The notes: a model not told the origin generated them from the letters alone. 64,000 bases of DNA from Caldicellulosiruptor danielii (GCF_034343125.1 NZ_CP139957.1:705001-769000), one strand, 5' to 3'. Positions 1 to 64,000 are shown, counted from the stretch's first letter. Numbers and translations are program-made.

Positions 1-334
1 TCAAGAAAAAGCAGCTAAAGTGGGATTTGATTGGGAAAGTTATGAAGGTGCTCTGAATAAGGTGTATGAAGAGCTTGAAGAGTTAAAAGAGTGTTTGTCG
101 AAGAATGAGAAAAAAGAGAAGATTGAAGAAGAAATTGGTGATATTCTTTTTGCGGTTGTGAATATAGCCAGATTTTTCAATGTTGATCCTGAAGAAGCCT
201 TGCACAGAACAGCTGAGAAGTTCATAACCAGATTTTCTTATGTAGAGGAAAGTGTATCTAAACAAGGCAAAAAATTGAATGAAATGAGCCTTGAAGATAT
301 GGACAAATTTTGGGAAGAGGCAAAAAAAGTTTAG
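1..334 (+). CDS. mazG: MazG-type nucleoside triphosphate pyrophosphohydrolase, C-terminal part
   Basis: The reading frame is open from the left window edge to a TAG at 332-334, so the N-terminus is outside the window. The visible part carries the MazG helical-bundle metal motif: paired acidic residues in YEELEELKECL, then EEEIGDILFAVVNIARF, then the late EEALHRTAEKFITRF helix. MazG enzymes hydrolyse NTPs or dNTPs to the monophosphate and pyrophosphate. Position directly before hup and rqcP matches the conserved Firmicutes order mazG-hup-yabO, which supports the call. The first in-frame ATG at 20 is internal, not the start. Confidence 0.9.
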   Translation, partial: QEKAAKVGFDWESYEGALNKVYEELEELKECLSKNEKKEKIEEEIGDILFAVVNIARFFNVDPEEALHRTAEKFITRFSYVEESVSKQGKKLNEMSLEDMDKFWEEAKKV

Positions 335-341
335 AAAAGGC

Positions 342-369
342 TTGAAAAAAGAAGGATTTTTGATATAAA
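342..369 (+). promoter_or_regulatory. Putative promoter of hup
   Basis: TTGAAA at 342-347 is followed by a 16-bp spacer and TATAAA at 364-369. It lies in the gap between mazG and hup, so hup can be transcribed on its own. The match is visual only. Confidence 0.45.
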
Positions 370-422
370 TATAGAATAGAAATATTTAGAATATCACAAA
401 ATACGCGAGGAGGTAAGAAAAA

Positions 423-698
423 ATGAACAAAACAGATTTGATTTCGGCAATGGCAGAGAAGAGCGGTCTTACAAAGAAGGATGCTGAAAAGGCACTCAAT
501 GCGTTTGTAGATGCGGTAACAGAGGCACTCTCTAAGGGGGAAAAGGTTCAGCTTGTTGGTTTTGGTTCATTTGAGGTAAGAGAGAGGGCAGAAAGGGTTG
601 GTAGAAATCCTCAAACTCAAGAAGAGATAAAGATTCCTGCAACAAAGGTACCTGTATTCAAAGCAGGCAAGATGTTGAAAGATGCTGTTGCAAAATAG
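423..698 (+). CDS. hup: HU family DNA-binding protein
   Basis: This 91-residue protein has the complete HU/IHF fold: the N-terminal helical part [20 protein letters not shown], the [20 protein letters not shown] beta-arm region and the terminal [17 protein letters not shown] is a dimeric nucleoid protein that bends and compacts DNA. The start at 423 has a good GAGGAGG ribosome site. It has its own promoter upstream and a strong hairpin downstream, so it is probably a monocistronic, highly expressed gene inside the mazG-rqcP cluster. Confidence 0.96.
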
Positions 699-761
699 GT
701 TTTTTGGTCGATATAGAGATTTTTAAAAAAGAGGGGCTAAACTTTACTTTAATGTTAACTC

Positions 762-799
762 GGCTGCAGCCAGTTTTTAGCTGCAGCCATAAATTTTTC
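762..799 (+). terminator. Hairpin terminator after hup
   Basis: The arms GGCTGCAGC at 762-770 and GCTGCAGCC at 780-788 form a perfect 9-bp stem, followed by an A/T-rich tail with a T run. It separates hup from rqcP. A similar GGCTGCAGCC stem closes the rhaA gene at 63.56 kb. Confidence 0.75.
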
Positions 800-849
800 A
801 CCACTTTTATAATTTTTCAGAAGGCTCAAAGAAGGTGGGACTTTAAAAA

Positions 850-1092
850 ATGCGAATAGACAAGTATCTGAAAGTGTCGAGAATTATAAAAAGAAGGACT
901 TTGGCTCAGCAAGCATGTGAAGCGGGAAGAGTATTTGTGAATGGAAAAGTAGCAAAACCATCAACAAATGTAAAAGTTGGCGATCTCATTGAGGTGCACT
1001 TTGGTGATAGGATATTTAAATGCAAAGTGACAAGCGTTGATGAAAAGGTCCAAAAGAGTCTGGCAAGTTCAATGTATGAAGTAATGGAATAA
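850..1092 (+). CDS. rqcP: S4-domain RNA-binding protein RqcP (YabO)
   Basis: The 80-residue protein is essentially one S4 domain (MRIDKYLKVSRIIKRRTLAQ, then AGRVFVNGKVAKPSTNVKVGD). In Bacillus the homologue RqcP/YabO binds the obstructed 50S subunit with RqcH and supports poly-alanine tailing during ribosome-associated quality control. The neighbours mazG, hup, yabP, yabQ and divIC are the same as in Bacillus, which supports this paralogue rather than another S4 protein. The ribosome site is AGAAGGTGGGA just upstream. Confidence 0.9.
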   Translation: MRIDKYLKVSRIIKRRTLAQQACEAGRVFVNGKVAKPSTNVKVGDLIEVHFGDRIFKCKVTSVDEKVQKSLASSMYEVME

Positions 1093-1181
1093 GTTTTTCT
1101 GAAGAGGTTTTGACATAATTTTTTGTCAGGAGAAATATAGTTATTATTGTGATACTGAGAGTATTTTTTGAAGGATGCCAC

Positions 1182-1463
1182 ATGGTAATGGATGAAAGAA
1201 AAAATATAAAATCCAAAATTCACAGTGTGCTTATTGAGAACAGGGAAAAGATAACAATAAATGGTGTTGACGATGTTGAGAGCTTTGATGAGAACAATAT
1301 CATCTTGATTGTCAATGATGAATTGCTTGTAATAAAAGGATTTGACCTTAGAATAAATAAAATAAACACAGAGACGGGTGAGGTATTCATAGAAGGGCAA
1401 ATTTATTCGCTTGAATTTGGTGAAAGTCCTAAAAAAGGTTTGCTCTCACGACTTTTTAAATGA
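1182..1463 (+). CDS. yabP: Sporulation protein YabP
   Basis: About 93 residues. I place the start at ATG 1182 (or 1188) because AAGG at 1171-1174 lies seven bases before it; the frame stays open to 1149 without a better site. The sequence (SVLIENREKITINGVDDVES, then VIKGFDLRINKINTETGEV) fits the YabP/YqfC family, a SpoIVFA-independent spore-coat or cortex assembly protein. It is followed by yabQ as in Bacillus. Its presence is notable if the host is, like described Caldicellulosiruptor species, not known to sporulate. Confidence 0.88.
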   Translation: MVMDERKNIKSKIHSVLIENREKITINGVDDVESFDENNIILIVNDELLVIKGFDLRINKINTETGEVFIEGQIYSLEFGESPKKGLLSRLFK

Positions 1464-1476
1464 GAGGCGAAAAAGA

Positions 1477-1797
1477 TTGCCGGCAAGCGTATTTGAGCAA
1501 ATTTCGGATTTTACAAGCTGTTTTTTCCTTGGGTTTGCAGTAGGAGTTGTATTTGATTCGTTCTTTTTCAAAAGAATATTGAAACGCCGCACAAAAGAAC
1601 TTTTATTTTTTATATCTTCGATTATATCCACGGCAATATTGATAGCAGGTCTTATGTTTATAAATTTTTATACACTCAAATGGTACACTTTTTTGGCAGT
1701 AACTTGCGGTATTTATGTTCACAAAAATACCATTTCACCACTCTATAGAGGATTTTTAAAAAAGGTGAACAAAGTTTTATCTTTTAATAAAAGATAA
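1477..1797 (+). CDS. yabQ: Spore cortex protein YabQ
   Basis: About 106 residues with two or three membrane segments (CFFLGFAVGVVFDSFFF; ELLFFISSIISTAILIAGLM; WYTFLAVTCGIYV). I take TTG 1477 as the start because GAGGCG at 1463-1468 precedes it; the frame is open further upstream to 1411 but that part overlaps yabP in another frame. YabQ is a membrane protein needed for spore cortex formation in Bacillus. It sits between yabP and divIC in the conserved order. Identification relies on both topology and synteny. Confidence 0.82.
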   Translation: MPASVFEQISDFTSCFFLGFAVGVVFDSFFFKRILKRRTKELLFFISSIISTAILIAGLMFINFYTLKWYTFLAVTCGIYVHKNTISPLYRGFLKKVNKVLSFNKR

Positions 1798-1851
1798 ATT
1801 GTGATAGAATATAACTACACTTTTGAGAGTTTCCAAAAAGGAAGACAAGCC

Positions 1852-2151
1852 GTGAAAAAATTATTTAAAGTTCTCAAGCGAGTTTTTGTGCTTATATTTG
1901 TAATAGCCTTTTTTGTATATTCTGCTACTACAGTTTTTAAACAGCAAATGATTTTAAGACAGGTAAAGGCTCAGCAGCGGGAAGTTATTGTCCAGATAGA
2001 AAAGATTAAAAAAGAAAATGAATATCTAAAAAGACTTGCACAGTATGTTGGTACAAAAGACTACATTCAGCAGGTAGCAAGGGAAAAGCTTGGGCTTGTT
2101 GGCAAGGATGAGATTGTGTTTATTGATAAGAACAAAAAGAAAAAAGAGTAG
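1852..2151 (+). CDS. divIC: Septum formation initiator DivIC/FtsB-type protein
   Basis: A short bitopic protein: a basic N-terminus, one membrane helix (VFVLIFVIAFFVYSATTVF), a coiled coil (QQREVIVQIEKIKKENEYLK) and the conserved tail YIQQVAREKLGLVGKDEIVF. This is the DivIC/FtsB architecture; the protein joins the FtsL-DivIB complex at the division site. The frame begins at GTG 1801, but GTG 1852 has AGGAAG seven bases upstream and is the better start. The cluster context is the same as in Bacillus. Confidence 0.88.
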   Translation: MKKLFKVLKRVFVLIFVIAFFVYSATTVFKQQMILRQVKAQQREVIVQIEKIKKENEYLKRLAQYVGTKDYIQQVAREKLGLVGKDEIVFIDKNKKKKE

Positions 2152-2164
2152 AGGAGGCTATTTT

Positions 2165-2527
2165 GTGTCAATCAAAAGAGGTCAAATATTAGAAGGTATT
2201 GTAAAGGGCATTACACATTTTGGTGCTTTTGTCGAGTTACCAAGTGGCAAAGTTGGGCTTGTTCACATCTCAGAAGTGGCAGAAGAGTATGTTGAGGATA
2301 TAAACAAGTATTTAAAAGAAAATCAAACTGTTAAAGTAAAGGTTATTAATGTAAAAGAAGATGGTAAAATCAGCCTATCAATAAAGAGAGCTAAGGAAAC
2401 AATAAGAAATGAAAGCGAGAGAAAAAGAGCTAAAGATGATTTTGAAGCAAAACTTTCAAAGTTTTTAAAAGATAGCAATCAAAAGATAGTAGAGTACAAC
2501 AAACGATTTGACGGGAAAAGAAGATAA
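2165..2527 (+). CDS. yabR: S1 domain RNA-binding protein YabR
   Basis: About 120 residues: one S1 domain at the N-terminus (KRGQILEGIVKGITHFGAFV, then KVGLVHISEVAEEYVEDI, then VKVINVKEDGKISLSIKRA) and a charged C-terminal tail. The start GTG 2165 follows a GAGGAGG site. S1 domains bind single-stranded RNA; the exact role of YabR proteins is not settled. It closes the conserved cluster and is followed by a terminator. Confidence 0.87.
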   Translation: MSIKRGQILEGIVKGITHFGAFVELPSGKVGLVHISEVAEEYVEDINKYLKENQTVKVKVINVKEDGKISLSIKRAKETIRNESERKRAKDDFEAKLSKFLKDSNQKIVEYNKRFDGKRR

Positions 2528-2528
2528 C

Positions 2529-2562
2529 AGCCTGTTTTAAAATTGAAACAGGCTTTTAATTT
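2529..2562 (+). terminator. Hairpin terminator after yabR
   Basis: AGCCTGTTT at 2529-2537 pairs with AAACAGGCT at 2546-2554, followed by TTTAATTTA. It ends the mazG-yabR cluster. Confidence 0.85.
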
Positions 2563-2611
2563 AGAAAAAGTATGTCAAAAAAATATCAAAAGAAGATAAG
2601 GGGGAGAAAAA

Positions 2612-3265
2612 TTGTTCAAAAAGAAGAACATCTCACTTGCGGTTGTAAGAAGGTTGCCAAGGTATCTTAGATATGTTGAAGACCTTTTAAACCATGATAT
2701 TATGAGAATATCCTCATCAGAGCTGAGCCAAAGAATGGGTTATACGGCTTCCCAGGTAAGGCAGGATTTCAATAATTTTGGCGGGTTTGGACAGCAAGGA
2801 TATGGTTACAGCACACAGGTTCTTTATGAGAATCTAGTAAAAATTTTGGGGCTTGATAGAAATTTTAAAATGGTCATTGTAGGTGTAGGTAACCTTGGAC
2901 AAGCATTGGCAAATTATGCTAACTTTTATAAAAAGGGTTTCAGACTTATCGGATTATTTGACATTGACCCTCAAAAGGTAGGGAAAACTATCCGCGATAT
3001 AAAGATTGAACATATTGACAAGCTTAAAGATTTTATCAAAAAGAATGATGTTGACATAGGTGTTCTATGTGTGCCAGCAGATGTTGCTCAGGAGGTTGCA
3101 GATATAATGGTTGAAGGCGGGATAAAGGGTATTTGGAATTTTACTGCAAAAGAGATTGAAGTAAAAGGTGATGTAGTTGTTGAGAATGTACATCTGATTG
3201 ACAGTCTGATGGTACTGTCGTACAAGCTAAATGAAAAACTTCTTGAAAAAGAAAGAATAAAGTAA
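2612..3265 (+). CDS. rex: Redox-sensing transcriptional repressor Rex
   Basis: 217 residues with an N-terminal winged helix (RRLPRYLRYVEDLL, then SSELSQRMGYTASQVRQDF) and a Rossmann domain with GVGNLGQALANY. Rex senses the NADH/NAD ratio and releases DNA when NADH is high; in fermenting anaerobes it controls alcohol, lactate and hydrogen pathways. TTG 2612 is the start, preceded by GGGGGAG. I saw no clear Rex operator palindrome in its own upstream region. Confidence 0.96.
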   Translation: MFKKKNISLAVVRRLPRYLRYVEDLLNHDIMRISSSELSQRMGYTASQVRQDFNNFGGFGQQGYGYSTQVLYENLVKILGLDRNFKMVIVGVGNLGQALANYANFYKKGFRLIGLFDIDPQKVGKTIRDIKIEHIDKLKDFIKKNDVDIGVLCVPADVAQEVADIMVEGGIKGIWNFTAKEIEVKGDVVVENVHLIDSLMVLSYKLNEKLLEKERIK

Positions 3266-3282
3266 GACTTGAGGTGAAATGG

Positions 3283-4764
3283 ATGCGATATATAAGCACA
3301 AGAGGAAATAAAGAGGTGCAGGCAAAAGAAGCTATTTACAGGGGAATAGCTGAGGATGGAGGGCTTTATACCCCTGTTTCAATTCCACCTTTTGACATAG
3401 AAAAAATAAAAGACATAGACTCTTACGCAAATCTTGCAAAATATATATTTGGGCTATACCTTACTGATTTTACAAAAGAGGAGATTGCTGATTGCATTGA
3501 CAAGGCGTACAGTAGTGGCAGGTTTTACACAAAAGATATTGTGGCTATCAAAAAGCTTGACAGAAACATTTTTGCTCTTGAGCTTTGGCACGGTCCGACG
3601 TACGCTTTTAAAGACGTTGCTTTGCAGGTTCTACCTCATCTTTTGTTAAAATCAATGCCCAGTTTTTACAAACAGGCGCTAATACTTGTTGCAACATCAG
3701 GCGATACTGGCAAAGCTGCCTTGGAAGGGTTTAAGGATGTTGATAGAACAAAGATAGTTGTGTTTTATCCATCTGAGGGTGTGTCAGATGTTCAGAAAAG
3801 GCAGATGACAACCCAGGAAGGCAGAAACACTTTTGTTGCCGGGATAAAAGGCAATTTTGACGATGCTCAATCTGGCGTGAAGGAGATTTTCACAAGCAAA
3901 AAATGCATAGATACAATCGAAAATTTGGGGTTTTTCTTTACCTCTGCAAACTCAATAAATTTTGGTAGGCTTCTTCCACAGATTGTATACTATATCTGGA
4001 GTTATATAGAGCTTTTGAAGGCTGGAGATATATCTGAAGGTGAAAAAATAAACTTTGTTGTTCCGACAGGCAATTTTGGCAATATATTGGCGGGTTTTAT
4101 TGCAAAGCTTATGGGAATTCCTATAAATAAGCTGATTGTTGCTTCGAACATAAACAGTGTTGTTGCAGATTTTATCAGGACAGGCTTATATGACAGAAGA
4201 CGCGAGTTTTACAAAACAATCTCACCTTCAATGGATATTCTTGTTGCAAGTAATTTGGAGAGGTTATTGTATTTGGTAACAAGAGATTCAGAAAGAGTTA
4301 AAAAATACATGTTAGATTTGAAAAGTGATGGGTATTACAAAGTTGAAGAAGAAGTTTTAAAAGAGATTCAGGAAAGTTTCTGGGGTGATTTTTCCACAGA
4401 TGACCATACAAGAAATAGCATAAAGACTATTTACCGCGAATATGGTTATCTTGTTGACCCGCACTCTGCTGTTGGGTTTGATGTTTATACCAAGTATCAA
4501 AAGCAAACTTCTGATAACACAAAAACGGTTGTAGTACAAACTGCAAATCCTTACAAGTTTGCAAAAGATGTTTTGAACGCTTTGTTTGATGGTGAATATA
4601 ATAATATTGACCCGTTTGAAGCGGTAGAAACTTTATACGCAAAGACAGGTACTGAGGTTCCTGAGGGGATTAAAAGTCTTCATTCAAAGCCAGTTTTGCA
4701 TCCTGACGTGATAGAAAAAGACAAGATGTTTGATTTTATATTAGAGAAAATAAGAGATAATTAA
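3283..4764 (+). CDS. thrC: Threonine synthase
   Basis: Roughly 493 residues, normal for the long bacterial ThrC class. The PLP lysine lies in HGPTYAFKDVALQ, and the phosphate-binding and substrate loops ATSGDTGKAALEG, SANSINFGRLLPQ and VPTGNFGNILAG are all present. The enzyme turns O-phosphohomoserine into threonine. I choose ATG 3283 with GAGGTGA five bases upstream, rather than the in-frame GTG at 3274, which overlaps that site. It starts 17 bases after rex and may be co-transcribed with it. Confidence 0.96.
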   Translation: MRYISTRGNKEVQAKEAIYRGIAEDGGLYTPVSIPPFDIEKIKDIDSYANLAKYIFGLYLTDFTKEEIADCIDKAYSSGRFYTKDIVAIKKLDRNIFALELWHGPTYAFKDVALQVLPHLLLKSMPSFYKQALILVATSGDTGKAALEGFKDVDRTKIVVFYPSEGVSDVQKRQMTTQEGRNTFVAGIKGNFDDAQSGVKEIFTSKKCIDTIENLGFFFTSANSINFGRLLPQIVYYIWSYIELLKAGDISEGEKINFVVPTGNFGNILAGFIAKLMGIPINKLIVASNINSVVADFIRTGLYDRRREFYKTISPSMDILVASNLERLLYLVTRDSERVKKYMLDLKSDGYYKVEEEVLKEIQESFWGDFSTDDHTRNSIKTIYREYGYLVDPHSAVGFDVYTKYQKQTSDNTKTVVVQTANPYKFAKDVLNALFDGEYNNIDPFEAVETLYAKTGTEVPEGIKSLHSKPVLHPDVIEKDKMFDFILEKIRDN

Positions 4765-4815
4765 AGAAATTTTAAAAAAGGACCCGGAAAACATAAAATT
4801 TTTGCCGAAAAAGGG

Positions 4816-4843
4816 TTGAAAAATGAAAAAATTGTGCTAAAAT
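4816..4843 (+). promoter_or_regulatory. Promoter of the magnesium operon
   Basis: TTGAAA at 4816-4821, a 16-bp spacer and TAAAAT at 4838-4843. The start of transcription would fall about 15-20 bases before the M-box aptamer, as expected for a riboswitch leader. Confidence 0.65.
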
Positions 4844-4865
4844 AGAAGTTGAAAAAATGAATATT

Positions 4866-5019
4866 GCAAGATATCTCGGTAGGCGAGGCTCCTACAGGGA
4901 TATAGGCTGCTGCCGCGAAAGATTGGAGACAATCTGAGCTGGTGAACAGGTTTTGCCGAAACCAAGGCATAACCTAATGCAGCTTTTTATGCCGTGTAGT
5001 GCCAAAGCTTGTACGAGGT
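4866..5019 (+). ncRNA. M-box (ykoK) magnesium riboswitch aptamer
   Basis: The stretch holds the M-box landmarks: TCGGTAGGCGAGGCTCCTAC at 4875-4894, GGCTGCTGCC at 4905-4914, GGAGACAATC at 4925-4934, GGTGAACAGG at 4941-4950 and AAGGCATAACCTAATGCAG around 4964-4982. ATCTCG at 4873-4878 can pair with CGAGGT at 5014-5019 to form the closing P1 helix. M-boxes bind Mg2+ and switch off magnesium transporter genes when Mg2+ is ample. The genes downstream are magnesium-transport types, which fits. Confidence 0.93.
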
Positions 5020-5084
5020 AGCTTTAAAAAGGGCTGAAGTGTGCTTTCACCTCGTTTTTAAGCTTTGGGTGAAAGCACTTTTTG
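5002..5084 (+). terminator. M-box expression platform: antiterminator and intrinsic terminator
   Basis: GTGCTTTCACC at 5041-5051 and GGTGAAAGCAC at 5068-5078 form a perfect 11-bp stem followed by TTTTTG. A competing antiterminator is visible: CCAAAGCTT and ACGAGGT at 5002-5019 can pair with ACCTCGT and AAGCTTTGG at 5049-5068. The 5' arm of the antiterminator is also the 3' arm of the aptamer P1 helix, so Mg2+ binding should favour the terminator. Confidence 0.88.
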
Positions 5085-5156
5085 TTTCTCATTCAAGTGA
5101 TGTGTAAAAGTTTTGCTACTGTAAAAATTCTTTTTAAAAAGGAGTTGAGAGAAAAG

Positions 5157-5234
5157 ATGGATTCTGGTCCTGTGAGTAAGCAGGATTGGGCAGAAAAAGT
5201 GAACCATTCTTTAAAAAATGTGGAGGGGTGCTGA
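5157..5234 (+). CDS. 25-codon leader reading frame upstream of the mgtE-like gene
   Basis: Between the M-box terminator and the mgtE-like gene there is a short frame: ATG 5157 to TGA 5232-5234, encoding MDSGPVSKQDWAEKVNHSLK followed by NVEGC. A GGAG lies 12 bases before the ATG, and a closer GAGAG may serve instead; both are weak. What makes it notable is that its last five codons (GTG GAG GGG TGC TGA) are exactly the first arm of a pairing that can free the ribosome site of the next gene. Translation of the frame and that RNA structure would exclude each other. No homology is recognised; coding status is inference. Confidence 0.5.
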   Translation: MDSGPVSKQDWAEKVNHSLKNVEGC

Positions 5235-5353
5235 TTTTTTCTGTTTCTGGAGAAAATAAAAGGGATAAATATACCCTTTTTGGGATAGATTTTTAAAGGC
5301 TATTAGCACCCCTCCACGAGGTTACAAGAAATTCAAAAAAGGAGGGGTGCTAA
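5220..5353 (+). promoter_or_regulatory. Three-arm RNA switch over the mgtE-like ribosome binding site
   Basis: Arm A (5220-5234, GTGGAGGGGTGCTGA), arm B (5303-5317, TTAGCACCCCTCCAC) and arm C (5341-5353, GGAGGGGTGCTAA) are mutually complementary. B pairs with A over 15 bp with one G-U, or with C over 13 perfect bp. Arm C contains the GGAGGGG ribosome site of the gene starting at 5355, so B:C hides it and A:B exposes it. A small hairpin (AAAAGGG 5258-5264 with CCCTTTT 5274-5280) sits in the A-B loop. The pairing is directly visible; its regulatory use is inferred. Confidence 0.75.
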
Positions 5354-5354
5354 A

Positions 5355-6608
5355 ATGCCAAACGTCACAAGCTTTTATCTTAGCAGAGTAATTGGCAACA
5401 AGGTCTTTTCAGAAGAAAAGAAGGTTGTAGGAAGGCTTTTAGACTTAGTTGTTGATGCAAGTTATATTAGACCCAAAGTGATTGCTGCAAAGGTAAAAAG
5501 CGGCGGTCAAACCCAAATTGTGGATTTTTCGTTTTTCATAATCTATAAGGAAAAAGGTCAGTACGTGATTGAAACAAGGAACTTAAAGCCAATCGATGTG
5601 AAAAAAGAAGACACCATTATGCTTGTTCGTCATATACTTGACAAGCAGATTGTTGACATGAACGGCAGAAAAGTTGTGAGAGTAAATGATATAAGACTTG
5701 CAGTACTTTCTACAGGTGTTTATGTAATAGCTGTAGATATCGGTCTTGAAGGACTTTTGAGAAGGCTTGGTCTTGCAAAGCCCCTGAAAAAGGTGCTAAA
5801 ACCGCTTGGCAAAAACATTCCTTCGCGCTTGATTTTGTGGGATGATGTGCAGCCACTTGCAACACCGAAGCTTGATTTAAAACTTTCAACCACATATTCA
5901 AAGCTTGCTACCTTGCATCCTTCGGATTTGGCCGACATCATTGAAGAGCTTGACAAAAAGACGCAAGCTTATATCTTTTCGACCTTGGATGAGGAAAAGG
6001 CTGCAGATGTTTTGGAAGAGCTTGAGGTTGAAGCACAGAGAAATGTTTTAGAGAGTCTTCCTGTGGAAAAGGTGGCGGATTTGCTTGAGAAAATGCCGGC
6101 TGATGAGGTTGCAGATATTCTGGACGAGATAAAAGAGGAAAGAGCAGAAGAGCTTTTAAATAGCATGGAAAAAGAAGCATCAGAAGAAGTCAAAGAACTT
6201 ATGGAGTATCCCGAAAACAGTGTTGGCTCGATAATGACAACCGATTTTATCTCATTCAAGACACATTTCACAGTTGAGCAGACAATAGAGGAGCTAAGAC
6301 GCTTAAAACCTGAACCAGATGAAATTTATTACCTGTATGTTGTTGACAATGATGAAAGGCTTTGCGGAGTTGTATCTTTGCGCGACTTGGTAATCTCTGA
6401 GCCTCAAACACCGCTTTATGAGATAATGAACAGGGATGTGGTTTGTGTCAAAGACACTGCTAATGTTAATTCTCTTGTTGAAATTATTTCAAAATATAGT
6501 CTTCTTGCTGTGCCTGTTGTGAATGAGAGCAAGAAACTTATTGGAGTTGTCATTATAAACGACATTGTATACGAACTGTTGAAGATGAAAAGAAAATTGC
6601 TATTGTAA
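5355..6608 (+). CDS. Soluble MgtE-type protein: PRC-like, MgtE N domain and two CBS domains, no channel
   Basis: 417 residues. The first ~170 residues look like PRC-barrel-type beta-rich repeats (GRLLDLVVDASYIRPKVIAA, later GRKVVRVNDIRLAV). Next comes the MgtE N superhelix (LHPSDLADIIEELDKKTQAY, EEKAADVLEELEVE, VEKVADLLEKMPADEVADIL) and then two CBS domains (SVGSIMTTDFISF and LYEIMNRDVVCVKD). MgtE proteins use these parts as a cytosolic Mg2+ sensor in front of a five-helix channel, but here the frame ends after the CBS pair at KMKRKLLL. It precedes the Nramp-related transporter by 32 bases, so it may act as its separate sensor. Expression is under the M-box and the leader switch. Confidence 0.85.
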   Translation: MPNVTSFYLSRVIGNKVFSEEKKVVGRLLDLVVDASYIRPKVIAAKVKSGGQTQIVDFSFFIIYKEKGQYVIETRNLKPIDVKKEDTIMLVRHILDKQIVDMNGRKVVRVNDIRLAVLSTGVYVIAVDIGLEGLLRRLGLAKPLKKVLKPLGKNIPSRLILWDDVQPLATPKLDLKLSTTYSKLATLHPSDLADIIEELDKKTQAYIFSTLDEEKAADVLEELEVEAQRNVLESLPVEKVADLLEKMPADEVADILDEIKEERAEELLNSMEKEASEEVKELMEYPENSVGSIMTTDFISFKTHFTVEQTIEELRRLKPEPDEIYYLYVVDNDERLCGVVSLRDLVISEPQTPLYEIMNRDVVCVKDTANVNSLVEIISKYSLLAVPVVNESKKLIGVVIINDIVYELLKMKRKLLL

Positions 6609-6640
6609 ATAATGGTTAATACCAAAGAGGTGATATAAAG

Positions 6641-7888
6641 GTGCCACAGATAATAAGAAGCACCAGACTAAGAAATATTCTTTTAATTTTAAGTGTAATT
6701 GGACCAGGGCTTGTGACTGCAACAGCTGACAATGATGCATCGGGTATCGCAACATATGCAATGGTAGGTTCCATGTTTGGTTATAAGATGCTGTGGGGAC
6801 TTTTTCTTATAACCATAAGCTTGGCAGTAATTCAAGAAATGGCGGCAAGAATGGGTGTTGTAACAGGTAAGGGTTTGTCTGACCTTATCAGGGAAAACTT
6901 TGGTGTAAAAATGACTTTTTTTGCAATGATGGCTCTACTAATTGCTAACTTTACAACAACAGTTGGCGAGTTTGCGGGAATTGCAGCAAGCCTTGAGATA
7001 TTTGGTATATCAAAATATATCTCTGTTCCTCTTACTGCCATTTTTGTATGGTATATTATCAATAAAGGTTCGTATAGAAAAACAGAGAAGTTCTTTTTAG
7101 GTCTTATGGTAATTTATGTTAGCTATATAATTTCAGGATTTTTAGCCAAACCTGACTGGAAAGAGGTTTTCAAAAACACATTTGTGCCCTCATTTAGCTT
7201 TGAGCCCAGTTTTATATTGATTTTTATTGCAATGATAGGGACAACGATAACGCCATGGATGCAGTTTTATTTACAGTCATCTGTTGTGGATAAAGGGGTT
7301 GATGTTAAGAACCTTAAGTACCAGCGATGGGATGTGTTTTTGGGAGCATTCTGGACAGACTTTATTGCTTTTTTCATAGTTGTTGCAACAGCAGCAACAC
7401 TTTATAAACATGGCATTAACATTGAAACGGCAGAAGATGCTGCAAAGGCGCTTCAGCCATTTGCAGGAAAATATGCGTCAAGCCTTTTTGCGATAGGGCT
7501 TTTTGGTGCATCGCTTCTGGGTGCACATATTCTGCCACTTTCAACAGCGTATGCTATAACTGAAGCATTTGGGTTTGAAAATGGACTTGACAAAAAATTC
7601 AAAGAAGCGCCTGCATTTTATGGGATAATACTCCTTTTTATTGTAATAGGTGCGGGAATAATTTTAATTCCAAATATACCATTAATTAAGCTTATGATAA
7701 TAGCTCAGGAGATAAATGGAATTTTGCTTCCAATAATTCTCATTTATATGCTTAAGCTCACAAACGATAAAGAAGTCATGGGTGAATATGTGAATTCAAA
7801 AACATTTAATATAATTGCATGGGTGACAGTTGTGTTCATAATAATTTTAACATTGATTTTGCTTGTACAGCCATTCTTGAATATATAA
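6641..7888 (+). CDS. Nramp-related Mg2+ transporter (NRMT type)
   Basis: 415 residues with about 11 membrane helices. The Nramp fold is clear (IGPGLVTATADNDASGIATY at the start), but the DPGN metal-binding motif of helix 1 of ordinary Mn/Fe Nramps is replaced by DNDASG, and the helix 6 MPH motif is replaced by TPW (GTTITPWMQFYLQSSVV). These changes are typical of the Nramp-related magnesium transporters described in Clostridium, which are also found under M-box control. The start is GTG 6641 behind GAGGTGAT. With the soluble MgtE-type protein it forms a two-gene operon. Mg2+ as substrate is inferred from motif and regulation. Confidence 0.88.
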   Translation: MPQIIRSTRLRNILLILSVIGPGLVTATADNDASGIATYAMVGSMFGYKMLWGLFLITISLAVIQEMAARMGVVTGKGLSDLIRENFGVKMTFFAMMALLIANFTTTVGEFAGIAASLEIFGISKYISVPLTAIFVWYIINKGSYRKTEKFFLGLMVIYVSYIISGFLAKPDWKEVFKNTFVPSFSFEPSFILIFIAMIGTTITPWMQFYLQSSVVDKGVDVKNLKYQRWDVFLGAFWTDFIAFFIVVATAATLYKHGINIETAEDAAKALQPFAGKYASSLFAIGLFGASLLGAHILPLSTAYAITEAFGFENGLDKKFKEAPAFYGIILLFIVIGAGIILIPNIPLIKLMIIAQEINGILLPIILIYMLKLTNDKEVMGEYVNSKTFNIIAWVTVVFIIILTLILLVQPFLNI

Positions 7889-7960
7889 AGATTAACCATT
7901 AATCTTTTACACGGTTTTTTGATAAGGAAAATTTTAAAAATTTGATTGTAAAGTAGTTTT

Positions 7961-8007
7961 GCCGCAGATGGTTTTTCTGAAGTTACTATCCTTGCGGCTT
8001 TTCTTTT
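7961..8007 (+). terminator. Terminator of the magnesium operon
   Basis: GCCGCA at 7961-7966 pairs with TGCGGC at 7993-7998, followed by TTTTCTTTTTC. The long loop makes it a moderate-strength call. Confidence 0.6.
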
Positions 8008-8014
8008 TCTTCAC

Positions 8015-8044
8015 TTGACATGAAGCACATCTTTGGTTTATAAT
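8015..8044 (+). promoter_or_regulatory. Promoter of greA-lysS
   Basis: Consensus TTGACA at 8015-8020, an 18-bp spacer and consensus TATAAT at 8039-8044. This is the best sigma-A type match in the first 10 kb. Confidence 0.8.
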
Positions 8045-8144
8045 TGACAAAAGTTAAAATGTACAAGCATAAATTGAAGTGGTTTGAATTAAAATTAATC
8101 ATAAAAATAAAGTCTATTTTCTTTTTGAAAAAGGGGAGGAAAAA

Positions 8145-8633
8145 ATGGCAAGAGAAATGGATACAGCAAAATATCAACTTTCTCGTGAAGCATATGAAAA
8201 GTACTTAAAAGAGCTCGAAAATTTAAAGACAGTCAAAAGGAAAGAAGTTGCAGAAAAGATAAAGGTTGCACGCTCGTTTGGTGACCTTTCAGAAAACTCC
8301 GAGTACGACGAAGCAAAGGCAGAACAGGCAGCTTTAGAAGAAAGAATTGCATATTTAGAACAACTTATCAATAATGCCAAGATTATTGATAAAGATGAAG
8401 TTTCTACTGATTTTGTTGGAATTGGTACAAACGTGAAAATTCAGAATTTAGATACTGGGGATGTATTTGAATATTCGATAGTTGGTTCAAAGGAAGCAGA
8501 CCCTCTGAATTTTAAGATTTCTGATGAGTCGCCTGTTGGCAAAGCTTTGATAGGTAAGAAAGTTGGAGATGTTGTTGAGGTAATAGTACCCGCAGGGAAG
8601 TTCAAATATAAGATACTTGAGATATCAAAATAA
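8145..8633 (+). CDS. greA: Transcription elongation factor GreA
   Basis: 162 residues, the normal GreA length. An N-terminal coiled-coil hairpin carries the acidic tip ([20 protein letters not shown]), followed by the globular FKBP-like domain ending [18 protein letters not shown]. GreA enters the RNA polymerase secondary channel and stimulates cleavage of backtracked RNA. ATG 8145 follows GGGGAGG. It is co-transcribed with lysS, an order common in Firmicutes. Confidence 0.97.
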
Positions 8634-8650
8634 AAAGACGGAGTTGGTGA

Positions 8651-10144
<1,494 letters not shown>

Positions 10145-10152
10145 TAAAAGAG

Positions 10153-10198
10153 AAAGGGGCAGTTTTGTTTATTTTTTGAGAAAGCTGCCCCTTTTTTT
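10153..10198 (+). terminator. Terminator after lysS
   Basis: AAAGGGGCAG at 10153-10162 pairs with CTGCCCCTTT at 10185-10194 with a T run (TTTTTTT from 10192). Confidence 0.9.
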
Positions 10199-10246
10199 AG
10201 AATACTATAATTTTTTAATTGTGCTATAATAGTAAGGGAAGGTAAA

Positions 10247-11275
10247 ATGGGAAAGAAGGAGATTTTAAATAGTATGAAAATTGCTATTCCGCATTCGCTT
10301 TTGTATTATTACTATTTTCCTTTATGGGATACATTTTTCAAAGAACTCGGGTTTGAGGTTGTGGACACAGGTCCAACAACCAAAGATATTCTTGATAAAG
10401 GTTCCAAGGCTGCTGTTGCTGACATCTGTGCGCCTATCAAAATATTTACAGGACATGTTATTGAGGGGCTTGAAAAGGCTGATTATGTCTTTGTTCCAAG
10501 GTTTGCGAGGATAAAAAAGCCGGAATATTTTTGTCCAAAGTTTATGGGGCTTCCAGACATAATTGAGGGAACAGTAGAAAAAAGTAAAGGAAGAGTTATC
10601 TCACCCATAATAAACGAAAAAAACAACGAGAATATAAGCTCACCAAGGGGTTATGAAATCCTAATTGATATGTTTGGATTTTCTCACAGGGAGATACGAC
10701 TTGCGATAAAAAGAGCAGAAGAGGTTTTTGAAAGGTTTAAAAGTCTGATGCACAGTGGTCTTTCTTGTGACAAAGCACTGAATAGCTACAGAACGGGTAG
10801 ATGGGAAGAAGATTTGGGAAAGGTAAAAAAAGATGGTGATGTGACAATTGCTGTTTTAGGATATGTATATGATGTGTATGATTCTTTCATAAGCATGGAT
10901 GTTGTAAAAAAACTTGAAACCTTAGGTGTAAATATAAAAACATTTGAGATGGTACCCCAAGAGGTTGCATACGAGAGTTTAAAACACTATAGAAAAAGAC
11001 TTTTTTGGACATTTTCGAATAGAGTACTTGGTGCCGGACTTTACTACCTAAAAGATCCAGATGTGGATGGTATAATCCATGTGACGGCTTTCGGATGTGG
11101 ACCTGATGCAATTGTGGGAAGGTTTTTGCAATTTGAGAGCGATGTTGCAGGAAAGCCTTTTACCACTTTGAGAGTGGATGAGCACACAGGAGAAGGGCAT
11201 ATGGTCACAAGGATAGAAGCCTTTGTTGACATGCTCAGACGAAAAAAGTGGGCAAAATTGTCGGAGGTATTGTAA
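10247..11275 (+). CDS. DUF2229/HgdB-like dehydratase-superfamily protein, first subunit
   Basis: 342 residues. It belongs to the acyl-CoA dehydratase / activase-associated (DUF2229-HgdB) group: a short N-terminal PHSLLYYYYFPLWDTFFKEL element, then conserved cysteines in AVADICAPIKIF, KKPEYFCPKFMGLPD and HVTAFGCGPDAI, which are candidate iron-sulfur ligands. In many bacteria this region is part of one long protein with the activator; here it is separate. One base separates it from the next gene, which belongs to the same superfamily, and an HgdC-type activator follows. The substrate is unknown. A TATAAT at 10225-10230 suggests a promoter. Confidence 0.8.
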   Translation: MGKKEILNSMKIAIPHSLLYYYYFPLWDTFFKELGFEVVDTGPTTKDILDKGSKAAVADICAPIKIFTGHVIEGLEKADYVFVPRFARIKKPEYFCPKFMGLPDIIEGTVEKSKGRVISPIINEKNNENISSPRGYEILIDMFGFSHREIRLAIKRAEEVFERFKSLMHSGLSCDKALNSYRTGRWEEDLGKVKKDGDVTIAVLGYVYDVYDSFISMDVVKKLETLGVNIKTFEMVPQEVAYESLKHYRKRLFWTFSNRVLGAGLYYLKDPDVDGIIHVTAFGCGPDAIVGRFLQFESDVAGKPFTTLRVDEHTGEGHMVTRIEAFVDMLRRKKWAKLSEVL

Positions 11276-11276
11276 A

Positions 11277-12428
11277 ATGAAGGTATCGTTTCCGTACATG
11301 GGCTCTGCCATAGTGTACAAAAAGCTTTTTGAGTTTTTGGAACATGAAGTAATAATGCCGCCAAAACCAACGCAAAGGACAATGGACCTTGGTGTCAAAT
11401 ACTCACCAGAGTTTGCTTGCATTCCTCTTAAAATGGTCATGGGAACATATTTAGAAGCCATTGAAAAAGGTGCAAAAGTGCTTGTGACATCTGGTGGTCA
11501 TGGTCCGTGCAGAGCAGGTTTTTATGGTGACACTCACAGAAATATATTGAAATCTCTGGGCTATGACGATATTGAGCTTATAATCTTTGATGCTCCACAG
11601 GATAGCTGGAGGGCATTTTTCAGAAATGTTCAAAAAATCAGAAATGGAGTTCCATGGCATAAGGTCATAAACAGGATGTACACGTTATACAGATTTGTCC
11701 AGAAACTTGATGAGCTTGAGAAGATGGTTCAAAAAATAAGACCGTATGAGGTCAACAAAGGTCAAACAACTCAGGTTTGGAATCAAATCCAAGAAAGGTT
11801 TGACAAGATAAAGACAAGAAAAGAGCTGTATAAGGTTTATGAAGAGTGCAAGCAGTTGCTTTTTAGTATCCCAACAAGGAAGGTTGACGAAAAAGACAGA
11901 ATAAGAGTCGGAATTGTAGGCGAGATTTATGTTGTGATGGAAAGTTCTATTAATTTTGGGATAGAAGAGATTTTGGGCAATCTTGGTGTTGAGGTAGAAA
12001 GAAGCTTGTATCTTTTTGAGTGGATAAACGACAATCTGGTCCCATGGATTTTGAGACCCAAGAGGTTTAAAGAGATTATAAAAAAGGGGCAAAGATATAT
12101 CAAGATTTTAATTGGTGGTCATGCGGTTGAGACTGTGGGACATATTATAGACTTTAAAGAGAGAGGGTTTGACGGAATTGTTCATCTTATGCCCTTTGCA
12201 TGTTTACCAGAACTTGTAACCCAGAGTTTAATTCCAAAGATATCAAAAGAGGTTGACATTCCAATTCTATCGCTTCCAATAGATGAGCAGACTGGAAAGG
12301 CAAATATGCTTACCAGGATAGAAGCCTTTATTGACCTTTTGAAAAATAGGAAAAGAGGAAAAACAAAAGAAGTTTTTATTGACAACATACAAGAACATGT
12401 TCAAGAAGAAAGGGTTGTAATGGTATGA
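11277..12428 (+). CDS. DUF2229/HgdB-like dehydratase-superfamily protein, second subunit
   Basis: 383 residues starting at ATG 11277 behind GGAGGT; the frame is open further upstream but overlaps the previous gene. Three cysteines again sit in conserved positions (YSPEFACIPLKM, GGHGPCRAGFYGD, HLMPFACLPELV), paralogous to the first subunit, and both end in a similar DEQTGKANMLTRIEAFIDLL / DEHTGEGHMVTRIEAFVDML block. The pair therefore looks like a heterodimer of HgdB-type halves holding Fe-S clusters, comparable to the double-cubane-cluster proteins. Its stop overlaps the activator start by four bases. Confidence 0.8.
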   Translation: MKVSFPYMGSAIVYKKLFEFLEHEVIMPPKPTQRTMDLGVKYSPEFACIPLKMVMGTYLEAIEKGAKVLVTSGGHGPCRAGFYGDTHRNILKSLGYDDIELIIFDAPQDSWRAFFRNVQKIRNGVPWHKVINRMYTLYRFVQKLDELEKMVQKIRPYEVNKGQTTQVWNQIQERFDKIKTRKELYKVYEECKQLLFSIPTRKVDEKDRIRVGIVGEIYVVMESSINFGIEEILGNLGVEVERSLYLFEWINDNLVPWILRPKRFKEIIKKGQRYIKILIGGHAVETVGHIIDFKERGFDGIVHLMPFACLPELVTQSLIPKISKEVDIPILSLPIDEQTGKANMLTRIEAFIDLLKNRKRGKTKEVFIDNIQEHVQEERVVMV

Positions 12429-13384
12429 AGGAAATCTACATAGGGGTTGACGTGGGTTCTGTTTCAACTAACGTTGTTGCCATTGATAGAAATGTAAACG
12501 TACTTTTTAAGACATATATAAGAACAAATGGACAGCCTATAGATTCTGTCAAAGAAGGTGTAAAGCAGTTAAGAGAAGCTTTAGGTGATGTAGAGGTTTT
12601 AGGAGTAGGTACAACTGGGTCTGGAAGACAGCTTGCAGGTGCTATCTTGGGTGCTGACGTTGTAAAGAATGAAATTACAGCCCATGCAATAGCCACAATT
12701 CATTTTGTACCGGATGTGAGGACTATTTTTGAAATAGGTGGCCAGGACTCAAAGATAATAATTATAAAGGACCAGATGGTTGTAGATTTTGCAATGAACA
12801 CCGTATGCGCTGCAGGTACAGGTTCGTTTTTGGACCATCAGGCAGAAAGGCTCAAAATCCCTATTGAGCAGTTTGGTGATTTGGCACTTTCTGCAACACG
12901 GCCAGTTCGAATTGCGGGAAGATGCACAGTGTTTGCAGAGTCTGACATGATTGCGAAGCAACAGTTTGGCTTTTCAAAAGCCGAGATAATAAGAGGTCTT
13001 TGCGATGCTCTTGTGAGAAATTATTTGAACAATGTTGGAAGAGGCAAGAATTTGGAACCACCCTTTGTTTTTCAAGGTGGTGTTGCAGCGAACAAGGGTA
13101 TCAGAGCTGCATTCGAAAGAGAACTTCAAAGCAAGATTATTGTACCTGAACATTTCAATGTGATGGGGGCAATAGGTAGCGCCATTTTAGCTAAGAATTA
13201 CATAGAAAAGACAAATGCAAAAACAAATTTTAGAGGGTTTGATGCTGCCGATATTGACTTTTCGACGGCATCTTTTGAGTGCAAGGGCTGTTCGAACAGG
13301 TGTGAGGTTGTAAAAGTATCTATGGAAGGCAAGGTCATTGCAATGTGGGGTGACAGGTGCGGCAAGTGGACAAATTCGCTGTAA
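12425..13384 (+). CDS. BadF/BadG/HgdC-type ATP-dependent activator
   Basis: 319 residues of the ASKHA fold: YIGVDVGSVSTNVVAID, EIGGQDSKIIII and the ATP-binding FQGGVAANKGIRAAF. Two cluster cysteines occur in NTVCAAGTGSF and AGRCTVFAES, as in activators that bridge one 4Fe-4S cluster across a dimer. The C-terminus adds another cysteine set (FECKGCSNRC and GDRCGKW), which may hold a second cluster. Such activators use ATP to fire a low-potential electron into their partner enzyme. The partner is most likely the two preceding gene products, given the four-base overlap. Confidence 0.9.
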   Translation: MKEIYIGVDVGSVSTNVVAIDRNVNVLFKTYIRTNGQPIDSVKEGVKQLREALGDVEVLGVGTTGSGRQLAGAILGADVVKNEITAHAIATIHFVPDVRTIFEIGGQDSKIIIIKDQMVVDFAMNTVCAAGTGSFLDHQAERLKIPIEQFGDLALSATRPVRIAGRCTVFAESDMIAKQQFGFSKAEIIRGLCDALVRNYLNNVGRGKNLEPPFVFQGGVAANKGIRAAFERELQSKIIVPEHFNVMGAIGSAILAKNYIEKTNAKTNFRGFDAADIDFSTASFECKGCSNRCEVVKVSMEGKVIAMWGDRCGKWTNSL

Positions 13385-13552
13385 GTTCTCGTGCACCAAA
13401 GCTGTAGGAGGGCTGTTCCATGGCTTTAAGTTTTTTATGGACAGTTATATTTTTCTATTTAAAAAGTGATATAATAAAAATAGAAGAATAATTTTTGATA
13501 AGAAGGTTTTAGTCATGTCGGAGGGGTAAGGGATTATATAAGGGCAATTCTT

Positions 13553-14281
13553 TTGAAGATGTGTGCTTTAGAGTCGTATTCGGGCAAAGAAGAAGAGTTA
13601 AAAGAGTTTGTTGAAAATGAACTTTCTGAGATGCTGGTCTTTTATGATGATGACCTTAAAAACAACCTATTTGGTGAAAGAGGCAAAAATCCCAAGGTAC
13701 TTTTAAATGCTCATCTTGACTCTGTTGGTAGTGAACATGTGGGTAAAAACTGGATGTTTGAAGTAGTTTATGATGAAAGGACTGGCAGAATAAAAGGAAA
13801 TGGTGTACGTCCTATAGGTGCTGACGACAGATGCGGTATTGCTGTTATCTTGGCTCTTCTGAGGTTCACTGATTATTCATTCAAGTTTCTTTTTACCACA
13901 TCCTGTGAAGATGAACACCAGGGTGTAAAGTTCTTTATTGAAAATCATCAAGAATTTTTCAAGGGCGTAAACCTTGTGATTGGTCTTGACAGAAGAGGGT
14001 TTGGGGATGTTGTGTGCAGCTATGCCGGAAAAGACGTGTGTTTTAAGAATGAGTGTATTGATAAAGTGATAGACATAGGAAAATCCTTAGGAATTCCTGC
14101 TAAGAAAGAAAAAAGTCCGCACGTTGCCGACATAAGGTTTATTGCAGACAGGTTTGGGATTAGCAGTTTTTGTCTTTCTGTTGGATATTATAACCCTCAC
14201 ACAATATCTGAGTATGCTGTTTTGGATGAGGTTGTCAAGACATATGAATGGATGTGTAAAATCTTGGAGTGTGTACAGTGA
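13553..14281 (+). CDS. M20/M28/M42-type metallopeptidase-like protein
   Basis: About 242 residues with the metal-ligand pattern of co-catalytic zinc peptidases: NAHLDSVG (His, Asp), GADDRCG (Asp), TSCEDEHQG (Glu), GLDRRG (Asp) and a C-terminal GYYNPHT (His). It lacks a large dimerisation domain. The N-terminus is uncertain: the coding frame continues upstream (VRDYIRAILLKMCALESYSG) to a strong GGAGGGG site at 13520-13526, yet no ATG, GTG or TTG stands at the right distance, and TTG 13553 is simply the first usual start. Substrate unknown. Confidence 0.75.
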   Translation: MKMCALESYSGKEEELKEFVENELSEMLVFYDDDLKNNLFGERGKNPKVLLNAHLDSVGSEHVGKNWMFEVVYDERTGRIKGNGVRPIGADDRCGIAVILALLRFTDYSFKFLFTTSCEDEHQGVKFFIENHQEFFKGVNLVIGLDRRGFGDVVCSYAGKDVCFKNECIDKVIDIGKSLGIPAKKEKSPHVADIRFIADRFGISSFCLSVGYYNPHTISEYAVLDEVVKTYEWMCKILECVQ

Positions 14282-14310
14282 AAGAAAGCTTTTAAATAGA
14301 TTAACTACAT

Positions 14311-14336
14311 GGACCTTTTGAAAAGGTCCTTTTTTA
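14311..14336 (+). terminator. Terminator after the metallopeptidase gene
   Basis: GGACCTTT at 14311-14318 pairs with AAAGGTCC at 14322-14329, followed by TTTTTT. Confidence 0.88.
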
Positions 14337-14453
14337 TTATTGTAATTTTTTCTTTGCTCAAGTATAATGTATTAAAAATGATTATTTATGCATTTTTCAT
14401 TCTATTCAAGCGAAAAAATCGTTAAAAAAATAGGAGATATTATAAAAAACATG

Positions 14454-14482
14454 TCGACAAAGGTTTTCAGGTGTTATACAAT
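14454..14482 (+). promoter_or_regulatory. Putative promoter of the ilv operon
   Basis: TCGACA at 14454-14459, a 17-bp spacer and TACAAT at 14477-14482, about 60 bases before ilvE. No T-box or leader peptide is apparent in this leader. Confidence 0.5.
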
Positions 14483-14540
14483 AAATAATTAATCTTTTAA
14501 GCATTTCAAAAATTCTGTACAAATAGGGGGAAATGTTTCA

Positions 14541-15422
14541 ATGGAAGAAAAACTAATATACATTGATGGGGAGTTTTACAAAAAATCAGAAGCTAAAATT
14601 TCAGTGTTTGACCATGGTTTTTTGTACGGTGATGGTGTATTTGAAGGAATAAGGGTATATAATGGCAAAATTTTTAAGTGCAAAGAACATGTGGACAGGC
14701 TATACCAGGCTGCAAAGGCCATCTACATGGAAATTCCAATCTCAAAAGAGGAGATGATTGAAGCGCTAAAGAAGACTTGTAGGATAAACAATATCAGGGA
14801 AGGATATATCAGGCTTGTTGTATCGCGTGGAGTTGGAGATTTGGGGCTTTCACCAACAAAGTGTCCAAAACCGACAATTGTAATAATTGCTGATTCAATC
14901 ATTTTATATCCACAGGAAATGTATGAAAAGGGAATGAAGGTTATCACTGCTTCAACAAGAAGGAATAGTCCTCAGTGTTTAGACCCTCAGATAAAGTCTT
15001 TAAACTATCTCAACAACATCCTCGCAAAGATTGAAGCAAACAGAGCCGGAGTTCCTGAGGCTATAATGCTCACACAAGATGGCTATGTGACAGAGTGCAC
15101 AGGAGACAACATCTTCATTGTCAAGGATGGTGAGCTTATCACACCACCTGTGTATCTTGGAGCTTTGGATGGTATTACAAGAAGAACTGTTATGGCTTTG
15201 GCGAAAGATCTGGGGATACCTGTGTATGAAAAGGTATTTACACTCTACAACCTCTACAATGCTGATGAGTGCTTCTTTACAGGCACAGCAGCGGAGGTTA
15301 TTGCTGTGACCGAGGTTGACGGTAGAAAGATTGGAAATGGTGAGGTTGGACCAATCACCAAAAAGCTAATGGAAGAGTTCAAAAAGCTCACCCTTGTTGA
15401 TGGTGTTGACATATACGAATAA
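14541..15422 (+). CDS. ilvE: Branched-chain amino acid aminotransferase
   Basis: 293 residues, fold-type IV PLP enzyme. FDHGFLYGDGVFEGIRVYNG marks the N-terminus, the PLP lysine is in QIKSLNYLNNILAK, and ECTGDNIFIVKDG plus YNADECFFTGTAAEV complete the active site. It makes valine, leucine and isoleucine from their 2-oxo acids. GGGGGAA precedes ATG 14541. It is first in an ilvE-ilvD-ilvB operon with short gaps. Confidence 0.95.
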   Translation: MEEKLIYIDGEFYKKSEAKISVFDHGFLYGDGVFEGIRVYNGKIFKCKEHVDRLYQAAKAIYMEIPISKEEMIEALKKTCRINNIREGYIRLVVSRGVGDLGLSPTKCPKPTIVIIADSIILYPQEMYEKGMKVITASTRRNSPQCLDPQIKSLNYLNNILAKIEANRAGVPEAIMLTQDGYVTECTGDNIFIVKDGELITPPVYLGALDGITRRTVMALAKDLGIPVYEKVFTLYNLYNADECFFTGTAAEVIAVTEVDGRKIGNGEVGPITKKLMEEFKKLTLVDGVDIYE

Positions 15423-15439
15423 GGAGATGAAAGAGTAAG

Positions 15440-17098
15440 ATGAGAAGTGATATTGTCAAGAAAGGATTTGAAAAGGCTCCTCAGCGTTCGCTTTTCAAAG
15501 CAATGGGATACACTGATGAAGAGATAAGAAGACCACTTATTGCAGTTGTAAATTCATGGAATGAAGTTGTACCAGGGCACATTCATCTTGATAGGATTGC
15601 AGAGGCAGTAAAAGCGGGTATCAGGCTGGCCGGGGCAACTCCAATGGAGTTTAACGTCATAGGTGTTTGTGATGGTATTGCAATGGGTCATATTGGCATG
15701 AAGTACTCTCTTATCACAAGAGAGCTCATTGCAGACTCAATTGAAGCAATGGCAATGGCACATCAGTTTGACGGCATGGTCTTGATTCCAAACTGCGACA
15801 AAATCGTCCCTGGAATGCTCATGGCAGCAGCAAGGGTGAATATCCCAGCTATTTTGGTAAGCGGTGGACCTATGCTTGCAGGAAGAGTTGGTGATAAGGT
15901 ATGTGACCTCAACTCTGTATTCGAAGGTGTGGGGGCATATTCTGCAGGCAAGATTTCTGAAGAGGATTTATATGCCTTAGAAGAAAATGCATGCCCGGGC
16001 TGTGGTTCTTGTTCAGGAATGTTTACAGCAAACACAATGAACTGTTTGAGCGAAGCGCTTGGTATGGCTCTTGTGGGCAATGGTACAATTCCAGCTGTTA
16101 TGGCAGCACGAATCCGTCTTGCTAAAATGGCTGGAATGAAGATAGTTGAGCTTGTTGAAAAGGATATAAAGCCATCTGATATTTTGACAATTGAAGCATT
16201 TGAAAATGCCTTGACAGTTGATATGGCGCTTGGAGGCTCAACAAACACCATATTACACCTTCCAGCTATTGCAAATGAATTAGGGATAAAACTTAACCTT
16301 GATATTATAAACGACATCAGTGACAGAACACCAAACCTTTGCAAACTCTCACCTGCAGGGCATTACCATATCGAGGACCTTTACTTTGCGGGCGGCGTTC
16401 AAGCTGTTATGAATGAGCTTTCTAAAAAAGGTTTGATTCATTTAAATCTTTTGACAGTTACAGGGAAAACTGTGGAAGAAAATATCAAAGATGCAAAAGT
16501 TAAAGATTACAATGTAATCAGGCCAATTGACAATCCATATTCTGAAACAGGTGGGCTTGTGATTGTAAGAGGCAACCTTGCACCCGATGGTGCTGTTGTC
16601 AAAAAAAGTGCTGTGCCGCCAAAGCTGATGAAGCACAGAGGACCGGCGCGCGTGTTTGAAAGCGGCGAAGAAGTGTTTGAGGCAATCTTGAAAGGGAAAA
16701 TTCAAAAAGGAGATGTTATTGTTATAAGGTATGAAGGGCCAAAAGGTGGACCGGGGATGAGAGAGATGCTCTCACCCACATCAGCATTGGCAGGTGTTGG
16801 GCTAATTGAAGATGTTGCACTCATCACCGATGGAAGGTTTTCCGGTGCAACACGAGGCGCTTGTTTTGGCCATGTATCGCCGGAGGCAGCAGAGAGAGGT
16901 CCAATTGCAGCTGTGCAAGATGGAGATATCATCTCGATTGATATAGATAATAAAACTCTTACTTTAGAAGTTCCTGAAGAAGAAATAAAAAGAAGGCTTG
17001 AAGGCCTTCCACCATTTGAGCCAAAAGTGAAGAAAGGTTATCTTTACAGATACTCAAAACTTGTAAGGTCGGCATCAACCGGTGCTATACTTGAATAA
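15440..17098 (+). CDS. ilvD: Dihydroxy-acid dehydratase
   Basis: 552 residues, full length. Cluster cysteines are seen in [23 protein letters not shown] and [19 protein letters not shown], and the C-terminal [19 protein letters not shown] loop is intact. It dehydrates dihydroxyisovalerate and dihydroxymethylvalerate to the 2-oxo acids used by IlvE. It starts 18 bases after ilvE. Confidence 0.97.
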
Positions 17099-17125
17099 AA
17101 ATCTTGTTTTGGGGGTTGTGGTATT

Positions 17126-18784
17126 TTGAAGCTGACAGGTGCCGAAATTATTGTTGAGTGTTTAAAAGAACAAGGGGTAAAAGAGGTATTTGGATATCCT
17201 GGTGGTGCGGCGTTGAATATCTATGATGCGCTCTATAAACATCAAGATGAGATAAAACACTATTTGACATCACACGAACAGCATGCCTCACATGCAGCAG
17301 ACGGGTATGCAAGAGCATCTGGCAAGGTTGGGGTTGTGTTTACAACATCAGGGCCAGGTGCTACAAATATCGTCACAGGTATTGCAACAGCCTACATGGA
17401 CTCAGTTCCAGTTATAGCAATAACAGGTCAGGTGCCAACGAACTTGCTTGGCAAAGACTCGTTCCAAGAGGTTGATATAACAGGTATTACTATGCCAATT
17501 ACAAAGCACAATTTTATTGTAAAAGATGTAAATGTTTTAGCCGATACCATTCGACGTGCATTTGAAATTGCGCAAAGTGGAAGACCAGGACCTGTTTTAA
17601 TTGATGTTTGCAAAGATGTGACAGCAGCATACGCTGAGTATGAGAAAAAAGAGCCAAAAAAGATTAAGAAAAAGGTTTTTGCAACTCAAGAGGAGATTGA
17701 AAAGGCAATAGAAATTATAAACTCAAGCCAAAGACCTTTTATTTGTTCTGGCGGAGGGGTTATTTCGTCTGAAGCGTCAGATGAGCTCATTCAATTTGTA
17801 GAGAAGTTAAATGCGCCAGTTGCAACAACTTTGATGGGTGTTGGTGGATTTCCGTCAACACATCCAAACTATACAGGGCTTGTTGGAATGCATGGAAGTC
17901 GTGCTTCTAACTATGCAGTTTCACACTGTGACCTTTTGATTGCTGTTGGTGCAAGGTTTTCAGATAGGGTAATCAGCAAGGTTGACAGGTTTGCACCAAA
18001 TGCCAAGATCATCCATATTGATATTGACCCAGCTGAGATAGATAAAAATGTAAGCACGGATATTGCCTTAATTGGAGATGTAAAGCAAATTCTAAAGATT
18101 TTGATTGGTAATATTGAGAAGAAGACCAATACTGAATGGATAGATATGATATATGAATGGAAGAAAAACTATCCTTTGAGCTATCCAAATGATGGCAGGC
18201 TTCATCCACAATATGTGGTTGAGAGAATTTCTGAGCTTACCAATCACGATGCAATAATCACAACAGAGGTTGGGCAAAACCAGATTTGGGCAGCACAATT
18301 CTACAAATATCAAAGACCAAGGCAGTTTATCTCATCAGGTGGGCTTGGCACAATGGGTTATGGCTTTGGTGCAGCAATTGGAGCAAAGATAGCAAGACCA
18401 GACAAAGTAGTAATTGATATTGCAGGGGATGGAAGCTTCAGGATGAACTGCGGTGAGCTTGCAACAGCTGTTCACTACAACATTCCTGTGATAGTTGCAC
18501 TGCTTAACAATGGCGTTTTGGGAATGGTTCGACAGTGGCAGGACCTTTTCTATGGCAAGAGGTTTTCTCAGACAACCCTTGACAGACCGCCCGATTTTGT
18601 AAAGCTTGCAGATGCATACGGTGCGCTTGGTATAAGGGTTACCTCACCGGATGAGGTTGACAGGGCTATTTTAAAAGCACTTGAGTCTGGACGACCAACT
18701 GTGATTGACTTTGTAATTGACAAGGACGAAAAGGCACTACCAATTGTCCCACCCGGTGCACCCATCGATGAGATTATTGACTAA
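17126..18784 (+). CDS. ilvB: Acetolactate synthase, large subunit
   Basis: 552 residues. The catalytic Glu lies in LTSHEQHASHAADGYAR, and the TPP motif is GDGSFRMNCGELATAVHYNI ending at LLNNGVLGMVRQWQ. It condenses two pyruvates, or pyruvate and 2-oxobutyrate. TTG 17126 is the likely start behind a G-rich site. No small regulatory subunit (ilvN) and no ilvC follow; a strong terminator ends the operon instead. Confidence 0.96.
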   Translation: MKLTGAEIIVECLKEQGVKEVFGYPGGAALNIYDALYKHQDEIKHYLTSHEQHASHAADGYARASGKVGVVFTTSGPGATNIVTGIATAYMDSVPVIAITGQVPTNLLGKDSFQEVDITGITMPITKHNFIVKDVNVLADTIRRAFEIAQSGRPGPVLIDVCKDVTAAYAEYEKKEPKKIKKKVFATQEEIEKAIEIINSSQRPFICSGGGVISSEASDELIQFVEKLNAPVATTLMGVGGFPSTHPNYTGLVGMHGSRASNYAVSHCDLLIAVGARFSDRVISKVDRFAPNAKIIHIDIDPAEIDKNVSTDIALIGDVKQILKILIGNIEKKTNTEWIDMIYEWKKNYPLSYPNDGRLHPQYVVERISELTNHDAIITTEVGQNQIWAAQFYKYQRPRQFISSGGLGTMGYGFGAAIGAKIARPDKVVIDIAGDGSFRMNCGELATAVHYNIPVIVALLNNGVLGMVRQWQDLFYGKRFSQTTLDRPPDFVKLADAYGALGIRVTSPDEVDRAILKALESGRPTVIDFVIDKDEKALPIVPPGAPIDEIID

Positions 18785-18873
18785 AAAAGGATTTTAAATA
18801 ATTTACATTTTTTCTATAAGCTATACTCTATTTTAGCATTTGCCAGTGTATATAAAAAAGTAGCAAGCAATGT

Positions 18874-18941
18874 ATGCTCCCTTTTAATAAGCGATGGGAA
18901 AACAAAGCTATTTGATTGAAAAGGGAGCATATTTTTTTTGG
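18874..18941 (+). terminator. Terminator of the ilv operon
   Basis: ATGCTCCCTTTT at 18874-18885 pairs perfectly with AAAAGGGAGCAT at 18919-18930, followed by ATTTTTTTT. It marks the left border of the accessory island. Confidence 0.88.
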
Positions 18942-18989
18942 TAGGAGTATAAATAATTTGAGTTAAGGTTTTAATTTTTAAAAATTGAA

Positions 18990-19165
18990 AAAATTGCAGA
19001 AATTTAGAGTTAACTAAAGAAAAATATATTTTTTACTCAAAATTTGGCTGGAAATTAACTAAAAAAAGAAAAAACAGGATTGACAAAGAGAAAATATATA
19101 AGATATAATTTGTATAGAAATTCCAAGAAGATATTTACATAAAAAATAATTTAAGTATGGAATAG
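18990..19165 (+). repeat. Leader/promoter module, copy 1
   Basis: An A-rich tract followed by TTGACA (19080-19085), an 18-bp spacer and TATAAT (19104-19109), then TTGTATAGAAATTCCAAGAA. Copy 3 at 24.97 kb matches it over about 150 bp, including a perfect 22-base block after the -10 box. Copy 1 reads toward a degraded frame and then copy 2. The 18785-19789 gap holds only the terminator, copies 1 and 2, the degraded frame and a 5' hairpin. Confidence 0.75.
19080..19109 (+). promoter_or_regulatory. Promoter P1 of the first island cassette
   Basis: TTGACA-18-TATAAT with a preceding poly-A stretch that could be an UP element. It is the best consensus of the three copies. Confidence 0.7.
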
Positions 19166-19318
19166 TCTTAAAAGAGAATAAAAGAATGAATATACTAAAA
19201 GCTTAAGTTGATTGAAAAGATAAAAAGAAGACACTATTATGTAAGGTACAAGATATAATAAACTGTGTTCAAAATGCTTATCAACAATTTGTTTGCAATA
19301 AATCGGATAGAGCAGATG

Positions 19319-19510
19319 TAGAAAAAGCAGTTTATAATCAGAAAAATCGCAAGGTATTTTGAAAAAATTGAAAGTATATTGAGAGAGAGGTTGATATTTA
19401 GAGTGTTTATCCCAACTTTTGAAAAAGAGCCTATTTATTATAGAGTGTATTTTTTTGCTGTTCAATATCTAATAAAATTTGGAAAAATTACAAAATTAAA
19501 AGAAATTTAA
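19319..19510 (+). pseudogene. Degraded reading frame between the two promoter copies
   Basis: A stop-free stretch ends at TAA 19508-19510 and reads as coding-like protein (ILRERLIFRVFIPTFEKEPI, then YYRVYFFAVQYLIKFGKITK). It has no start codon or ribosome site, and another short coding-like stretch (DIINCVQNAYQQFVCNKSDR) lies in a different frame at about 19240-19340. Together they look like the remains of one gene after frameshifts. No family recognised. It could also be chance in AT-rich DNA. Confidence 0.3.
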
Positions 19511-19640
19511 AGAAAAGCTTAATAATTAGCTAAAAATTGGAAAAATATGAACTAAAAAATGAAAAAAAAGACAGGCTTGACAGGTAAATGTATAAATAAT
19601 AAAATATGTACAGAAATTTACAAGAATAAATCTACATTAA
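19505..19640 (+). repeat. Leader/promoter module, copy 2
   Basis: A more diverged copy of the module: A-rich tract, TTGACA (19577-19582), 17-bp spacer, TAAAAT (19600-19605), then ATGTACAGAAATTTACAAGA. This copy sits directly upstream of the secreted-protein gene at 19790 and is its probable promoter. Confidence 0.7.
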
Positions 19641-19726
19641 TGGTATATAATTCAATAAAAAATCAGAGAAATAGTTGTATTTAAAATTAACATTAATAAA
19701 GTAAATTAGATTCAGTGTTATTGCTG

Positions 19727-19761
19727 GCATCGGCCTTTCATGGGTACCTATGAAGGGATGC
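19727..19761 (+). promoter_or_regulatory. 5' UTR hairpin before the first secreted-protein gene
   Basis: GCATC at 19727-19731 pairs with GATGC at 19757-19761, and CCTTTCAT at 19734-19741 pairs with ATGAAGG at 19750-19756 with one bulged T. It lies 28 bases before the start codon and leaves the AGGAGG site free, so it may stabilise the mRNA. The second cassette has a hairpin in a comparable place. Confidence 0.6.
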
Positions 19762-19789
19762 GAATAGAAAAATTAGGAGGTGTGTGTTA

Positions 19790-20209
19790 ATGAGAAGTCT
19801 TAATTTCAAAAGTTTAATTTCAGTACTATGTTTATTTGCTTTTGCTTTAACATTTGTATTTGCACTAGCAGTAAGCGGTTCTTTCAACATAATATTGCCA
19901 GCTTTTAAAGGTGATACAAAAATTAATGGAGCATTTAAGGAAACAAATGACCAGTTTGTAAAGGTAAGACTTGATAGTAAAGGAGATTCATTATTAAGGG
20001 ATAACAATCAGGTTGATTTTTGGGTTACTGATTCAAATGGTAATTATATTACAAATGTTGTAGCAGTATCTCCTCAAAATGGTACTGTTAATATTGGTTT
20101 TACTAGTAACAATTATATTAATAAAGGAACTTATGTAAATTTGTGGACCCAAAATGACGTTGTAGATGTTGTGTCTGTCCAAGCAAGAGGCTGGTATGAT
20201 TTGCGCTAA
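19790..20209 (+). CDS. Small secreted protein, cassette 1
   Basis: 139 residues. A basic start and a long hydrophobic stretch (SLISVLCLFAFALTFVFALA) form a signal peptide, with a likely cut after ALA. The mature ~110 residues are polar, rich in Asn, Thr, Val and aromatic residues, and look all-beta (VDFWVTDSNGNYITNVVAV, YVNLWTQNDVVDVVSVQARG). The pattern recalls small secreted DUF2712-type proteins found beside ABC transporters, but I do not claim membership. ATG 19790 has AGGAGG at about ten bases. A hairpin follows before the permease genes, so it is probably made in excess over them. Confidence 0.7.
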   Translation: MRSLNFKSLISVLCLFAFALTFVFALAVSGSFNIILPAFKGDTKINGAFKETNDQFVKVRLDSKGDSLLRDNNQVDFWVTDSNGNYITNVVAVSPQNGTVNIGFTSNNYINKGTYVNLWTQNDVVDVVSVQARGWYDLR

Positions 20210-20226
20210 GTTTAATAAAGCTAATT

Positions 20227-20261
20227 TGTGGGGCTATAGCATTTATTGTTATAACCCCACA
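20227..20261 (+). terminator. Intercistronic hairpin (partial terminator) in cassette 1
   Basis: TGTGGGG at 20227-20233 pairs with CCCCACA at 20255-20261, extended by CTATA/TATAA. No long T run follows, which suits an attenuating or mRNA-stabilising hairpin between the secreted-protein gene and the transporter genes. Confidence 0.65.
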
Positions 20262-20289
20262 TTATCAAATGTTTAGGAGTGATTGTAAT

Positions 20290-21123
20290 TTGATTAATGT
20301 GTTAAAATATGAATTAAAGAGGTTATTTAGTAGAAAGGAATTTTTTATTGTAATGGTAATTGCCTTTTTTTACATAAGTGTCGATTTTATCTATCATTCA
20401 GTAATGTTAATCAATTCACCTCTTTTTGAACTACCATCTGCGTATCAGATGTGGATACTGTACAATAAGGTTGGTGGACAATGGGGACAGGTATTTGTTT
20501 TTTTCTTAATTCCATTGTTTGCAGCTATACCATATTCAGATTCTTATTTAGAAGATAAGAAGACAGGAGTTATAAATTTTATTGTCACACGGTGTGACAA
20601 AAGACTTTATCTTTTTTGTAAGGGAATAGCTGTCTTTTTCTCTGGTTTTATTGTGGTTTTTACACCATTGCTCATTGATCAGCTACTATGTCTTTGTTTA
20701 TTGCCTGTTTATTCTCCATCGGAAAATGTAGTTAACCATCCAACATATAATGCTTACCAATTTTTGAGCACGGTACAGTTTCCAAAATTGCATTCAATAA
20801 ATCCTTATTTGCATAATTTATTTTATATGCTTTTAAATGGCGTGTGTGCTGGTGTAATTGCTTTGGTTTCATATTCTATATCCTTCTTTAGAAAAATGAA
20901 CAGATATTTGGTGGTCATTTTAGTATTTTTATTCTATTTAATTGAAAATATTGCTGGAAGATTGATCAGTTCGTCAACTACTTTTTCGATATTTAATTAT
21001 TTATATATTCTTCCATTTTCATCTGAAATCACAAATTATCTGTATTTTCTAATCTTTATGCTTGTATTGATATTTGTAAGTCTTTTTATCATCAAATTAG
21101 AATGTAGTAAGGATGACGTGTAA
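20290..21123 (+). CDS. ABC-2 type permease subunit, cassette 1 (first)
   Basis: About 277 residues and six membrane helices, beginning MINVLKYELKRLFSRKEFFI, a typical N-terminus of ABC-2 or bacteriocin-immunity permeases. TTG 20290 is the start, ten bases after AGGAG; ATG 20269 upstream lacks a site. It is followed by a second permease with a one-base overlap. Such permeases pair with the ATPase at 22683. Substrate unknown; export of, or protection from, the secreted protein is the obvious guess. Confidence 0.75.
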   Translation: MINVLKYELKRLFSRKEFFIVMVIAFFYISVDFIYHSVMLINSPLFELPSAYQMWILYNKVGGQWGQVFVFFLIPLFAAIPYSDSYLEDKKTGVINFIVTRCDKRLYLFCKGIAVFFSGFIVVFTPLLIDQLLCLCLLPVYSPSENVVNHPTYNAYQFLSTVQFPKLHSINPYLHNLFYMLLNGVCAGVIALVSYSISFFRKMNRYLVVILVFLFYLIENIAGRLISSSTTFSIFNYLYILPFSSEITNYLYFLIFMLVLIFVSLFIIKLECSKDDV

Positions 21124-21881
21124 TGGAATTGAGGAAATTTTCCCATTTAAACTTGGCGAGAAAATTTACAGCTTATTTTGCAACTTTGTTAGTAGAATTT
21201 ATACTTGTGATTTCTACGTTTGAATTTTTGAGCAGAAATAAAACATGGACGATTGATTTAATTTTAGGTCAAATGTTTAAAGCAAACGTGATTACGTTTT
21301 TTTATGTTCCCATATTTCTTCTTTTAATAAGTTCGCAGGGATATACAAATAATTACCTGATTATTCTGAAATATTCTTATGTTGAAGATTGGTGGAAGGG
21401 AAAAATAAGAATTTTCCTGAAAGAAACCTTAACTTATTTTCTTTTAACATACACTATACCTTTAATAGTAACCATTATATTAAATTCAAAATATTTAAAA
21501 GTTTTAAGCTATAAGGAATTTATTTTCATTGTAGAATATCTGATTATTGCGTTTCTTTTATTGGTTATATATGGAACAGTATACCTTATTGTATTAACCA
21601 TTATTAAAAAAACTATTGCCGCATATGTAACTGGTGTATTAGTGTCTTTTATAGATTTCATCTTTATATACATCTTTAAAACAGGGAATTTTTCTGGTAT
21701 TACCATGGGTATGTTAATAAATTTTCTTATGAGCTATAGCCTATCACCAAAAAGGCAAATTTTTTTATTTGGAATATACCTTAGCTATTTCCTGTTGCTT
21801 TTTGGCGTATTGAACATTATTATGACAAATACACTCAAAAAAATTGATGTTTGTAGAGGTGATAAGAAATCAGAAAACTGA
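21123..21881 (+). CDS. Integral membrane protein, probable ABC-2 permease (second)
   Basis: 252 residues with six predicted helices (AYFATLLVEFILVISTFEF, ANVITFFYVPIFLLLI, TYFLLTYTIPLIVTIIL and others). Its ATG overlaps the stop of the preceding permease (TAATG), so the two are translationally coupled. No sequence motif identifies the substrate. Confidence 0.7.
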   Translation: MELRKFSHLNLARKFTAYFATLLVEFILVISTFEFLSRNKTWTIDLILGQMFKANVITFFYVPIFLLLISSQGYTNNYLIILKYSYVEDWWKGKIRIFLKETLTYFLLTYTIPLIVTIILNSKYLKVLSYKEFIFIVEYLIIAFLLLVIYGTVYLIVLTIIKKTIAAYVTGVLVSFIDFIFIYIFKTGNFSGITMGMLINFLMSYSLSPKRQIFLFGIYLSYFLLLFGVLNIIMTNTLKKIDVCRGDKKSEN

Positions 21882-21913
21882 TAAATAGTATTGTTGGTTC
21901 ATTTGTTATCTCA

Positions 21914-22660
21914 TTGTTAATTGATTTATACTGGCTGATGTATTTAAGATTTTATAAGAATACTTCAGCTGAAGTTTTTATAATCTTGAGTTTGGGTTAT
22001 TTACCTTTTCCGGGTAAAGTGACTTCATTTATGCCTCTTTTAATTTATGCCTTACCAAGATTATATCTTATTGCTGCCCTGGGAGATGTTTTTTCACACG
22101 ATTTTGAAAGAAGCGCTGTTTACATTTTTACAAGAAAAGACAGCAGGCTATCATGGTATTTTAATAAGCTTTCTTTCATATCTTTGCATATTTTGTCTTT
22201 TACAGTTACATTTGAAATAACTACAATACTATTTGCCCTGGCAAATAAATTTAGGGCTGAATCTTTTCTAAAGGGGCTTTTGTGTTGTGTAACAATGGTT
22301 CTGCTAAATTTTATTTCTATAGTGTTATTTATTATAGTTGCAAATGTATTATCATTATATGTAAACTCACGAATATCATTTCTGATTACTGTAATAGTTT
22401 GGGTAATATTCTTTATTCCTTCTTTTATATCTTTAAATGATTTCAATTATCTTTTAATAAAATTTAGTCCTGCTTTACAAGATGTTCTAAGTTGGCATAG
22501 TGATAGATTTATTGTAGATATAACTGGAATTTATGGAATAGATGGCATAAATGGTTTTAGCATATGGTGGTCAATGTTTATACTTGCTATTTATCTTTCA
22601 ATTGTGGTGGTAATAGGAATGAGAGTAGTTAAGAATATCGAAATATTAGAAAGAGATTGA
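21914..22660 (+). CDS. Integral membrane protein, probable ABC-2 permease (third)
   Basis: At least 248 residues, six helices. The start is unclear. TTG 21914 has no ribosome site, whereas the frame is coding-like back to about 21869 (IRKLINSIVGSFVISLLIDL) where GAGGTGAT sits seven bases before an ATC codon. The true product is therefore probably about 15 residues longer and may start at a rare codon, or one base has changed. The ATPase gene follows after about 20 bases. Confidence 0.65.
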   Translation: MLIDLYWLMYLRFYKNTSAEVFIILSLGYLPFPGKVTSFMPLLIYALPRLYLIAALGDVFSHDFERSAVYIFTRKDSRLSWYFNKLSFISLHILSFTVTFEITTILFALANKFRAESFLKGLLCCVTMVLLNFISIVLFIIVANVLSLYVNSRISFLITVIVWVIFFIPSFISLNDFNYLLIKFSPALQDVLSWHSDRFIVDITGIYGIDGINGFSIWWSMFILAIYLSIVVVIGMRVVKNIEILERD

Positions 22661-22682
22661 AAATAATGAGGTGATTTTAAAT

Positions 22683-23339
22683 ATGAAAGCAATAGAAGTA
22701 AGAAATTTAACAAAGATAATCAAAGGAAAAGTTATCCTGGATAATGTTAATCTTGAACTTGACGAAGGAAAGATTTATGGATTTTATGGTAGGAATGGTT
22801 CGGGTAAAACTATGTTATTTAGAGCTATATGTGGTTTGATAAAACCAACATCTGGAGAGATTATTGTTTTTGGGAAGAGGATAGGGAGAGATATTTCTTT
22901 TCCTGAGAGTGTAGGGGTAATTATAGAAAATGTTGACTTGTGGGATAGTTTAACTGGCTTTCAAAATCTCAAACTGCTGGCTTCTATCAAAAATGTAATT
23001 ACTGATGATGAGATCAAAAATGCGATAAAAAGAGTTGGGCTTGATCCAGAAGATAAAAGACCATATAAGAAATATTCGCTTGGCATGAAACAAAGATTAA
23101 AAATTGCACAAGCTATAATGGAAAGACCTAAATTGATTGTTCTTGACGAGCCAACAAATTCTCTTGATGAAGATGGTGTTAAACTTGTAAGACAAATTTT
23201 GATAGAAGAAAAAACAAGGGGGGCAACAATATTACTGGCAAGTCATATAAAAGAAGATATAAATTTGCTGTGTGATTATAAATTTAAAGTTGATTCGGGA
23301 AAAGTTTACTTTTCGGAGGAAGGAAACAAAGATGAATAA
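22683..23339 (+). CDS. ABC transporter ATPase, cassette 1
   Basis: 218 residues with Walker A GRNGSGKT, a signature YSLGMKQRLKIAQ, Walker B LIVLDEPTNSLDE and the switch His in LLASHIKED. It is the bacteriocin-immunity or drug-resistance type (BcrA/LanF-like), working as a dimer with the permeases encoded just upstream. ATG 22683 follows GAGGTG; the frame's earlier GTG overlaps that site. The next gene overlaps its end by eight bases. Confidence 0.85.
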   Translation: MKAIEVRNLTKIIKGKVILDNVNLELDEGKIYGFYGRNGSGKTMLFRAICGLIKPTSGEIIVFGKRIGRDISFPESVGVIIENVDLWDSLTGFQNLKLLASIKNVITDDEIKNAIKRVGLDPEDKRPYKKYSLGMKQRLKIAQAIMERPKLIVLDEPTNSLDEDGVKLVRQILIEEKTRGATILLASHIKEDINLLCDYKFKVDSGKVYFSEEGNKDE

Positions 23340-24011
23340 GAAGTGGCTTGTGGTTATTTTTATTATTTTAGTCCTGGATGTGACTGTAGGTTTTTTGGTA
23401 AAAAGAACCTTTTTCTATGTTAATTCACAGACTATAAGTGAAAAAATAAAGGACAAATGCCTTTTTTTATGTGGTGGCAGTTTTAAGGATTGCGATATTA
23501 GAAAAATTTCGTTAGAAGAGATTATTAAAGATTCTGATGTTATTGTAAGTGGTAGGGCACTGAGCGATAGAATTTATGTAAAAGGTGCAGTCCTGACAGC
23601 TTTTAATGTTGTCAAGGCTTACAAAGGTAAGATCACAAATTCGAAGATTTACATATTTGAGCCAAGTTATTTTAATTTAGGTAGGTATAATAATTATTTT
23701 GCATACTGTGGTTATAATCTTATGAAACCGGGTCATCAATATGTTCTTTTTTAAAAAAATGGAAATATACAAATTTTGTTAGATATAATCCGTATTATAG
23801 AGGCAAGGAGATTTATACTTTTGCTCATAATTCTGCTATTGAAAAATTTGAAATTAATAAATTAAATATTACAAAAGTGATTAACTTTGAAGATGATATT
23901 ATTAGATATGGTCAAGTGAAAGATTATGAAGTTTTTGTATATAACAAAAATGAATTAGCTGAATACTATCAACTAAAAGAGAAGGTATTGAATTGGATTT
24001 CTCAAAATTAG
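23332..24011 (+). pseudogene. Membrane-anchored NTR-like protein, interrupted by a frameshift
   Basis: The frame opens at ATG 23332 behind GGAGG with one N-terminal membrane helix (KWLVVIFIILVLDVTVGFLV) and a beta-rich domain (EEIIKDSDVIVSGRAL, VVKAYKGKI, GHQYVLF) of the kind seen in small secreted NTR/OB-fold proteins. It stops at TAA 23752-23754 inside a T6A7 run at 23747-23759. Coding continues in the -1 frame (LKKWKYTNFVRYNPYYRGKE) to TAG 24009-24011, giving about 226 residues if read through. Slippage at the run, a real mutation, or a sequence error are all possible. Confidence 0.65.
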
Positions 24012-24178
24012 TGGAAAGTTGATAAAGACATATTTTTGTTTGTTGCAGAGCAAAAGATAAAAAGAGAACAAAGATGAATGAATAATAAAAAGTTTTTCCT
24101 GCGCTTAATAACCGAAAATTCAATAGATTTTTATTGAAAAATTCAAAAATGTCTTAAATTCATTGGTGGCTATATAGC

Positions 24179-24277
24179 ATGGGCTTTGGAATATATATTA
24201 TATTATTCATGGAACTGTTGTTGGATGGAAAGCTTATGGCAAATAAATTTTTTGGAAAGGAATGTAATAAAGAATGA
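24179..24277 (+). CDS. Possible 32-codon frame coupled to the next gene
   Basis: ATG 24179 to TGA 24275-24277, which overlaps the next start in an ATGA. The product (MGFGIYIILFMELLLDGKLM plus a basic tail) would be a single membrane helix with a charged end. A GGTGG lies about ten bases before the ATG. The coupling is the main argument; it may instead be the tail of a decayed gene. Confidence 0.3.
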   Translation: MGFGIYIILFMELLLDGKLMANKFFGKECNKE

Positions 24278-24546
24278 TTAAAATAAAGAATGGAGCATGG
24301 TTTTTTACTGCATTTGTGCTACTGATTGCTATAGTATGGAAATGTATTAAGGGTAGAAAACTAAACAAAGATTTAATAGAATATTATATACCAGCGTTTT
24401 TACTCTTTTTAATTTTAGGGATATTAGGTTTATTTAACTTAAACAAAAGTGTTTTTAATATTATTGCAATATGTTTGTTTGTTTTATATGTGATATATCT
24501 AATTGCAATGACATTAAAAGAAATACAAAAAAATAAAGTTCGATAA
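24274..24546 (+). CDS. Small membrane protein at the end of cassette 1
   Basis: 90 residues with three helices (AWFFTAFVLLIAIVWKCI, YIPAFLLFLILGILGLF, NIIAICLFVLYVIYLIAM) and a basic C-terminus. AAAGGAATG precedes the ATG. The size and topology resemble small immunity proteins or accessory subunits, but no family is recognised. Confidence 0.6.
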   Translation: MIKIKNGAWFFTAFVLLIAIVWKCIKGRKLNKDLIEYYIPAFLLFLILGILGLFNLNKSVFNIIAICLFVLYVIYLIAMTLKEIQKNKVR

Positions 24547-24581
24547 TAAAAACAAAAATAATATTCAAAGTAATAACAAAA

Positions 24582-24620
24582 GGGGCTCATAAATTCAAAA
24601 ATTTTGAAGAGCCCCCTTTT
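24582..24620. terminator. Bidirectional terminator next to the GH130 fragment
   Basis: An AAAGGGGCTC / GAGCCCCCTTTT inverted repeat, with an inner AAATTC/AATTTT loop region, stands between cassette 1 and the GH130 fragment. An equivalent hairpin is found beside the intact GH130 gene at 29.05 kb. Confidence 0.65.
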
Positions 24621-24812
24621 ATTTTGCCTGCAAATCCCCCTCAATCAGTATAGATAAAATCCGGTCAATTTCAGCAAATGCAAGGGCAATGCATGAGTCT
24701 GCCGCGCCATAGTAAAGATAGATTGTATTATCTTCGACAATTGCACCACAGGTGAACACCACATTGTTCACATCACCAATTCTCTCATGTATGCTTTCTG
24801 ATAAAAACTTTC
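24619..24812 (-). pseudogene. 3' fragment of a GH130 glycoside phosphorylase gene
   Basis: On the minus strand this reads HERIGDVNNVVFTCGAIVED and onward to AEIDRILSILIEGDLQAK-stop, the last ~65 residues of the GH130 protein encoded intact at 29086-30036. The two copies differ at roughly one base in eight, so they are diverged alleles rather than a fresh duplication. Similarity fades near 24812, and a sequence like an IS30-type terminus follows about 65 bases further on. No start is left, so it cannot be functional. Confidence 0.85.
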
Positions 24813-24875
24813 ATCGTGTAAAATATCCTCACAGTAAATTAGTCTGTACCATTGAAATCTTCGATGTTTTTAAGT

Positions 24876-24900
24876 TGTTGCATTTAATTTTACAACAAAT
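24876..24900. repeat. Sequence matching the IS30-type terminal repeat (possible scar)
   Basis: TGTTGCATTTAATTTTACAA at 24876-24895, plus CAAA, matches the right end of the IS30-type element at 36877-36900 with one mismatch in 24 bases. Nothing else of an IS remains here. It stands just beyond the broken end of the GH130 fragment. The 24812-25292 gap otherwise holds only promoter module copy 3 and a 5' hairpin. Confidence 0.5.
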
Positions 24901-24969
24901 TGTCAAAACTCTATAATTACTTTTAAGCAAAGTAAATTAACTTTTTTATTGTAAACTTAAGAAAATCAA

Positions 24970-25130
24970 AGGAATTTTAATTTATTTAAAGAAAAATGTA
25001 TTCTAAGCTCAAAATTGGGCTGAAATAAGCTAAAAAAAAAAAAAAACGGGTTTGACAGAGTGAAAATGTATAAGATAAAATTTGTATAGAAATTCCAAGA
25101 AGAAAATTACAGAGAAATTATTTTAAGTAT
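24970..25130 (+). repeat. Leader/promoter module, copy 3
   Basis: TTGACA (25052-25057), an 18-bp spacer and TAAAAT (25076-25081) follow a 15-base A run; the downstream TTGTATAGAAATTCCAAGAA block is identical to copy 1. It drives the second cassette. Confidence 0.75.
25052..25081 (+). promoter_or_regulatory. Promoter P3 of the second island cassette
   Basis: TTGACA-18-TAAAAT inside module copy 3, with an A-tract directly upstream. Confidence 0.68.
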
Positions 25131-25224
25131 TTAACAACAGCAAAGTAAAATAAAATATGAAAAATATCAAAATATTTAGTGAGTTGAAATAATAGTATGC
25201 AATATTATCTATCTGATATAGTAA

Positions 25225-25251
25225 AAACCTCTATTGCGCGCAAAGAGGTTT
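25225..25251 (+). promoter_or_regulatory. 5' UTR hairpin before the second secreted-protein gene
   Basis: AAACCTC at 25225-25231 pairs with GAGGTTT at 25245-25251 around a TATTGCGCGCAAA loop. It lies about 40 bases before the start codon, like the hairpin of cassette 1, although the sequences differ. Confidence 0.6.
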
Positions 25252-25292
25252 AAATATTAAGATGCTATTAAATTAAACCAGGAGGGATTATA

Positions 25293-25925
25293 ATGAGCAA
25301 ATACAGACATTTTACCAATAATAAGGTATTTATATTTAGAGTTTTTGTTTGTTTATTAGTTTTTACTTGCTTATTAAGTAACGTTTGTTTTGCTGCACCA
25401 GAAGAAGTTTCGTTATCAGTGTATTTTAACGAAACAAATATTCAGAAAGGTATTGTGATTCCTTTAGTTTCGTGGTCTAAATCATTAACAATTCCAAATG
25501 GCGGCGGTACTCTAACCTCTAACGTGTGGAGATCAACTTTTGCGGAAGGACCCGGGAATACTTTGAACTGGGATTATCAGGTATCTGCAGTTTATGAAGG
25601 TAATAAAAAAGTTATTATGATAAAAACAGAGTGGTGGTGTACAGCCTCATTGAGAAACAGTGCCTCAATTTCAATGTCAATAACAGTGAATGATAAGTCA
25701 TGGATTGAAAGCTTTTCAGCTGGGTCTTCTTCATCATGGCAGAATGTTTCAACAAGAAAATTTTCTTGGACAAATGATAATGGAGCAAAAATTGCGTGGT
25801 ATCGTTCAAATTTTTCAATAGGTCCGAAAATAGATTACCGAGATGACTCAGTGTGTACGTATAATACTGCTTATGTTAAAGTGCAGGGGTATCCACAAAC
25901 TTTTATGATTACAGCAAGTATTTAA
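25293..25925 (+). CDS. Secreted protein, cassette 2
   Basis: 210 residues. A typical signal peptide (VFIFRVFVCLLVFTCLLSNV, then CFA) ends in an AXA-like cut before APEEV. The mature part is rich in Ser, Trp and Asn and looks all-beta (WRSTFAEGPGNTLNWDYQVS, MIKTEWWCTASLRNSASISM). It has two cysteines, in WWCTAS and SVCTYN. A strong CAGGAGGGA site precedes ATG 25293. I recognise no family. By position it is the counterpart of the secreted protein of cassette 1. Confidence 0.72.
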   Translation: MSKYRHFTNNKVFIFRVFVCLLVFTCLLSNVCFAAPEEVSLSVYFNETNIQKGIVIPLVSWSKSLTIPNGGGTLTSNVWRSTFAEGPGNTLNWDYQVSAVYEGNKKVIMIKTEWWCTASLRNSASISMSITVNDKSWIESFSAGSSSSWQNVSTRKFSWTNDNGAKIAWYRSNFSIGPKIDYRDDSVCTYNTAYVKVQGYPQTFMITASI

Positions 25926-25967
25926 AAAGTATATTCACTTTCAATAAAGTTTGTAAATTGTTATCAA

Positions 25968-26003
25968 GGGCTGGTGCTTTTTTATCATGCACTAGCCCCT
26001 TTC
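25968..26003 (+). terminator. Intercistronic hairpin (partial terminator) in cassette 2
   Basis: GGGCTGGTGC at 25968-25977 pairs with GCACTAGCCC at 25989-25998 (one G-U), followed by CTTTCATAATT. It has the same position as the hairpin after the first secreted-protein gene. Confidence 0.75.
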
Positions 26004-26045
26004 ATAATTATAAAAAGGTATAGCTTAGCTAGTGAGGTATGTCAT

Positions 26046-27014
26046 TTGAGATTTAAAAATTTAAAAATAGTTACATTAGTATTTATTTTTGTAATGCTGA
26101 ATGGTTGTTCTTTCTATCACACGGCTTATGTAAAATCTAAAGGAGGTAATCTTGAATCATTTGGAAGAGAAACTATATTACCACAATATATACCACCTAA
26201 AAATTGTAAGGTTTTGTTTAAACATTGGAACCAAAGATTTGTGGTTTATAATTTAAGTCTCAAAAAAGAAATAAAAGAATTGATGGGAGGGAATTATTTT
26301 GGCTATTCATTTAAAGTGAAGAGTGACTACTACACAGTAGGTGATAGTTACACAAATGGATTTTCAATTGTTAAATGTGATGGTGAAAGAATTAAAGAAA
26401 TTTACAGGTTAAAAGATCAAAAATGGCAGGCAATATTTCCGTTGGCAACAGATGGTAAAAAAATCTTTTTTATAGTTGGTTATTATAAACCTGCAATAGG
26501 TCATAATATCAACGAAAAGTATAGAATTATTGCTAGATGGGACTATAAAAATAAGAAGTTAATAGAATATCGATATACTAAAGGGGCAATTTGTGATGGT
26601 ACTATCATAGGAAAGTTTTTATATTATACTTCTTACGATTTTGAAAAAGAAAAATATGAAATTTACAAGTTAAATATTGCTAATGCAAAAAATAAACCTC
26701 AGTTAATAGGGAAGTTTGAAAAGCTGATGGGGTTATATAACATTAATGAAGAGTTATATATATGGAATGGTAAGGAATTTTTTTGTTTTTCGAAGCCTGT
26801 AGAAAAAATTTATTTTAATAAAGCTTTTGATGTTATTTACATTGGTAATAACAATATTTTAGTGTTTTATACTGATTCATTTGCAAGAATTGCAGCAGAT
26901 ATAATTGATGTCAAATCAAGGATTGTTAAAAAAACATTTACAAATATTGTAGCTGTAAATTTTGAAGGAGATCAAGTAGTCATATATGGAGATGGATATA
27001 TAGAAAAGTTTTAG
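26046..27014 (+). CDS. Lipoprotein, cassette 2
   Basis: About 322 residues from TTG 26046, which has GAGGT seven bases upstream; the open frame runs further 5' through the hairpin. A short signal (LKIVTLVFIFVMLNGC) gives a lipobox ending in NGC. The rest is a run of beta-strand repeats with aromatic ends (FKVKSDYYTVGDSYTNGFSI, KIFFIVGYYKPAIGHNINEK, GTIIGKFLYYTSYDFEKEKY), which suggests a beta-propeller of the kind found in surface lipoproteins. It may capture the secreted protein or feed the ABC transporter. Confidence 0.7.
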   Translation: MRFKNLKIVTLVFIFVMLNGCSFYHTAYVKSKGGNLESFGRETILPQYIPPKNCKVLFKHWNQRFVVYNLSLKKEIKELMGGNYFGYSFKVKSDYYTVGDSYTNGFSIVKCDGERIKEIYRLKDQKWQAIFPLATDGKKIFFIVGYYKPAIGHNINEKYRIIARWDYKNKKLIEYRYTKGAICDGTIIGKFLYYTSYDFEKEKYEIYKLNIANAKNKPQLIGKFEKLMGLYNINEELYIWNGKEFFCFSKPVEKIYFNKAFDVIYIGNNNILVFYTDSFARIAADIIDVKSRIVKKTFTNIVAVNFEGDQVVIYGDGYIEKF

Positions 27015-27040
27015 AAAAGTAGAGGAGGATAAATTTACAA

Positions 27041-27664
27041 ATGATACAATTAATTAATGTATTCAAAAAATATGGTGAGAAAATAATATTAAACAATATA
27101 TGTTTCACTTTTGAAAAAGGGTCTATCTACATAATTAATGGGAAAAATGGCAGCGGAAAATCAACTCTTCTGAATATTATTGCAGGCTATATTAAACCAG
27201 ATTCAGGCACAATCATAATAAATGATGAACAATGTATAGGTTATGTTTATCAAGAAGATCTTTTGTTAACAAATTTGACTGTTGAAGAAAATTTTTACTT
27301 AAAATACTTAGCATCAAAGAATATAAATTTAAATTGGTACAAATGTCAGAAGGAAGAGATTTTTAGAATTTTGAATTTACAAAAATTAAAAGATAAAAGA
27401 GTATCTTTTCTATCTGGGGGCGAAAAGAAACGCTTGCAGTTCGCACAGCTTTTGCTCTCTCAACCACATGTTTTTTTACTTGATGAGATATTTTCAGCTT
27501 TAGACGAAGAAAGTGAGGATGTTGTTATAAGAATACTTGAAAAAATTAGTAAAGACAAAATTATAATAATTGTGAGTCATAAAGAATTAAACTTTAAAAT
27601 TGAAACAATAAGTTTGAAACTTGAAGAAGGGAGATTAATACTCAATGACAAAAGAAGTTTATAA
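27041..27664 (+). CDS. ABC transporter ATPase, cassette 2
   Basis: 207 residues with Walker A GKNGSGKST, a Q-loop in YVYQEDLL, signature LSGGEKKR, Walker B HVFLLDEIFSALDEE and switch His in VSHKE. It is of the LolD/MacB group rather than the BcrA group of cassette 1. GAGGAGG precedes the ATG. Its end overlaps the permease gene by 20 bases, so the two are coupled. Confidence 0.85.
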   Translation: MIQLINVFKKYGEKIILNNICFTFEKGSIYIINGKNGSGKSTLLNIIAGYIKPDSGTIIINDEQCIGYVYQEDLLLTNLTVEENFYLKYLASKNINLNWYKCQKEEIFRILNLQKLKDKRVSFLSGGEKKRLQFAQLLLSQPHVFLLDEIFSALDEESEDVVIRILEKISKDKIIIIVSHKELNFKIETISLKLEEGRLILNDKRSL

Positions 27665-28859
27665 ACTAATTAATAGAAAAACCTCATTATATTTAAGGAT
27701 CTCAATTGTAATATTTATATTTTCTATATTTCTTCTTGTAACCATTATTTTAGAAGGTACTGATCAATATTTTAAATTTAGCGGGCAATTTATAGAGAAT
27801 AAAAATACTCATGTTATACAAGTTACTTTAAAAAAATACGGCAACAAATTTAGAGGGTTAGTATTAGCAGATGAAAAAGAAATAAAGGAATTACTTAGAA
27901 ATAACTTAAAAAATATTAAATTCGATATTATTAAACATTATCAGATACCGTTTGGGACAGTAGACGAAACTGGTTATGTTTATTTTATTAATGGATTATC
28001 TGGAAATGGAAAAGTTTTGCTGGGTATAGATGATGATTTCAAAAAAAATGGGATTGGTTATACTTTACATACTTCAAAGGAGGGGATAAAAACATTAAAC
28101 ATTCCTGTAATAACTGTTAATAATGGGAATATGCAAAGTTCAAATATTTTTAAAGTATCCTTGTTTGTAAGAAGAATTGATGCTAAGAAATGTTTTTTAA
28201 GAATATTTGATCCTACTCCGCAACAAGCTACAGATTTATACGTGAATGAGCAAACGTTCAGAAATATTCAAAAAAAGATGTTTAATATATCAGATTATAG
28301 TTCTAAGACTTTAGGTAATGATAGTAAGTTTCAGGAAGTAAATGATATCTATGTTTATGTGTATGATATTACAAAAGTAGAAGAAGTTGCGTCTATATTA
28401 GAAAGATATGGATATCAAACAAGATACATTTTAAAAGCATTTGATAATTTTGGTTCAACATTTAATAGTATCATTTTATCTAATTTTATAACAGTGTTTA
28501 TTGTTTTTATATTTTCTATTTTTAATCTACTGTTTGCTTTTTACTTGTTTTTACGTCTGCAACAAAGAGACATAGGTATTTTATTTCATTATGGTTTTTC
28601 TATAAGGGAAATATATGATATTTATTCCTACAGTATTAATCGTATTTTTATTAAGGTAATGTTATTAACATTTGTCTACATAGGAGTTGCTGGTATTATT
28701 TTCTTGAGTAAAAATAGATTAGTTACATTGTTACTGGTAGAGTTAATATTTACATTGTTGTTATTTAGTATTAATACCTTTGTAAGAAGAATTATTTTAT
28801 GCAATTTTGTTAAAAAATCGCCTATTGAATTAATAAATGCAGGAAAGGAGTTTAAATAA
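27645..28859 (+). CDS. MacB/FtsX-type permease, cassette 2
   Basis: 404 residues. One N-terminal helix (LRISIVIFIFSIFLLVTIIL), a ~250-residue outside domain, then three C-terminal helices (FITVFIVFIFSIFNLLFAFY, VMLLTFVYIGVAGIIF, LLVELIFTLLLFSIN). This is the four-helix mechanotransmission type used by MacB and FtsX and also by permeases beside lactococcin-972-like bacteriocins. It ends cassette 2; a terminator follows. Confidence 0.78.
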   Translation: MTKEVYKLINRKTSLYLRISIVIFIFSIFLLVTIILEGTDQYFKFSGQFIENKNTHVIQVTLKKYGNKFRGLVLADEKEIKELLRNNLKNIKFDIIKHYQIPFGTVDETGYVYFINGLSGNGKVLLGIDDDFKKNGIGYTLHTSKEGIKTLNIPVITVNNGNMQSSNIFKVSLFVRRIDAKKCFLRIFDPTPQQATDLYVNEQTFRNIQKKMFNISDYSSKTLGNDSKFQEVNDIYVYVYDITKVEEVASILERYGYQTRYILKAFDNFGSTFNSIILSNFITVFIVFIFSIFNLLFAFYLFLRLQQRDIGILFHYGFSIREIYDIYSYSINRIFIKVMLLTFVYIGVAGIIFLSKNRLVTLLLVELIFTLLLFSINTFVRRIILCNFVKKSPIELINAGKEFK

Positions 28860-28871
28860 AACTTTTCTCAG

Positions 28872-28918
28872 AAACTTTATTATATAGAATTTCAAAATTC
28901 TTTATAAAGTTTTTATTC
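28872..28918 (+). terminator. Terminator of cassette 2
   Basis: AAACTTTAT at 28872-28880 pairs with ATAAAGTTT at 28904-28912, with an inner AGAATTT/AAATTCT stem and a following TTATTCT. Confidence 0.75.
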
Positions 28919-29047
28919 TACAAAATGAAACAAAGTTGTTAATAAGTAGAAAATTAATCAAACATAAGTTTTATATAAAAATCAAATACAGAAGAGAAAA
29001 TTAAGAGTTTAGTTATTCGAAATAAAATAAAATTAAAAAATAAAGAC

Positions 29048-29090
29048 AAAAGGAGCTTTTCACAAAAATTTTGAAGAGCCCCTTTTTATT
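29048..29090. terminator. Hairpin at the 3' end of the intact GH130 gene
   Basis: AAAAGGAGCTTTTCA at 29048-29062 pairs imperfectly with TGAAGAGCCCCTTTTT at 29072-29087. It would end the minus-strand GH130 transcript, and it corresponds to the hairpin beside the GH130 fragment at 24.6 kb. Confidence 0.65.
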
Positions 29091-30036
29091 TTACCTGCAA
29101 ATCTCCTTCAATCAATATAGACAAAATCTGGTCAATCTCAGCAAATGCCAAAGCAATGCAAGAGTCAGCAGCTCCATAGTAAAGATAAATTTGATTGTCT
29201 TCAACAATTGCACCGCAGGTGAACACAACATTGTTCACATCGCCAATTCTTTCATATACCTCTTGAGGGGATAAGAGCCACTCAGGACATCTTTTTTTGA
29301 CCTTTGCAGGATTTTCTAAATCCAAAAGTGCTGCGCCAAGCCTGTAAATTGGGCCTGATGGCATCATCTTAACACCATGGTAGATTATAAGCCAGCCTTC
29401 AGGTGTTTTTATTGGCACAGCCCCTGCTCCAACTTTAAACCCGTCCCACCAAGGACCACCTTTTTCAACAAGTACAACCTCATGATTTCCCCAGTGAATT
29501 AAGTCTGATGAGTATGCAATCCAGATATGTTCAATATCACCTGCAACAGGTCGGTGCAGCATTGCATATCTTCCGTTTATCTTTTCAGGGAACAAAACCG
29601 CGTCTTTGTTGTTTGGAGGGCAAATCAGCCCAAGCCTTTCAACTTTTTTAAAGTTTTTAGTTCGTGCAAGAGCAACAGCAGGACCATAACGGGAGTATGC
29701 AGTGTATGTGATGTAATAGTAATCATCCTCTGGGATGTATGTTATTCTGGGATCTTCACAGCCAAACTCTTCGTAAATAAAAACTGTCGGCTGAGGGTAT
29801 ATCAGGGGCGATTTTTCGATCTTCCAATTGGTCTTGCCATCGGCGCTTTTTGCAACGGTAAGGTGCGATTTTCCTTGCCTGTCTTCAACTCTCAAAAGCA
29901 GTAGGTACTCATTTTTATACTTTATAGCACCTGCGTTAAAAACTGCGTTTGCTGAGTATGGTATATCATATACTGTGATTATTGGATTTCCACTGTAGCG
30001 CGTAAATATATCCTTTTTTGCAAAGACCTTCTTCAT
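29086..30036 (-). CDS. GH130 beta-mannoside phosphorylase-like protein
   Basis: About 316 residues, five-bladed propeller of GH130. SGNPIITVYDIPYSANAVFN opens the protein, the catalytic Asp is expected in LLLRVEDRQGKSHLT, and GCEDPRITYIPEDD, HIWIAYSSDLIHWG and GWLIIYHGVKM follow. GH130 enzymes phosphorolyse beta-1,4-mannosyl or mannosylglucose bonds in the cytoplasm; the exact acceptor cannot be told. ATG at 30036 has GGGGGG eight bases upstream. A truncated, diverged copy of its 3' end lies 4.5 kb away on the other side of cassette 2. Confidence 0.9.
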   Translation of the reverse strand: MKKVFAKKDIFTRYSGNPIITVYDIPYSANAVFNAGAIKYKNEYLLLLRVEDRQGKSHLTVAKSADGKTNWKIEKSPLIYPQPTVFIYEEFGCEDPRITYIPEDDYYYITYTAYSRYGPAVALARTKNFKKVERLGLICPPNNKDAVLFPEKINGRYAMLHRPVAGDIEHIWIAYSSDLIHWGNHEVVLVEKGGPWWDGFKVGAGAVPIKTPEGWLIIYHGVKMMPSGPIYRLGAALLDLENPAKVKKRCPEWLLSPQEVYERIGDVNNVVFTCGAIVEDNQIYLYYGAADSCIALAFAEIDQILSILIEGDLQVK

Positions 30037-30179
30037 GTAAAATCCCCCCAAAATGATTTATCTATACAATGAAATATACCACATTTTCTGTTGAATCATT
30101 ACAAAAAAATTATTAAAATATTTTTAAAAAACTGTCAAGGACAAAGAAAAACAAAAATTTAGCGGGGTGATTTTTAAAA

Positions 30180-30596
30180 ATGAAATCTTACAGGAAGGAA
30201 CTGTGGTTTGAAATTCCCACAAGACGAGGGTTTGTAAATATAACAGATACACTTCAAAAATGTGTTGATGAAAGTGGAATCAAAGAAGGACTTCTTTTAT
30301 GCAATGCTATGCATATAACTGCAAGCGTGTTTGTGAACGACGACGAACCAGGTCTTCACAAAGATTTTGAAATCTGGCTTGAAAAACTTGCCCCTGAAAA
30401 GCCATACTCTCAATACTATCACAATGTTGGTGAGGACAATGCTGATGCACACCTAAAAAGGACAATCATGGGCAGGGAAGTTGTTGTTGCAATTACAAAT
30501 GGCAAGCTTGATTTGGGTCCATGGGAGCAAATCTTCTATGGCGAGTTTGATGGCAAGAGAAAGAAAAGAGTGCTTGTTAAGATTATTGGCGAGTAA
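30180..30596 (+). CDS. YjbQ family protein (UPF0047)
   Basis: 138 residues, the usual YjbQ length. Conserved blocks [32 protein letters not shown] and [18 protein letters not shown] are present. Family members have a weak thiamine-phosphate synthase activity, but the true role is unknown. GGGGTGA precedes the ATG. It stands alone between GH130 and the broken chemoreceptor gene. Confidence 0.9.
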
Positions 30597-31053
30597 TGCT
30601 GTAATTACTAATCTTGAGCAATGAATTTTTGATAACTAATTTGCAAGCAGAGGAGTGAAATTGAATGAGCTTATCCGCGAAAGTGACAAGGATTTTGTTG
30701 TTTATACTTACAATTGTTGACCCGATTTTATTACTGTTTTCATACTATGTCTTTGCAGGGTTAGGTGATTATCCAATTGCAAATATTCTTTTAGGGTATC
30801 TTATTGCGTTAGGACTAATTGGTATTCCAGCACTTTTTATAGGGAGATGGAATGCAAAGAGAGTAGAAGATGGCTCTGGATACAACTTACCATTTTTTTT
30901 AGCATGTGTTGTTTTTGTGGGAAACATACTTGCAGCAACTTTAGTGGGGATAGTTTCTTCAAAAATAAAACCAATGCCAGAGGAGGCATTTGCATTAAGA
31001 TTTAGTGGAGCAATTGCTATAAATATGGATATAGTTGCTCTTTTTCTTTTTAT

Positions 31054-31070
31054 TTATTCTAAAGTATTAT
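31054..31070. repeat. 17-bp target site duplication, left copy
   Basis: TTATTCTAAAGTATTAT here is identical to 32919-32935 and flanks the 1848-bp IS on both sides. Confidence 0.85.
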
Positions 31071-31344
31071 AGGCGTTTGCAAAATAGCTGAAAATGTGAG
31101 CAATAAAATGGAAATGAAGTAATAAAGAACAAGGCAGATGATAAGTAAGAGTATTTACAGATGCCATTATATAGCATTGCAAACAATAAAAGCATATACC
31201 AGACAAATGGTAAGTGATACCAAATTCAAAAAAGGCAAAATTATCTTAAGCCCTTTTGAAAGTGATTGTTAAAGGGCTTTTAGATGAAGAAGAAAGTTTA
31301 TGCAGAATAAGCAAAAAGGAATTTGTTAGAAGCTGAAGTTAGGC

Positions 31345-32785
31345 TTACGCTATAAGTTTTTTAAGTTTTTGAAGTTTTTTGTAAGTAATGTTTTTGTGAG
31401 ATGTTAAGATAAAGTAAGAGAGAATAAAAATCAAAAGCATACAGATAGCAGAGAGTAAGAGGTCAGAAAAAAGTGAAGTATGGTCATAGGAGAATAATGT
31501 ATCATAGCCGAGGAAAAATTTTAGCTGGAAGATAGTTTGCTCTATGGTAACTCTTGATTTGTAGAGCTGCTCAAATTCTTTGGAATTTCTGTCTATGCCA
31601 GGGAAGTTGCGCAAGTCAGAGTCTGGGTAGGTATAGAACATCCTACCTGACTTAGAAGAAGTACAGGGATGCGGGCAGTTGCAAAAGCGTTTACCATCTT
31701 TAATTTGAGAACAGGGGCAACGCCACTTAATTCGTGGTGAGCGATTTTTGCCATTACAAAAACCTTCACGGATAAAAGGTTTGTTAAGCTTATTACAAAA
31801 GGGCACACCTTCTGACGATATAGAAATATTTGGGTCGGAAGTAGACGAGGTTAAATTTGATTTTGAGCCTCTTGGATTTATAGGGATAATAGCTTTAGAG
31901 AATTTAAAGTTATTGATTAAAGTAGAGTAAATTGCATATGAGTCAAGAGCGCTATCAGCGATGAAGGTTGAGAAAGAGTTTTGAAAGTTTTTATTCAAAC
32001 TAATCAAAGCAGGGATAAGAGCTTTTGAATCGGAGATAGCTTTAGCACAGTTTGGGTCAGATGTATCAGCTTGAAGGAAAGTAAAAGCAGGTGAGATTAC
32101 AAGAGGAATACCGAAGCCATTGGTTAGAATAGAGAATTTGTAACCATAGCAGAAATGACCATTAGCAAACATACGAGTGATATATGGGGAAGCAGAAGCA
32201 GTTTGAGGGAGGTTAGAATATGTAAGAGAATAGACAAGATGAGATTGTAGGTCAGGGTTTTGTGACTTAGTTTTTTTAAGTTGTGCTTGAATGAATTTAG
32301 GGTTATTTTCTTTGACCTTGGGTTCTAAAGCGGTAGTGTCGAAGATGATAGTAGAAGCAAGGTCAGGGTTTATTCTAAGGGGCGATATTGTGGGCATAGT
32401 TTGCGATATTGTAGAAAAGTTTTTCAATATCAAGGCAAAATATTTTTCTGAATCTTGAGAATGTAGAGATAGAAGGTATTTTATTGAAGTTGCAGAAGGT
32501 TCTGAGCTCGTAGGAGTTGAGTAAGATAGCGCGCAACTGAGTTAATGTAGGGAGTTTGAGGATTTTTTGGACGAAGAAAGCGCAGAGCATAGATTGCAAA
32601 GAGAAATCTCTTTGTCTTCCGAAGTATTTGTAGTAAGTTTTGAAGAAGGATGTAGGTATGAACTGGTTTAAATCAATGAAATTGCTGAAAAAGCCGAGCA
32701 AAGTGTGTGGGTTATTGAGAGCAACGTTTTTAACGTGCTCATAGAGTTCGAGAAAAGATAGTTGTTTGTTTTGCTTTTTGAACAT
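31345..32785 (-). pseudogene. DDE transposase of the 1.85-kb IS, frameshifted
   Basis: The 5' frame (32785 to 32375) has a DUF772-like helical part (GRQRDFSLQSMLCAFFVQKI, KIPSISTFSRFRKIF). The 3' frame (to 31345) has the DDE catalytic part (STIIFDTTALEPKV, FIADSALDSY, SRVTIEQTIFQLKFFLGYDT) with a cysteine-rich insert (WRCPCSQIKDGKRFCNCPHP). The switch lies at 32379-32384, where the plus strand reads GGGGCG; removing one G joins the frames into 479 residues. A programmed +1 shift at CCT-TAG is an alternative. Confidence 0.78.
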
Positions 32786-32790
32786 TTTAT

Positions 32791-32852
32791 CTTCCTCCTC
32801 ATAGAAAGTATGTTTTATATAGATAAATTTTACACTATCTATGAGGAGGAAG
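32791..32852 (-). promoter_or_regulatory. Hairpin hiding the transposase ribosome site
   Basis: CTTCCTCCTCATAGA at 32791-32805 and TCTATGAGGAGGAAG at 32838-32852 form a perfect 15-bp stem with a 32-base loop. On the minus-strand mRNA the inner arm holds the AGGAGGAAG site of the transposase (ATG at 32785). Transcripts entering from outside would fold and block translation; transcripts starting within the loop would not. Confidence 0.7.
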
Positions 32853-32918
32853 GAAGACTTTTTTAAAAGTTTTGAAGAGCTTGATAACGCTCATCTTGAG
32901 CGTTTATGCAAAAGGCTA

Positions 32919-32935
32919 TTATTCTAAAGTATTAT
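32919..32935. repeat. 17-bp target site duplication, right copy
   Basis: Second copy of TTATTCTAAAGTATTAT. The chemoreceptor frame resumes directly after it. Confidence 0.85.
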
Positions 32936-34328
32936 CTAAAGAGGAATTTGCAAAGTATATGGCAAAGACCAAGATTTCTATTTCTACAAAACTGACAGTT
33001 GGAGTTTTATCTCTTACTCTTTGGATAGGTCCTCTATTATTAAAATATATTACATTAAAGGTTTATATTGATAATATTACAAAGATGAAACTTGTATTAA
33101 TAAGTATTTCTATAAACGTAATTATTGCCTTTGTTTTATGGGTGATAAATAAGAGTATTTTATCGCCGGTTCCTGTGCTTTCCAGATTATTTTCAAGAGT
33201 ATCGGAGGGTTATTTAATTACTGAAGATATTAAATATTCTAATGACGAATTTGGCATCATTACCTACAAATTAATTGAGACTGTAAAGTCAATAAAAAAA
33301 CTTATAATCAGTGTAAAAAATGCAGTGGATAATTCTATAGAGATATTTGAGGTAGCTCAAAAGCTATTTAGTAGATTAGAGAAGGATTCTTCTGAAAATG
33401 CGAAAATAATTGAAAAACAACAATCTGATATACAAAGAGTAGCGGCTTCGGTTGAGGAAATTAATGCTTAGCATTGAGCAATTAGCTGCTCAAGCTCAGG
33501 ACCTCAATAGTTTGGCGTCCACAGTACTTTCAACTTCTAAAAACTTAGTGGATAAATCAGAGTTAGGTCAAACAGCGGTTGAAATCATCTTAAAAACAAG
33601 CGAGAATCTTGTAGAAAGGTATGTTCAGTTGAGAGAAGGGGTAAAGCAATTAACCCAGGCAACTCAGAACATCAGTGAGGTTGTTAAGTTTGTAAGACAA
33701 ATTGCTGAAGAGACGAATTTGTTAGCCTTGAATGCTTCGATTGAGGCTGCTAAGGCAGGAGAAAGCGGAAAAGGTTTTTCTGTTGTTGCATATGAAATAA
33801 GGAAATTAGCTGAACAGACAAAAAATTCAACTGCTAATATAAGTAGAACAATTTCAACTGTGAATTTGTATTCAAAACAATTTGAAGACCAGATAGAAGT
33901 TCTTTACCATGAAGTAGAGGAGAGTAAGAAAAAATATACTGAACTTTTAGGAATTTTTATCAATATGATTGAGAAAATAAAGAATTTAAATTCACTTATT
34001 GATAGTCTGCTTGCTCATTCTGAAGAAGAAGCAGCTTCTGCAGAAGAAATGACTTCGGCGACAACAGAAATAGCTGAAAGTATATCAGAAATAAGTGAGT
34101 TTTCACAAAAGATAGTATCTTCTACAGAGCACAATCTTGATCAAGCGAGGGAATTATCAAAGCAGCTTTCTATTTTATCAACTTCAATGAATGAAATTCG
34201 AAAAATGATAGGAAAGTTTAAATATGAGTTCTAAATTGCAATATTAAATGCAACACTTTTTTTGATGGAACTGGAAATTATAACTTGATTAAGACAGCAA
34301 CTGTGTATGATATTAGTTGCCAATATAT

Positions 34329-34354
34329 GCCAGCTTTCCTGCAGGAAAGCTGGC
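34329..34354. repeat. Perfect 26-bp palindrome inside the IS30-type element
   Basis: GCCAGCTTTCCTG followed at once by its reverse complement CAGGAAAGCTGGC. It stands about 50 bases downstream of the transposase stop and may act as a terminator or stabilising hairpin for its minus-strand mRNA. Confidence 0.7.
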
Positions 34355-34874
34355 GGCTGCCATTTTGTACTATATATTCCTCTGTTTATATATATGGCAC
34401 TTCCTATACCTCTACTAAAAGCTTCTCTATCACTCCTATTTCACATATTTCCTTCATCTCCACTAAAAACTTTTCCATACTGCTCTTGTAGTTGAATATC
34501 CTCCTGGGAAGCCTGTTGTACCACTCTTGCACCCTCTTTATTGCTTCTTTCGATATTTCTCTTATTTCTTTCCCTTTAGGTAAAAAACGCCTTATCAATC
34601 CATTCATTCGCTCATTTGTTCCCCTCTCATACGCTGAATATGGATGTGTATAATATCCTTCCGAGCCTAATTCATTTAAAACTTTCCCAAGCTCGCTAAA
34701 TTCACTACCATTGTCACTTGTCACACTTTTGAAAACTTTATTGAATTTATCTCCCAATATCTTTTGAAGCTTTATAAACAAGTCTTTGACATAAGAACTT
34801 TCCCTGCCCGGTATAACAAATATCATTCCAAATCGAGTTTTTCTCTCTGTCAAAGTAACAAGTACATTATCCGA

Positions 34875-36171
34875 GGGAGTTAAAATAAAATTGTGTCTAC
34901 TATATAATTAAAAATTAAAGGGGGTCGATTACAATGGAAAAAGATATCATTTTTGAAACAGTTAAAAACATGGCGATTGAGCAAGTATTAAATACGTATT
35001 GCTCTCAAGACGACCCTAATCGCCCAGCTCTTAAGCAACTATTAGAACATTTGTTAAACTGCATTATGTTATCAGAACGAAAAATCTACCTTGATAAAAA
35101 CCAGAATGATAAAGGTAATGGCTTTTATGATCGCATGCTTTCCACCCCAGTAGGTAACCTCGAACTTTCAGTACCACGAACAAGAACCAGTAATTTTCGC
35201 CCATCTGTCTTGCCTGAGCCATATAAAAGAGTTGATTCATCTTACACCGATTTACTCATGTCTTTGGTTGCTAATGGTTACTCTGAAAGTTTGCTAATCC
35301 AAACCCTTAAAAGCCTTAACTTACCTTACTCAGAAGAGGAAATAACTAAAATCAAAAATGACCTTAAAAACGAACTCCAGCTTTTCAAACAAAGAGAACT
35401 ACCTGAAAATGCATTTGCTCTCATAATTGATGGCTACCATTGTGAAATCAGGGACAACTCAAAAGTCAAACAGGCTACATGCTATGTTGTTCTGGGCATC
35501 GATTTAGAAGGCAAAAAAGATATCTTTGGCATTTACACCTTCTTTGGCAAAGAAAATAAAGCTGATTGGATGAAAGTTTTCGAAGATTTAATCACAAGGG
35601 GACTAAAAAAAGTTTTAATAATTGTAAGCGATGACTTCCCTGGTATCATAGATGCAGTTAAAATCGCTTATCCTTATGCCGACCATCAATTATGTTTTGT
35701 CCACCTACAACGTAACGTAAAACGACATATGACAAAAGAAGATAGCTCAAAATTCAATAAAGAATTAGAGAGAGTAAGATTATCTTCTTCTGATATTGAT
35801 GAAGCTGTTTCTGCTTTTAACCAACTTTGCAATGAATACCTTCCTAAATATCCTCGCTTTTTAAAAGGACTTTTAGATAAAGCTGAATATTACTTTGCTC
35901 ATATAAAATATCCTGAGGAAATTAGAAAGCATATTTATACTACTAATGCAGTAGAAAGCATAAATAGCATAATTGAAAAAATAAGAATAAAATCGGGCGG
36001 ATATTTTCAATCAACAGAAATTCTTGAAATTAATATTTATCTTCAAAGAGAGAACTTTAAGCGAGGTAAATGGAAAAATGGGGTACCTCTTATTAAACAC
36101 CATACTTACGAAATCTTACAGCTTTTCAATTTACGCTATGAATTGGATACACAAAATTCTTGACAAGTCTC
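34875..36171 (+). mobile_element. IS256-type insertion sequence nested in the IS30-type element
   Basis: 1297 bp flanked by an 8-bp duplication TTATCCGA (34867-34874 and 36172-36179), the normal size for IS256 elements. The ends are related inverted repeats (GGGAGTTAAAATAAAATTGT against GAGACTTGTCAAGAATTTTG with a small offset). Its transposase is intact, so this may be an active element and the youngest insertion here. Confidence 0.85.
34934..36163 (+). CDS. IS256 (mutator) family transposase
   Basis: 409 residues, full length. FYDRMLSTPVGNLELSVPRT near the N-terminus, the first catalytic Asp in AFALIIDGYHCEIRD, the second in LIIVSDDFPGIIDAV, the HQLCFVHLQRNVKRH block and the catalytic Glu in IYTTNAVESINSIIEKIR. 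GGGGGTCG precedes ATG 34934. It ends eight bases before the element's right end. Confidence 0.95.
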   Translation: MEKDIIFETVKNMAIEQVLNTYCSQDDPNRPALKQLLEHLLNCIMLSERKIYLDKNQNDKGNGFYDRMLSTPVGNLELSVPRTRTSNFRPSVLPEPYKRVDSSYTDLLMSLVANGYSESLLIQTLKSLNLPYSEEEITKIKNDLKNELQLFKQRELPENAFALIIDGYHCEIRDNSKVKQATCYVVLGIDLEGKKDIFGIYTFFGKENKADWMKVFEDLITRGLKKVLIIVSDDFPGIIDAVKIAYPYADHQLCFVHLQRNVKRHMTKEDSSKFNKELERVRLSSSDIDEAVSAFNQLCNEYLPKYPRFLKGLLDKAEYYFAHIKYPEEIRKHIYTTNAVESINSIIEKIRIKSGGYFQSTEILEINIYLQRENFKRGKWKNGVPLIKHHTYEILQLFNLRYELDTQNS

Positions 36172-36927
36172 TTATCCGAAGAACGCTTGCCAACCAAAGT
36201 ATCTATCTCCCAGTGCCCAAATTCTTCTCTGTTGTTTGCAACTTCCGGCCTTTCTTCTATACTTTTGCCCCTGGATTTGATTTTTGCTACTCTATACTTT
36301 ATTTTTCTTGGCTTTAATCTAACTTTAACTGGCAAAACTATGTTCTTTACTCTTAACAACCCTCCTTCTATCCAATTGTATAGCGTCTTTGTACAAACCA
36401 TTTCATCTTTGCTAAATCCAAGTTCCTGCCTACAATATCCAACTACTGCATCTGGCGACCATTTATCTTTCAGTATCTTTTCTTCTGCAAACTTTAAAAA
36501 GTTTTCAACCCCTAAAAGCTTACTCTTTCTACCACATTTTGCTCTGTTTTTTTCATACACAGCTTGACCTGTTTGAGCAAAGTATTTTTCAAATGTGCTC
36601 AGGTCAGTTTTCATTTGAGTGGTTGTGCCTCTTTTCACTTCACGTGAAATTGTACTTGCACTTCTGCCTAATTCTCTGGCTATCCTTCTTATACCATACC
36701 CTAATTCTAACAGCTTCTGTATAATTCCTCTCTCTACTTCACTTAAGTGTTTAAATTTTCTTCTCTTTGTGCTATGATTATCATAAGCCATAGCTTCAAA
36801 CCTCCTGTGTATGGTTTTGTCTTTTCAACTAATATCATACACAGTTTGAAGCTATGGCTTCAATATCTATTACCCCTGTTTCATTTAATTTTACAACAAA
36901 CAGTTTAAATATGAGTAATTATTTTTA

Positions 36928-36956
36928 TTGACAATACCAATTTGTTTTGTTAATAT
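36928..36956 (+). promoter_or_regulatory. Promoter of metK
   Basis: TTGACA at 36928-36933, a 17-bp spacer and TAATAT at 36951-36956 (TATAAT at 36954-36959 would need 20 bp). The IS30-type right end is only about 30 bases upstream. Confidence 0.65.
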
Positions 36957-37004
36957 AATTGAGGCAAATTTAAAAATTGAATAATAAGAAAATGATAAGG
37001 TTAT

Positions 37005-37140
37005 CCTTATCAAGAGAGGTGGAGGGAAAAAGGCCCGATGAAGCCCGGCAACCGGCAAGGCTTTTTTAAAGCTTTGCAATGGTGCCAACTCCGTCAGAAA
37101 GCTTAAAAAGTTTATAGGTTTTAAGCTTTCTGAGAGATGA
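37005..37140 (+). ncRNA. SAM-I (S-box) riboswitch
   Basis: S-box landmarks are in order: CTTATCAAGAGAGGTGGAGG at 37006-37025, GGCCCGATGAAGCCCGGCAA at 37032-37051, the P3 stem AAGGC/GCTTTGCAATGGTGCCAA, TCC at 37091 and the long P4 AGAAAGCTTAAAA/TTTTAAGCTTTCT, closing with GAGAGATGAGG. The gene downstream makes S-adenosylmethionine, so this is feedback control. The 36897-37259 stretch holds only the promoter, this riboswitch and its terminator. Confidence 0.96.
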
Positions 37141-37187
37141 GGATAAAACTTTTTAAAAGAAAGTTTTGCCTCTTCTTTTCAGAAGGG
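37134..37187 (+). terminator. SAM-I riboswitch terminator
   Basis: GATGAGGATAAAACTTT at 37137-37153 pairs with AAAGTTTTGCCTCTTC at 37160-37175, followed by TTTTC. It overlaps the 3' strand of the aptamer P1 helix, as in other S-boxes. Confidence 0.8.
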
Positions 37188-37259
37188 GCTTTAAATTTTA
37201 TATAAAGTTTTAGTTTTACATGAGTTTCTATTTTACTTAAAAGGAGGTACAAAGAGCAG

Positions 37260-38450
37260 ATGAGAAAGCTATTTACGTCAGAGTCTGTAACAGAGGGTCA
37301 TCCAGACAAGATTTGTGACCAGATTTCAGATGCTGTTTTAGATGCCATTTTAGAAAAGGACCCGTACGCGAGAGTTGCATGTGAGGTTGCAGTTACAACA
37401 GGGCTTGTTCTTGTGATGGGTGAGATAACAACAAAATGTTATGTGGACATACCAAAGATAGCACGTGATACAATAAGGGAGATTGGGTATACACGTGCAA
37501 AGTACGGGTTTGACGCTGACACATGTGCGGTGATAACATCAATTGATGAGCAGTCACCTGACATTGCGATGGGTGTTGACAAGGCATTAGAGGCAAAGCT
37601 TGGTGAGATGACAGATGATGAAATAGAGGCAATTGGTGCTGGCGACCAAGGAATGATGTTTGGGTTTGCGTGTGACGAGACGCCAGTTTTGATGCCAATG
37701 CCAATCTATCTTGCGCACAAGCTTGCAAGAAGGCTTGCATATGTCAGAAAAGAGGGTATTTTGCCATATTTGCGACCTGATGGTAAAACACAGGTAACAG
37801 TTGAGTATGAAGATGACAGGCCCGTAAGAGTTGATACAATTGTTGTTTCAACTCAACACAGCCCAGAGGTTACACATGCCCAGATAGAAGCAGATGTGAT
37901 TGAACATGTTATAAAGCCAATTATCCCAGAAGGTATGCTTGACAAGAACACAAAGATATATATAAACCCAACTGGAAGATTTGTTATAGGTGGTCCACAA
38001 GGCGACTCAGGCCTTACAGGAAGAAAGATTATTGTTGACACCTACGGTGGGTATGCACGCCATGGTGGTGGAGCATTTTCTGGTAAGGACCCAACAAAGG
38101 TTGACAGGTCTGCAACATATGCAGCAAGGTATGTTGCGAAAAACATTGTTGCGGCAGGACTTGCTAAAAAGTGTGAGGTACAAGTTTCATATGCAATAGG
38201 TGTTGCAAGACCACTTTCAATCAGGGTTGACACATTTGGCACTGGTAAAATCAGTGACGAGAAGATTGCTGAGATTGTAAAGAGAGTATTTGATTTGCGA
38301 CCTGCTGCAATAATCAGAGACTTGGACTTGAGACGTCCTATCTACAAACAGATAGCAGCATACGGACATTTTGGGAGAGAAGATTTGGACCTTCCATGGG
38401 AGAGAACTGATAAGGTTGATATTATACTTAAAGAAGCTCAAAGCATTTAA
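37260..38450 (+). CDS. metK: S-adenosylmethionine synthetase
   Basis: 396 residues, standard length. [20 protein letters not shown] at the start, the [12 protein letters not shown] hexapeptide region and [17 protein letters not shown] are intact. It makes S-adenosylmethionine from methionine and ATP. AAGGAGGT precedes ATG 37260. Control by the SAM-I riboswitch is clear from the leader. Confidence 0.98.
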
Positions 38451-38533
38451 AATTCTTTAAGAGTAGTTCTAACTTTTTGAAAGGTTTAATAATGTTTATT
38501 AGAGCTTGTTTAGGATGAGATTATGGGAGTTAA

Positions 38534-38938
38534 ATGGACAGAAAGAATGCAGATGTTTCCCTTTATCAATATATATGGGTCATAGTAAAGTCTCTGTTCA
38601 TGGTATGTTTGCTGATACTTGTTATATCTATTTTTGTGATGTATTTTTCAATGCCAGACAAGGTTGCTCTTTTTCTCACGCTATTTTCTATGTTTTTAGG
38701 AATAGCATTTTCTGGGTATGAGGCAACAGCTATGTCACCTAACAGAAAAAAAGTAGCAGCTTTTTTGGTTTCAGTTTTTGTTACAGTTATACTCTTTGTC
38801 TTGAGCATCGTATTTAAAAAGGGTTTTAATGTTTCGAAATACCAATTATTTATCCTCCTGTTTGGACCAATTGTAGGGATTTTTGCAGGTGCAATCAATT
38901 CAAATAAGGCAAAAAGGCCAAGAACAAAAAGAAGATAA
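38534..38938 (+). CDS. TIGR04086-like small membrane protein
   Basis: 134 residues with four helices (IVKSLFMVCLLILVISIFVM, LFLTLFSMFLGIAFSGY, AAFLVSVFVTVILFVLSIVF, LFILLFGPIVGIFAGAI) and a very basic C-terminal tail (NSNKAKRPRTKRR). The size and pattern resemble TIGR04086/YrzE proteins of Clostridia, function unknown. No strong ribosome site stands before ATG 38534. Confidence 0.6.
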   Translation: MDRKNADVSLYQYIWVIVKSLFMVCLLILVISIFVMYFSMPDKVALFLTLFSMFLGIAFSGYEATAMSPNRKKVAAFLVSVFVTVILFVLSIVFKKGFNVSKYQLFILLFGPIVGIFAGAINSNKAKRPRTKRR

Positions 38939-38960
38939 AGTTTTTAAATAAATGTGTTTT

Positions 38961-38996
38961 CCCCTTTTGCTTTCAAAAAGCAAATGGGGTTTATTT
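38961..38996. terminator. Hairpin terminator
   Basis: CCCCTTTTGCTTT at 38961-38973 pairs with AAAGCAAATGGGG at 38977-38989, followed by TTTATTTTTTG. Confidence 0.75.
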
Positions 38997-39063
38997 TTTG
39001 CTTTTGAGTCATTTATGATATATAATAATCTCAAGGAAAAAATTAATCTTTTTGGGGGAAAAA

Positions 39064-39651
39064 ATGATGAAGCAGAGGATTGCATATCTTATCAGCAGTC
39101 TTTTTACAGTTCCAATGGTAGCACTACTTGTTTTTACTATCATGTGGTTTGATAATAGCAAAGAAAACTTTAACAATAATTTGTATTACTATCTGAATTC
39201 AGTATTATTTTTCACTATAATTCCTCTTTGTGCCTATATTTTTGCAAGGGCCATTCCTAAGTTTAAGGTTGGTGGAAGAAAAGCCGAGAGAAAACTTGCA
39301 TTTGTGTTTGGAATAGTGGGGTATGTGCTTGGAAATGTAAGTCTTGTGTTTATGAAAAAACCAACAAAGGCTATGATAGGACTTTATTTGTCATATCTTA
39401 TCTCAGCCATGATTTTGGCGTTTGTGAATAAGGTCTTGAGGTTCAAAGCAAGTGGTCATGCATGCGGAATAACTGGTCCGATTGTTGCAATAAACTTTAT
39501 TGCGGGAATAAAGATGCTATATTTGGCATTGCTCATTCCTCTTGTCATGTGGTCAAGACTTGTACTGAAAAGACATGATACAAAACAACTTTTAGCAGGT
39601 GCTGCCACTTCGTTTTTTGTCACGATCATAATAATGATTTGGATATACTGA
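39064..39651 (+). CDS. Hypothetical membrane protein
   Basis: About 196 residues from ATG 39064 behind GGGGG, with six likely helices (LISSLFTVPMVALLVFTIMW, YLNSVLFFTIIPLCAYIFA, LAFVFGIVGYVLGNVSLVF, LYLSYLISAMILAFV, IVAINFIAGIKMLYLALLIP, FFVTIIIMIWIY). No family recognised. It precedes recJ by 50 bases on the same strand. Confidence 0.65.
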   Translation: MMKQRIAYLISSLFTVPMVALLVFTIMWFDNSKENFNNNLYYYLNSVLFFTIIPLCAYIFARAIPKFKVGGRKAERKLAFVFGIVGYVLGNVSLVFMKKPTKAMIGLYLSYLISAMILAFVNKVLRFKASGHACGITGPIVAINFIAGIKMLYLALLIPLVMWSRLVLKRHDTKQLLAGAATSFFVTIIIMIWIY

Positions 39652-39700
39652 GGTTTTTAAATTAAGTTATTTTCTGCGCTTAAGGGGGATTTTTTGAAGT

Positions 39701-42100
39701 ATGATTTTTCAAAAGAAGAGATGGATTTTGAAAGATAACAACCACCTTGAAAATATGGATATTGAAATTGATGGAAGAAAAATAAAGCCTCAAATTATAA
39801 AAATTTTGAACAATAGGGGTGTGCAGAAAAAAGAAGAAATAGAGAGGTTTTTAAGTCCTTCACTGAAAAATCTCCACAATCCATTCCTTTTACCTGATAT
39901 GGAAGAAGCAGTTAAAATTATAAACCAGGCTATTTTGCGCAAAAGTAGGGTGCTCATATATGGTGATTATGACTGCGACGGAGTAACAAGTACATATCTG
40001 CTTTATTCCGCTTTAAGAAATTTCTTGCCAACAACCTATTATATTCCCAATAGATTTAAAGATGGATATGGACTTAATCTTGAGGTTTTAAAGAAACTTC
40101 AAGATATGTTTGACTTGCTTATTACTGTTGACACGGGGATTAGCGCACAAAATGAGGTGAAGTATCTCAAAGAAAAAGGGAAAAAGGTTATAATCACAGA
40201 CCATCATGAACCGAAAGAAGTTTTGCCAGATGCTGATGCTGTTATAAATCCTAAAAGAAAAGATAGCATTTATCCTTTCAGGGATTTGGCAGGTGTTGGG
40301 GTGGCGTTTAAGCTTTTACATGCACTCAAAAGCTCCGGAATAAATCTCAAACTTTCTGAATATCTTGATGTTGTTGCGATTGGTACAATTGCAGATGTTA
40401 TGCCTCTTGTTGATGAAAACAGGATTTTTGCAAAGTTTGGACTAAAGGTTTTGAAGAATACAAAAAATGTTGGACTTCAAAAACTTATAGAATTAGCTGG
40501 ACTTTCAACAAAAGAGGAGCTAAAACCCTATGATATATCCTTTATAATCGGTCCGAGACTTAACGCCGCTGGACGGATTTCTGATGCCAATTTGGCAGTG
40601 TCCATTCTTTTAGAGAAGGATATTATTAAGGCAGAGAGCATTGCAAAAAGGCTTGACGAGGAGAATAGAAAGCGTCAGGAAATAGAAGAAAAGACAATTA
40701 AAGAAGCTCAGAGCTTAATTAGCAAAAATAAGAGCATTTTGAAAAAGAAGATATTTGTACTTAGCAATGATTCGTGGCATGCTGGAGTAGTTGGGATAGC
40801 TTCTTCAAAGATTACAGAAAAATATTACAGGCCATCGCTTTTGCTAACAGTTGCTGACCAAGGTATTTTAAAAGGTTCTGGGAGGTCGATTAAAGGTTTT
40901 AACTTGTTTGAAGCACTCAGAAACTGTGCAGAGATTTTGCTCAAGTTTGGTGGGCATGAACATGCGGCAGGTCTTTCACTTTCTGCTGATAATATTGAAA
41001 AACTTGACGAAACTTTAAATTCAATTGCTCAGGAGTACCATTTTATGATATTCAAGCCGGCGATTGAGGTTGACCTTGCGCTCTCTTTGAATGAGATTGA
41101 TGATGAGCTTATTGACCAAATTTTTCTTTTAGAGCCGTTTGGAGTTGGAAATCCTGAACCCACTTTTTTGATTAAAAATCTAATTGTTGAGAACTTTAGG
41201 TTTATGGGTGATGGTAACAAGTACTACAAATTTTTTGCTGGAAACTCAACAAAATATGATGTTGTGTGCTTTTCTAACTTGGAAGATGAAGATGAGCTAA
41301 TTTCTATGAAAAAGGTTGATATTGTCTGCAAGCTGGAAAAAAATCTTTTTAACAATGTGAGAAAAAATCAGTTCAATATCATTGACATCTGCGAGAATGT
41401 TAGTTTTGGAGTTATAAAAGACCTTTACAATAATTTAAAGGCTATAAGAAATTGCAGTTCTAATTTTCAAAGGTATGAAGTAAAAAAAGGCAGTTTGCAG
41501 GAGATAGAAGGAAGAAGATGTATATTTGTAGCTTTTTGGCCTCACATTGTTCTTGATTTTTTGAGATTTTTGAAAGGAGAAGATGTTGAAGACGAGTTTT
41601 TTGAATTTTTGAATATGCAAGGGAGAATAATTCAGCATCAAAGTAGCCTCAAAGAAGTTTATTTTGATGATATCTTTGCGACAAGGCTTGATAAGTTAAA
41701 TGCTATTTTGGACGAAGCAGATTTAGTTGTTGCTCTTGATATGTCTTCTTATCAGTATGTCAAAAACTTTTATCAAGATGCTGATATTCTCTTAATTGAC
41801 CTGGATAACAAATTTAATAATTTTTCGTTACAAATAAATGAAGAATGTGTAAATGTCTATAAAACACTAAGAAGTTGTGAGTTTATATCTTACAATTTTT
41901 CGGGTATATATGAATCAGACCCATTTTTAAAAGTTGTAAAGTTGCTGTTTATTGTCAATATGTTTGAAGAGGCAGGGCTTATTTTGGCAGAAGTAACTCA
42001 CGAGGGAATTGAGGTAAAAGAGTTTTACAAGACACAGGAAAAAGTAAACCTAAAGCTTACCAAAGTGTACAGTTTTTATAAGGCTTTAAAAAGTAATTAA
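39701..42100 (+). CDS. recJ: Single-stranded-DNA-specific exonuclease RecJ
   Basis: 799 residues. The DHH phosphoesterase motifs are YGDYDCDGVTST, DTGISAQNEV and ITDHHEPKEV, with the DHHA1 motif KGSGRSIKGFNLFEAL and GGHEHAAGLS. RecJ degrades single-stranded DNA 5'-3' in recombination and repair. The ~230-residue C-terminal extension is typical of Firmicutes RecJ. The start codon is ATG 39701 behind GGGGGAT. Confidence 0.95.
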   Translation: MIFQKKRWILKDNNHLENMDIEIDGRKIKPQIIKILNNRGVQKKEEIERFLSPSLKNLHNPFLLPDMEEAVKIINQAILRKSRVLIYGDYDCDGVTSTYLLYSALRNFLPTTYYIPNRFKDGYGLNLEVLKKLQDMFDLLITVDTGISAQNEVKYLKEKGKKVIITDHHEPKEVLPDADAVINPKRKDSIYPFRDLAGVGVAFKLLHALKSSGINLKLSEYLDVVAIGTIADVMPLVDENRIFAKFGLKVLKNTKNVGLQKLIELAGLSTKEELKPYDISFIIGPRLNAAGRISDANLAVSILLEKDIIKAESIAKRLDEENRKRQEIEEKTIKEAQSLISKNKSILKKKIFVLSNDSWHAGVVGIASSKITEKYYRPSLLLTVADQGILKGSGRSIKGFNLFEALRNCAEILLKFGGHEHAAGLSLSADNIEKLDETLNSIAQEYHFMIFKPAIEVDLALSLNEIDDELIDQIFLLEPFGVGNPEPTFLIKNLIVENFRFMGDGNKYYKFFAGNSTKYDVVCFSNLEDEDELISMKKVDIVCKLEKNLFNNVRKNQFNIIDICENVSFGVIKDLYNNLKAIRNCSSNFQRYEVKKGSLQEIEGRRCIFVAFWPHIVLDFLRFLKGEDVEDEFFEFLNMQGRIIQHQSSLKEVYFDDIFATRLDKLNAILDEADLVVALDMSSYQYVKNFYQDADILLIDLDNKFNNFSLQINEECVNVYKTLRSCEFISYNFSGIYESDPFLKVVKLLFIVNMFEEAGLILAEVTHEGIEVKEFYKTQEKVNLKLTKVYSFYKALKSN

Positions 42101-42120
42101 GTGTGAAAGGAGGAGTTTTG

Positions 42121-42555
42121 TTGAATGTAGGCATTTATGACTTTATATGGCTTGGGATTGCTATTGCATTTTTGATTGCTGACACGTTTATCGGCTTTGT
42201 ATTGTTCCCGATTTATATCTCAGCCTTTGCTGTTTTTATTCTTGACTTGTTTATCAACAATATTGCACTTGAAGTAGGGATATTTATTATTCTGGCAGTT
42301 AGCATTTTCTTGATTTTCAAGCCCAAGATAAAAAGGTTTCTTCAAAATATGCCCAGGATAGAGAATAAAAGTTTAGTCTCTGTAGGTGATGAATTTTTTG
42401 TTGAGGAAGTATCTGAGGATGGATATTTTGGTAAGATAAAAAAGGAAGGAATATTTTACAATGTATCAAGTAATGAAAAGATTCAAAAAGGAGACAGAGT
42501 CCGGGTTACAAGAGTTGATGGGCTTAAAATCTTTGTTGAAAAGATTAATAAATAA
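42121..42555 (+). CDS. NfeD family membrane protein
   Basis: About 144 residues: three or four helices (FIWLGIAIAFLIADTFIGFV, FPIYISAFAVFILDLFIN, EVGIFIILAVSIFLIF) followed by a soluble OB-fold (SLVSVGDEFFVEEVSEDGYF, KGDRVRVTRVDGLKIFVEK). TTG 42121 (or 42118) follows AAGGAGGAG. NfeD proteins pair with SPFH proteins, as with the next gene. Confidence 0.88.
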   Translation: MNVGIYDFIWLGIAIAFLIADTFIGFVLFPIYISAFAVFILDLFINNIALEVGIFIILAVSIFLIFKPKIKRFLQNMPRIENKSLVSVGDEFFVEEVSEDGYFGKIKKEGIFYNVSSNEKIQKGDRVRVTRVDGLKIFVEKINK

Positions 42556-42574
42556 TCTTTGAGGAGGGTTTACA

Positions 42575-43510
42575 ATGCCAACAATTGGATGGGTTATACT
42601 TGTTGTCGGGTTATTCTTGATATTTTTCTTCTCGAGTATCAAGGTTGTTCGAACAAAGTATTGTTACGTGATTGAAAGGATTGGTCAATTTCACAGAGTA
42701 TTGGAACCTGGTGTTCATATTATAATTCCGTTTATTGACAATGTAAGAGCCAAAGTTAATATGCAGGAAAGGATTTTGGATGTTCCGCCACAGGATGTAA
42801 TTACAAAAGATAATGTCAGGATAAAGATTGACTCTGTTGTATTTTTTGAGGTATTTGACGCAAAAGCATGCACTTACAATATTCAAAATTACCAAGCTGC
42901 AATTATGTATTCAGTGCTCACAAATTTAAGAGATGTTGTTGGTAACATGACACTTGACGAGATATTCTCATCAAGAGAGGTAATTAACTCAAGACTCACA
43001 TCTGTTTTGGACCAGATAACAGATAATTATGGTGTTAAGGTTAAAAGGGTTGAAATAAAAGATATTATTCCGCCAGCAGAAATTACCCAGGCTATGGAAA
43101 AGCAGATGAAAGCAGAGAGAGACAAAAGAGCTATGATTTTGGAAGCAGAAGGTGTACGGGAAAGTGAGATTGCAAAAGCAGAAGGGTATAAGCAAGCTCT
43201 TATAAAGAGAGCTGAGGGTGAAAAGCAGCAAAAGATTTTGCAGGCAGAAGGTCAGGCTCAGGCAATAGAGATGGTAGCTAAGGCTCAGGCAAATGCTATT
43301 GCGTATGTCAACAGAGCAATAAAAGAAAGTGGAACAGATGCGGTTGTCCTTGCGATGAGACAGATTGAGGCTGCAATTGAGATTGCTAAAAATCCAGCAA
43401 ATAAAGTATATATCCCAACAGATGCGTTCAAAAATCTTGGAACTTTGATTGGTGCGTCTGAGCTAATAAGAACAAATGATAATACGAGCTTTCAATCATC
43501 ATCACAATAA
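42575..43510 (+). CDS. SPFH/stomatin-type membrane protein (QmcA-like)
   Basis: 311 residues: an N-terminal membrane anchor (GWVILVVGLFLIFFFSSIKV), the band-7 domain (VIERIGQFHRVLEPGVHIII, ERILDVPPQDVITKDNVRIK) and a long Ala/Glu-rich coiled coil. It follows nfeD by 20 bases. Such pairs organise membrane microdomains and support protein quality control; the direct client is unknown. Confidence 0.93.
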   Translation: MPTIGWVILVVGLFLIFFFSSIKVVRTKYCYVIERIGQFHRVLEPGVHIIIPFIDNVRAKVNMQERILDVPPQDVITKDNVRIKIDSVVFFEVFDAKACTYNIQNYQAAIMYSVLTNLRDVVGNMTLDEIFSSREVINSRLTSVLDQITDNYGVKVKRVEIKDIIPPAEITQAMEKQMKAERDKRAMILEAEGVRESEIAKAEGYKQALIKRAEGEKQQKILQAEGQAQAIEMVAKAQANAIAYVNRAIKESGTDAVVLAMRQIEAAIEIAKNPANKVYIPTDAFKNLGTLIGASELIRTNDNTSFQSSSQ

Positions 43511-43523
43511 AGAATGGTGAGAG

Positions 43524-43901
43524 GTGGCAAAACCAAAGATGAGGAATGTGTATGATATTGCATATGAACTTGCCACTGCTTTGAAGGAATCAAACGAGTT
43601 TAAAAGGTTTAAAGCTGCAAAAGAAAAGATTGAAAAGGATGAAAAGCTAAAACAGATGATTTCTGATTTTAAAAAGAAGCAGGTGGAACTTGAACAGAAA
43701 CGCCTAAAAGGTGAAGAAGTTACAAGCTCTGACGTGTACTCATTGCAGCAGCTTTATCAGATAATATCTCTAAATCCAGACATAGAGGAGTACCTTGCTG
43801 CTGAGATGATGCTGGCAAAGATAATTGCTGATATTTCAAAAATCGTTGCTGACAGTATTGAGCTTAAAGACGAAATTTGGGGATTTAGCGAGAATAAATA
43901 A
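43524..43901 (+). CDS. YlbF/YmcA (DUF964) family protein
   Basis: 125 residues, all helical: YDIAYELATALKESNEFKRF, then KMISDFKKKQVELEQKRL-type helices. Bacillus members YlbF, YmcA and YaaT form a complex affecting RNase Y, competence and sporulation; which paralogue this is cannot be decided. GTG 43524 lies close to a GGTGAGAGG site. Confidence 0.85.
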   Translation: MAKPKMRNVYDIAYELATALKESNEFKRFKAAKEKIEKDEKLKQMISDFKKKQVELEQKRLKGEEVTSSDVYSLQQLYQIISLNPDIEEYLAAEMMLAKIIADISKIVADSIELKDEIWGFSENK

Positions 43902-43931
43902 AAAAACAAAAGTGAGGGGATTTGCTTTAAA

Positions 43932-46664
43932 ATGGCAGATAGAATAATTTATGATTACAAAAAGGAAAAGACCAAAAAAGTTTTGAAAAGAATAGGGCTT
44001 GTTTTGGCACTTTTGATTTTAATTGCTATTGCGTTTTCAATCGCGTTTGATTTGTTTTTAGAGCTAATCCAAATAAGAGAGATTGGTAAGAACTTTGTCA
44101 GCGTGTTTTGGAAAAATTTCTATGTAAAGCTTTCTGTACAAATAATTTCTTTTATTGTATTGTTTTTTATATTCTTTATAAACAACGGAATTGTAAAAAA
44201 GAATGTGGAAAGAATTGTAGGGAAAATTGGCTTTTTAAAGAAAAACATTCTAAACATAATTCTTTCACTTTTCTTGGCGCTTGTGACAAGCAAATATTTA
44301 GAAAACAATCTCTATATAAAGTTTTTGACTTTGACACATTCTAAACCTTTTAATATCAAAGACCCAATTTTCAAAAAAGACATAGGTTACTATGTGTTTG
44401 AAAGACCATTTTTTCTGACCATTGTGAATTTCCTCTTTTTCTTGATGATATTTGTATGTATATACACCGTAGTACTATATGTAGTGCTCTACACTGCTTC
44501 ATTTGTTAGCAAAACAAGTTCATGGAATATTCTATCTGATAAAAAGGTAAGGCTGCATATATTTTTCAACCTCATACTCATATTTGTTGTCAAAATATTT
44601 ACTTTAAAGTACGAAATGGAAGGACTTTTGTACTCATTCTTTGGAGAAGTTGTGGGAGTTGGATATACAGACTATTATATTAGAATGAACTACTTTAAGC
44701 TATCTTATATACTTTTGACTGTGATTATTGCACTTAGCATTTACTTTTTTATTAGAGGAAAGTATTCAACTGTGGGGAAAGTTATGCTTTCTTATATTGT
44801 CTGGGGAATTTTGGGAACTTTAATTGCTGCGGCTTTTCAATATTTTGTTGTGTCTCCAAACGAGCAGGTGTATGAGAGACCGTTTTTAGAAAAAAATATA
44901 AAGTTTACACGACTTGCTTACAATTTAGAAAACATTGAAGAAAAATATTTTCCTATTGACACATCCAACAACATAACTGCAAAAGACATAGAGCAAAATA
45001 GGGCAACAGTGGAAAATATAAGAATAACAGATTTTCCAACCACCTTAGACATTCAAAACCAGATTCAGCGGTTTAAACAGTATTATATCTTCAACGATGC
45101 AGACATTGCAAAATACACCATAAATGGCAGGATAAAATCAGTGTTTATTTCTGCAAGAGAGATAAACTATGATGGTATTCCTACAAAGACATATATAAAT
45201 CAAAAGTTCCAATACACACATGGCTACGGTGTTGTTATGAGTCTTATGACAGAGGTCACTCCAGAGGGTCAGCCAAAGTTCATTATAAAAGACATTCCTG
45301 TAAAAAGCTTAGATGGTGCTCCAAAAGTCACACAGCCACGCATCTATTATGGTGAAAAGACAGACCCGTATGTAATAGTCAACACAAAAGTTGATGAGAT
45401 AGATTACCCGGAAGGTGATTCAAACAAGCTCTATAGATACACCGGTCAGGGTGGAATAAAACTCACACCGCTAAACAGGTTGATATTTTCATATGTATAC
45501 AAAGATTTTAGACTTCTTGTTTCTTCTGCCATAAATTCAAACAGCAAACTTCTAATAAACAGAAACATTGTTCAAAGAGCAAAAAAGGTTGCGCCGTTTT
45601 TGGAGTTTGACTCTGACCCGTATATCCTGATTGATGGGAAAGGTGGTTTAGTGTGGATTTTGGATGCGTACACAAAGACAAGTTATTTTCCATATTCAGA
45701 GCCAACCGAAGAAGGTTTTAATTACATCCGAAACTCTGTAAAGGTTTTAATTGATGCGTACAATGGCACCTTGAAGTTCTATATTGTGGACAAAAGTGAC
45801 CCAATTGTAAATGTCTATAGGAGCATATATCCTCAGCTTTTTGAAAAAGGAGACATTCCAGAAGATATTGCCGAGCACATAAGGTATCCTGAGTATATCT
45901 TTACTGTCCAGGCAAATATCTTAAAAAGGTATCACATGACAAATCCAAATGTGTTCTATAACAAAGAAGACCTGTGGGATTTTGGCAAGCACAAAACACC
46001 TGACGGGTCTATTGACTACATTCCACCATATTATAGCGTAATGAAACTTCCTGATTCGCAAAAAGAAGAAATGATTTTGATGGTGCCATTTACCCCGCTA
46101 AAATACAATACAATGATTGCATGGCTTGCAGCAAAAAGCGACCAAGAAAATTATGGAAAGCTTGTGCTTTACAAGTTTCCGAAAGGCTCAACTGTATATG
46201 GACCCCTGCAGGTAGAGAATATGATTGACCAGGACCCGCAGATATCAAAAGATTTGTCTCTTTGGAACCAGGGAGGTTCTAAGGTAATAAGAGGCAATTT
46301 ATTGGCATTGCCAATAAACCAGAAGATTTTATATATCGAACCCATATATATTGCATCTGACAACGCATCAGCTTTACCAGAGGTAAAAAGAGTGATTGTT
46401 GCCTGCAACGGTAAAGTTGTGATGGGAAACAGCTTAAGTGATGCTCTCACACAGCTAATTGGACAGCAGGGTGCACAAACTATCCAAGAGCTGCAAACAC
46501 CGCAGCAGCAACAAGGTGCTCAGGAGATTCAGAACTTTTCACAGCAGCTTTCAAAATTAAAAGGCATATTTGAGGATGCTAAGAGAGCTTTGCAGGAAGG
46601 CAACTGGGAAGAATTTGGCAAAAAGTTTAAAGAACTTGATGAAATGATGAAAAATATAAAATAA
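43932..46664 (+). CDS. UPF0182 family membrane protein
   Basis: 910 residues. Seven membrane helices in the first ~310 residues (GLVLALLILIAIAFSIAFDL, VQIISFIVLFFIFFINN and others) and a large outside domain with VSPNEQVYERPFLEKNIKFT and SYVYKDFRLLVSSAINSNSK-type blocks, ending in a Gln-rich linker and coiled coil. Family function is unknown. GTGAGGGG precedes the ATG. Confidence 0.93.
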   Translation: MADRIIYDYKKEKTKKVLKRIGLVLALLILIAIAFSIAFDLFLELIQIREIGKNFVSVFWKNFYVKLSVQIISFIVLFFIFFINNGIVKKNVERIVGKIGFLKKNILNIILSLFLALVTSKYLENNLYIKFLTLTHSKPFNIKDPIFKKDIGYYVFERPFFLTIVNFLFFLMIFVCIYTVVLYVVLYTASFVSKTSSWNILSDKKVRLHIFFNLILIFVVKIFTLKYEMEGLLYSFFGEVVGVGYTDYYIRMNYFKLSYILLTVIIALSIYFFIRGKYSTVGKVMLSYIVWGILGTLIAAAFQYFVVSPNEQVYERPFLEKNIKFTRLAYNLENIEEKYFPIDTSNNITAKDIEQNRATVENIRITDFPTTLDIQNQIQRFKQYYIFNDADIAKYTINGRIKSVFISAREINYDGIPTKTYINQKFQYTHGYGVVMSLMTEVTPEGQPKFIIKDIPVKSLDGAPKVTQPRIYYGEKTDPYVIVNTKVDEIDYPEGDSNKLYRYTGQGGIKLTPLNRLIFSYVYKDFRLLVSSAINSNSKLLINRNIVQRAKKVAPFLEFDSDPYILIDGKGGLVWILDAYTKTSYFPYSEPTEEGFNYIRNSVKVLIDAYNGTLKFYIVDKSDPIVNVYRSIYPQLFEKGDIPEDIAEHIRYPEYIFTVQANILKRYHMTNPNVFYNKEDLWDFGKHKTPDGSIDYIPPYYSVMKLPDSQKEEMILMVPFTPLKYNTMIAWLAAKSDQENYGKLVLYKFPKGSTVYGPLQVENMIDQDPQISKDLSLWNQGGSKVIRGNLLALPINQKILYIEPIYIASDNASALPEVKRVIVACNGKVVMGNSLSDALTQLIGQQGAQTIQELQTPQQQQGAQEIQNFSQQLSKLKGIFEDAKRALQEGNWEEFGKKFKELDEMMKNIK

Positions 46665-46672
46665 AATAACAT

Positions 46673-46716
46673 GAGAGGCTCTTTGAGGGGAAACTTCAAA
46701 GAGCCTCTTTAGTTTT
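46673..46716. terminator. Bidirectional terminator between UPF0182 and the permease gene
   Basis: GAGAGGCTCTTTGA pairs with TTCAAAGAGCCTC across a short loop at 46673-46708, with T/A runs on both sides, so it can serve both converging genes. Confidence 0.88.
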
Positions 46717-48013
46717 TCTTTTTGACAGAGAATAGATATACAGGCAAACCAAGAGTAGTAACTAAGATGGAAAAGATTGAATCTGTGGGGTTTGAGAATA
46801 TGTTGTTTACAAGAATGTACAAACCGCTGAAGATTGCAACAAGTGGTGTTATAGGATACAAAAATGTATTATAACCTTCCTTGTTCTTTCCTTCCCTTTT
46901 TCGCTTTATAAATATTCCAATAAAAAACAAAACATAGAATATCCATGTTGAAAACATGGCAAGGTCAGTGAGCCTGTTGAAACTTCGTGTAAATATATAC
47001 AAAACAGAAAGAATATAAACAAGTATGCTGGAGTTCACAGGCGTTGCAAAGCGAGGATGAAGTCTTGAGAATATATTGTTTGCCACAAATTTCTGGTTTG
47101 CTGCCATAGCATATGGAATTCTTATGCCTGTTAAGACAAATCCATTTAATGTTCCAACTATGGAGATAGCTATACCAAGAGAAATAAGGGTCTTTCCGAT
47201 TTGTCCAAACAGCTTTTCAGAAATAATGTTTATAGCATTATCAGATGTTGCTAGCATTTCAATTCCAATGACGTTAATGTAAGCAACATTAACAAGAAGA
47301 TAAACCAACATAACAAAACTCATTCCGAATACCAATACAAATACTAAATTCTTTTTTGCATTTTTCATCTCTCCAGCAACATTTGGTACAGAAAGCCAGC
47401 CATCATAAGCCCATAATGTGGATAAAACTGCAAGGCCAAAGTTTCGGGAATGATAAAAATAAGCATCAAAATTGCCAGTTTCCGTAGGTTTTACTAATCC
47501 AAATAAAATAATTAGAAAAATAGGTATCAACTTCAAAATTGTTGCCAAAAGCTGAAGAGTTCCACCATATTTATTGCCTATAATGTTTATGATAACTATT
47601 GCTGTCAAGATACCTAAAGCTAAGATATCGTGCAATATTTGATTTGCATTTGACATACTTGATACTTGGTCTGCAAACAACACAGATAATGCAGAGAGTA
47701 TGGCAGGTGTGTAAATTAGAGTGTTCATCCAGCCAAACAAAAACGAGATTTCATTCCCATAAATCTTTTCAAGATAGACATAAAGCCCGCCTGTGTGAGG
47801 ATATCTTGCTGAAAACTCAGCAGCAACAAGCGCACCACATAGTGACATCACTCCACCTAAAAACCATGCAAAGAAAATAAAAATAAAACTTCCAGAATAC
47901 TTTGCAACAGGTGTTGCTTTGAAAAATACCCCTGAACCAATTACCATTCCCACAACTAAGGACAGTGCCATCCAAATATTCAGATTTTTCTGCAAAGAAA
48001 TATTGTTTTCCAT
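46709..48013 (-). CDS. APC family amino acid permease
   Basis: 434 residues with 12 helices. The N-terminus MALSLVVGMVIGSGVFFKAT has the GSG substrate-binding loop of APC carriers, and ARYPHTGGLYVYLEKIYG is the conserved helix 2-3 loop. It resembles SteT-type serine/threonine exchangers, though specificity cannot be read from sequence. A GGGGGCG ribosome site precedes the start. Confidence 0.9.
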   Translation of the reverse strand: MENNISLQKNLNIWMALSLVVGMVIGSGVFFKATPVAKYSGSFIFIFFAWFLGGVMSLCGALVAAEFSARYPHTGGLYVYLEKIYGNEISFLFGWMNTLIYTPAILSALSVLFADQVSSMSNANQILHDILALGILTAIVIINIIGNKYGGTLQLLATILKLIPIFLIILFGLVKPTETGNFDAYFYHSRNFGLAVLSTLWAYDGWLSVPNVAGEMKNAKKNLVFVLVFGMSFVMLVYLLVNVAYINVIGIEMLATSDNAINIISEKLFGQIGKTLISLGIAISIVGTLNGFVLTGIRIPYAMAANQKFVANNIFSRLHPRFATPVNSSILVYILSVLYIFTRSFNRLTDLAMFSTWIFYVLFFIGIFIKRKREGKNKEGYNTFLYPITPLVAIFSGLYILVNNIFSNPTDSIFSILVTTLGLPVYLFSVKKKN

Positions 48014-48401
48014 CTTGCGCCCCCTTTTGGAAAAGTTGCTTCAAAAACTGCAGAAGCTTTGTTGCATTTAGCTAAAAATATAGCACATGAAAAACCTTTG
48101 CGCAAGAGAGAGATATGCCTGTGAGTCTTGTGGTAGTGGTTTATTTTGAAATGATTTTTGTACATTTTTAATAGTTTCATAACAATTTGTAGATTGACTC
48201 AACAATCTAATTAGTTTAAATTTTAAATAAATTATAGTGACAAAATATCTGAGTTATATTATAATAATTAATAAAAGGCATCAAAATCAAATACAAAATC
48301 ACATAAAAACAAAACTATTTAACTTCAGCTTCAAAAATCAAGCACAATTAAACATAAAAGCAAAATTGCACGAATATTAATTGTGGGAAGGGGCATAAAT
48401 T
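48014..48401. other. Intergenic region between divergent genes
   Basis: No gene is seen in these 388 bases. On the plus strand TTGACT at 48194-48199 and TAAATT at 48217-48222 form a weak promoter candidate for the aldolase operon. Several related A/T-rich strings (AAATCAAATAC, AAATCAAGCAC, AACATAAAAGCAAAA) occur at 48290-48355; I see no clear palindromic operator. Confidence 0.5.
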
Positions 48402-49688
48402 ATGAATTTTGAACTACTACATCCAGCCGACCAGATAGTTATGATAATGGAAAGAATATACGGCTATGGTATGACAACAACGTCAGGTGGCAACATATCA
48501 ATTAAAGATGACAACGACGATATATGGATTACACCTTCTGGCATAGATAAAGGAAGTTTAAAGAGCAACGATATAGTCCAGGTAAAGGAAGATGGAGAGA
48601 TTATTGGCAAATACAAACCTTCTGTTGAACTTCCGTTTCATGAGATGGTATACCGTGCAAGGCCTGATATAAAAGCAATAATTCATGCGCACCCACCGGC
48701 GATTATGGCGTTTTCGCTTGCGCGCAAAATTCCAAACACCAAGCTTATTCCAAATGTTCATCTGATATGTGGTGAAGTTGAATTGATTGACTATGCTTTG
48801 CCGGGAAGCACTGAGCTTGGTCAGAAGATAGCTGAGACCTTCAAAAGAGGAATATCAACAGCCATATTGGCAAACCACGGGATTGTTGTAGGGGCAGAAA
48901 ATCTTTTCAAAGCGTTTATGGCATTTGAAACACTTGATTTTTGTGCTCAGCTTGAGATAAGAGCAAAACTCATTGGTGAGCCAAAACCACTTAGACCCAA
49001 AGACATTGAGATTTCAAAAGCAAAACAGGATATTCAAATGGATGAGTTCATTCCAAAAACATATTCAAGTTTCGAAAGACTGTCAAGAAAGAAGATGTGT
49101 GAGCTGATCCATAGAGCGTATGACCAGAGACTTTTTACAAGCACGCAAGGAACATTTTCCCAAAGGCTTAGCAGCAATTCTTTTATTATCACACCATACA
49201 TGGTGGATAGAAAATACATTCAGCCAGAAGATATTGTTAGGATAGAAAATGGGTACAAGGAGGCTGGGAAAAGGCCGAGCAGGTCAGTGCTGTTGCACAA
49301 GTTCATTTATGAAAAACATCCTGATGTCAACGCGATAATCATTGCTCATCCGCCAAACATAATGGCTTTTGCAGTGACAGAAAATGAGTTTAATTCAAAA
49401 ACAATACCCGAAACTTATATTTCTCTCAGAAACGTTAAAAAGATTCCGTTTGGTTCATCTTTTATGCAGCCAAAAATGACAGCAGATGTGTTTTCTAAAG
49501 AGACACCAGCTGTGATTGTGGAAAATGACTGTGTAATTGTTGTTGGTAAAGATCTTTTAGATGCATTTGACAAGCTTGAGGTGCTGGAATTTACTGCAAA
49601 GGCTATCATAGATGCAAAGAGGTTGGGTGATGTTGTTTTAATTAACCAAGAGGAAATTGAAGAGATAGAAAGAGCATTTAAACTGTGA
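48402..49688 (+). CDS. Tandem class II aldolase/adducin protein with a degenerate second half
   Basis: 428 residues made of two aldolase/adducin domains. The first half keeps the zinc ligands (IIHAHPPAI and LANHGIVVG) and the acid in YKPSVELPFHE. In the second half the same positions read IIIAHPPNI, VENDCVIVVG and RPSRSVLLHKF, so most ligands and the acid are lost. Class II aldolases split sugar phosphates such as fuculose-1-P or ribulose-5-P epimers. GGGAAGGGG precedes ATG 48402. It is in an operon with the next aldolase gene. Confidence 0.85.
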   Translation: MNFELLHPADQIVMIMERIYGYGMTTTSGGNISIKDDNDDIWITPSGIDKGSLKSNDIVQVKEDGEIIGKYKPSVELPFHEMVYRARPDIKAIIHAHPPAIMAFSLARKIPNTKLIPNVHLICGEVELIDYALPGSTELGQKIAETFKRGISTAILANHGIVVGAENLFKAFMAFETLDFCAQLEIRAKLIGEPKPLRPKDIEISKAKQDIQMDEFIPKTYSSFERLSRKKMCELIHRAYDQRLFTSTQGTFSQRLSSNSFIITPYMVDRKYIQPEDIVRIENGYKEAGKRPSRSVLLHKFIYEKHPDVNAIIIAHPPNIMAFAVTENEFNSKTIPETYISLRNVKKIPFGSSFMQPKMTADVFSKETPAVIVENDCVIVVGKDLLDAFDKLEVLEFTAKAIIDAKRLGDVVLINQEEIEEIERAFKL

Positions 49689-49714
49689 AAAAATATTTTG
49701 AAAGGGTTGATGAG

Positions 49715-50764
49715 ATGGAAAAAAGTAAAAATTTGCATGAGCTTGTATGGCTGTGCAAGACAATTGGCAGAAAGATTGACTATGTTCAGGGTGGCGGGGG
49801 AAATATTTCTGTAAAGCTTGATTCTCACTATATGGCGATAAAAGCGTCTGGTTTTAGGCTTGACCAGGTGACAGAAAATGACGGGTATGTGATTGTAGAC
49901 TATCAAAAAATAAAAAGCTTTTATGAGAATGTCAATCTTTCACAGAATAAAGACTATGATAAAGAAAGTCTTGATATTGCTCAAAAAAGTAGTTTAAGTT
50001 TTCCTGGGAAAGTTTTAAGACCATCGGTAGAGGTAGGGTTTCACTCAGTCCTTGATAGGTATGTCATCCACTCTCATTCTGTATACGTTAATATCTTGGC
50101 TTGTTCACGTGAAGGCAGGCAGCTGTGCTACCGAATTTTTAAAGATGAAAATTTTAACTTTATCTGGTTACCTTATATCAATCCTGGTTTTTTATTGACT
50201 ATTGAAATTGTAAACCAGCTAAAAAAGTTTCCACCCGCAGATAAAAGACCAAAGGTAATCTTCATGGAAAATCATGGACTTATTGTGTCTTCAGATAATT
50301 TGAAAGAAGCCTATGATGTGCACGAAAAGGTTAACCTTTTGATAAAAAGGTGGTTCAAAATAAGAGGGCGATATCCTTCTGCTGTGCTAAAACAAATTGG
50401 GGATAACAAATACCAGAGCAAAACAAGGTTTATCTTGGATTTTATAAAGTCAGAAAAGTTTGATGTTGTACTATTTGAAAGATATCCTCTTTATCCTGAC
50501 CAGCTTGTTTATGTAAACTCAAATCTGTATACAGAAAATCCAAAGATAGAAATAGATTTACAAAAAGGCAAGGTTGTTTACAATGCTGCCTATTCAGAGG
50601 CAATTGCAACTGAAGAGACTTTGCTTGCTTATCTTTATGTGATAGCCAAAATAAACAAGTTTGGTCTTACTATAAAAACTATGTCAGAGGATGAAATGGA
50701 GTATATCAAAAACTGGGAGAGCGAAAAATATAGAAAAGAACTACTAAAGAAAATGGTAAAATAA
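49715..50764 (+). CDS. Class II aldolase/adducin family protein (RhaD-like)
   Basis: About 349 residues. An aldolase domain with QGGGGNISVKLDS, the zinc site in YVIHSHSVYVNIL and MENHGLIVSS, and an acid in RPSVEVGFHSVL, followed by a ~120-residue C-terminal extension like those of RhaD/YuxG-type proteins. ATG 49715 has AAAGGG eight bases upstream; GTG 49685, overlapping the previous stop, is a possible longer start. The substrate is likely a phosphorylated deoxy-sugar or ketose, given rhaA nearby. Confidence 0.82.
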   Translation: MEKSKNLHELVWLCKTIGRKIDYVQGGGGNISVKLDSHYMAIKASGFRLDQVTENDGYVIVDYQKIKSFYENVNLSQNKDYDKESLDIAQKSSLSFPGKVLRPSVEVGFHSVLDRYVIHSHSVYVNILACSREGRQLCYRIFKDENFNFIWLPYINPGFLLTIEIVNQLKKFPPADKRPKVIFMENHGLIVSSDNLKEAYDVHEKVNLLIKRWFKIRGRYPSAVLKQIGDNKYQSKTRFILDFIKSEKFDVVLFERYPLYPDQLVYVNSNLYTENPKIEIDLQKGKVVYNAAYSEAIATEETLLAYLYVIAKINKFGLTIKTMSEDEMEYIKNWESEKYRKELLKKMVK

Positions 50765-50765
50765 G

Positions 50766-50803
50766 AAGGCAACAAGCATTCTTGGCCGCTTGTTGCCTTT
50801 TGT
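50766..50803. terminator. Bidirectional terminator
   Basis: AAGGCAACAAGC at 50766-50777 pairs with GCTTGTTGCCTT at 50788-50799, followed by TTGTTC. It stands between the convergent aldolase and PHP genes. Confidence 0.88.
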
Positions 50804-50823
50804 TCTGTTAAAAAGACTCACTT

Positions 50824-52126
50824 TTAATCTGGTATTGACCACATTTTAAGACCAATATTTTTAAAATATTCTATTCTGTCATTTAAATCTGGAAATTTTT
50901 CTTGCATTTTATCTGAGAAAAATCCAAGTTCTTTGTCCTCTGTTGCCATTATCTCATGTCCAATCAAAGCCCATGTAGTATCTATTAGATGTTTGAACTC
51001 ATCCTGCTTTAATGCTCCACATATAAAACTTTGGGCGGGGTGAATTTATGTCTTCCCCACTTATCTGAAGAAAATTATACCTATCGCAAAGATATTTGAC
51101 TCTTTTTAGCTGAGTAAGAGTATTTCTTGATGGCATGTATGTTACTGCTTTTATGCCAAGCTCGTTTAAGACCTCAAACAAAAGCTCAAGATAATCATCT
51201 TCAAATTTTTCACTTCTTTTATCGCCTGTGACAGATTCAATAACATCACCAAGGTAGGCGTATGCAAGTATTGCACCTATGTCTTTTGAAAACTCAACAA
51301 CATCTTTTATATCTGGGCACTCATCCGTGGCATTTATATAGAACTTTGGAGTAAAATCACTTTTTAGAAGACCTAACAGGTCATATTCATAAAAAGGGTT
51401 TTGCTCATCGCTGAGAAGACCTTCTACCTTTTTGCTAATCTCAATTTTCAATTCGTCTTTAAGAAAATTTATCAATTTCTTTCCCTTGCCAACTCTTTCA
51501 ATGAGTTTTTTTGCAAGAGCAAAAAGTATGTGTCTTTCTGTAACAGTACCCCCTTCTTTATATTTTGAAATACTTACAACATCCTTTTCAAAATCCAAAG
51601 CAATTTCGTACTTTGAAAGAAGATTATTAATGTTTTCCACCATCAGCCTATTTCTTTTCATCCTTCTTTCGATATATGGCTTGAAAAAGTTCATTACAGT
51701 TTCAATTTTGTTATGAGGAATTCCATGAATTGCAACATATGCAATAGAATGCTGGTCAGGATTATTTATCTTCTTGTTTGAGAGCAAAGTTTTTGAAAAG
51801 TCAGCTCTGCACTCAACCCCTATGGTTGTTGCAATACCTGCTATTTTACCGGCACAAATAAATTCAATGCTACCTGCTATGGTATCATGGTCCATTATAC
51901 CTGCAGTTGGAAGACCGCTTTTTGCCGCCATGTAGATTGCCTTTGAAGGAGAATATGGTGAAAATGAGAAAAATGTATGTATGTGATTGTTAGTGACGCT
52001 ATTTTTTGGTGGCAGGACAATCTTGCCTTGCCTGACAAGCTCAAAGAACTTTGAGAGAGTTTCAAGTCTTCTCTCCTTATTTTCATGATTTAGATCTTTT
52101 TCAAGCTCAAACACAACTTGTGCCAT
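50824..52126 (-). pseudogene. PHP-domain metal-dependent hydrolase, frameshifted near the C-terminus
   Basis: The PHP metal motifs are present: NNHIHTFFSFSPYSPS, GIMDHDTIAGS and TTIGVECRADF. Reading on the minus strand stops early at KFYMWSIKAG. The expected end (SFICGALKQDEFKHLIDTTW, on to NIGLKMWSIPD) continues in another frame to TAA at 50824-50826. One extra C in CGCCC (plus strand GGGCG at 51033-51037) explains the shift; repaired length is 433 residues. PHP proteins hydrolyse phosphoesters; the substrate here is unknown. It lies in the same minus-strand unit as the SDR gene. Confidence 0.82.
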
Positions 52127-52154
52127 GTTTCAAATCTTTCTCCTTTTTAAAGAT

Positions 52155-52934
52155 TTATCTCATTTCCTGACCACCTGTTACATTTATAGCCTGCCCTGTC
52201 ATGTAGCTTGCCTCATCAGATGCTAAAAATACGAGCACATTTGCAACATCGTCATATGTGCATGCGCGCCTGAGCGGCACCTGGTTCAAATACTTTTCTC
52301 TAATCTGTTCTGGTGTAAGTCCTTGGTTTTTGGAGTACTGTTCATAAAGACTGTTTACCCACAAAGGCGAGTCAAGAAGATTCCCTGGACATATTGCGTT
52401 TACTCTAATCCCATACTCTGCAAGCTCAAGTGCCAAGCTCTGTGTAAGACCAATTCCCCCAAACTTAGATGCAGAATATGCAGAGTTTTTGTATGAACCC
52501 TTCTTTCCGGACTTACTATTAATCTGTATTATATTTCCCTTTCGGCGAGGAATCATAACCCTTGCTGCGGCTCTTGCACACAAGAAATATCCAATGAGGT
52601 TTACATCGATTACCTTTTTCCACTCAGCAAGCGAAAATTCTGTAATAGGCTTTGCAATCAGTATTCCAGCATTTGCAACCATCAAATCAAGCTGACCAAA
52701 AGTTTCAATTGTCTTGTCGACCATTGCTTCAACCTCTTGTTCGTTTGTAACATCACACTTTACAGCAATGGCACAAGATAGCTCGCTTGCAACTTTCTGA
52801 GCACCTTCCAAGTTTATATCCGCAACAACTACCTTGCATCCTTCTTTGTCAAGCCTTCTTGCAAGTGCTTCACCGAGTCCCTGAGCAGCCCCTGTGACAA
52901 TCGCAACCTGGCCTTCTAATCTCCTGCAGTTCAT
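52155..52934 (-). CDS. Short-chain dehydrogenase, sorbitol-6-phosphate dehydrogenase-like
   Basis: 259 residues. Cofactor motif VTGAAQGLGEAL, NAG motif MVANAGIL and the catalytic Tyr and Lys in SAYSASKFGG; the acid of VVVADINLEG favours NAD. The middle and the C-terminal ASYMTGQAINVTGGQEMR resemble SrlD/GutD polyol-phosphate dehydrogenases. ATG at 52934 follows AAGGGGG; the frame's earlier Met overlaps that site. It is divergent to the zinc dehydrogenase gene. Confidence 0.85.
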   Translation of the reverse strand: MNCRRLEGQVAIVTGAAQGLGEALARRLDKEGCKVVVADINLEGAQKVASELSCAIAVKCDVTNEQEVEAMVDKTIETFGQLDLMVANAGILIAKPITEFSLAEWKKVIDVNLIGYFLCARAAARVMIPRRKGNIIQINSKSGKKGSYKNSAYSASKFGGIGLTQSLALELAEYGIRVNAICPGNLLDSPLWVNSLYEQYSKNQGLTPEQIREKYLNQVPLRRACTYDDVANVLVFLASDEASYMTGQAINVTGGQEMR

Positions 52935-53140
52935 ATTATAAAACCCCCTTTGATATTGTTTTAACATGTTGTCTTTTTGCTCTATCTAAAATCAATTATA
53001 CAATATGTGTTGTGTTTATGTCTATATCAATTTGATTTGTTTTTGACTTTATTGATTTTTTGGCTAAGATGTATTATCATTATCTTATAAAAACCCTGAT
53101 GTTATAAATAATATTTTGATTTATGAAGGAGGATATAAAA

Positions 53141-54408
53141 ATGAAGACAAAAGCTGTGAGATTATATGGCAAAAACGACTTGAGACTTGAAGAATTTGAA
53201 CTTCCACCAATAAGAGAAAACGAAATCCTGGCAAAAGTAATTTCTGATAGTCTTTGCATGTCTTCTTACAAGGCAGCAATTCAAGGAAGTGAGCACAAAA
53301 GAGTACCAAAAGACATAGACAAAAACCCGGTTATAGTAGGTCATGAATTTTGTGGGCAGATAATAGAAGTGGGTAAAAAATGGCAGGATAAGTTCAAGCC
53401 AGGTGACAAGTTTACAGTTCAACCTGCGCTTAACCTCAAAGACAATCCGTATGCAGCACCGGGATATTCGTTTAAGTACATTGGTGGTGATGCGACATAC
53501 ATAATTATTCCGAATGAGGTGATGGAGCAAAACTGTCTTTTAAAGTATGAGGGCGATGCTTTCTTTTACGGCTCACTGGCAGAACCAATGTCATGCATTA
53601 TTGGGCGCATTTCATGCAAACTACCACACCCAGCCAGGTAAGTATATACACAAAATGGGTACGTTAGAAAACGGTTTTATGGCAATCTTAGCAGGTGCAG
53701 GTCCAATGGGACTTGGGGCTATTGACTATGCTGTTCACGGACCTAAACCACCAAAGGTGCTTGTTGTGACAGATATAAACCAGGAAAGGTTAGATAGAGC
53801 AGCCTCAATATATACTCAAGAGGATGCTAAAAAGCATGGAGTTGACCTTTATTATGTCAATACTGCCAATATAGATAATGTTGAGAATTATCTTCTTTCA
53901 TTTACTAATGGCAGAGGTTTTGACGACGTGTTTGTCTTTGCCCCAGTCAGAGAACTTGTTGAACTTGCAGATAAAATTCTTGCAAGAGATGGGTGCCTAA
54001 ACTTTTTTGCAGGACCGAGCGATCCCAATTTTTCAGCACTTTTGAACTTTTACAATGTCCATTACAACTCAACGCACGTTGTTGGAACAAGTGGTGGCAA
54101 TACAGATGATATGATTGAAGCTCTTGATTTGATGGCGAAAGGTATTGTTAATCCTGCTGCAATGATTACTCATATTGGAGGGCTTAACTGTGTTGCACAA
54201 ACAACCTTAAATCTTCCCAAAATCCCCGGGCGGGAAAAAGCTTATATACACAAACATTGAGCTTGACCTTGTGGCAATAGAAGATTTCAAAGAAAAAGGC
54301 AAGGAAGACCCTCTTTTTACAGAGCTTGCAAAGATTGTTGAAAAAAACAATGGTCTTTGGTGCAAAGAGGCAGAAGATTTTCTTTTAGAGAATGCTAAAA
54401 AGATTTGA
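53141..54408 (+). pseudogene. Zinc-dependent polyol dehydrogenase (L-sorbose-1-phosphate reductase-like), two frameshifts
   Basis: The MDR fold is clear: RENEILAKVISDSLCMSSYK, GHEFCGQIIEVG, KPGDKFTVQPAL, then the Rossmann AILAGAGPMGLGAIDYAV and VLVVTDINQERLDRA. Two shifts break it. At 53603-53607 GGGCG replaces the expected GGCG (protein SCIIGAFHANYHTQPGKYI), and at 54228-54232 the same change occurs (protein IPGGKKLIYTNIELD). Removing one G at each gives 421 residues ending at TGA 54406-54408. The closest type is the L-sorbose-1-phosphate reductase group. AAGGAGGAT precedes the ATG. Confidence 0.88.
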
Positions 54409-54452
54409 CAGTTAAAATTGAGTATTAACATTATGAAAGGAAGATATGTAAA

Positions 54453-55163
54453 GTGTGTATAAATGTCTGTTATTTGGGAAAGGTAGAATATCAGGAAGCT
54501 CTTTCAATTCAAGAGAACATTTGGTCTTTGAGGGTAGAAAAGAAGATTGATGATACACTGCTGCTGCTTGAACATCCACCTGTTATCACAATGGGAAGAC
54601 GTGGCAGTAAGAAAAATATCCTTGTGTCAGAGGAGTTTTTAGAGAAGATAGGTGTCAAAGTATTTGAGGTAAGCCGTGGTGGTGATGTGACATATCACGG
54701 TCCTGGTCAGCTTGTAGGATACCCAATTTTTGATTTGGCTTTAACAGATAGAGACATAAAAAAATTTGTGTATCTTTTAGAAGAGGTTTTTATAAGGCTT
54801 TTAAAAGACCAGTTTGGAATTAAAGCGCACAGGGATGAAAACAAATACACCGGCGTTTGGGTTGAAAATAACAAGATAGTTGCCATAGGCATAGCAGTTA
54901 AAAAGTGGGTAACCATGCACGGGTTTGCTTTCAATGTAAATACAAATCTTGATCACTTTTTGTGGATTGTCCCGTGCGGGCTGAGAGACAGGGGTGTTAC
55001 ATCCTTAGAAAGACTGGTTGGAAGCAAAGTTTTGTTTGAAGATGTAATGAACAAGGTTCAGACTTATTTTGGAGACGTTTTCGGCAAGAGTTTGAAAATA
55101 TTGAGCAAGGAAGAACTTTTTGATTTACTGAAAATTCGAACCCAAGAAGGTATGAAAAGATGA
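54453..55163 (+). CDS. lipB: Lipoyl(octanoyl) transferase
   Basis: 236 residues. PVITMGRRGSKKNIL, the substrate loop RGGDVTYHGPGQLVGYPI, the lysine in IAVKKWVTMHGFAFN and the catalytic Cys in IVPCGLRDRGVTSLE are all there. LipB moves octanoyl from acyl carrier protein to lipoyl domains. The start is GTG 54453 behind AAAGGAAG. Its stop overlaps the lipA start (ATGA). Confidence 0.96.
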   Translation: MCINVCYLGKVEYQEALSIQENIWSLRVEKKIDDTLLLLEHPPVITMGRRGSKKNILVSEEFLEKIGVKVFEVSRGGDVTYHGPGQLVGYPIFDLALTDRDIKKFVYLLEEVFIRLLKDQFGIKAHRDENKYTGVWVENNKIVAIGIAVKKWVTMHGFAFNVNTNLDHFLWIVPCGLRDRGVTSLERLVGSKVLFEDVMNKVQTYFGDVFGKSLKILSKEELFDLLKIRTQEGMKR

Positions 55164-56035
55164 GCTATGCAAAAAAGCCTGATTGGTTGAGAATAAGAAT
55201 AAAGTCAAACCAAAAAATAGATGATGTTTTAGAAATTTTGAAAAGATTTTCTCTTCACACGGTATGTGAACAAGCTCAGTGTCCAAACATTTATGAGTGC
55301 TTTTCAAGAAAAACTGCTACTTTTTTGATTATGGGAGATGTATGTACAAGAAATTGCACTTTTTGTGATGTAAAGAAAGGGAATCCAAAGGAGCTAAGTA
55401 CAGATGAACCAGGGATGGTTGCTGAGGCTGTAGCAGCACTTGGGCTTGAGTATGTTGTCATAACCTCTGTTACGAGGGATGATTTAGAAGATGGAGGAGC
55501 TTCTCACTTTGCTCAGTGCATAAGAAGCATAAAAGGAAAAAGCCCACACACAAAGATTGAGATTCTAATTCCTGACTTTAAAGGTAATTTTGAATCAGTT
55601 TTAAAGGTTACGCAAGCATTACCCGATGTTGTTGCACACAACATAGAGACCATCGAAAGGTTATATCCCTGCGTAAGACCTCTGGCAGATTATAAGAGGT
55701 CGCTTAATGTCTTGAGGATGGTAAAAGAGATTGATAAAAATGTGTTTACAAAATCGGGTATTATGGTTGGACTTGGTGAGACAAAAGATGAAGTTAAAGG
55801 GGTGCTTGAAGACTTAAGAAAAGCAGAGTGTGATTTTGTAACAATAGGACAGTATCTATCTCCTTCCAAAAATCACCACCCTGTTTTTGAGTTTGTTCAT
55901 CCTGATGTCTTTGAAGAGTACAAAGAATTTGCAATTTCAATAGGATTTAAGTTTGTTATGTCAGGTCCTCTTGTGAGAAGTTCATATATGGCAGAGAATG
56001 CAAAAGATATAATTGAAAGTATCCGCAGAATATAA
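55160..56035 (+). CDS. lipA: Lipoyl synthase
   Basis: 291 residues of the radical-SAM type. The auxiliary cluster cysteines are in TVCEQAQCPNIYECF, the SAM cluster is CTRNCTFCDV, and the RSSYMA serine motif is at the C-terminus. It inserts two sulfurs into octanoyl-lipoyl domains, here presumably the lipoyl domain of the E2 encoded next. Confidence 0.97.
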   Translation: MSYAKKPDWLRIRIKSNQKIDDVLEILKRFSLHTVCEQAQCPNIYECFSRKTATFLIMGDVCTRNCTFCDVKKGNPKELSTDEPGMVAEAVAALGLEYVVITSVTRDDLEDGGASHFAQCIRSIKGKSPHTKIEILIPDFKGNFESVLKVTQALPDVVAHNIETIERLYPCVRPLADYKRSLNVLRMVKEIDKNVFTKSGIMVGLGETKDEVKGVLEDLRKAECDFVTIGQYLSPSKNHHPVFEFVHPDVFEEYKEFAISIGFKFVMSGPLVRSSYMAENAKDIIESIRRI

Positions 56036-56183
56036 AATCAGATAGACAAAAGTCAAAATAACATTGACAAAAAACAAACAAAATGATACTATTAAATTGG
56101 AAATGAACAAAATTAACATAATAAATGAAAAAACATATCAAATCTTTTGAAATAAATAAACAGATAAAATGGAGGTTTTTGAT

Positions 56184-57545
56184 ATGGCGGTACCTGTGAT
56201 AATGCCCAAACAGGGGCAGACTGTTGAGAGTTGTATAATTACAAAGTGGCACAAGAAAAGAGGCGAAAAGGTTGAGGTTGGCGAACTTTTATTTTCTTAC
56301 GAGACTGACAAGGCAAGCTTTGATGAGGAAGCAAAGGTAAGCGGTGTGCTTCTTGACATTTTCTTTGAAGAAGGTGAAGAGGTTCCTGTCTTGACAAATG
56401 TGTGTGTGATTGGTGAACCTGGCGAGAATGTAGAAAAGTTCAATCCAAAAGCATCTTTGGAGTCTAAAAAAGATGAGGTTTTGGATTTACAGGTATCTGA
56501 CCGGGTGGAGACGATGGAAATTGAAGAAAAAATACCAAACACTTCTATACAAACTGAAGGAAAAGCAAAAATTTCGCCCAGGGCAAAGAACTTAGCTGAA
56601 AAGCTAAATGTTGACTTTAGGTTTGCAAAACCTTCAGGGCCAGATGGAAGAATAATTGAAAGAGACATTTTAAAACTTTTTGAGTCAGGCCCTGTGTATA
56701 CAAGTGCGGCAAAGCAGAAAGCAAAAGAAATTGAAGATGCTCAGATTTTAGAGCCAACTGGCATTGGTGGTAGAATTACAACCTTTGACATTGAAAGGAC
56801 AAAGCAGGAAAGCCAGATATCAAAAACTTCGGAGTCTTCTGTAATTGTTGCAGGATATGAAGATGTGCCGCTTTCGAATATCAGAAAGGCTATTGCAAAG
56901 GCTATGTATCTATCACTTACCACAACAGCTCAGCTAACATTACATACATCATTTGACGCAACTAAGGTTCTTGAGTTTAGAAAGAAAGTAAAAGAAAATA
57001 GAGATAAACTGGGGCTTGAGGATATCACAATAAACGACATAATCCTATTTGCTGTCTCAAGGGTTTTGCCAAAACACAAGTCGCTCAATAGCCATTTTTT
57101 GGATGATAAAATGAGATATTTCAAGAATGTTCATCTCGGGTTTGCAGTTGACACAGAGCGTGGTCTTATGGTGCCAACAATATTCAATTGTAACCAAAAG
57201 AGTTTGAGCCAAATCTCAAAAGAAGCAAAGGAGCTAATTGGCCTTTGCAGAAAAGGAAAAATTTCACCAGATCTTTTAAAAGGAGCGACATTCACTGTCA
57301 CTAACTTGGGAAGCTTTGGCATAGAAAGTTTTACACCTGTCCTAAATCCTCCTCAAACAGGGATTTTAGGTGTAAATACAATTGTTCAAAGGCCTAAGGA
57401 AGAAGATGGACAGATAAAGTTCTATCCTGCAATGGGGCTATCACTAACATTTGACCACAGAGCGTTAGATGGAGCCGATGCAGCAAGGTTTTTGAAAGAT
57501 TTAAAGGAGTTTTTGGAAAACTTTGATTTACTTGTGGTACTCTGA
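56184..57545 (+). CDS. 2-oxoacid dehydrogenase-type complex E2 acyltransferase
   Basis: About 453 residues. One N-terminal lipoyl domain with the modified lysine in SYETDKASFDEEA, then two peripheral-subunit-binding domains (KISPRAKNLAEKLNVDFRF with GPDGRIIERDIL, and TSAAKQKAKEIEDAQ with GIGGRITTFDIE), then the catalytic domain ending LTFDHRALDGADAARFL (His and Asp of the active site). ATG 56184 follows GGAGG. Two binding domains in one E2 are unusual. E3 and E1 follow. The acyl group is not known; acetyl is likely. Confidence 0.92.
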   Translation: MAVPVIMPKQGQTVESCIITKWHKKRGEKVEVGELLFSYETDKASFDEEAKVSGVLLDIFFEEGEEVPVLTNVCVIGEPGENVEKFNPKASLESKKDEVLDLQVSDRVETMEIEEKIPNTSIQTEGKAKISPRAKNLAEKLNVDFRFAKPSGPDGRIIERDILKLFESGPVYTSAAKQKAKEIEDAQILEPTGIGGRITTFDIERTKQESQISKTSESSVIVAGYEDVPLSNIRKAIAKAMYLSLTTTAQLTLHTSFDATKVLEFRKKVKENRDKLGLEDITINDIILFAVSRVLPKHKSLNSHFLDDKMRYFKNVHLGFAVDTERGLMVPTIFNCNQKSLSQISKEAKELIGLCRKGKISPDLLKGATFTVTNLGSFGIESFTPVLNPPQTGILGVNTIVQRPKEEDGQIKFYPAMGLSLTFDHRALDGADAARFLKDLKEFLENFDLLVVL

Positions 57546-57570
57546 TTCTGAAGAAAGGGTGAAAACTTAG

Positions 57571-58936
57571 ATGAAATACGACCTTATAATCATTGGTGGG
57601 GGACCTGCGGGGTATCTTGCGGCAGAAAGAGCTTCAAAGGGAGGACTCAAAACGCTCTTGATAGAAGAAAGGTATTTAGGCGGTGTTTGTCTCAACGAAG
57701 GGTGTATTCCCACAAAAACCCTGCTATACAGTGCAAAAATTTTAGAAGGGGCAAAGCACGGTTTTAAATATGGTATTGAAGTACGAAATATTACGTTAAA
57801 CCACAAAAAGGTACTTGAAAGAAAAGACAATGTAATAAAAACTCTTGTGACAGGAATAAAAAGTAAGCTCAGAAAAAGCGGTGCTGAAATACTAAGTGGC
57901 CATGGAGAGATTTTGGGAAGAAGCAGCAAAGGATATATTGTAGCGGTGGGCGATAAAGAATTTGCTGCAGATAGGCTCTTGATTGCTACAGGTTCATCGC
58001 CTTATGTTCCACCAGTTGAGGGGCGTGAAAGAGGGGCTTGAAAGAGGTTTTGTGTTGACCAACAGAGAAATTCTTGAGATAGAAAGTGTGCCAGCATCGA
58101 TGGTCGTAATTGGTGGGGGAATTGTTGGGCTTGAGATGGCATCATATTTCAATTCGGCAGGTTCAAAAGTGACTGTGATTGAAATGCTTGACCACATTGG
58201 TGGCAATATGGATAGGGAAATTTCGAACATACTGCTTGAGACATACAAGAAAAAGGGAATTGAGTTTGAACTTTCAGCAAAAGTTACCAAAATTGGTGAT
58301 CAAAAAGTGATGTATGAAAAAGATGGCAAGTTCTTTGAAAAAGAGGCAGAGAAAGTTTTGCTGAGCGTTGGAAGAAAGCCAAATATTACAGGATTTGGAC
58401 TTGAAAACATAGGAGTTGAGGTTGAAAAAGGGTATGTAAAAACAGATGAGAGAATGAAGACAAATGTTCAAGAGGTGTATGCTGCTGGGGATGTAAATGG
58501 AAAACTCATGCTTGCGCACACAGCATACAGAGAAGCAGAGGTTGCTGTGTGGAATATGTTAGGTAGAAAAGTAAAAGTAAACTACAATTCTATTCCTTGT
58601 ATTGTATATACAAATCCGGAGGTTGCATGGGTGGGCGAGAGCGAAGAGTCGGTACAAGAAAAAGCTTTGGAATATGAAGTTGTAAAGCTTCCCATGCTTT
58701 ACAGTGGAAGATTTGTTGCCGAAAATGAAGAATTTGATGGGCTTTGCAAGATATTAATTGATAGAAAGAAACGAACAATACTTGGCTGTCACATGATAGG
58801 AAACTACAGTTCAGAGATAATTTACGGTGTTGGTGTGATGATTGAAATGCAGCTGAGAGTTGAAGATATAAAGGATATTGTATTTCCACATCCGACGGTT
58901 AGTGAAATCATAAGAGAGGTAATATTTGAACTATAG
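57571..58936 (+). pseudogene. Dihydrolipoamide dehydrogenase (E3), frameshifted
   Basis: FAD motif IIGGGPAGYLAAERA, redox disulfide GGVCLNEGCIPTK, NAD motif VIGGGIVGLEMASY, second FAD motif YAAGDVNGKLMLAHTA and the His-Glu pair in FPHPTVSEIIREV are all present, but in two frames. The break is at 58020-58025, where GAGGGGCGTG replaces the expected GAGGGCGTG; removing one G gives 454 residues, the usual E3 length. Everything else looks under selection, so a sequence error is quite possible. It lies between E2 and E1. Confidence 0.9.
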
Positions 58937-58962
58937 AATTTGTGGGGAGGTGGATTTTAAAG

Positions 58963-61435
58963 ATGCCAAAGTCACAGTTTGTTGACCCAAACGAAGTAAG
59001 AAAAAGTGGCTGGATAAAATTCTATGATATTCCTGTGAACCAGTATAACAAAACATTGGAAGAAGAGAGGCAAAACTTTTCGGATGACCAGCTGATTAGG
59101 ATTTACAGAGACATGCTTATAATCCGCGAGTTTGAGACAATGCTCTCTTTAATAAAAACAACTGGGGAGTACAATGGAATAAAGTATGACTACCCGGGAC
59201 CGGCACACCTGTCGATTGGTCAGGAAGCAGCAGCGGTGGGCCAGGCTTTTGTGCTTGATAAAGATGACTTTATATTTGGTTCACATAGAAGTCATGGAGA
59301 AGTTATAGCAAAAGGTCTTTCAACAATTGAAAAGCTCAGTGAGGATGAGCTTTTAAAAATCATGGAGAGCTATTTTGATGGAGCGATACTTAAAGTTGTT
59401 GAAGAAAACATAAAAAATGTCGTAAGCGTTAAAGAACTTGCAGTCAACTTTTTCTTGTATGGCACGCTTGCCGAGATATTTGGAAGAGAGACGGGTTTCC
59501 AAAAAGGTCTTGGCGGGTCCATGCATGTGTTCTTCCCACCGTTTGGAATTTACCCGAACAACGCAATTGTTGGCGGGTCTGCTGACATTGCAGTTGGGCG
59601 CAGCTTTGTTTAAGAAGATCAACAAGAAAAATGGCATTGTAGTTGTCAATATTGGCGATGGCTCAATGGCATGTGGACCTGTATGGGAGGCTATGTGCCT
59701 TGCTACAATGGACCAGTACAAAAAACTGTGGGATGAGGAGTTGAGAGGTGGTCTTCCAATAATCTTCAATTTTATGGACAATCAGTATGCTATGGGCGGG
59801 CAAACACGCGGCGAGACAATGGGATATGACATGCTTGCAAGAGTCGGAGCAGGTGTTAACCCTGAGCAAATGCATGCTGAGCGTGTTGATGGCTACAATC
59901 CACTGGCTGTAATTGATGCAATGAAAAGAAAGAAATACCTGCTAGAACAAAAACAAGGTCCGGTTCTTTTAGATATTGTGACATACAGGCTTACTGGCCA
60001 CTCACCATCTGACTCATCTTCTTACAGGACAAAAGAGGAGATTGAGGCATGGGCAGCTCAAGACCCAATTGTAACTTACAAGGATGAGTTAATCAAAGCA
60101 GGTGTTGTCACAGAAGAAAAGATAGAGGAGATTCAAAGCTATGTAAAAGAGCTTATAACAAAAATATGCGCTCTTGCTGTTGATGAAAATGTTTCGCCAA
60201 GAATAAATCTTGTGAAAGACCCTGATGGTATTGCAAGATATATGTTCTCAAACCAGAAGATTGAGAAGATGGAAGACAGAACTCCTGAGGTTTTGATTCC
60301 AAAAGAGGAAAATCCGCGCGTAAAACAGATAAAGAACAAAATAAGAGTAGGAATTGTTGACGGAAAACCTGTTCCAAAGGCAAAGGTGTTCAATCTCAGA
60401 GATGCGATTTTTGAAGCGCTGCTTGATAAGTTCTACACAGACCCGACACTTATCTCATACGGAGAAGACTTGCGCGACTGGGGCGGAGCTTTTGCGGTCT
60501 ACAGAGGACTTACAGAGTCGCTCCCATACCACAGACTGTTTAACACCTGTATCTCAGAAGGTGCAATAGTGGGGTCTGCAGTTGGATATGGCATGTGTGG
60601 TGGCAGGGTTGTTGTTGAGATAATGTACTGTGACTTTATAGGAAGAGCAGGTGATGAGATATTCAACCAGCTTGCAAAGTGGCAGGCAATGAGTGCAGGG
60701 ACATTGAAAATGCCTGTTGTTGTGAGGGTTTCTGTTGGTTCAAAATATGGTGCACAACACTCACAGGACTGGTCTTCTATTGTCTCTCACATTCCCGGAC
60801 TTAAAGTTGTATTTCCAGCAACACCTTTTGATGCAAAAGGTCTTATGAACAGCGCACTGTCTTCCACAGACCCAGTGATATTTTTTGAAAGCCAAAGACT
60901 GTATGATATTGGAGAGCTTTTCCACAAAGAAGGTGTACCGGAAGGATATTATGAGGTTCCAATTGGCGAACCTGATATCAAAAAAGAAGGTAATGACATT
61001 ACAATCCTGACAGTTGGAGCAACACTGTACAGAGCACTTGATGCAGCTAAGATCTTGGAGGAAAAGTATGATGTTAGTGCTGAAATCATTGATGCGCGGT
61101 CGCTTGTACCTTTTAACTACGAAAAGGTGATTGAATCTGTCAAAAAGACAGGAAGGATTGTATTAGCATCTGATGCATGTGCAAGGGGCTCAGTTTTGAA
61201 AGATATGGCAGCAACAATTGCCGACCTTGCATTTGACTATCTGGACGCACCACCTGTTGTAGTTGGTTCTAAAAACTGGATTGTCCCTGCATACGAGTTT
61301 GAAAACTATTTCTTCCCGCAAGCTGACTGGATTATTGATGCAATCCATGAGAGGATTATGCCGCTCAAAGGTCACGTGCCAAAGAATAACTTCACAACAA
61401 ATGAGATTTTAAGGACAAATAGACTTGGTATATAA
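58963..61435 (+). pseudogene. 2-oxoacid dehydrogenase-type E1, alpha-beta fusion, frameshifted
   Basis: The alpha half has [35 protein letters not shown] and the TPP motif [15 protein letters not shown] followed by [14 protein letters not shown]. The beta half follows in the same chain ([60 protein letters not shown]). The frame breaks at 59596-59600, GTTGGGCGCAGC where GTTGGCGCAGC is expected (protein [16 protein letters not shown]). Repaired length is 823 residues. GGGGAGG precedes ATG 58963. The substrate could be acetoin-like or a 2-oxo acid. Confidence 0.9.
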
Positions 61436-61474
61436 TACTTTTAAACCCAAGATGAGTTTTCGGGATGTGGTGTT

Positions 61475-62242
61475 GTGAATGGTTTTAGAAAACAAAAAAT
61501 ACTGGATATATTAGAGCAAAAAGGAGAAATCCAGCTTCAGAAACTCAAAGAGTTTTTTCCAGACGTATCAACCATGACGCTGCGGCGCGATTTGATTGCG
61601 CTTGAAAAGGAAGGGCACCTCATTCGGACACATGGTGGTGCTATTAGCACAAAAAAGTTGTGGCAACTAACTGGTCAGGAAGACGAATATTCAAAGCGTG
61701 CCCAGGAAAATATTGAAGCAAAGATGAAGATTGCAAATATTGCAAAGGGTCTTGTTGAAAAGAACAGGTCAATATATTTTGACGCAGGTTCCACCATCAT
61801 GTGTCTTGCTAAAATCCTCGATAGTGACAACTTCACAATCATTACAAGCGGACTTAACATTGCACTTGAACTTGTGAAGAAGAAAAACGTGTTTGTTGCG
61901 ATGCTTGGAGGGATTGTCAACAGCAACACCTTGTCAGTGTCAGGGCCGAACGCTATATTTTCTCTTGATAAAATGAACATTGACATTGCTTTTATGAGCG
62001 CCTCAGGGTTTTGCCTTGGAACAGGATTTAGTGTTTCAAATGCATATGAAGGTGAACTCAAGAGAAGGATAATTAAGCGAAGTCAGAAAGTAGTTATGCT
62101 TATGGATACTTCTAAAGTAGGCAAAAACATGCCGTTTTCGTACGCAAGGCTTGATGAGATTGACATATGGGTTTGTGAGAAACAACTTCCTGAAGACATT
62201 GAAAAGGCTGCCCGTGAAAGTGATGTTGAGATTTTATATTAA
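61475..62242 (+). CDS. DeoR family transcriptional regulator
   Basis: 255 residues. An N-terminal winged helix (RKQKILDILEQKGEIQLQKL, VSTMTLRRDLIALEKEGHLI, RTHGGAIS) and a C-terminal sugar-phosphate sensor of the DeoR C type (YFDAGSTIMCLAKIL, TSGLNIALEL, MLGGIVN). DeoR proteins respond to phosphorylated sugars. The position between the dehydrogenase complex and rhaA suggests that it controls both. The start is GTG 61475. Confidence 0.92.
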   Translation: MNGFRKQKILDILEQKGEIQLQKLKEFFPDVSTMTLRRDLIALEKEGHLIRTHGGAISTKKLWQLTGQEDEYSKRAQENIEAKMKIANIAKGLVEKNRSIYFDAGSTIMCLAKILDSDNFTIITSGLNIALELVKKKNVFVAMLGGIVNSNTLSVSGPNAIFSLDKMNIDIAFMSASGFCLGTGFSVSNAYEGELKRRIIKRSQKVVMLMDTSKVGKNMPFSYARLDEIDIWVCEKQLPEDIEKAARESDVEILY

Positions 62243-62266
62243 GTGAAAAGGGAGGGAGGGTTTTTT

Positions 62267-63547
62267 ATGAGCTTAGATTGCGAAAAAATTCTTGCCGATT
62301 ATGAAAGTGCGAAAGAGGTTTACAAAGACTTTGGTGTTGACACAGATGAAGTTTTAAACAAGATGAAAGGGATTAGTATTTCGCTTCATTGCTGGCAGGG
62401 CGATGATGTGACAGGGTTTGAAGAAGCAACAAGAGGCTTGGGCGGTGGTGGAATTTTAGCAACAGGAAACTATTTTGGAAGAGCAAGAAACGGTGATGAA
62501 CTCAGGTCTGATTTAGAGTTTGCTATGAGCCTTATTCCTGGCAAGCACAAGGTAAATCTTCATGCTATATATTCTGAGACAAATGGGAAAAAGGTTGACA
62601 GAGATGAGCTTTCAATTGACCACTTCGAAAAGTGGATCAAGTGGGCAAAAGAAAAGGATATAGGGCTTGATTTTAATCCCACATTTTTTGCTCATCCAAA
62701 GGCACAGTCTGGATACACACTCTCAAGCACAGATAGAGATGTCAGAAAGTTTTGGATAAAGCACGGGATAAAGTCAAGAGAGATTGCATCCCAAATAGGG
62801 AAAGAATTAAAAAAGACCTGTATAAATAACATTTGGATTCCTGATGGGTCGAAAGACTTTACAGCAAAGAGGTATGAACACAGGAAGATTTTGAAAGAGT
62901 CTTTAGATGAGATATTTACTGCATCTGTTGACAGAACTTATCTTGTTGATTCTGTTGAGAGCAAGCTTTTCGGAATTGGGTCTGAGGCATTTGTTGTTGG
63001 TTCTCATGAATTTTACATGGGCTATGTTTTTACAAGCAAGCACGACATAGCAATCTGTTTTGACCTTGGACATTTCCACCCAACGGAAAGTGTGGCTGAC
63101 AAGATTTCGTCAGTTTTAGCATTTTCAAAGAAAGTTCTTTTGCATTTGAGCCGTGGTATGAGGTGGGACAGCGACCATGTTGTTGTGCTAAACGATGAAG
63201 TGGTATCTGTTTCGCAGGAAGTAAAAAGAGCGGATGCTTTTGACAGAGTGTTTTTTGCATTAGACTTTTTTGATGCAAGCATAAACAGAATCACTGCTTG
63301 GGTGACAGGTGCAAGAGCTGCTTTAAAATCAATTCTGTACGCTTTGCTTGAACCCACACATCTTTTAAATGAAGCAGAAAATGAAGGAGATTTTGGTAAG
63401 CGGCTTGCACTTTTGGAAGAGTTCAAGACTTTGCCATTTGGTGCTGTGTGGAACAAGTTTTGCTATGAAAGTGGCGTTCCTGTTGGAAGCAGCTGGCTTG
63501 ATAAAGTAAAGGAGTATGAGGATAAGGTTTTGAAAAGTAGGATATAA
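62267..63547 (+). CDS. rhaA: L-rhamnose isomerase
   Basis: About 426 residues. GISISLHCWQGDDVTGFE is the RhaA N-terminal block, and NLHAIYSE, GLDFNPTFFAHPKAQSGYTL, NNIWIPDGSKD and CFDLGHFHPTESVADKIS provide the metal and substrate ligands. It converts L-rhamnose and L-rhamnulose. ATG 62267 has GGGAGGGAGGG upstream. Confidence 0.93.
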   Translation: MSLDCEKILADYESAKEVYKDFGVDTDEVLNKMKGISISLHCWQGDDVTGFEEATRGLGGGGILATGNYFGRARNGDELRSDLEFAMSLIPGKHKVNLHAIYSETNGKKVDRDELSIDHFEKWIKWAKEKDIGLDFNPTFFAHPKAQSGYTLSSTDRDVRKFWIKHGIKSREIASQIGKELKKTCINNIWIPDGSKDFTAKRYEHRKILKESLDEIFTASVDRTYLVDSVESKLFGIGSEAFVVGSHEFYMGYVFTSKHDIAICFDLGHFHPTESVADKISSVLAFSKKVLLHLSRGMRWDSDHVVVLNDEVVSVSQEVKRADAFDRVFFALDFFDASINRITAWVTGARAALKSILYALLEPTHLLNEAENEGDFGKRLALLEEFKTLPFGAVWNKFCYESGVPVGSSWLDKVKEYEDKVLKSRI

Positions 63548-63553
63548 AAGCGA

Positions 63554-63607
63554 AAAAGGCTGCAGCTTGCAAATGGGTTGTTTTAAACCGGCTGCAGCCT
63601 TTTTTTA
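63554..63607. terminator. Bidirectional terminator after rhaA
   Basis: AAAAGGCTGCAGC at 63554-63566 pairs with GCTGCAGCCTTTT at 63591-63603, with a T run on the plus strand and A's on the other side. Confidence 0.9.
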
Positions 63608-63615
63608 TATCCATA

Positions 63616-64000
63616 TTATTTGAATGGATTTTCGTCCTTGTATAGCATATCTGCAGGTTGGTTGAATGATATGTCATCAACACACAGCATTTTCATTGCG
63701 TCAAATAGAACTTTTCCGACATGTTTGAATGCAACAGCTGTATGGTGCGGGAACCTCTTTTGAATCAGAACGTATCTGTAGAATCTTCCCATTTCTTTTA
63801 TTGCAAACACACCAATTCCACCAAACGAACGTGGGTCAACATCAATTACCTCACCCTGCGCAACGTACGACCTGAGCAAACAGTCCGCTGTTGACTGAAG
63901 CCTGAATATTGTTATTTCACCAGGTTTTATTGTACCTTCAAGTGTTCCGCGTGTGATGTCGGGTTCTTTGTCAGGTTCTAAAAGTCTGTGCATGATGAGC
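63616..64000 (-). CDS. L-fucose isomerase-like protein, C-terminal part
   Basis: The last ~125 residues of a protein that enters from the right edge on the minus strand. The stretch RGTLEGTIKPGEITIFRLQS, RSYVAQGEVIDVDPRSFGG and FPHHTAVAFKHVGKVLFDAM fits the C-terminal domain of the L-fucose/L-arabinose isomerase family. It converges on rhaA. The N-terminus and exact sugar are outside view. Confidence 0.78.
   Translation of the reverse strand, partial: LIMHRLLEPDKEPDITRGTLEGTIKPGEITIFRLQSTADCLLRSYVAQGEVIDVDPRSFGGIGVFAIKEMGRFYRYVLIQKRFPHHTAVAFKHVGKVLFDAMKMLCVDDISFNQPADMLYKDENPFK

What the first reader, a model, noticed from the sequence alone, without database searches (positions are those of the whole stretch)
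19505..28859. Twin cassettes: secreted protein, attenuating hairpin, ABC transporter with accessory proteins
Cassette 1 (19505-24546): secreted 139-residue protein, three ABC-2 permeases, BcrA-type ATPase, NTR-like anchored protein, small membrane protein. Cassette 2 (24970-28859): secreted 210-residue protein, lipoprotein, LolD-type ATPase, MacB-type permease. The proteins are unrelated in sequence but the layout (repeated promoter module, 5' hairpin, secreted gene, intercistronic hairpin, transporter) is the same. This suggests interchangeable modules under one control, such as secreted antagonists with transporter-based self-protection, or secreted surface factors with retrieval systems. 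Neither secreted protein matches a bacteriocin family I can name.
Basis: partly seen in the sequence, partly recalled or inferred. Interest (0 to 1): 0.75.

Follow-up and report, generated by a model that had tools for sequence, protein, structure and literature searches.

The report
Bacteriocin-type cassettes under one promoter
Two gene sets, each making a secreted protein plus a membrane pump, sit behind copies of a promoter that this genus of heat-loving bacteria also uses for many recognised bacteriocin operons, so they are most likely antibacterial proteins with built-in self-protection; the first belongs to a widespread family that the protein databases searched here do not name.

Summary
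The cassettes are real. The repeated promoter is not local: a ~240-bp module with a near-perfect sigma-A promoter occurs about 90 times in the genus. Of 52 strong copies, 33 precede recognised or GG-peptide bacteriocin/RiPP genes: C39 peptide exporters with double-glycine peptides, circular bacteriocins, a lantibiotic with LanM, and radical-SAM maturases. Nearly every C39 exporter in the genus lies behind it or in a cluster behind it.

Cassette 1's secreted protein is a confidently predicted jelly-roll (pLDDT 92). No Pfam or NCBIfam model covers the relatives tested. They are spread over Bacillota, encoded first in an operon with permeases (usually three), an ATPase and a tethered protein. In three related genomes the secreted gene is decayed or lost; in two of them the transporter genes remain full length, which is the orphan-immunity pattern.

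Cassette 2 was found in only two of 13 family genomes and has no recognisable relatives, so its function rests on layout and the shared promoter.

Corrections: the "small membrane protein" is the tail of a decayed third cassette; the tethered-protein gene is frameshifted; the 5' hairpins are not significant (the intercistronic ones are); "MacB" and "LolD" labels are weak.

Antibacterial activity is inferred, not shown. Regulator unknown.

The parts
18981..19225 (+). promoter module copy 1, no intact gene set behind it; promoter TTGACA-18-TATAAT at 19080-19109
19475..19640 (+). promoter module copy 2 (diverged form), drives cassette 1; promoter at 19577-19605
19725..19763 (+). 5' hairpin before the secreted gene, not more stable than shuffles
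   Evidence: z -1.39
19790..20209 (+). cassette 1 secreted jelly-roll protein, 139 aa (141 from GTG 19784); mature part modelled from about 19871
20227..20261 (+). intercistronic hairpin, cassette 1
   Evidence: z -4.05
20269..21123 (+). permease 1 of cassette 1 (a relative in L142 matches ABC2_membrane_4)
21123..21881 (+). permease 2 of cassette 1
21914..22660 (+). permease 3 of cassette 1 (a relative in L142 matches DUF2705)
22683..23339 (+). ABC ATPase of cassette 1, best NCBIfam TIGR03740 below cutoff
23332..24011 (+). tethered single-TM protein of cassette 1, frameshifted near 23740 (first ORF ends 23754)
24190..24546 (+). remnant of a third cassette: tail of a 116-aa Gly/Ala-rich peptide gene (24190-24243) and the intact 90-aa membrane protein (24274-24546)
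24596..24801 (-). duplicated 3' end of the flanking gene whose full copy is at 29086-30051
24953..25200 (+). promoter module copy 3, drives cassette 2; promoter at 25052-25081
25225..25251 (+). 5' hairpin; a near-identical one precedes the cassette 1 homologue of genome G009
   Evidence: (z -1.04)
25293..25925 (+). cassette 2 secreted protein, 210 aa, beta-rich low-confidence model
25968..25998 (+). intercistronic hairpin, cassette 2
   Evidence: z -4.15
26046..27014 (+). lipoprotein of cassette 2 (lipobox LNGC; ORF can start at 25974)
27041..27664 (+). ABC ATPase of cassette 2, best NCBIfam TIGR03608 below cutoff
27645..28859 (+). permease of cassette 2, 404 aa, 1+3 hydrophobic segments by eye

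Best explanation
The region is one site of a genus-wide bacteriocin regulon. A ~240-bp promoter module with a strong sigma-A type promoter drives separate, exchangeable cassettes. In each cassette here a Sec-secreted beta-rich protein is made from the first gene, an intercistronic hairpin lowers expression of what follows, and the downstream ABC transporter with an outward-facing tethered protein (single-TM in cassette 1, lipoprotein in cassette 2) protects the producer by clearing or sequestering the secreted protein at its own membrane, in the manner of LanFEG/LanI and of lactococcin 972-type loci. Shown: the shared module, what lies behind its copies, operon conservation, the jelly-roll prediction, and transporters kept after loss of the secreted gene. 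Inferred: antibacterial activity, self-protection, attenuation, joint regulation.
For: Module copies throughout the genus. Downstream of them, above curated cutoffs: TIGR01193 C39 peptide exporter, TIGR03651 circular bacteriocin, NF000539 lantibiotic and TIGR03897 LanM, and Pfam radical-SAM/SPASM domains, plus double-glycine peptides read by eye. 47 of 52 strong copies precede a recurring cassette, 33 of them recognised or GG-peptide bacteriocin/RiPP genes. C39 exporters of the genus lie behind the module, with rare exceptions. The secreted family is the first gene of the transporter operon in about 43 loci across Bacillota and in profile hits elsewhere. In three genus genomes the secreted gene is decayed or absent; G003 keeps all five other genes full length without stops and G007 nearly so. 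A comparable state, immunity/transporter genes without the bacteriocin gene, is described for streptococcin B (PMC11796350). Closest ATPase models are TIGR03740 (lantibiotic protection) and TIGR03608 (lactococcin 972 group), both below cutoff.
Against: No activity data. The jelly-roll fold is common and its matches (PirA, GOLD domains, carbohydrate-binding modules, endospore-appendage proteins) point to no single function. The module also precedes a murein amidase-like gene and genes of unknown function, and weak copies precede ordinary-looking genes. Cassette 2 is known from two genomes only. The tethered-protein gene is broken in the window, so that protection part may be missing or dispensable here. 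Signal peptides were judged by eye.
Confidence: 0.6

Rival explanations
1. Secreted surface or assembly factors (adhesin, pilus-like or carbohydrate-binding jelly-roll proteins), with the ABC transporter as a retrieval or assembly system.
For: Jelly-roll fold with matches to Ena endospore-appendage proteins and to carbohydrate-binding modules at Z 6.7-7.6.
Against: Matches are at the level expected for a common fold. Transporters persist without the secreted gene in G003 and G007. The promoter is shared with bacteriocin operons. No sortase or assembly enzyme model matched in the cassettes.
Confidence: 0.15
2. Resistance cassettes: the transporter removes antimicrobials made by others and the secreted protein is a decoy or sensor.
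For: ATPase nearest to the lantibiotic protection subfamily; transporter kept without the secreted gene.
Against: The secreted gene is the first, promoter-proximal gene almost everywhere and is tandemly multiplied in L190 and L204, which suits a product made in quantity. The module otherwise drives production operons.
Confidence: 0.13
3. The ABC transporter is the exporter of the secreted protein.
For: Tight operon linkage.
Against: N-termini look like ordinary Sec signal peptides; two genomes keep the transporter with no substrate gene.
Confidence: 0.05
4. The module is only a mobile or often-duplicated strong promoter without common control.
For: About 90 copies, some weak copies before ordinary genes; the regulator is unknown; some operons duplicated together with the promoter.
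Against: Conservation is concentrated in the promoter and upstream box over 83 copies. It is shared by non-homologous bacteriocin operons and oriented with them.
Confidence: 0.2

Closest known systems
Lactococcin 972-type loci, including streptococcin B (scbABC)
   Same: Secreted unmodified protein with ordinary signal sequence, followed by predicted immunity and ABC transporter genes; immunity genes can persist without the bacteriocin gene (PMC4289311, PMC11796350)
   Different: No Pfam lactococcin 972 match; mature parts are larger (112 residues modelled for cassette 1); cassette 1 has three ABC-2 permeases and a tethered protein; ATPases are below the TIGR03608 cutoff
LanFEG/LanI lantibiotic self-protection
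   Same: LanF-like ATPase, several ABC-2 permeases and a tethered outward protein
   Different: Below the TIGR03740 cutoff (178.7 against 309.75); no lanthipeptide enzyme in the cassette; the protected product would be a folded protein
Co-regulated bacteriocin sets of streptococci (blp and competence regulon)
   Same: One control signal for several unrelated bacteriocin operons (PMC11796350)
   Different: Here the shared element is a ~240-bp module with a near-consensus promoter; no pheromone or regulator identified
RiPP clusters of Caldicellulosiruptor (PMC4289311)
   Same: Same kinds of clusters: class II lanthipeptide, circularin A-like, sactipeptide
   Different: That paper lists clusters one by one; the word promoter does not occur in its text, and the two secreted-protein cassettes were not seen in the passages read

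Membership tests
Lactococcin 972 family | secreted precursor matches the Pfam lactococcin 972 model | tested here: not met
   no such match for either secreted protein at E up to 5
Lactococcin 972 family | ATPase above TIGR03608 cutoff | tested here: not met
   cassette 2: 128.1 against 254.85 bits; cassette 1: 108.7
Lactococcin 972 family | Sec-type signal peptide on the bacteriocin | tested here: inconclusive
   hydrophobic N-termini with plausible cleavage sites by eye; no dedicated predictor run
LanFEG immunity transporter | ATPase above TIGR03740 cutoff | tested here: not met
   178.7 against 309.75 bits
LanFEG immunity transporter | encoded with lanthipeptide precursor and synthetase | tested here: not met
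   no such model matched in the cassette
ABC-2 type transporter | permeases match an ABC-2 membrane family | tested here: inconclusive
   window permeases: no match; relatives in L142 match PF12730 and PF10920 just above cutoff
Bacteriocin regulon of the genus | preceded by the shared promoter module | tested here: met
Bacteriocin regulon of the genus | module copies precede curated bacteriocin/RiPP genes elsewhere | tested here: met
   TIGR01193, TIGR03651, NF000539, TIGR03897 above cutoff; 33 of 52 strong copies in recognised or GG-peptide categories; reciprocal check
Bacteriocin | inhibits related bacteria | not testable with these tools
   needs protein and strains
MacB/FtsX-type permease (cassette 2) | FtsX domain match | tested here: not met
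   no Pfam match at E up to 5

The most novel reading that the evidence does not exclude
A single promoter element controls the whole antagonism arsenal of a thermophile genus as plug-in cassettes, and cassette 1 defines a new, widespread class of Sec-secreted jelly-roll antibacterial proteins with its own three-permease self-protection transporter.
Probability: 0.4. Interest if true: 0.78.

Novelty: new variant of a known kind. Interest (0 to 1): 0.62.

Why it matters
If true, the promoter module becomes a handle: every gene set behind a copy is a candidate antibacterial system. It would also add a class of folded, secreted antibacterial proteins across Bacillota that the domain libraries searched here do not name, in organisms whose proteins are heat-stable.

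Tried and rejected
The first alignments failed on strand. Pattern search with the diverse secreted alignment was impossible, so the ATPase was used instead. Structure of secreted protein 2: two sequences only, pLDDT 60; Foldseek gave nothing usable, and its alpha-hemolysin and leukotoxin rows have TM about 0.2 and were discounted. Solved-structure sequence searches gave no relative of either secreted protein. A relation to DUF2712 (recalled resemblance) was not supported: no DUF2712 match in ten genomes that carry cassette 1 relatives, positive control in B. subtilis. Plasmid searches for three secreted proteins: none. PADLOC: only generic ATPase matches. Viral fold library: generic beta-sandwich matches. 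Cassette 2 permease: no relative outside the genus among 398 sampled genomes of the phylum. Lactococcin 972 was not among the structural matches listed for secreted protein 1, which proves nothing.

Full report
Observation. The window is G000:C1:705001-769000 of a 2.82-Mb genome. I take the genus to be Caldicellulosiruptor from gene content and from the fit of its bacteriocin clusters with those published for that genus (PMC4289311); this is an inference. The cassette ORFs are present as described. The region is poorer in G+C than its surroundings (0.26-0.30 against mostly 0.34-0.42). Three copies of one promoter module lie in it, with near-consensus promoters. Both intercistronic hairpins are strong (z about -4), and a comparable one lies at the same place in the G009 relative (z -4.7). 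The two 5' hairpins are not significant.

What is behind the module. Searching 21 genomes with the cassette 2 leader gave matches in 12, all of the genus except one trivial hit, up to 14 per genome. I fetched the surroundings, located 92 copies (one of them held in two loci) and read the genes behind them. Library matches above curated cutoffs include a C39 peptidase-type peptide exporter (TIGR01193, PF03412), a circular bacteriocin (TIGR03651, PF09221), a plantaricin C family lantibiotic precursor with LanM (NF000539, TIGR03897), an Amidase_6 protein, radical-SAM/SPASM domains, PqqD and a DPBB domain. The exporter operons also carry small peptides with double-glycine leaders, read directly from sequence. 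Of 52 strong copies, 47 precede one of a limited set of recurring cassettes, 33 of which fall in recognised or double-glycine-peptide bacteriocin/RiPP categories (my grouping of clusters). Conversely, of 27 C39 hits in 12 genomes of the genus, most lie directly behind a module copy, several others lie further down in a cluster that starts with one, and a partial one in G010 has none (one search compared by eye). Conservation over 83 copies is concentrated in an upstream A-rich box, a run of A, TTGACA and the -10 region, and fades about 100 bases into the transcribed part.

Cassette 1. The secreted protein has relatives at 84-87% in three genus genomes, 45% in G009, and distant ones in other genera. 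A scan for the ATPase gave 80 loci, mostly Bacillota with a few Actinomycetota. Iterated profile search found the secreted family in about 43 of these, as the gene before two or three permeases, the ATPase and usually a single-TM protein. In B. spizizenii and a Clostridium the secreted gene is tandemly repeated. The outlying subgroups of the alignment (the WSPDS group and the group of L170/L184) are less certain members. A second, deeper profile search over 398 genomes found two loci of one further genome, and the one examined is also linked to such a transporter; in G105 the contig ends too early to tell. None of eight relatives matches Pfam and none of the five tested matches NCBIfam. AlphaFold with 38 sequences gives a confident jelly-roll (pLDDT 91.6, pTM 0.86). 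Structural matches are broad and at the level of a common fold, so they do not tell function.

Loss pattern. In G003 and G007 the secreted gene is reduced to its last 34-38 codons with stops, yet the permeases, ATPase and tethered protein are full length, apart from a stop near the end of the G007 ATPase relative to the window. In G006 the secreted gene is absent and the transporter is decaying too. In genomes with an intact secreted gene the permeases and ATPase are intact. This is what orphan immunity looks like and is hard to reconcile with an exporter or a retrieval system.

Cassette 2. Its secreted protein was found in G000 and G007 only, with a low-confidence beta-rich model. Its permease has no relative outside the genus in the sample. 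Its ATPase is closest to the lactococcin 972 group. Its assignment rests on layout and on carrying the strong form of the module.

The island. The same chromosomal site in other genus members carries different line-ups of module-driven cassettes in front of the same flanking gene. The window keeps a module without genes (18981), cassette 1, the tail of a third cassette (24190-24546), a duplicated piece of the flanking gene, and cassette 2. G007 shows a similar arrangement with the same gene fragment. This suggests gain and loss of whole cassettes by recombination.

Mechanism. My best reading is Sec-secreted antibacterial proteins with transporter-based self-protection under a common bacteriocin promoter, probability about 0.6. 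Steps not shown: activity, protection, co-expression, hairpin attenuation and the regulator. Papers found give analogues for each (PMC4289311, PMC11796350); one search joining the genus with bacteriocin, regulon and promoter found no paper on such a module. Absence in this library is not proof of novelty.

Noticed in passing
L043, L056, L081 (behind diverged modules): A further cassette of the same layout in related genomes: 141-aa secreted protein (c78), ABC ATPase, permeases and a 143-aa single-TM protein; no family match for the secreted protein.
   Followed up: partly
L068:8935-9285, L090 (remnant at window 24190-24243): 116-aa Gly/Ala-rich protein without family match, followed by a small membrane protein, behind the module: a possible bacteriocin-immunity pair.
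   Followed up: partly
L067:17558-18415 and relatives: 285-aa secreted protein of unknown family followed by a 168-195-aa protein, repeatedly behind the strong module.
   Followed up: no
L054:15105-15710: Amidase_6 secreted protein behind the module, so the regulon may include cell-wall hydrolases.
   Followed up: no
window 24953-25000 and other copies: The upstream box reads as four imperfect repeats of 10 bases (AAGAAAATTT-like), one helical turn apart: curved DNA or an array of binding sites; not tested statistically.
   Followed up: no
window 24596-24791 and 29063-29258: 87% duplicated 3' end of a minus-strand gene that looks like a GH130 glycosidase (by memory of the family, not tested).
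   Followed up: partly
L130:9315-9872 and L132:4719-5291: Genes that look like ECF sigma factors lie upstream of the cassette 1 relatives in other genera, hinting at different control there.
   Followed up: no
L064 and L072: Weak module copies before what look like sugar-metabolism genes (DeoR/PfkB/PTS-like by eye): chance or a wider role of the promoter.
   Followed up: no
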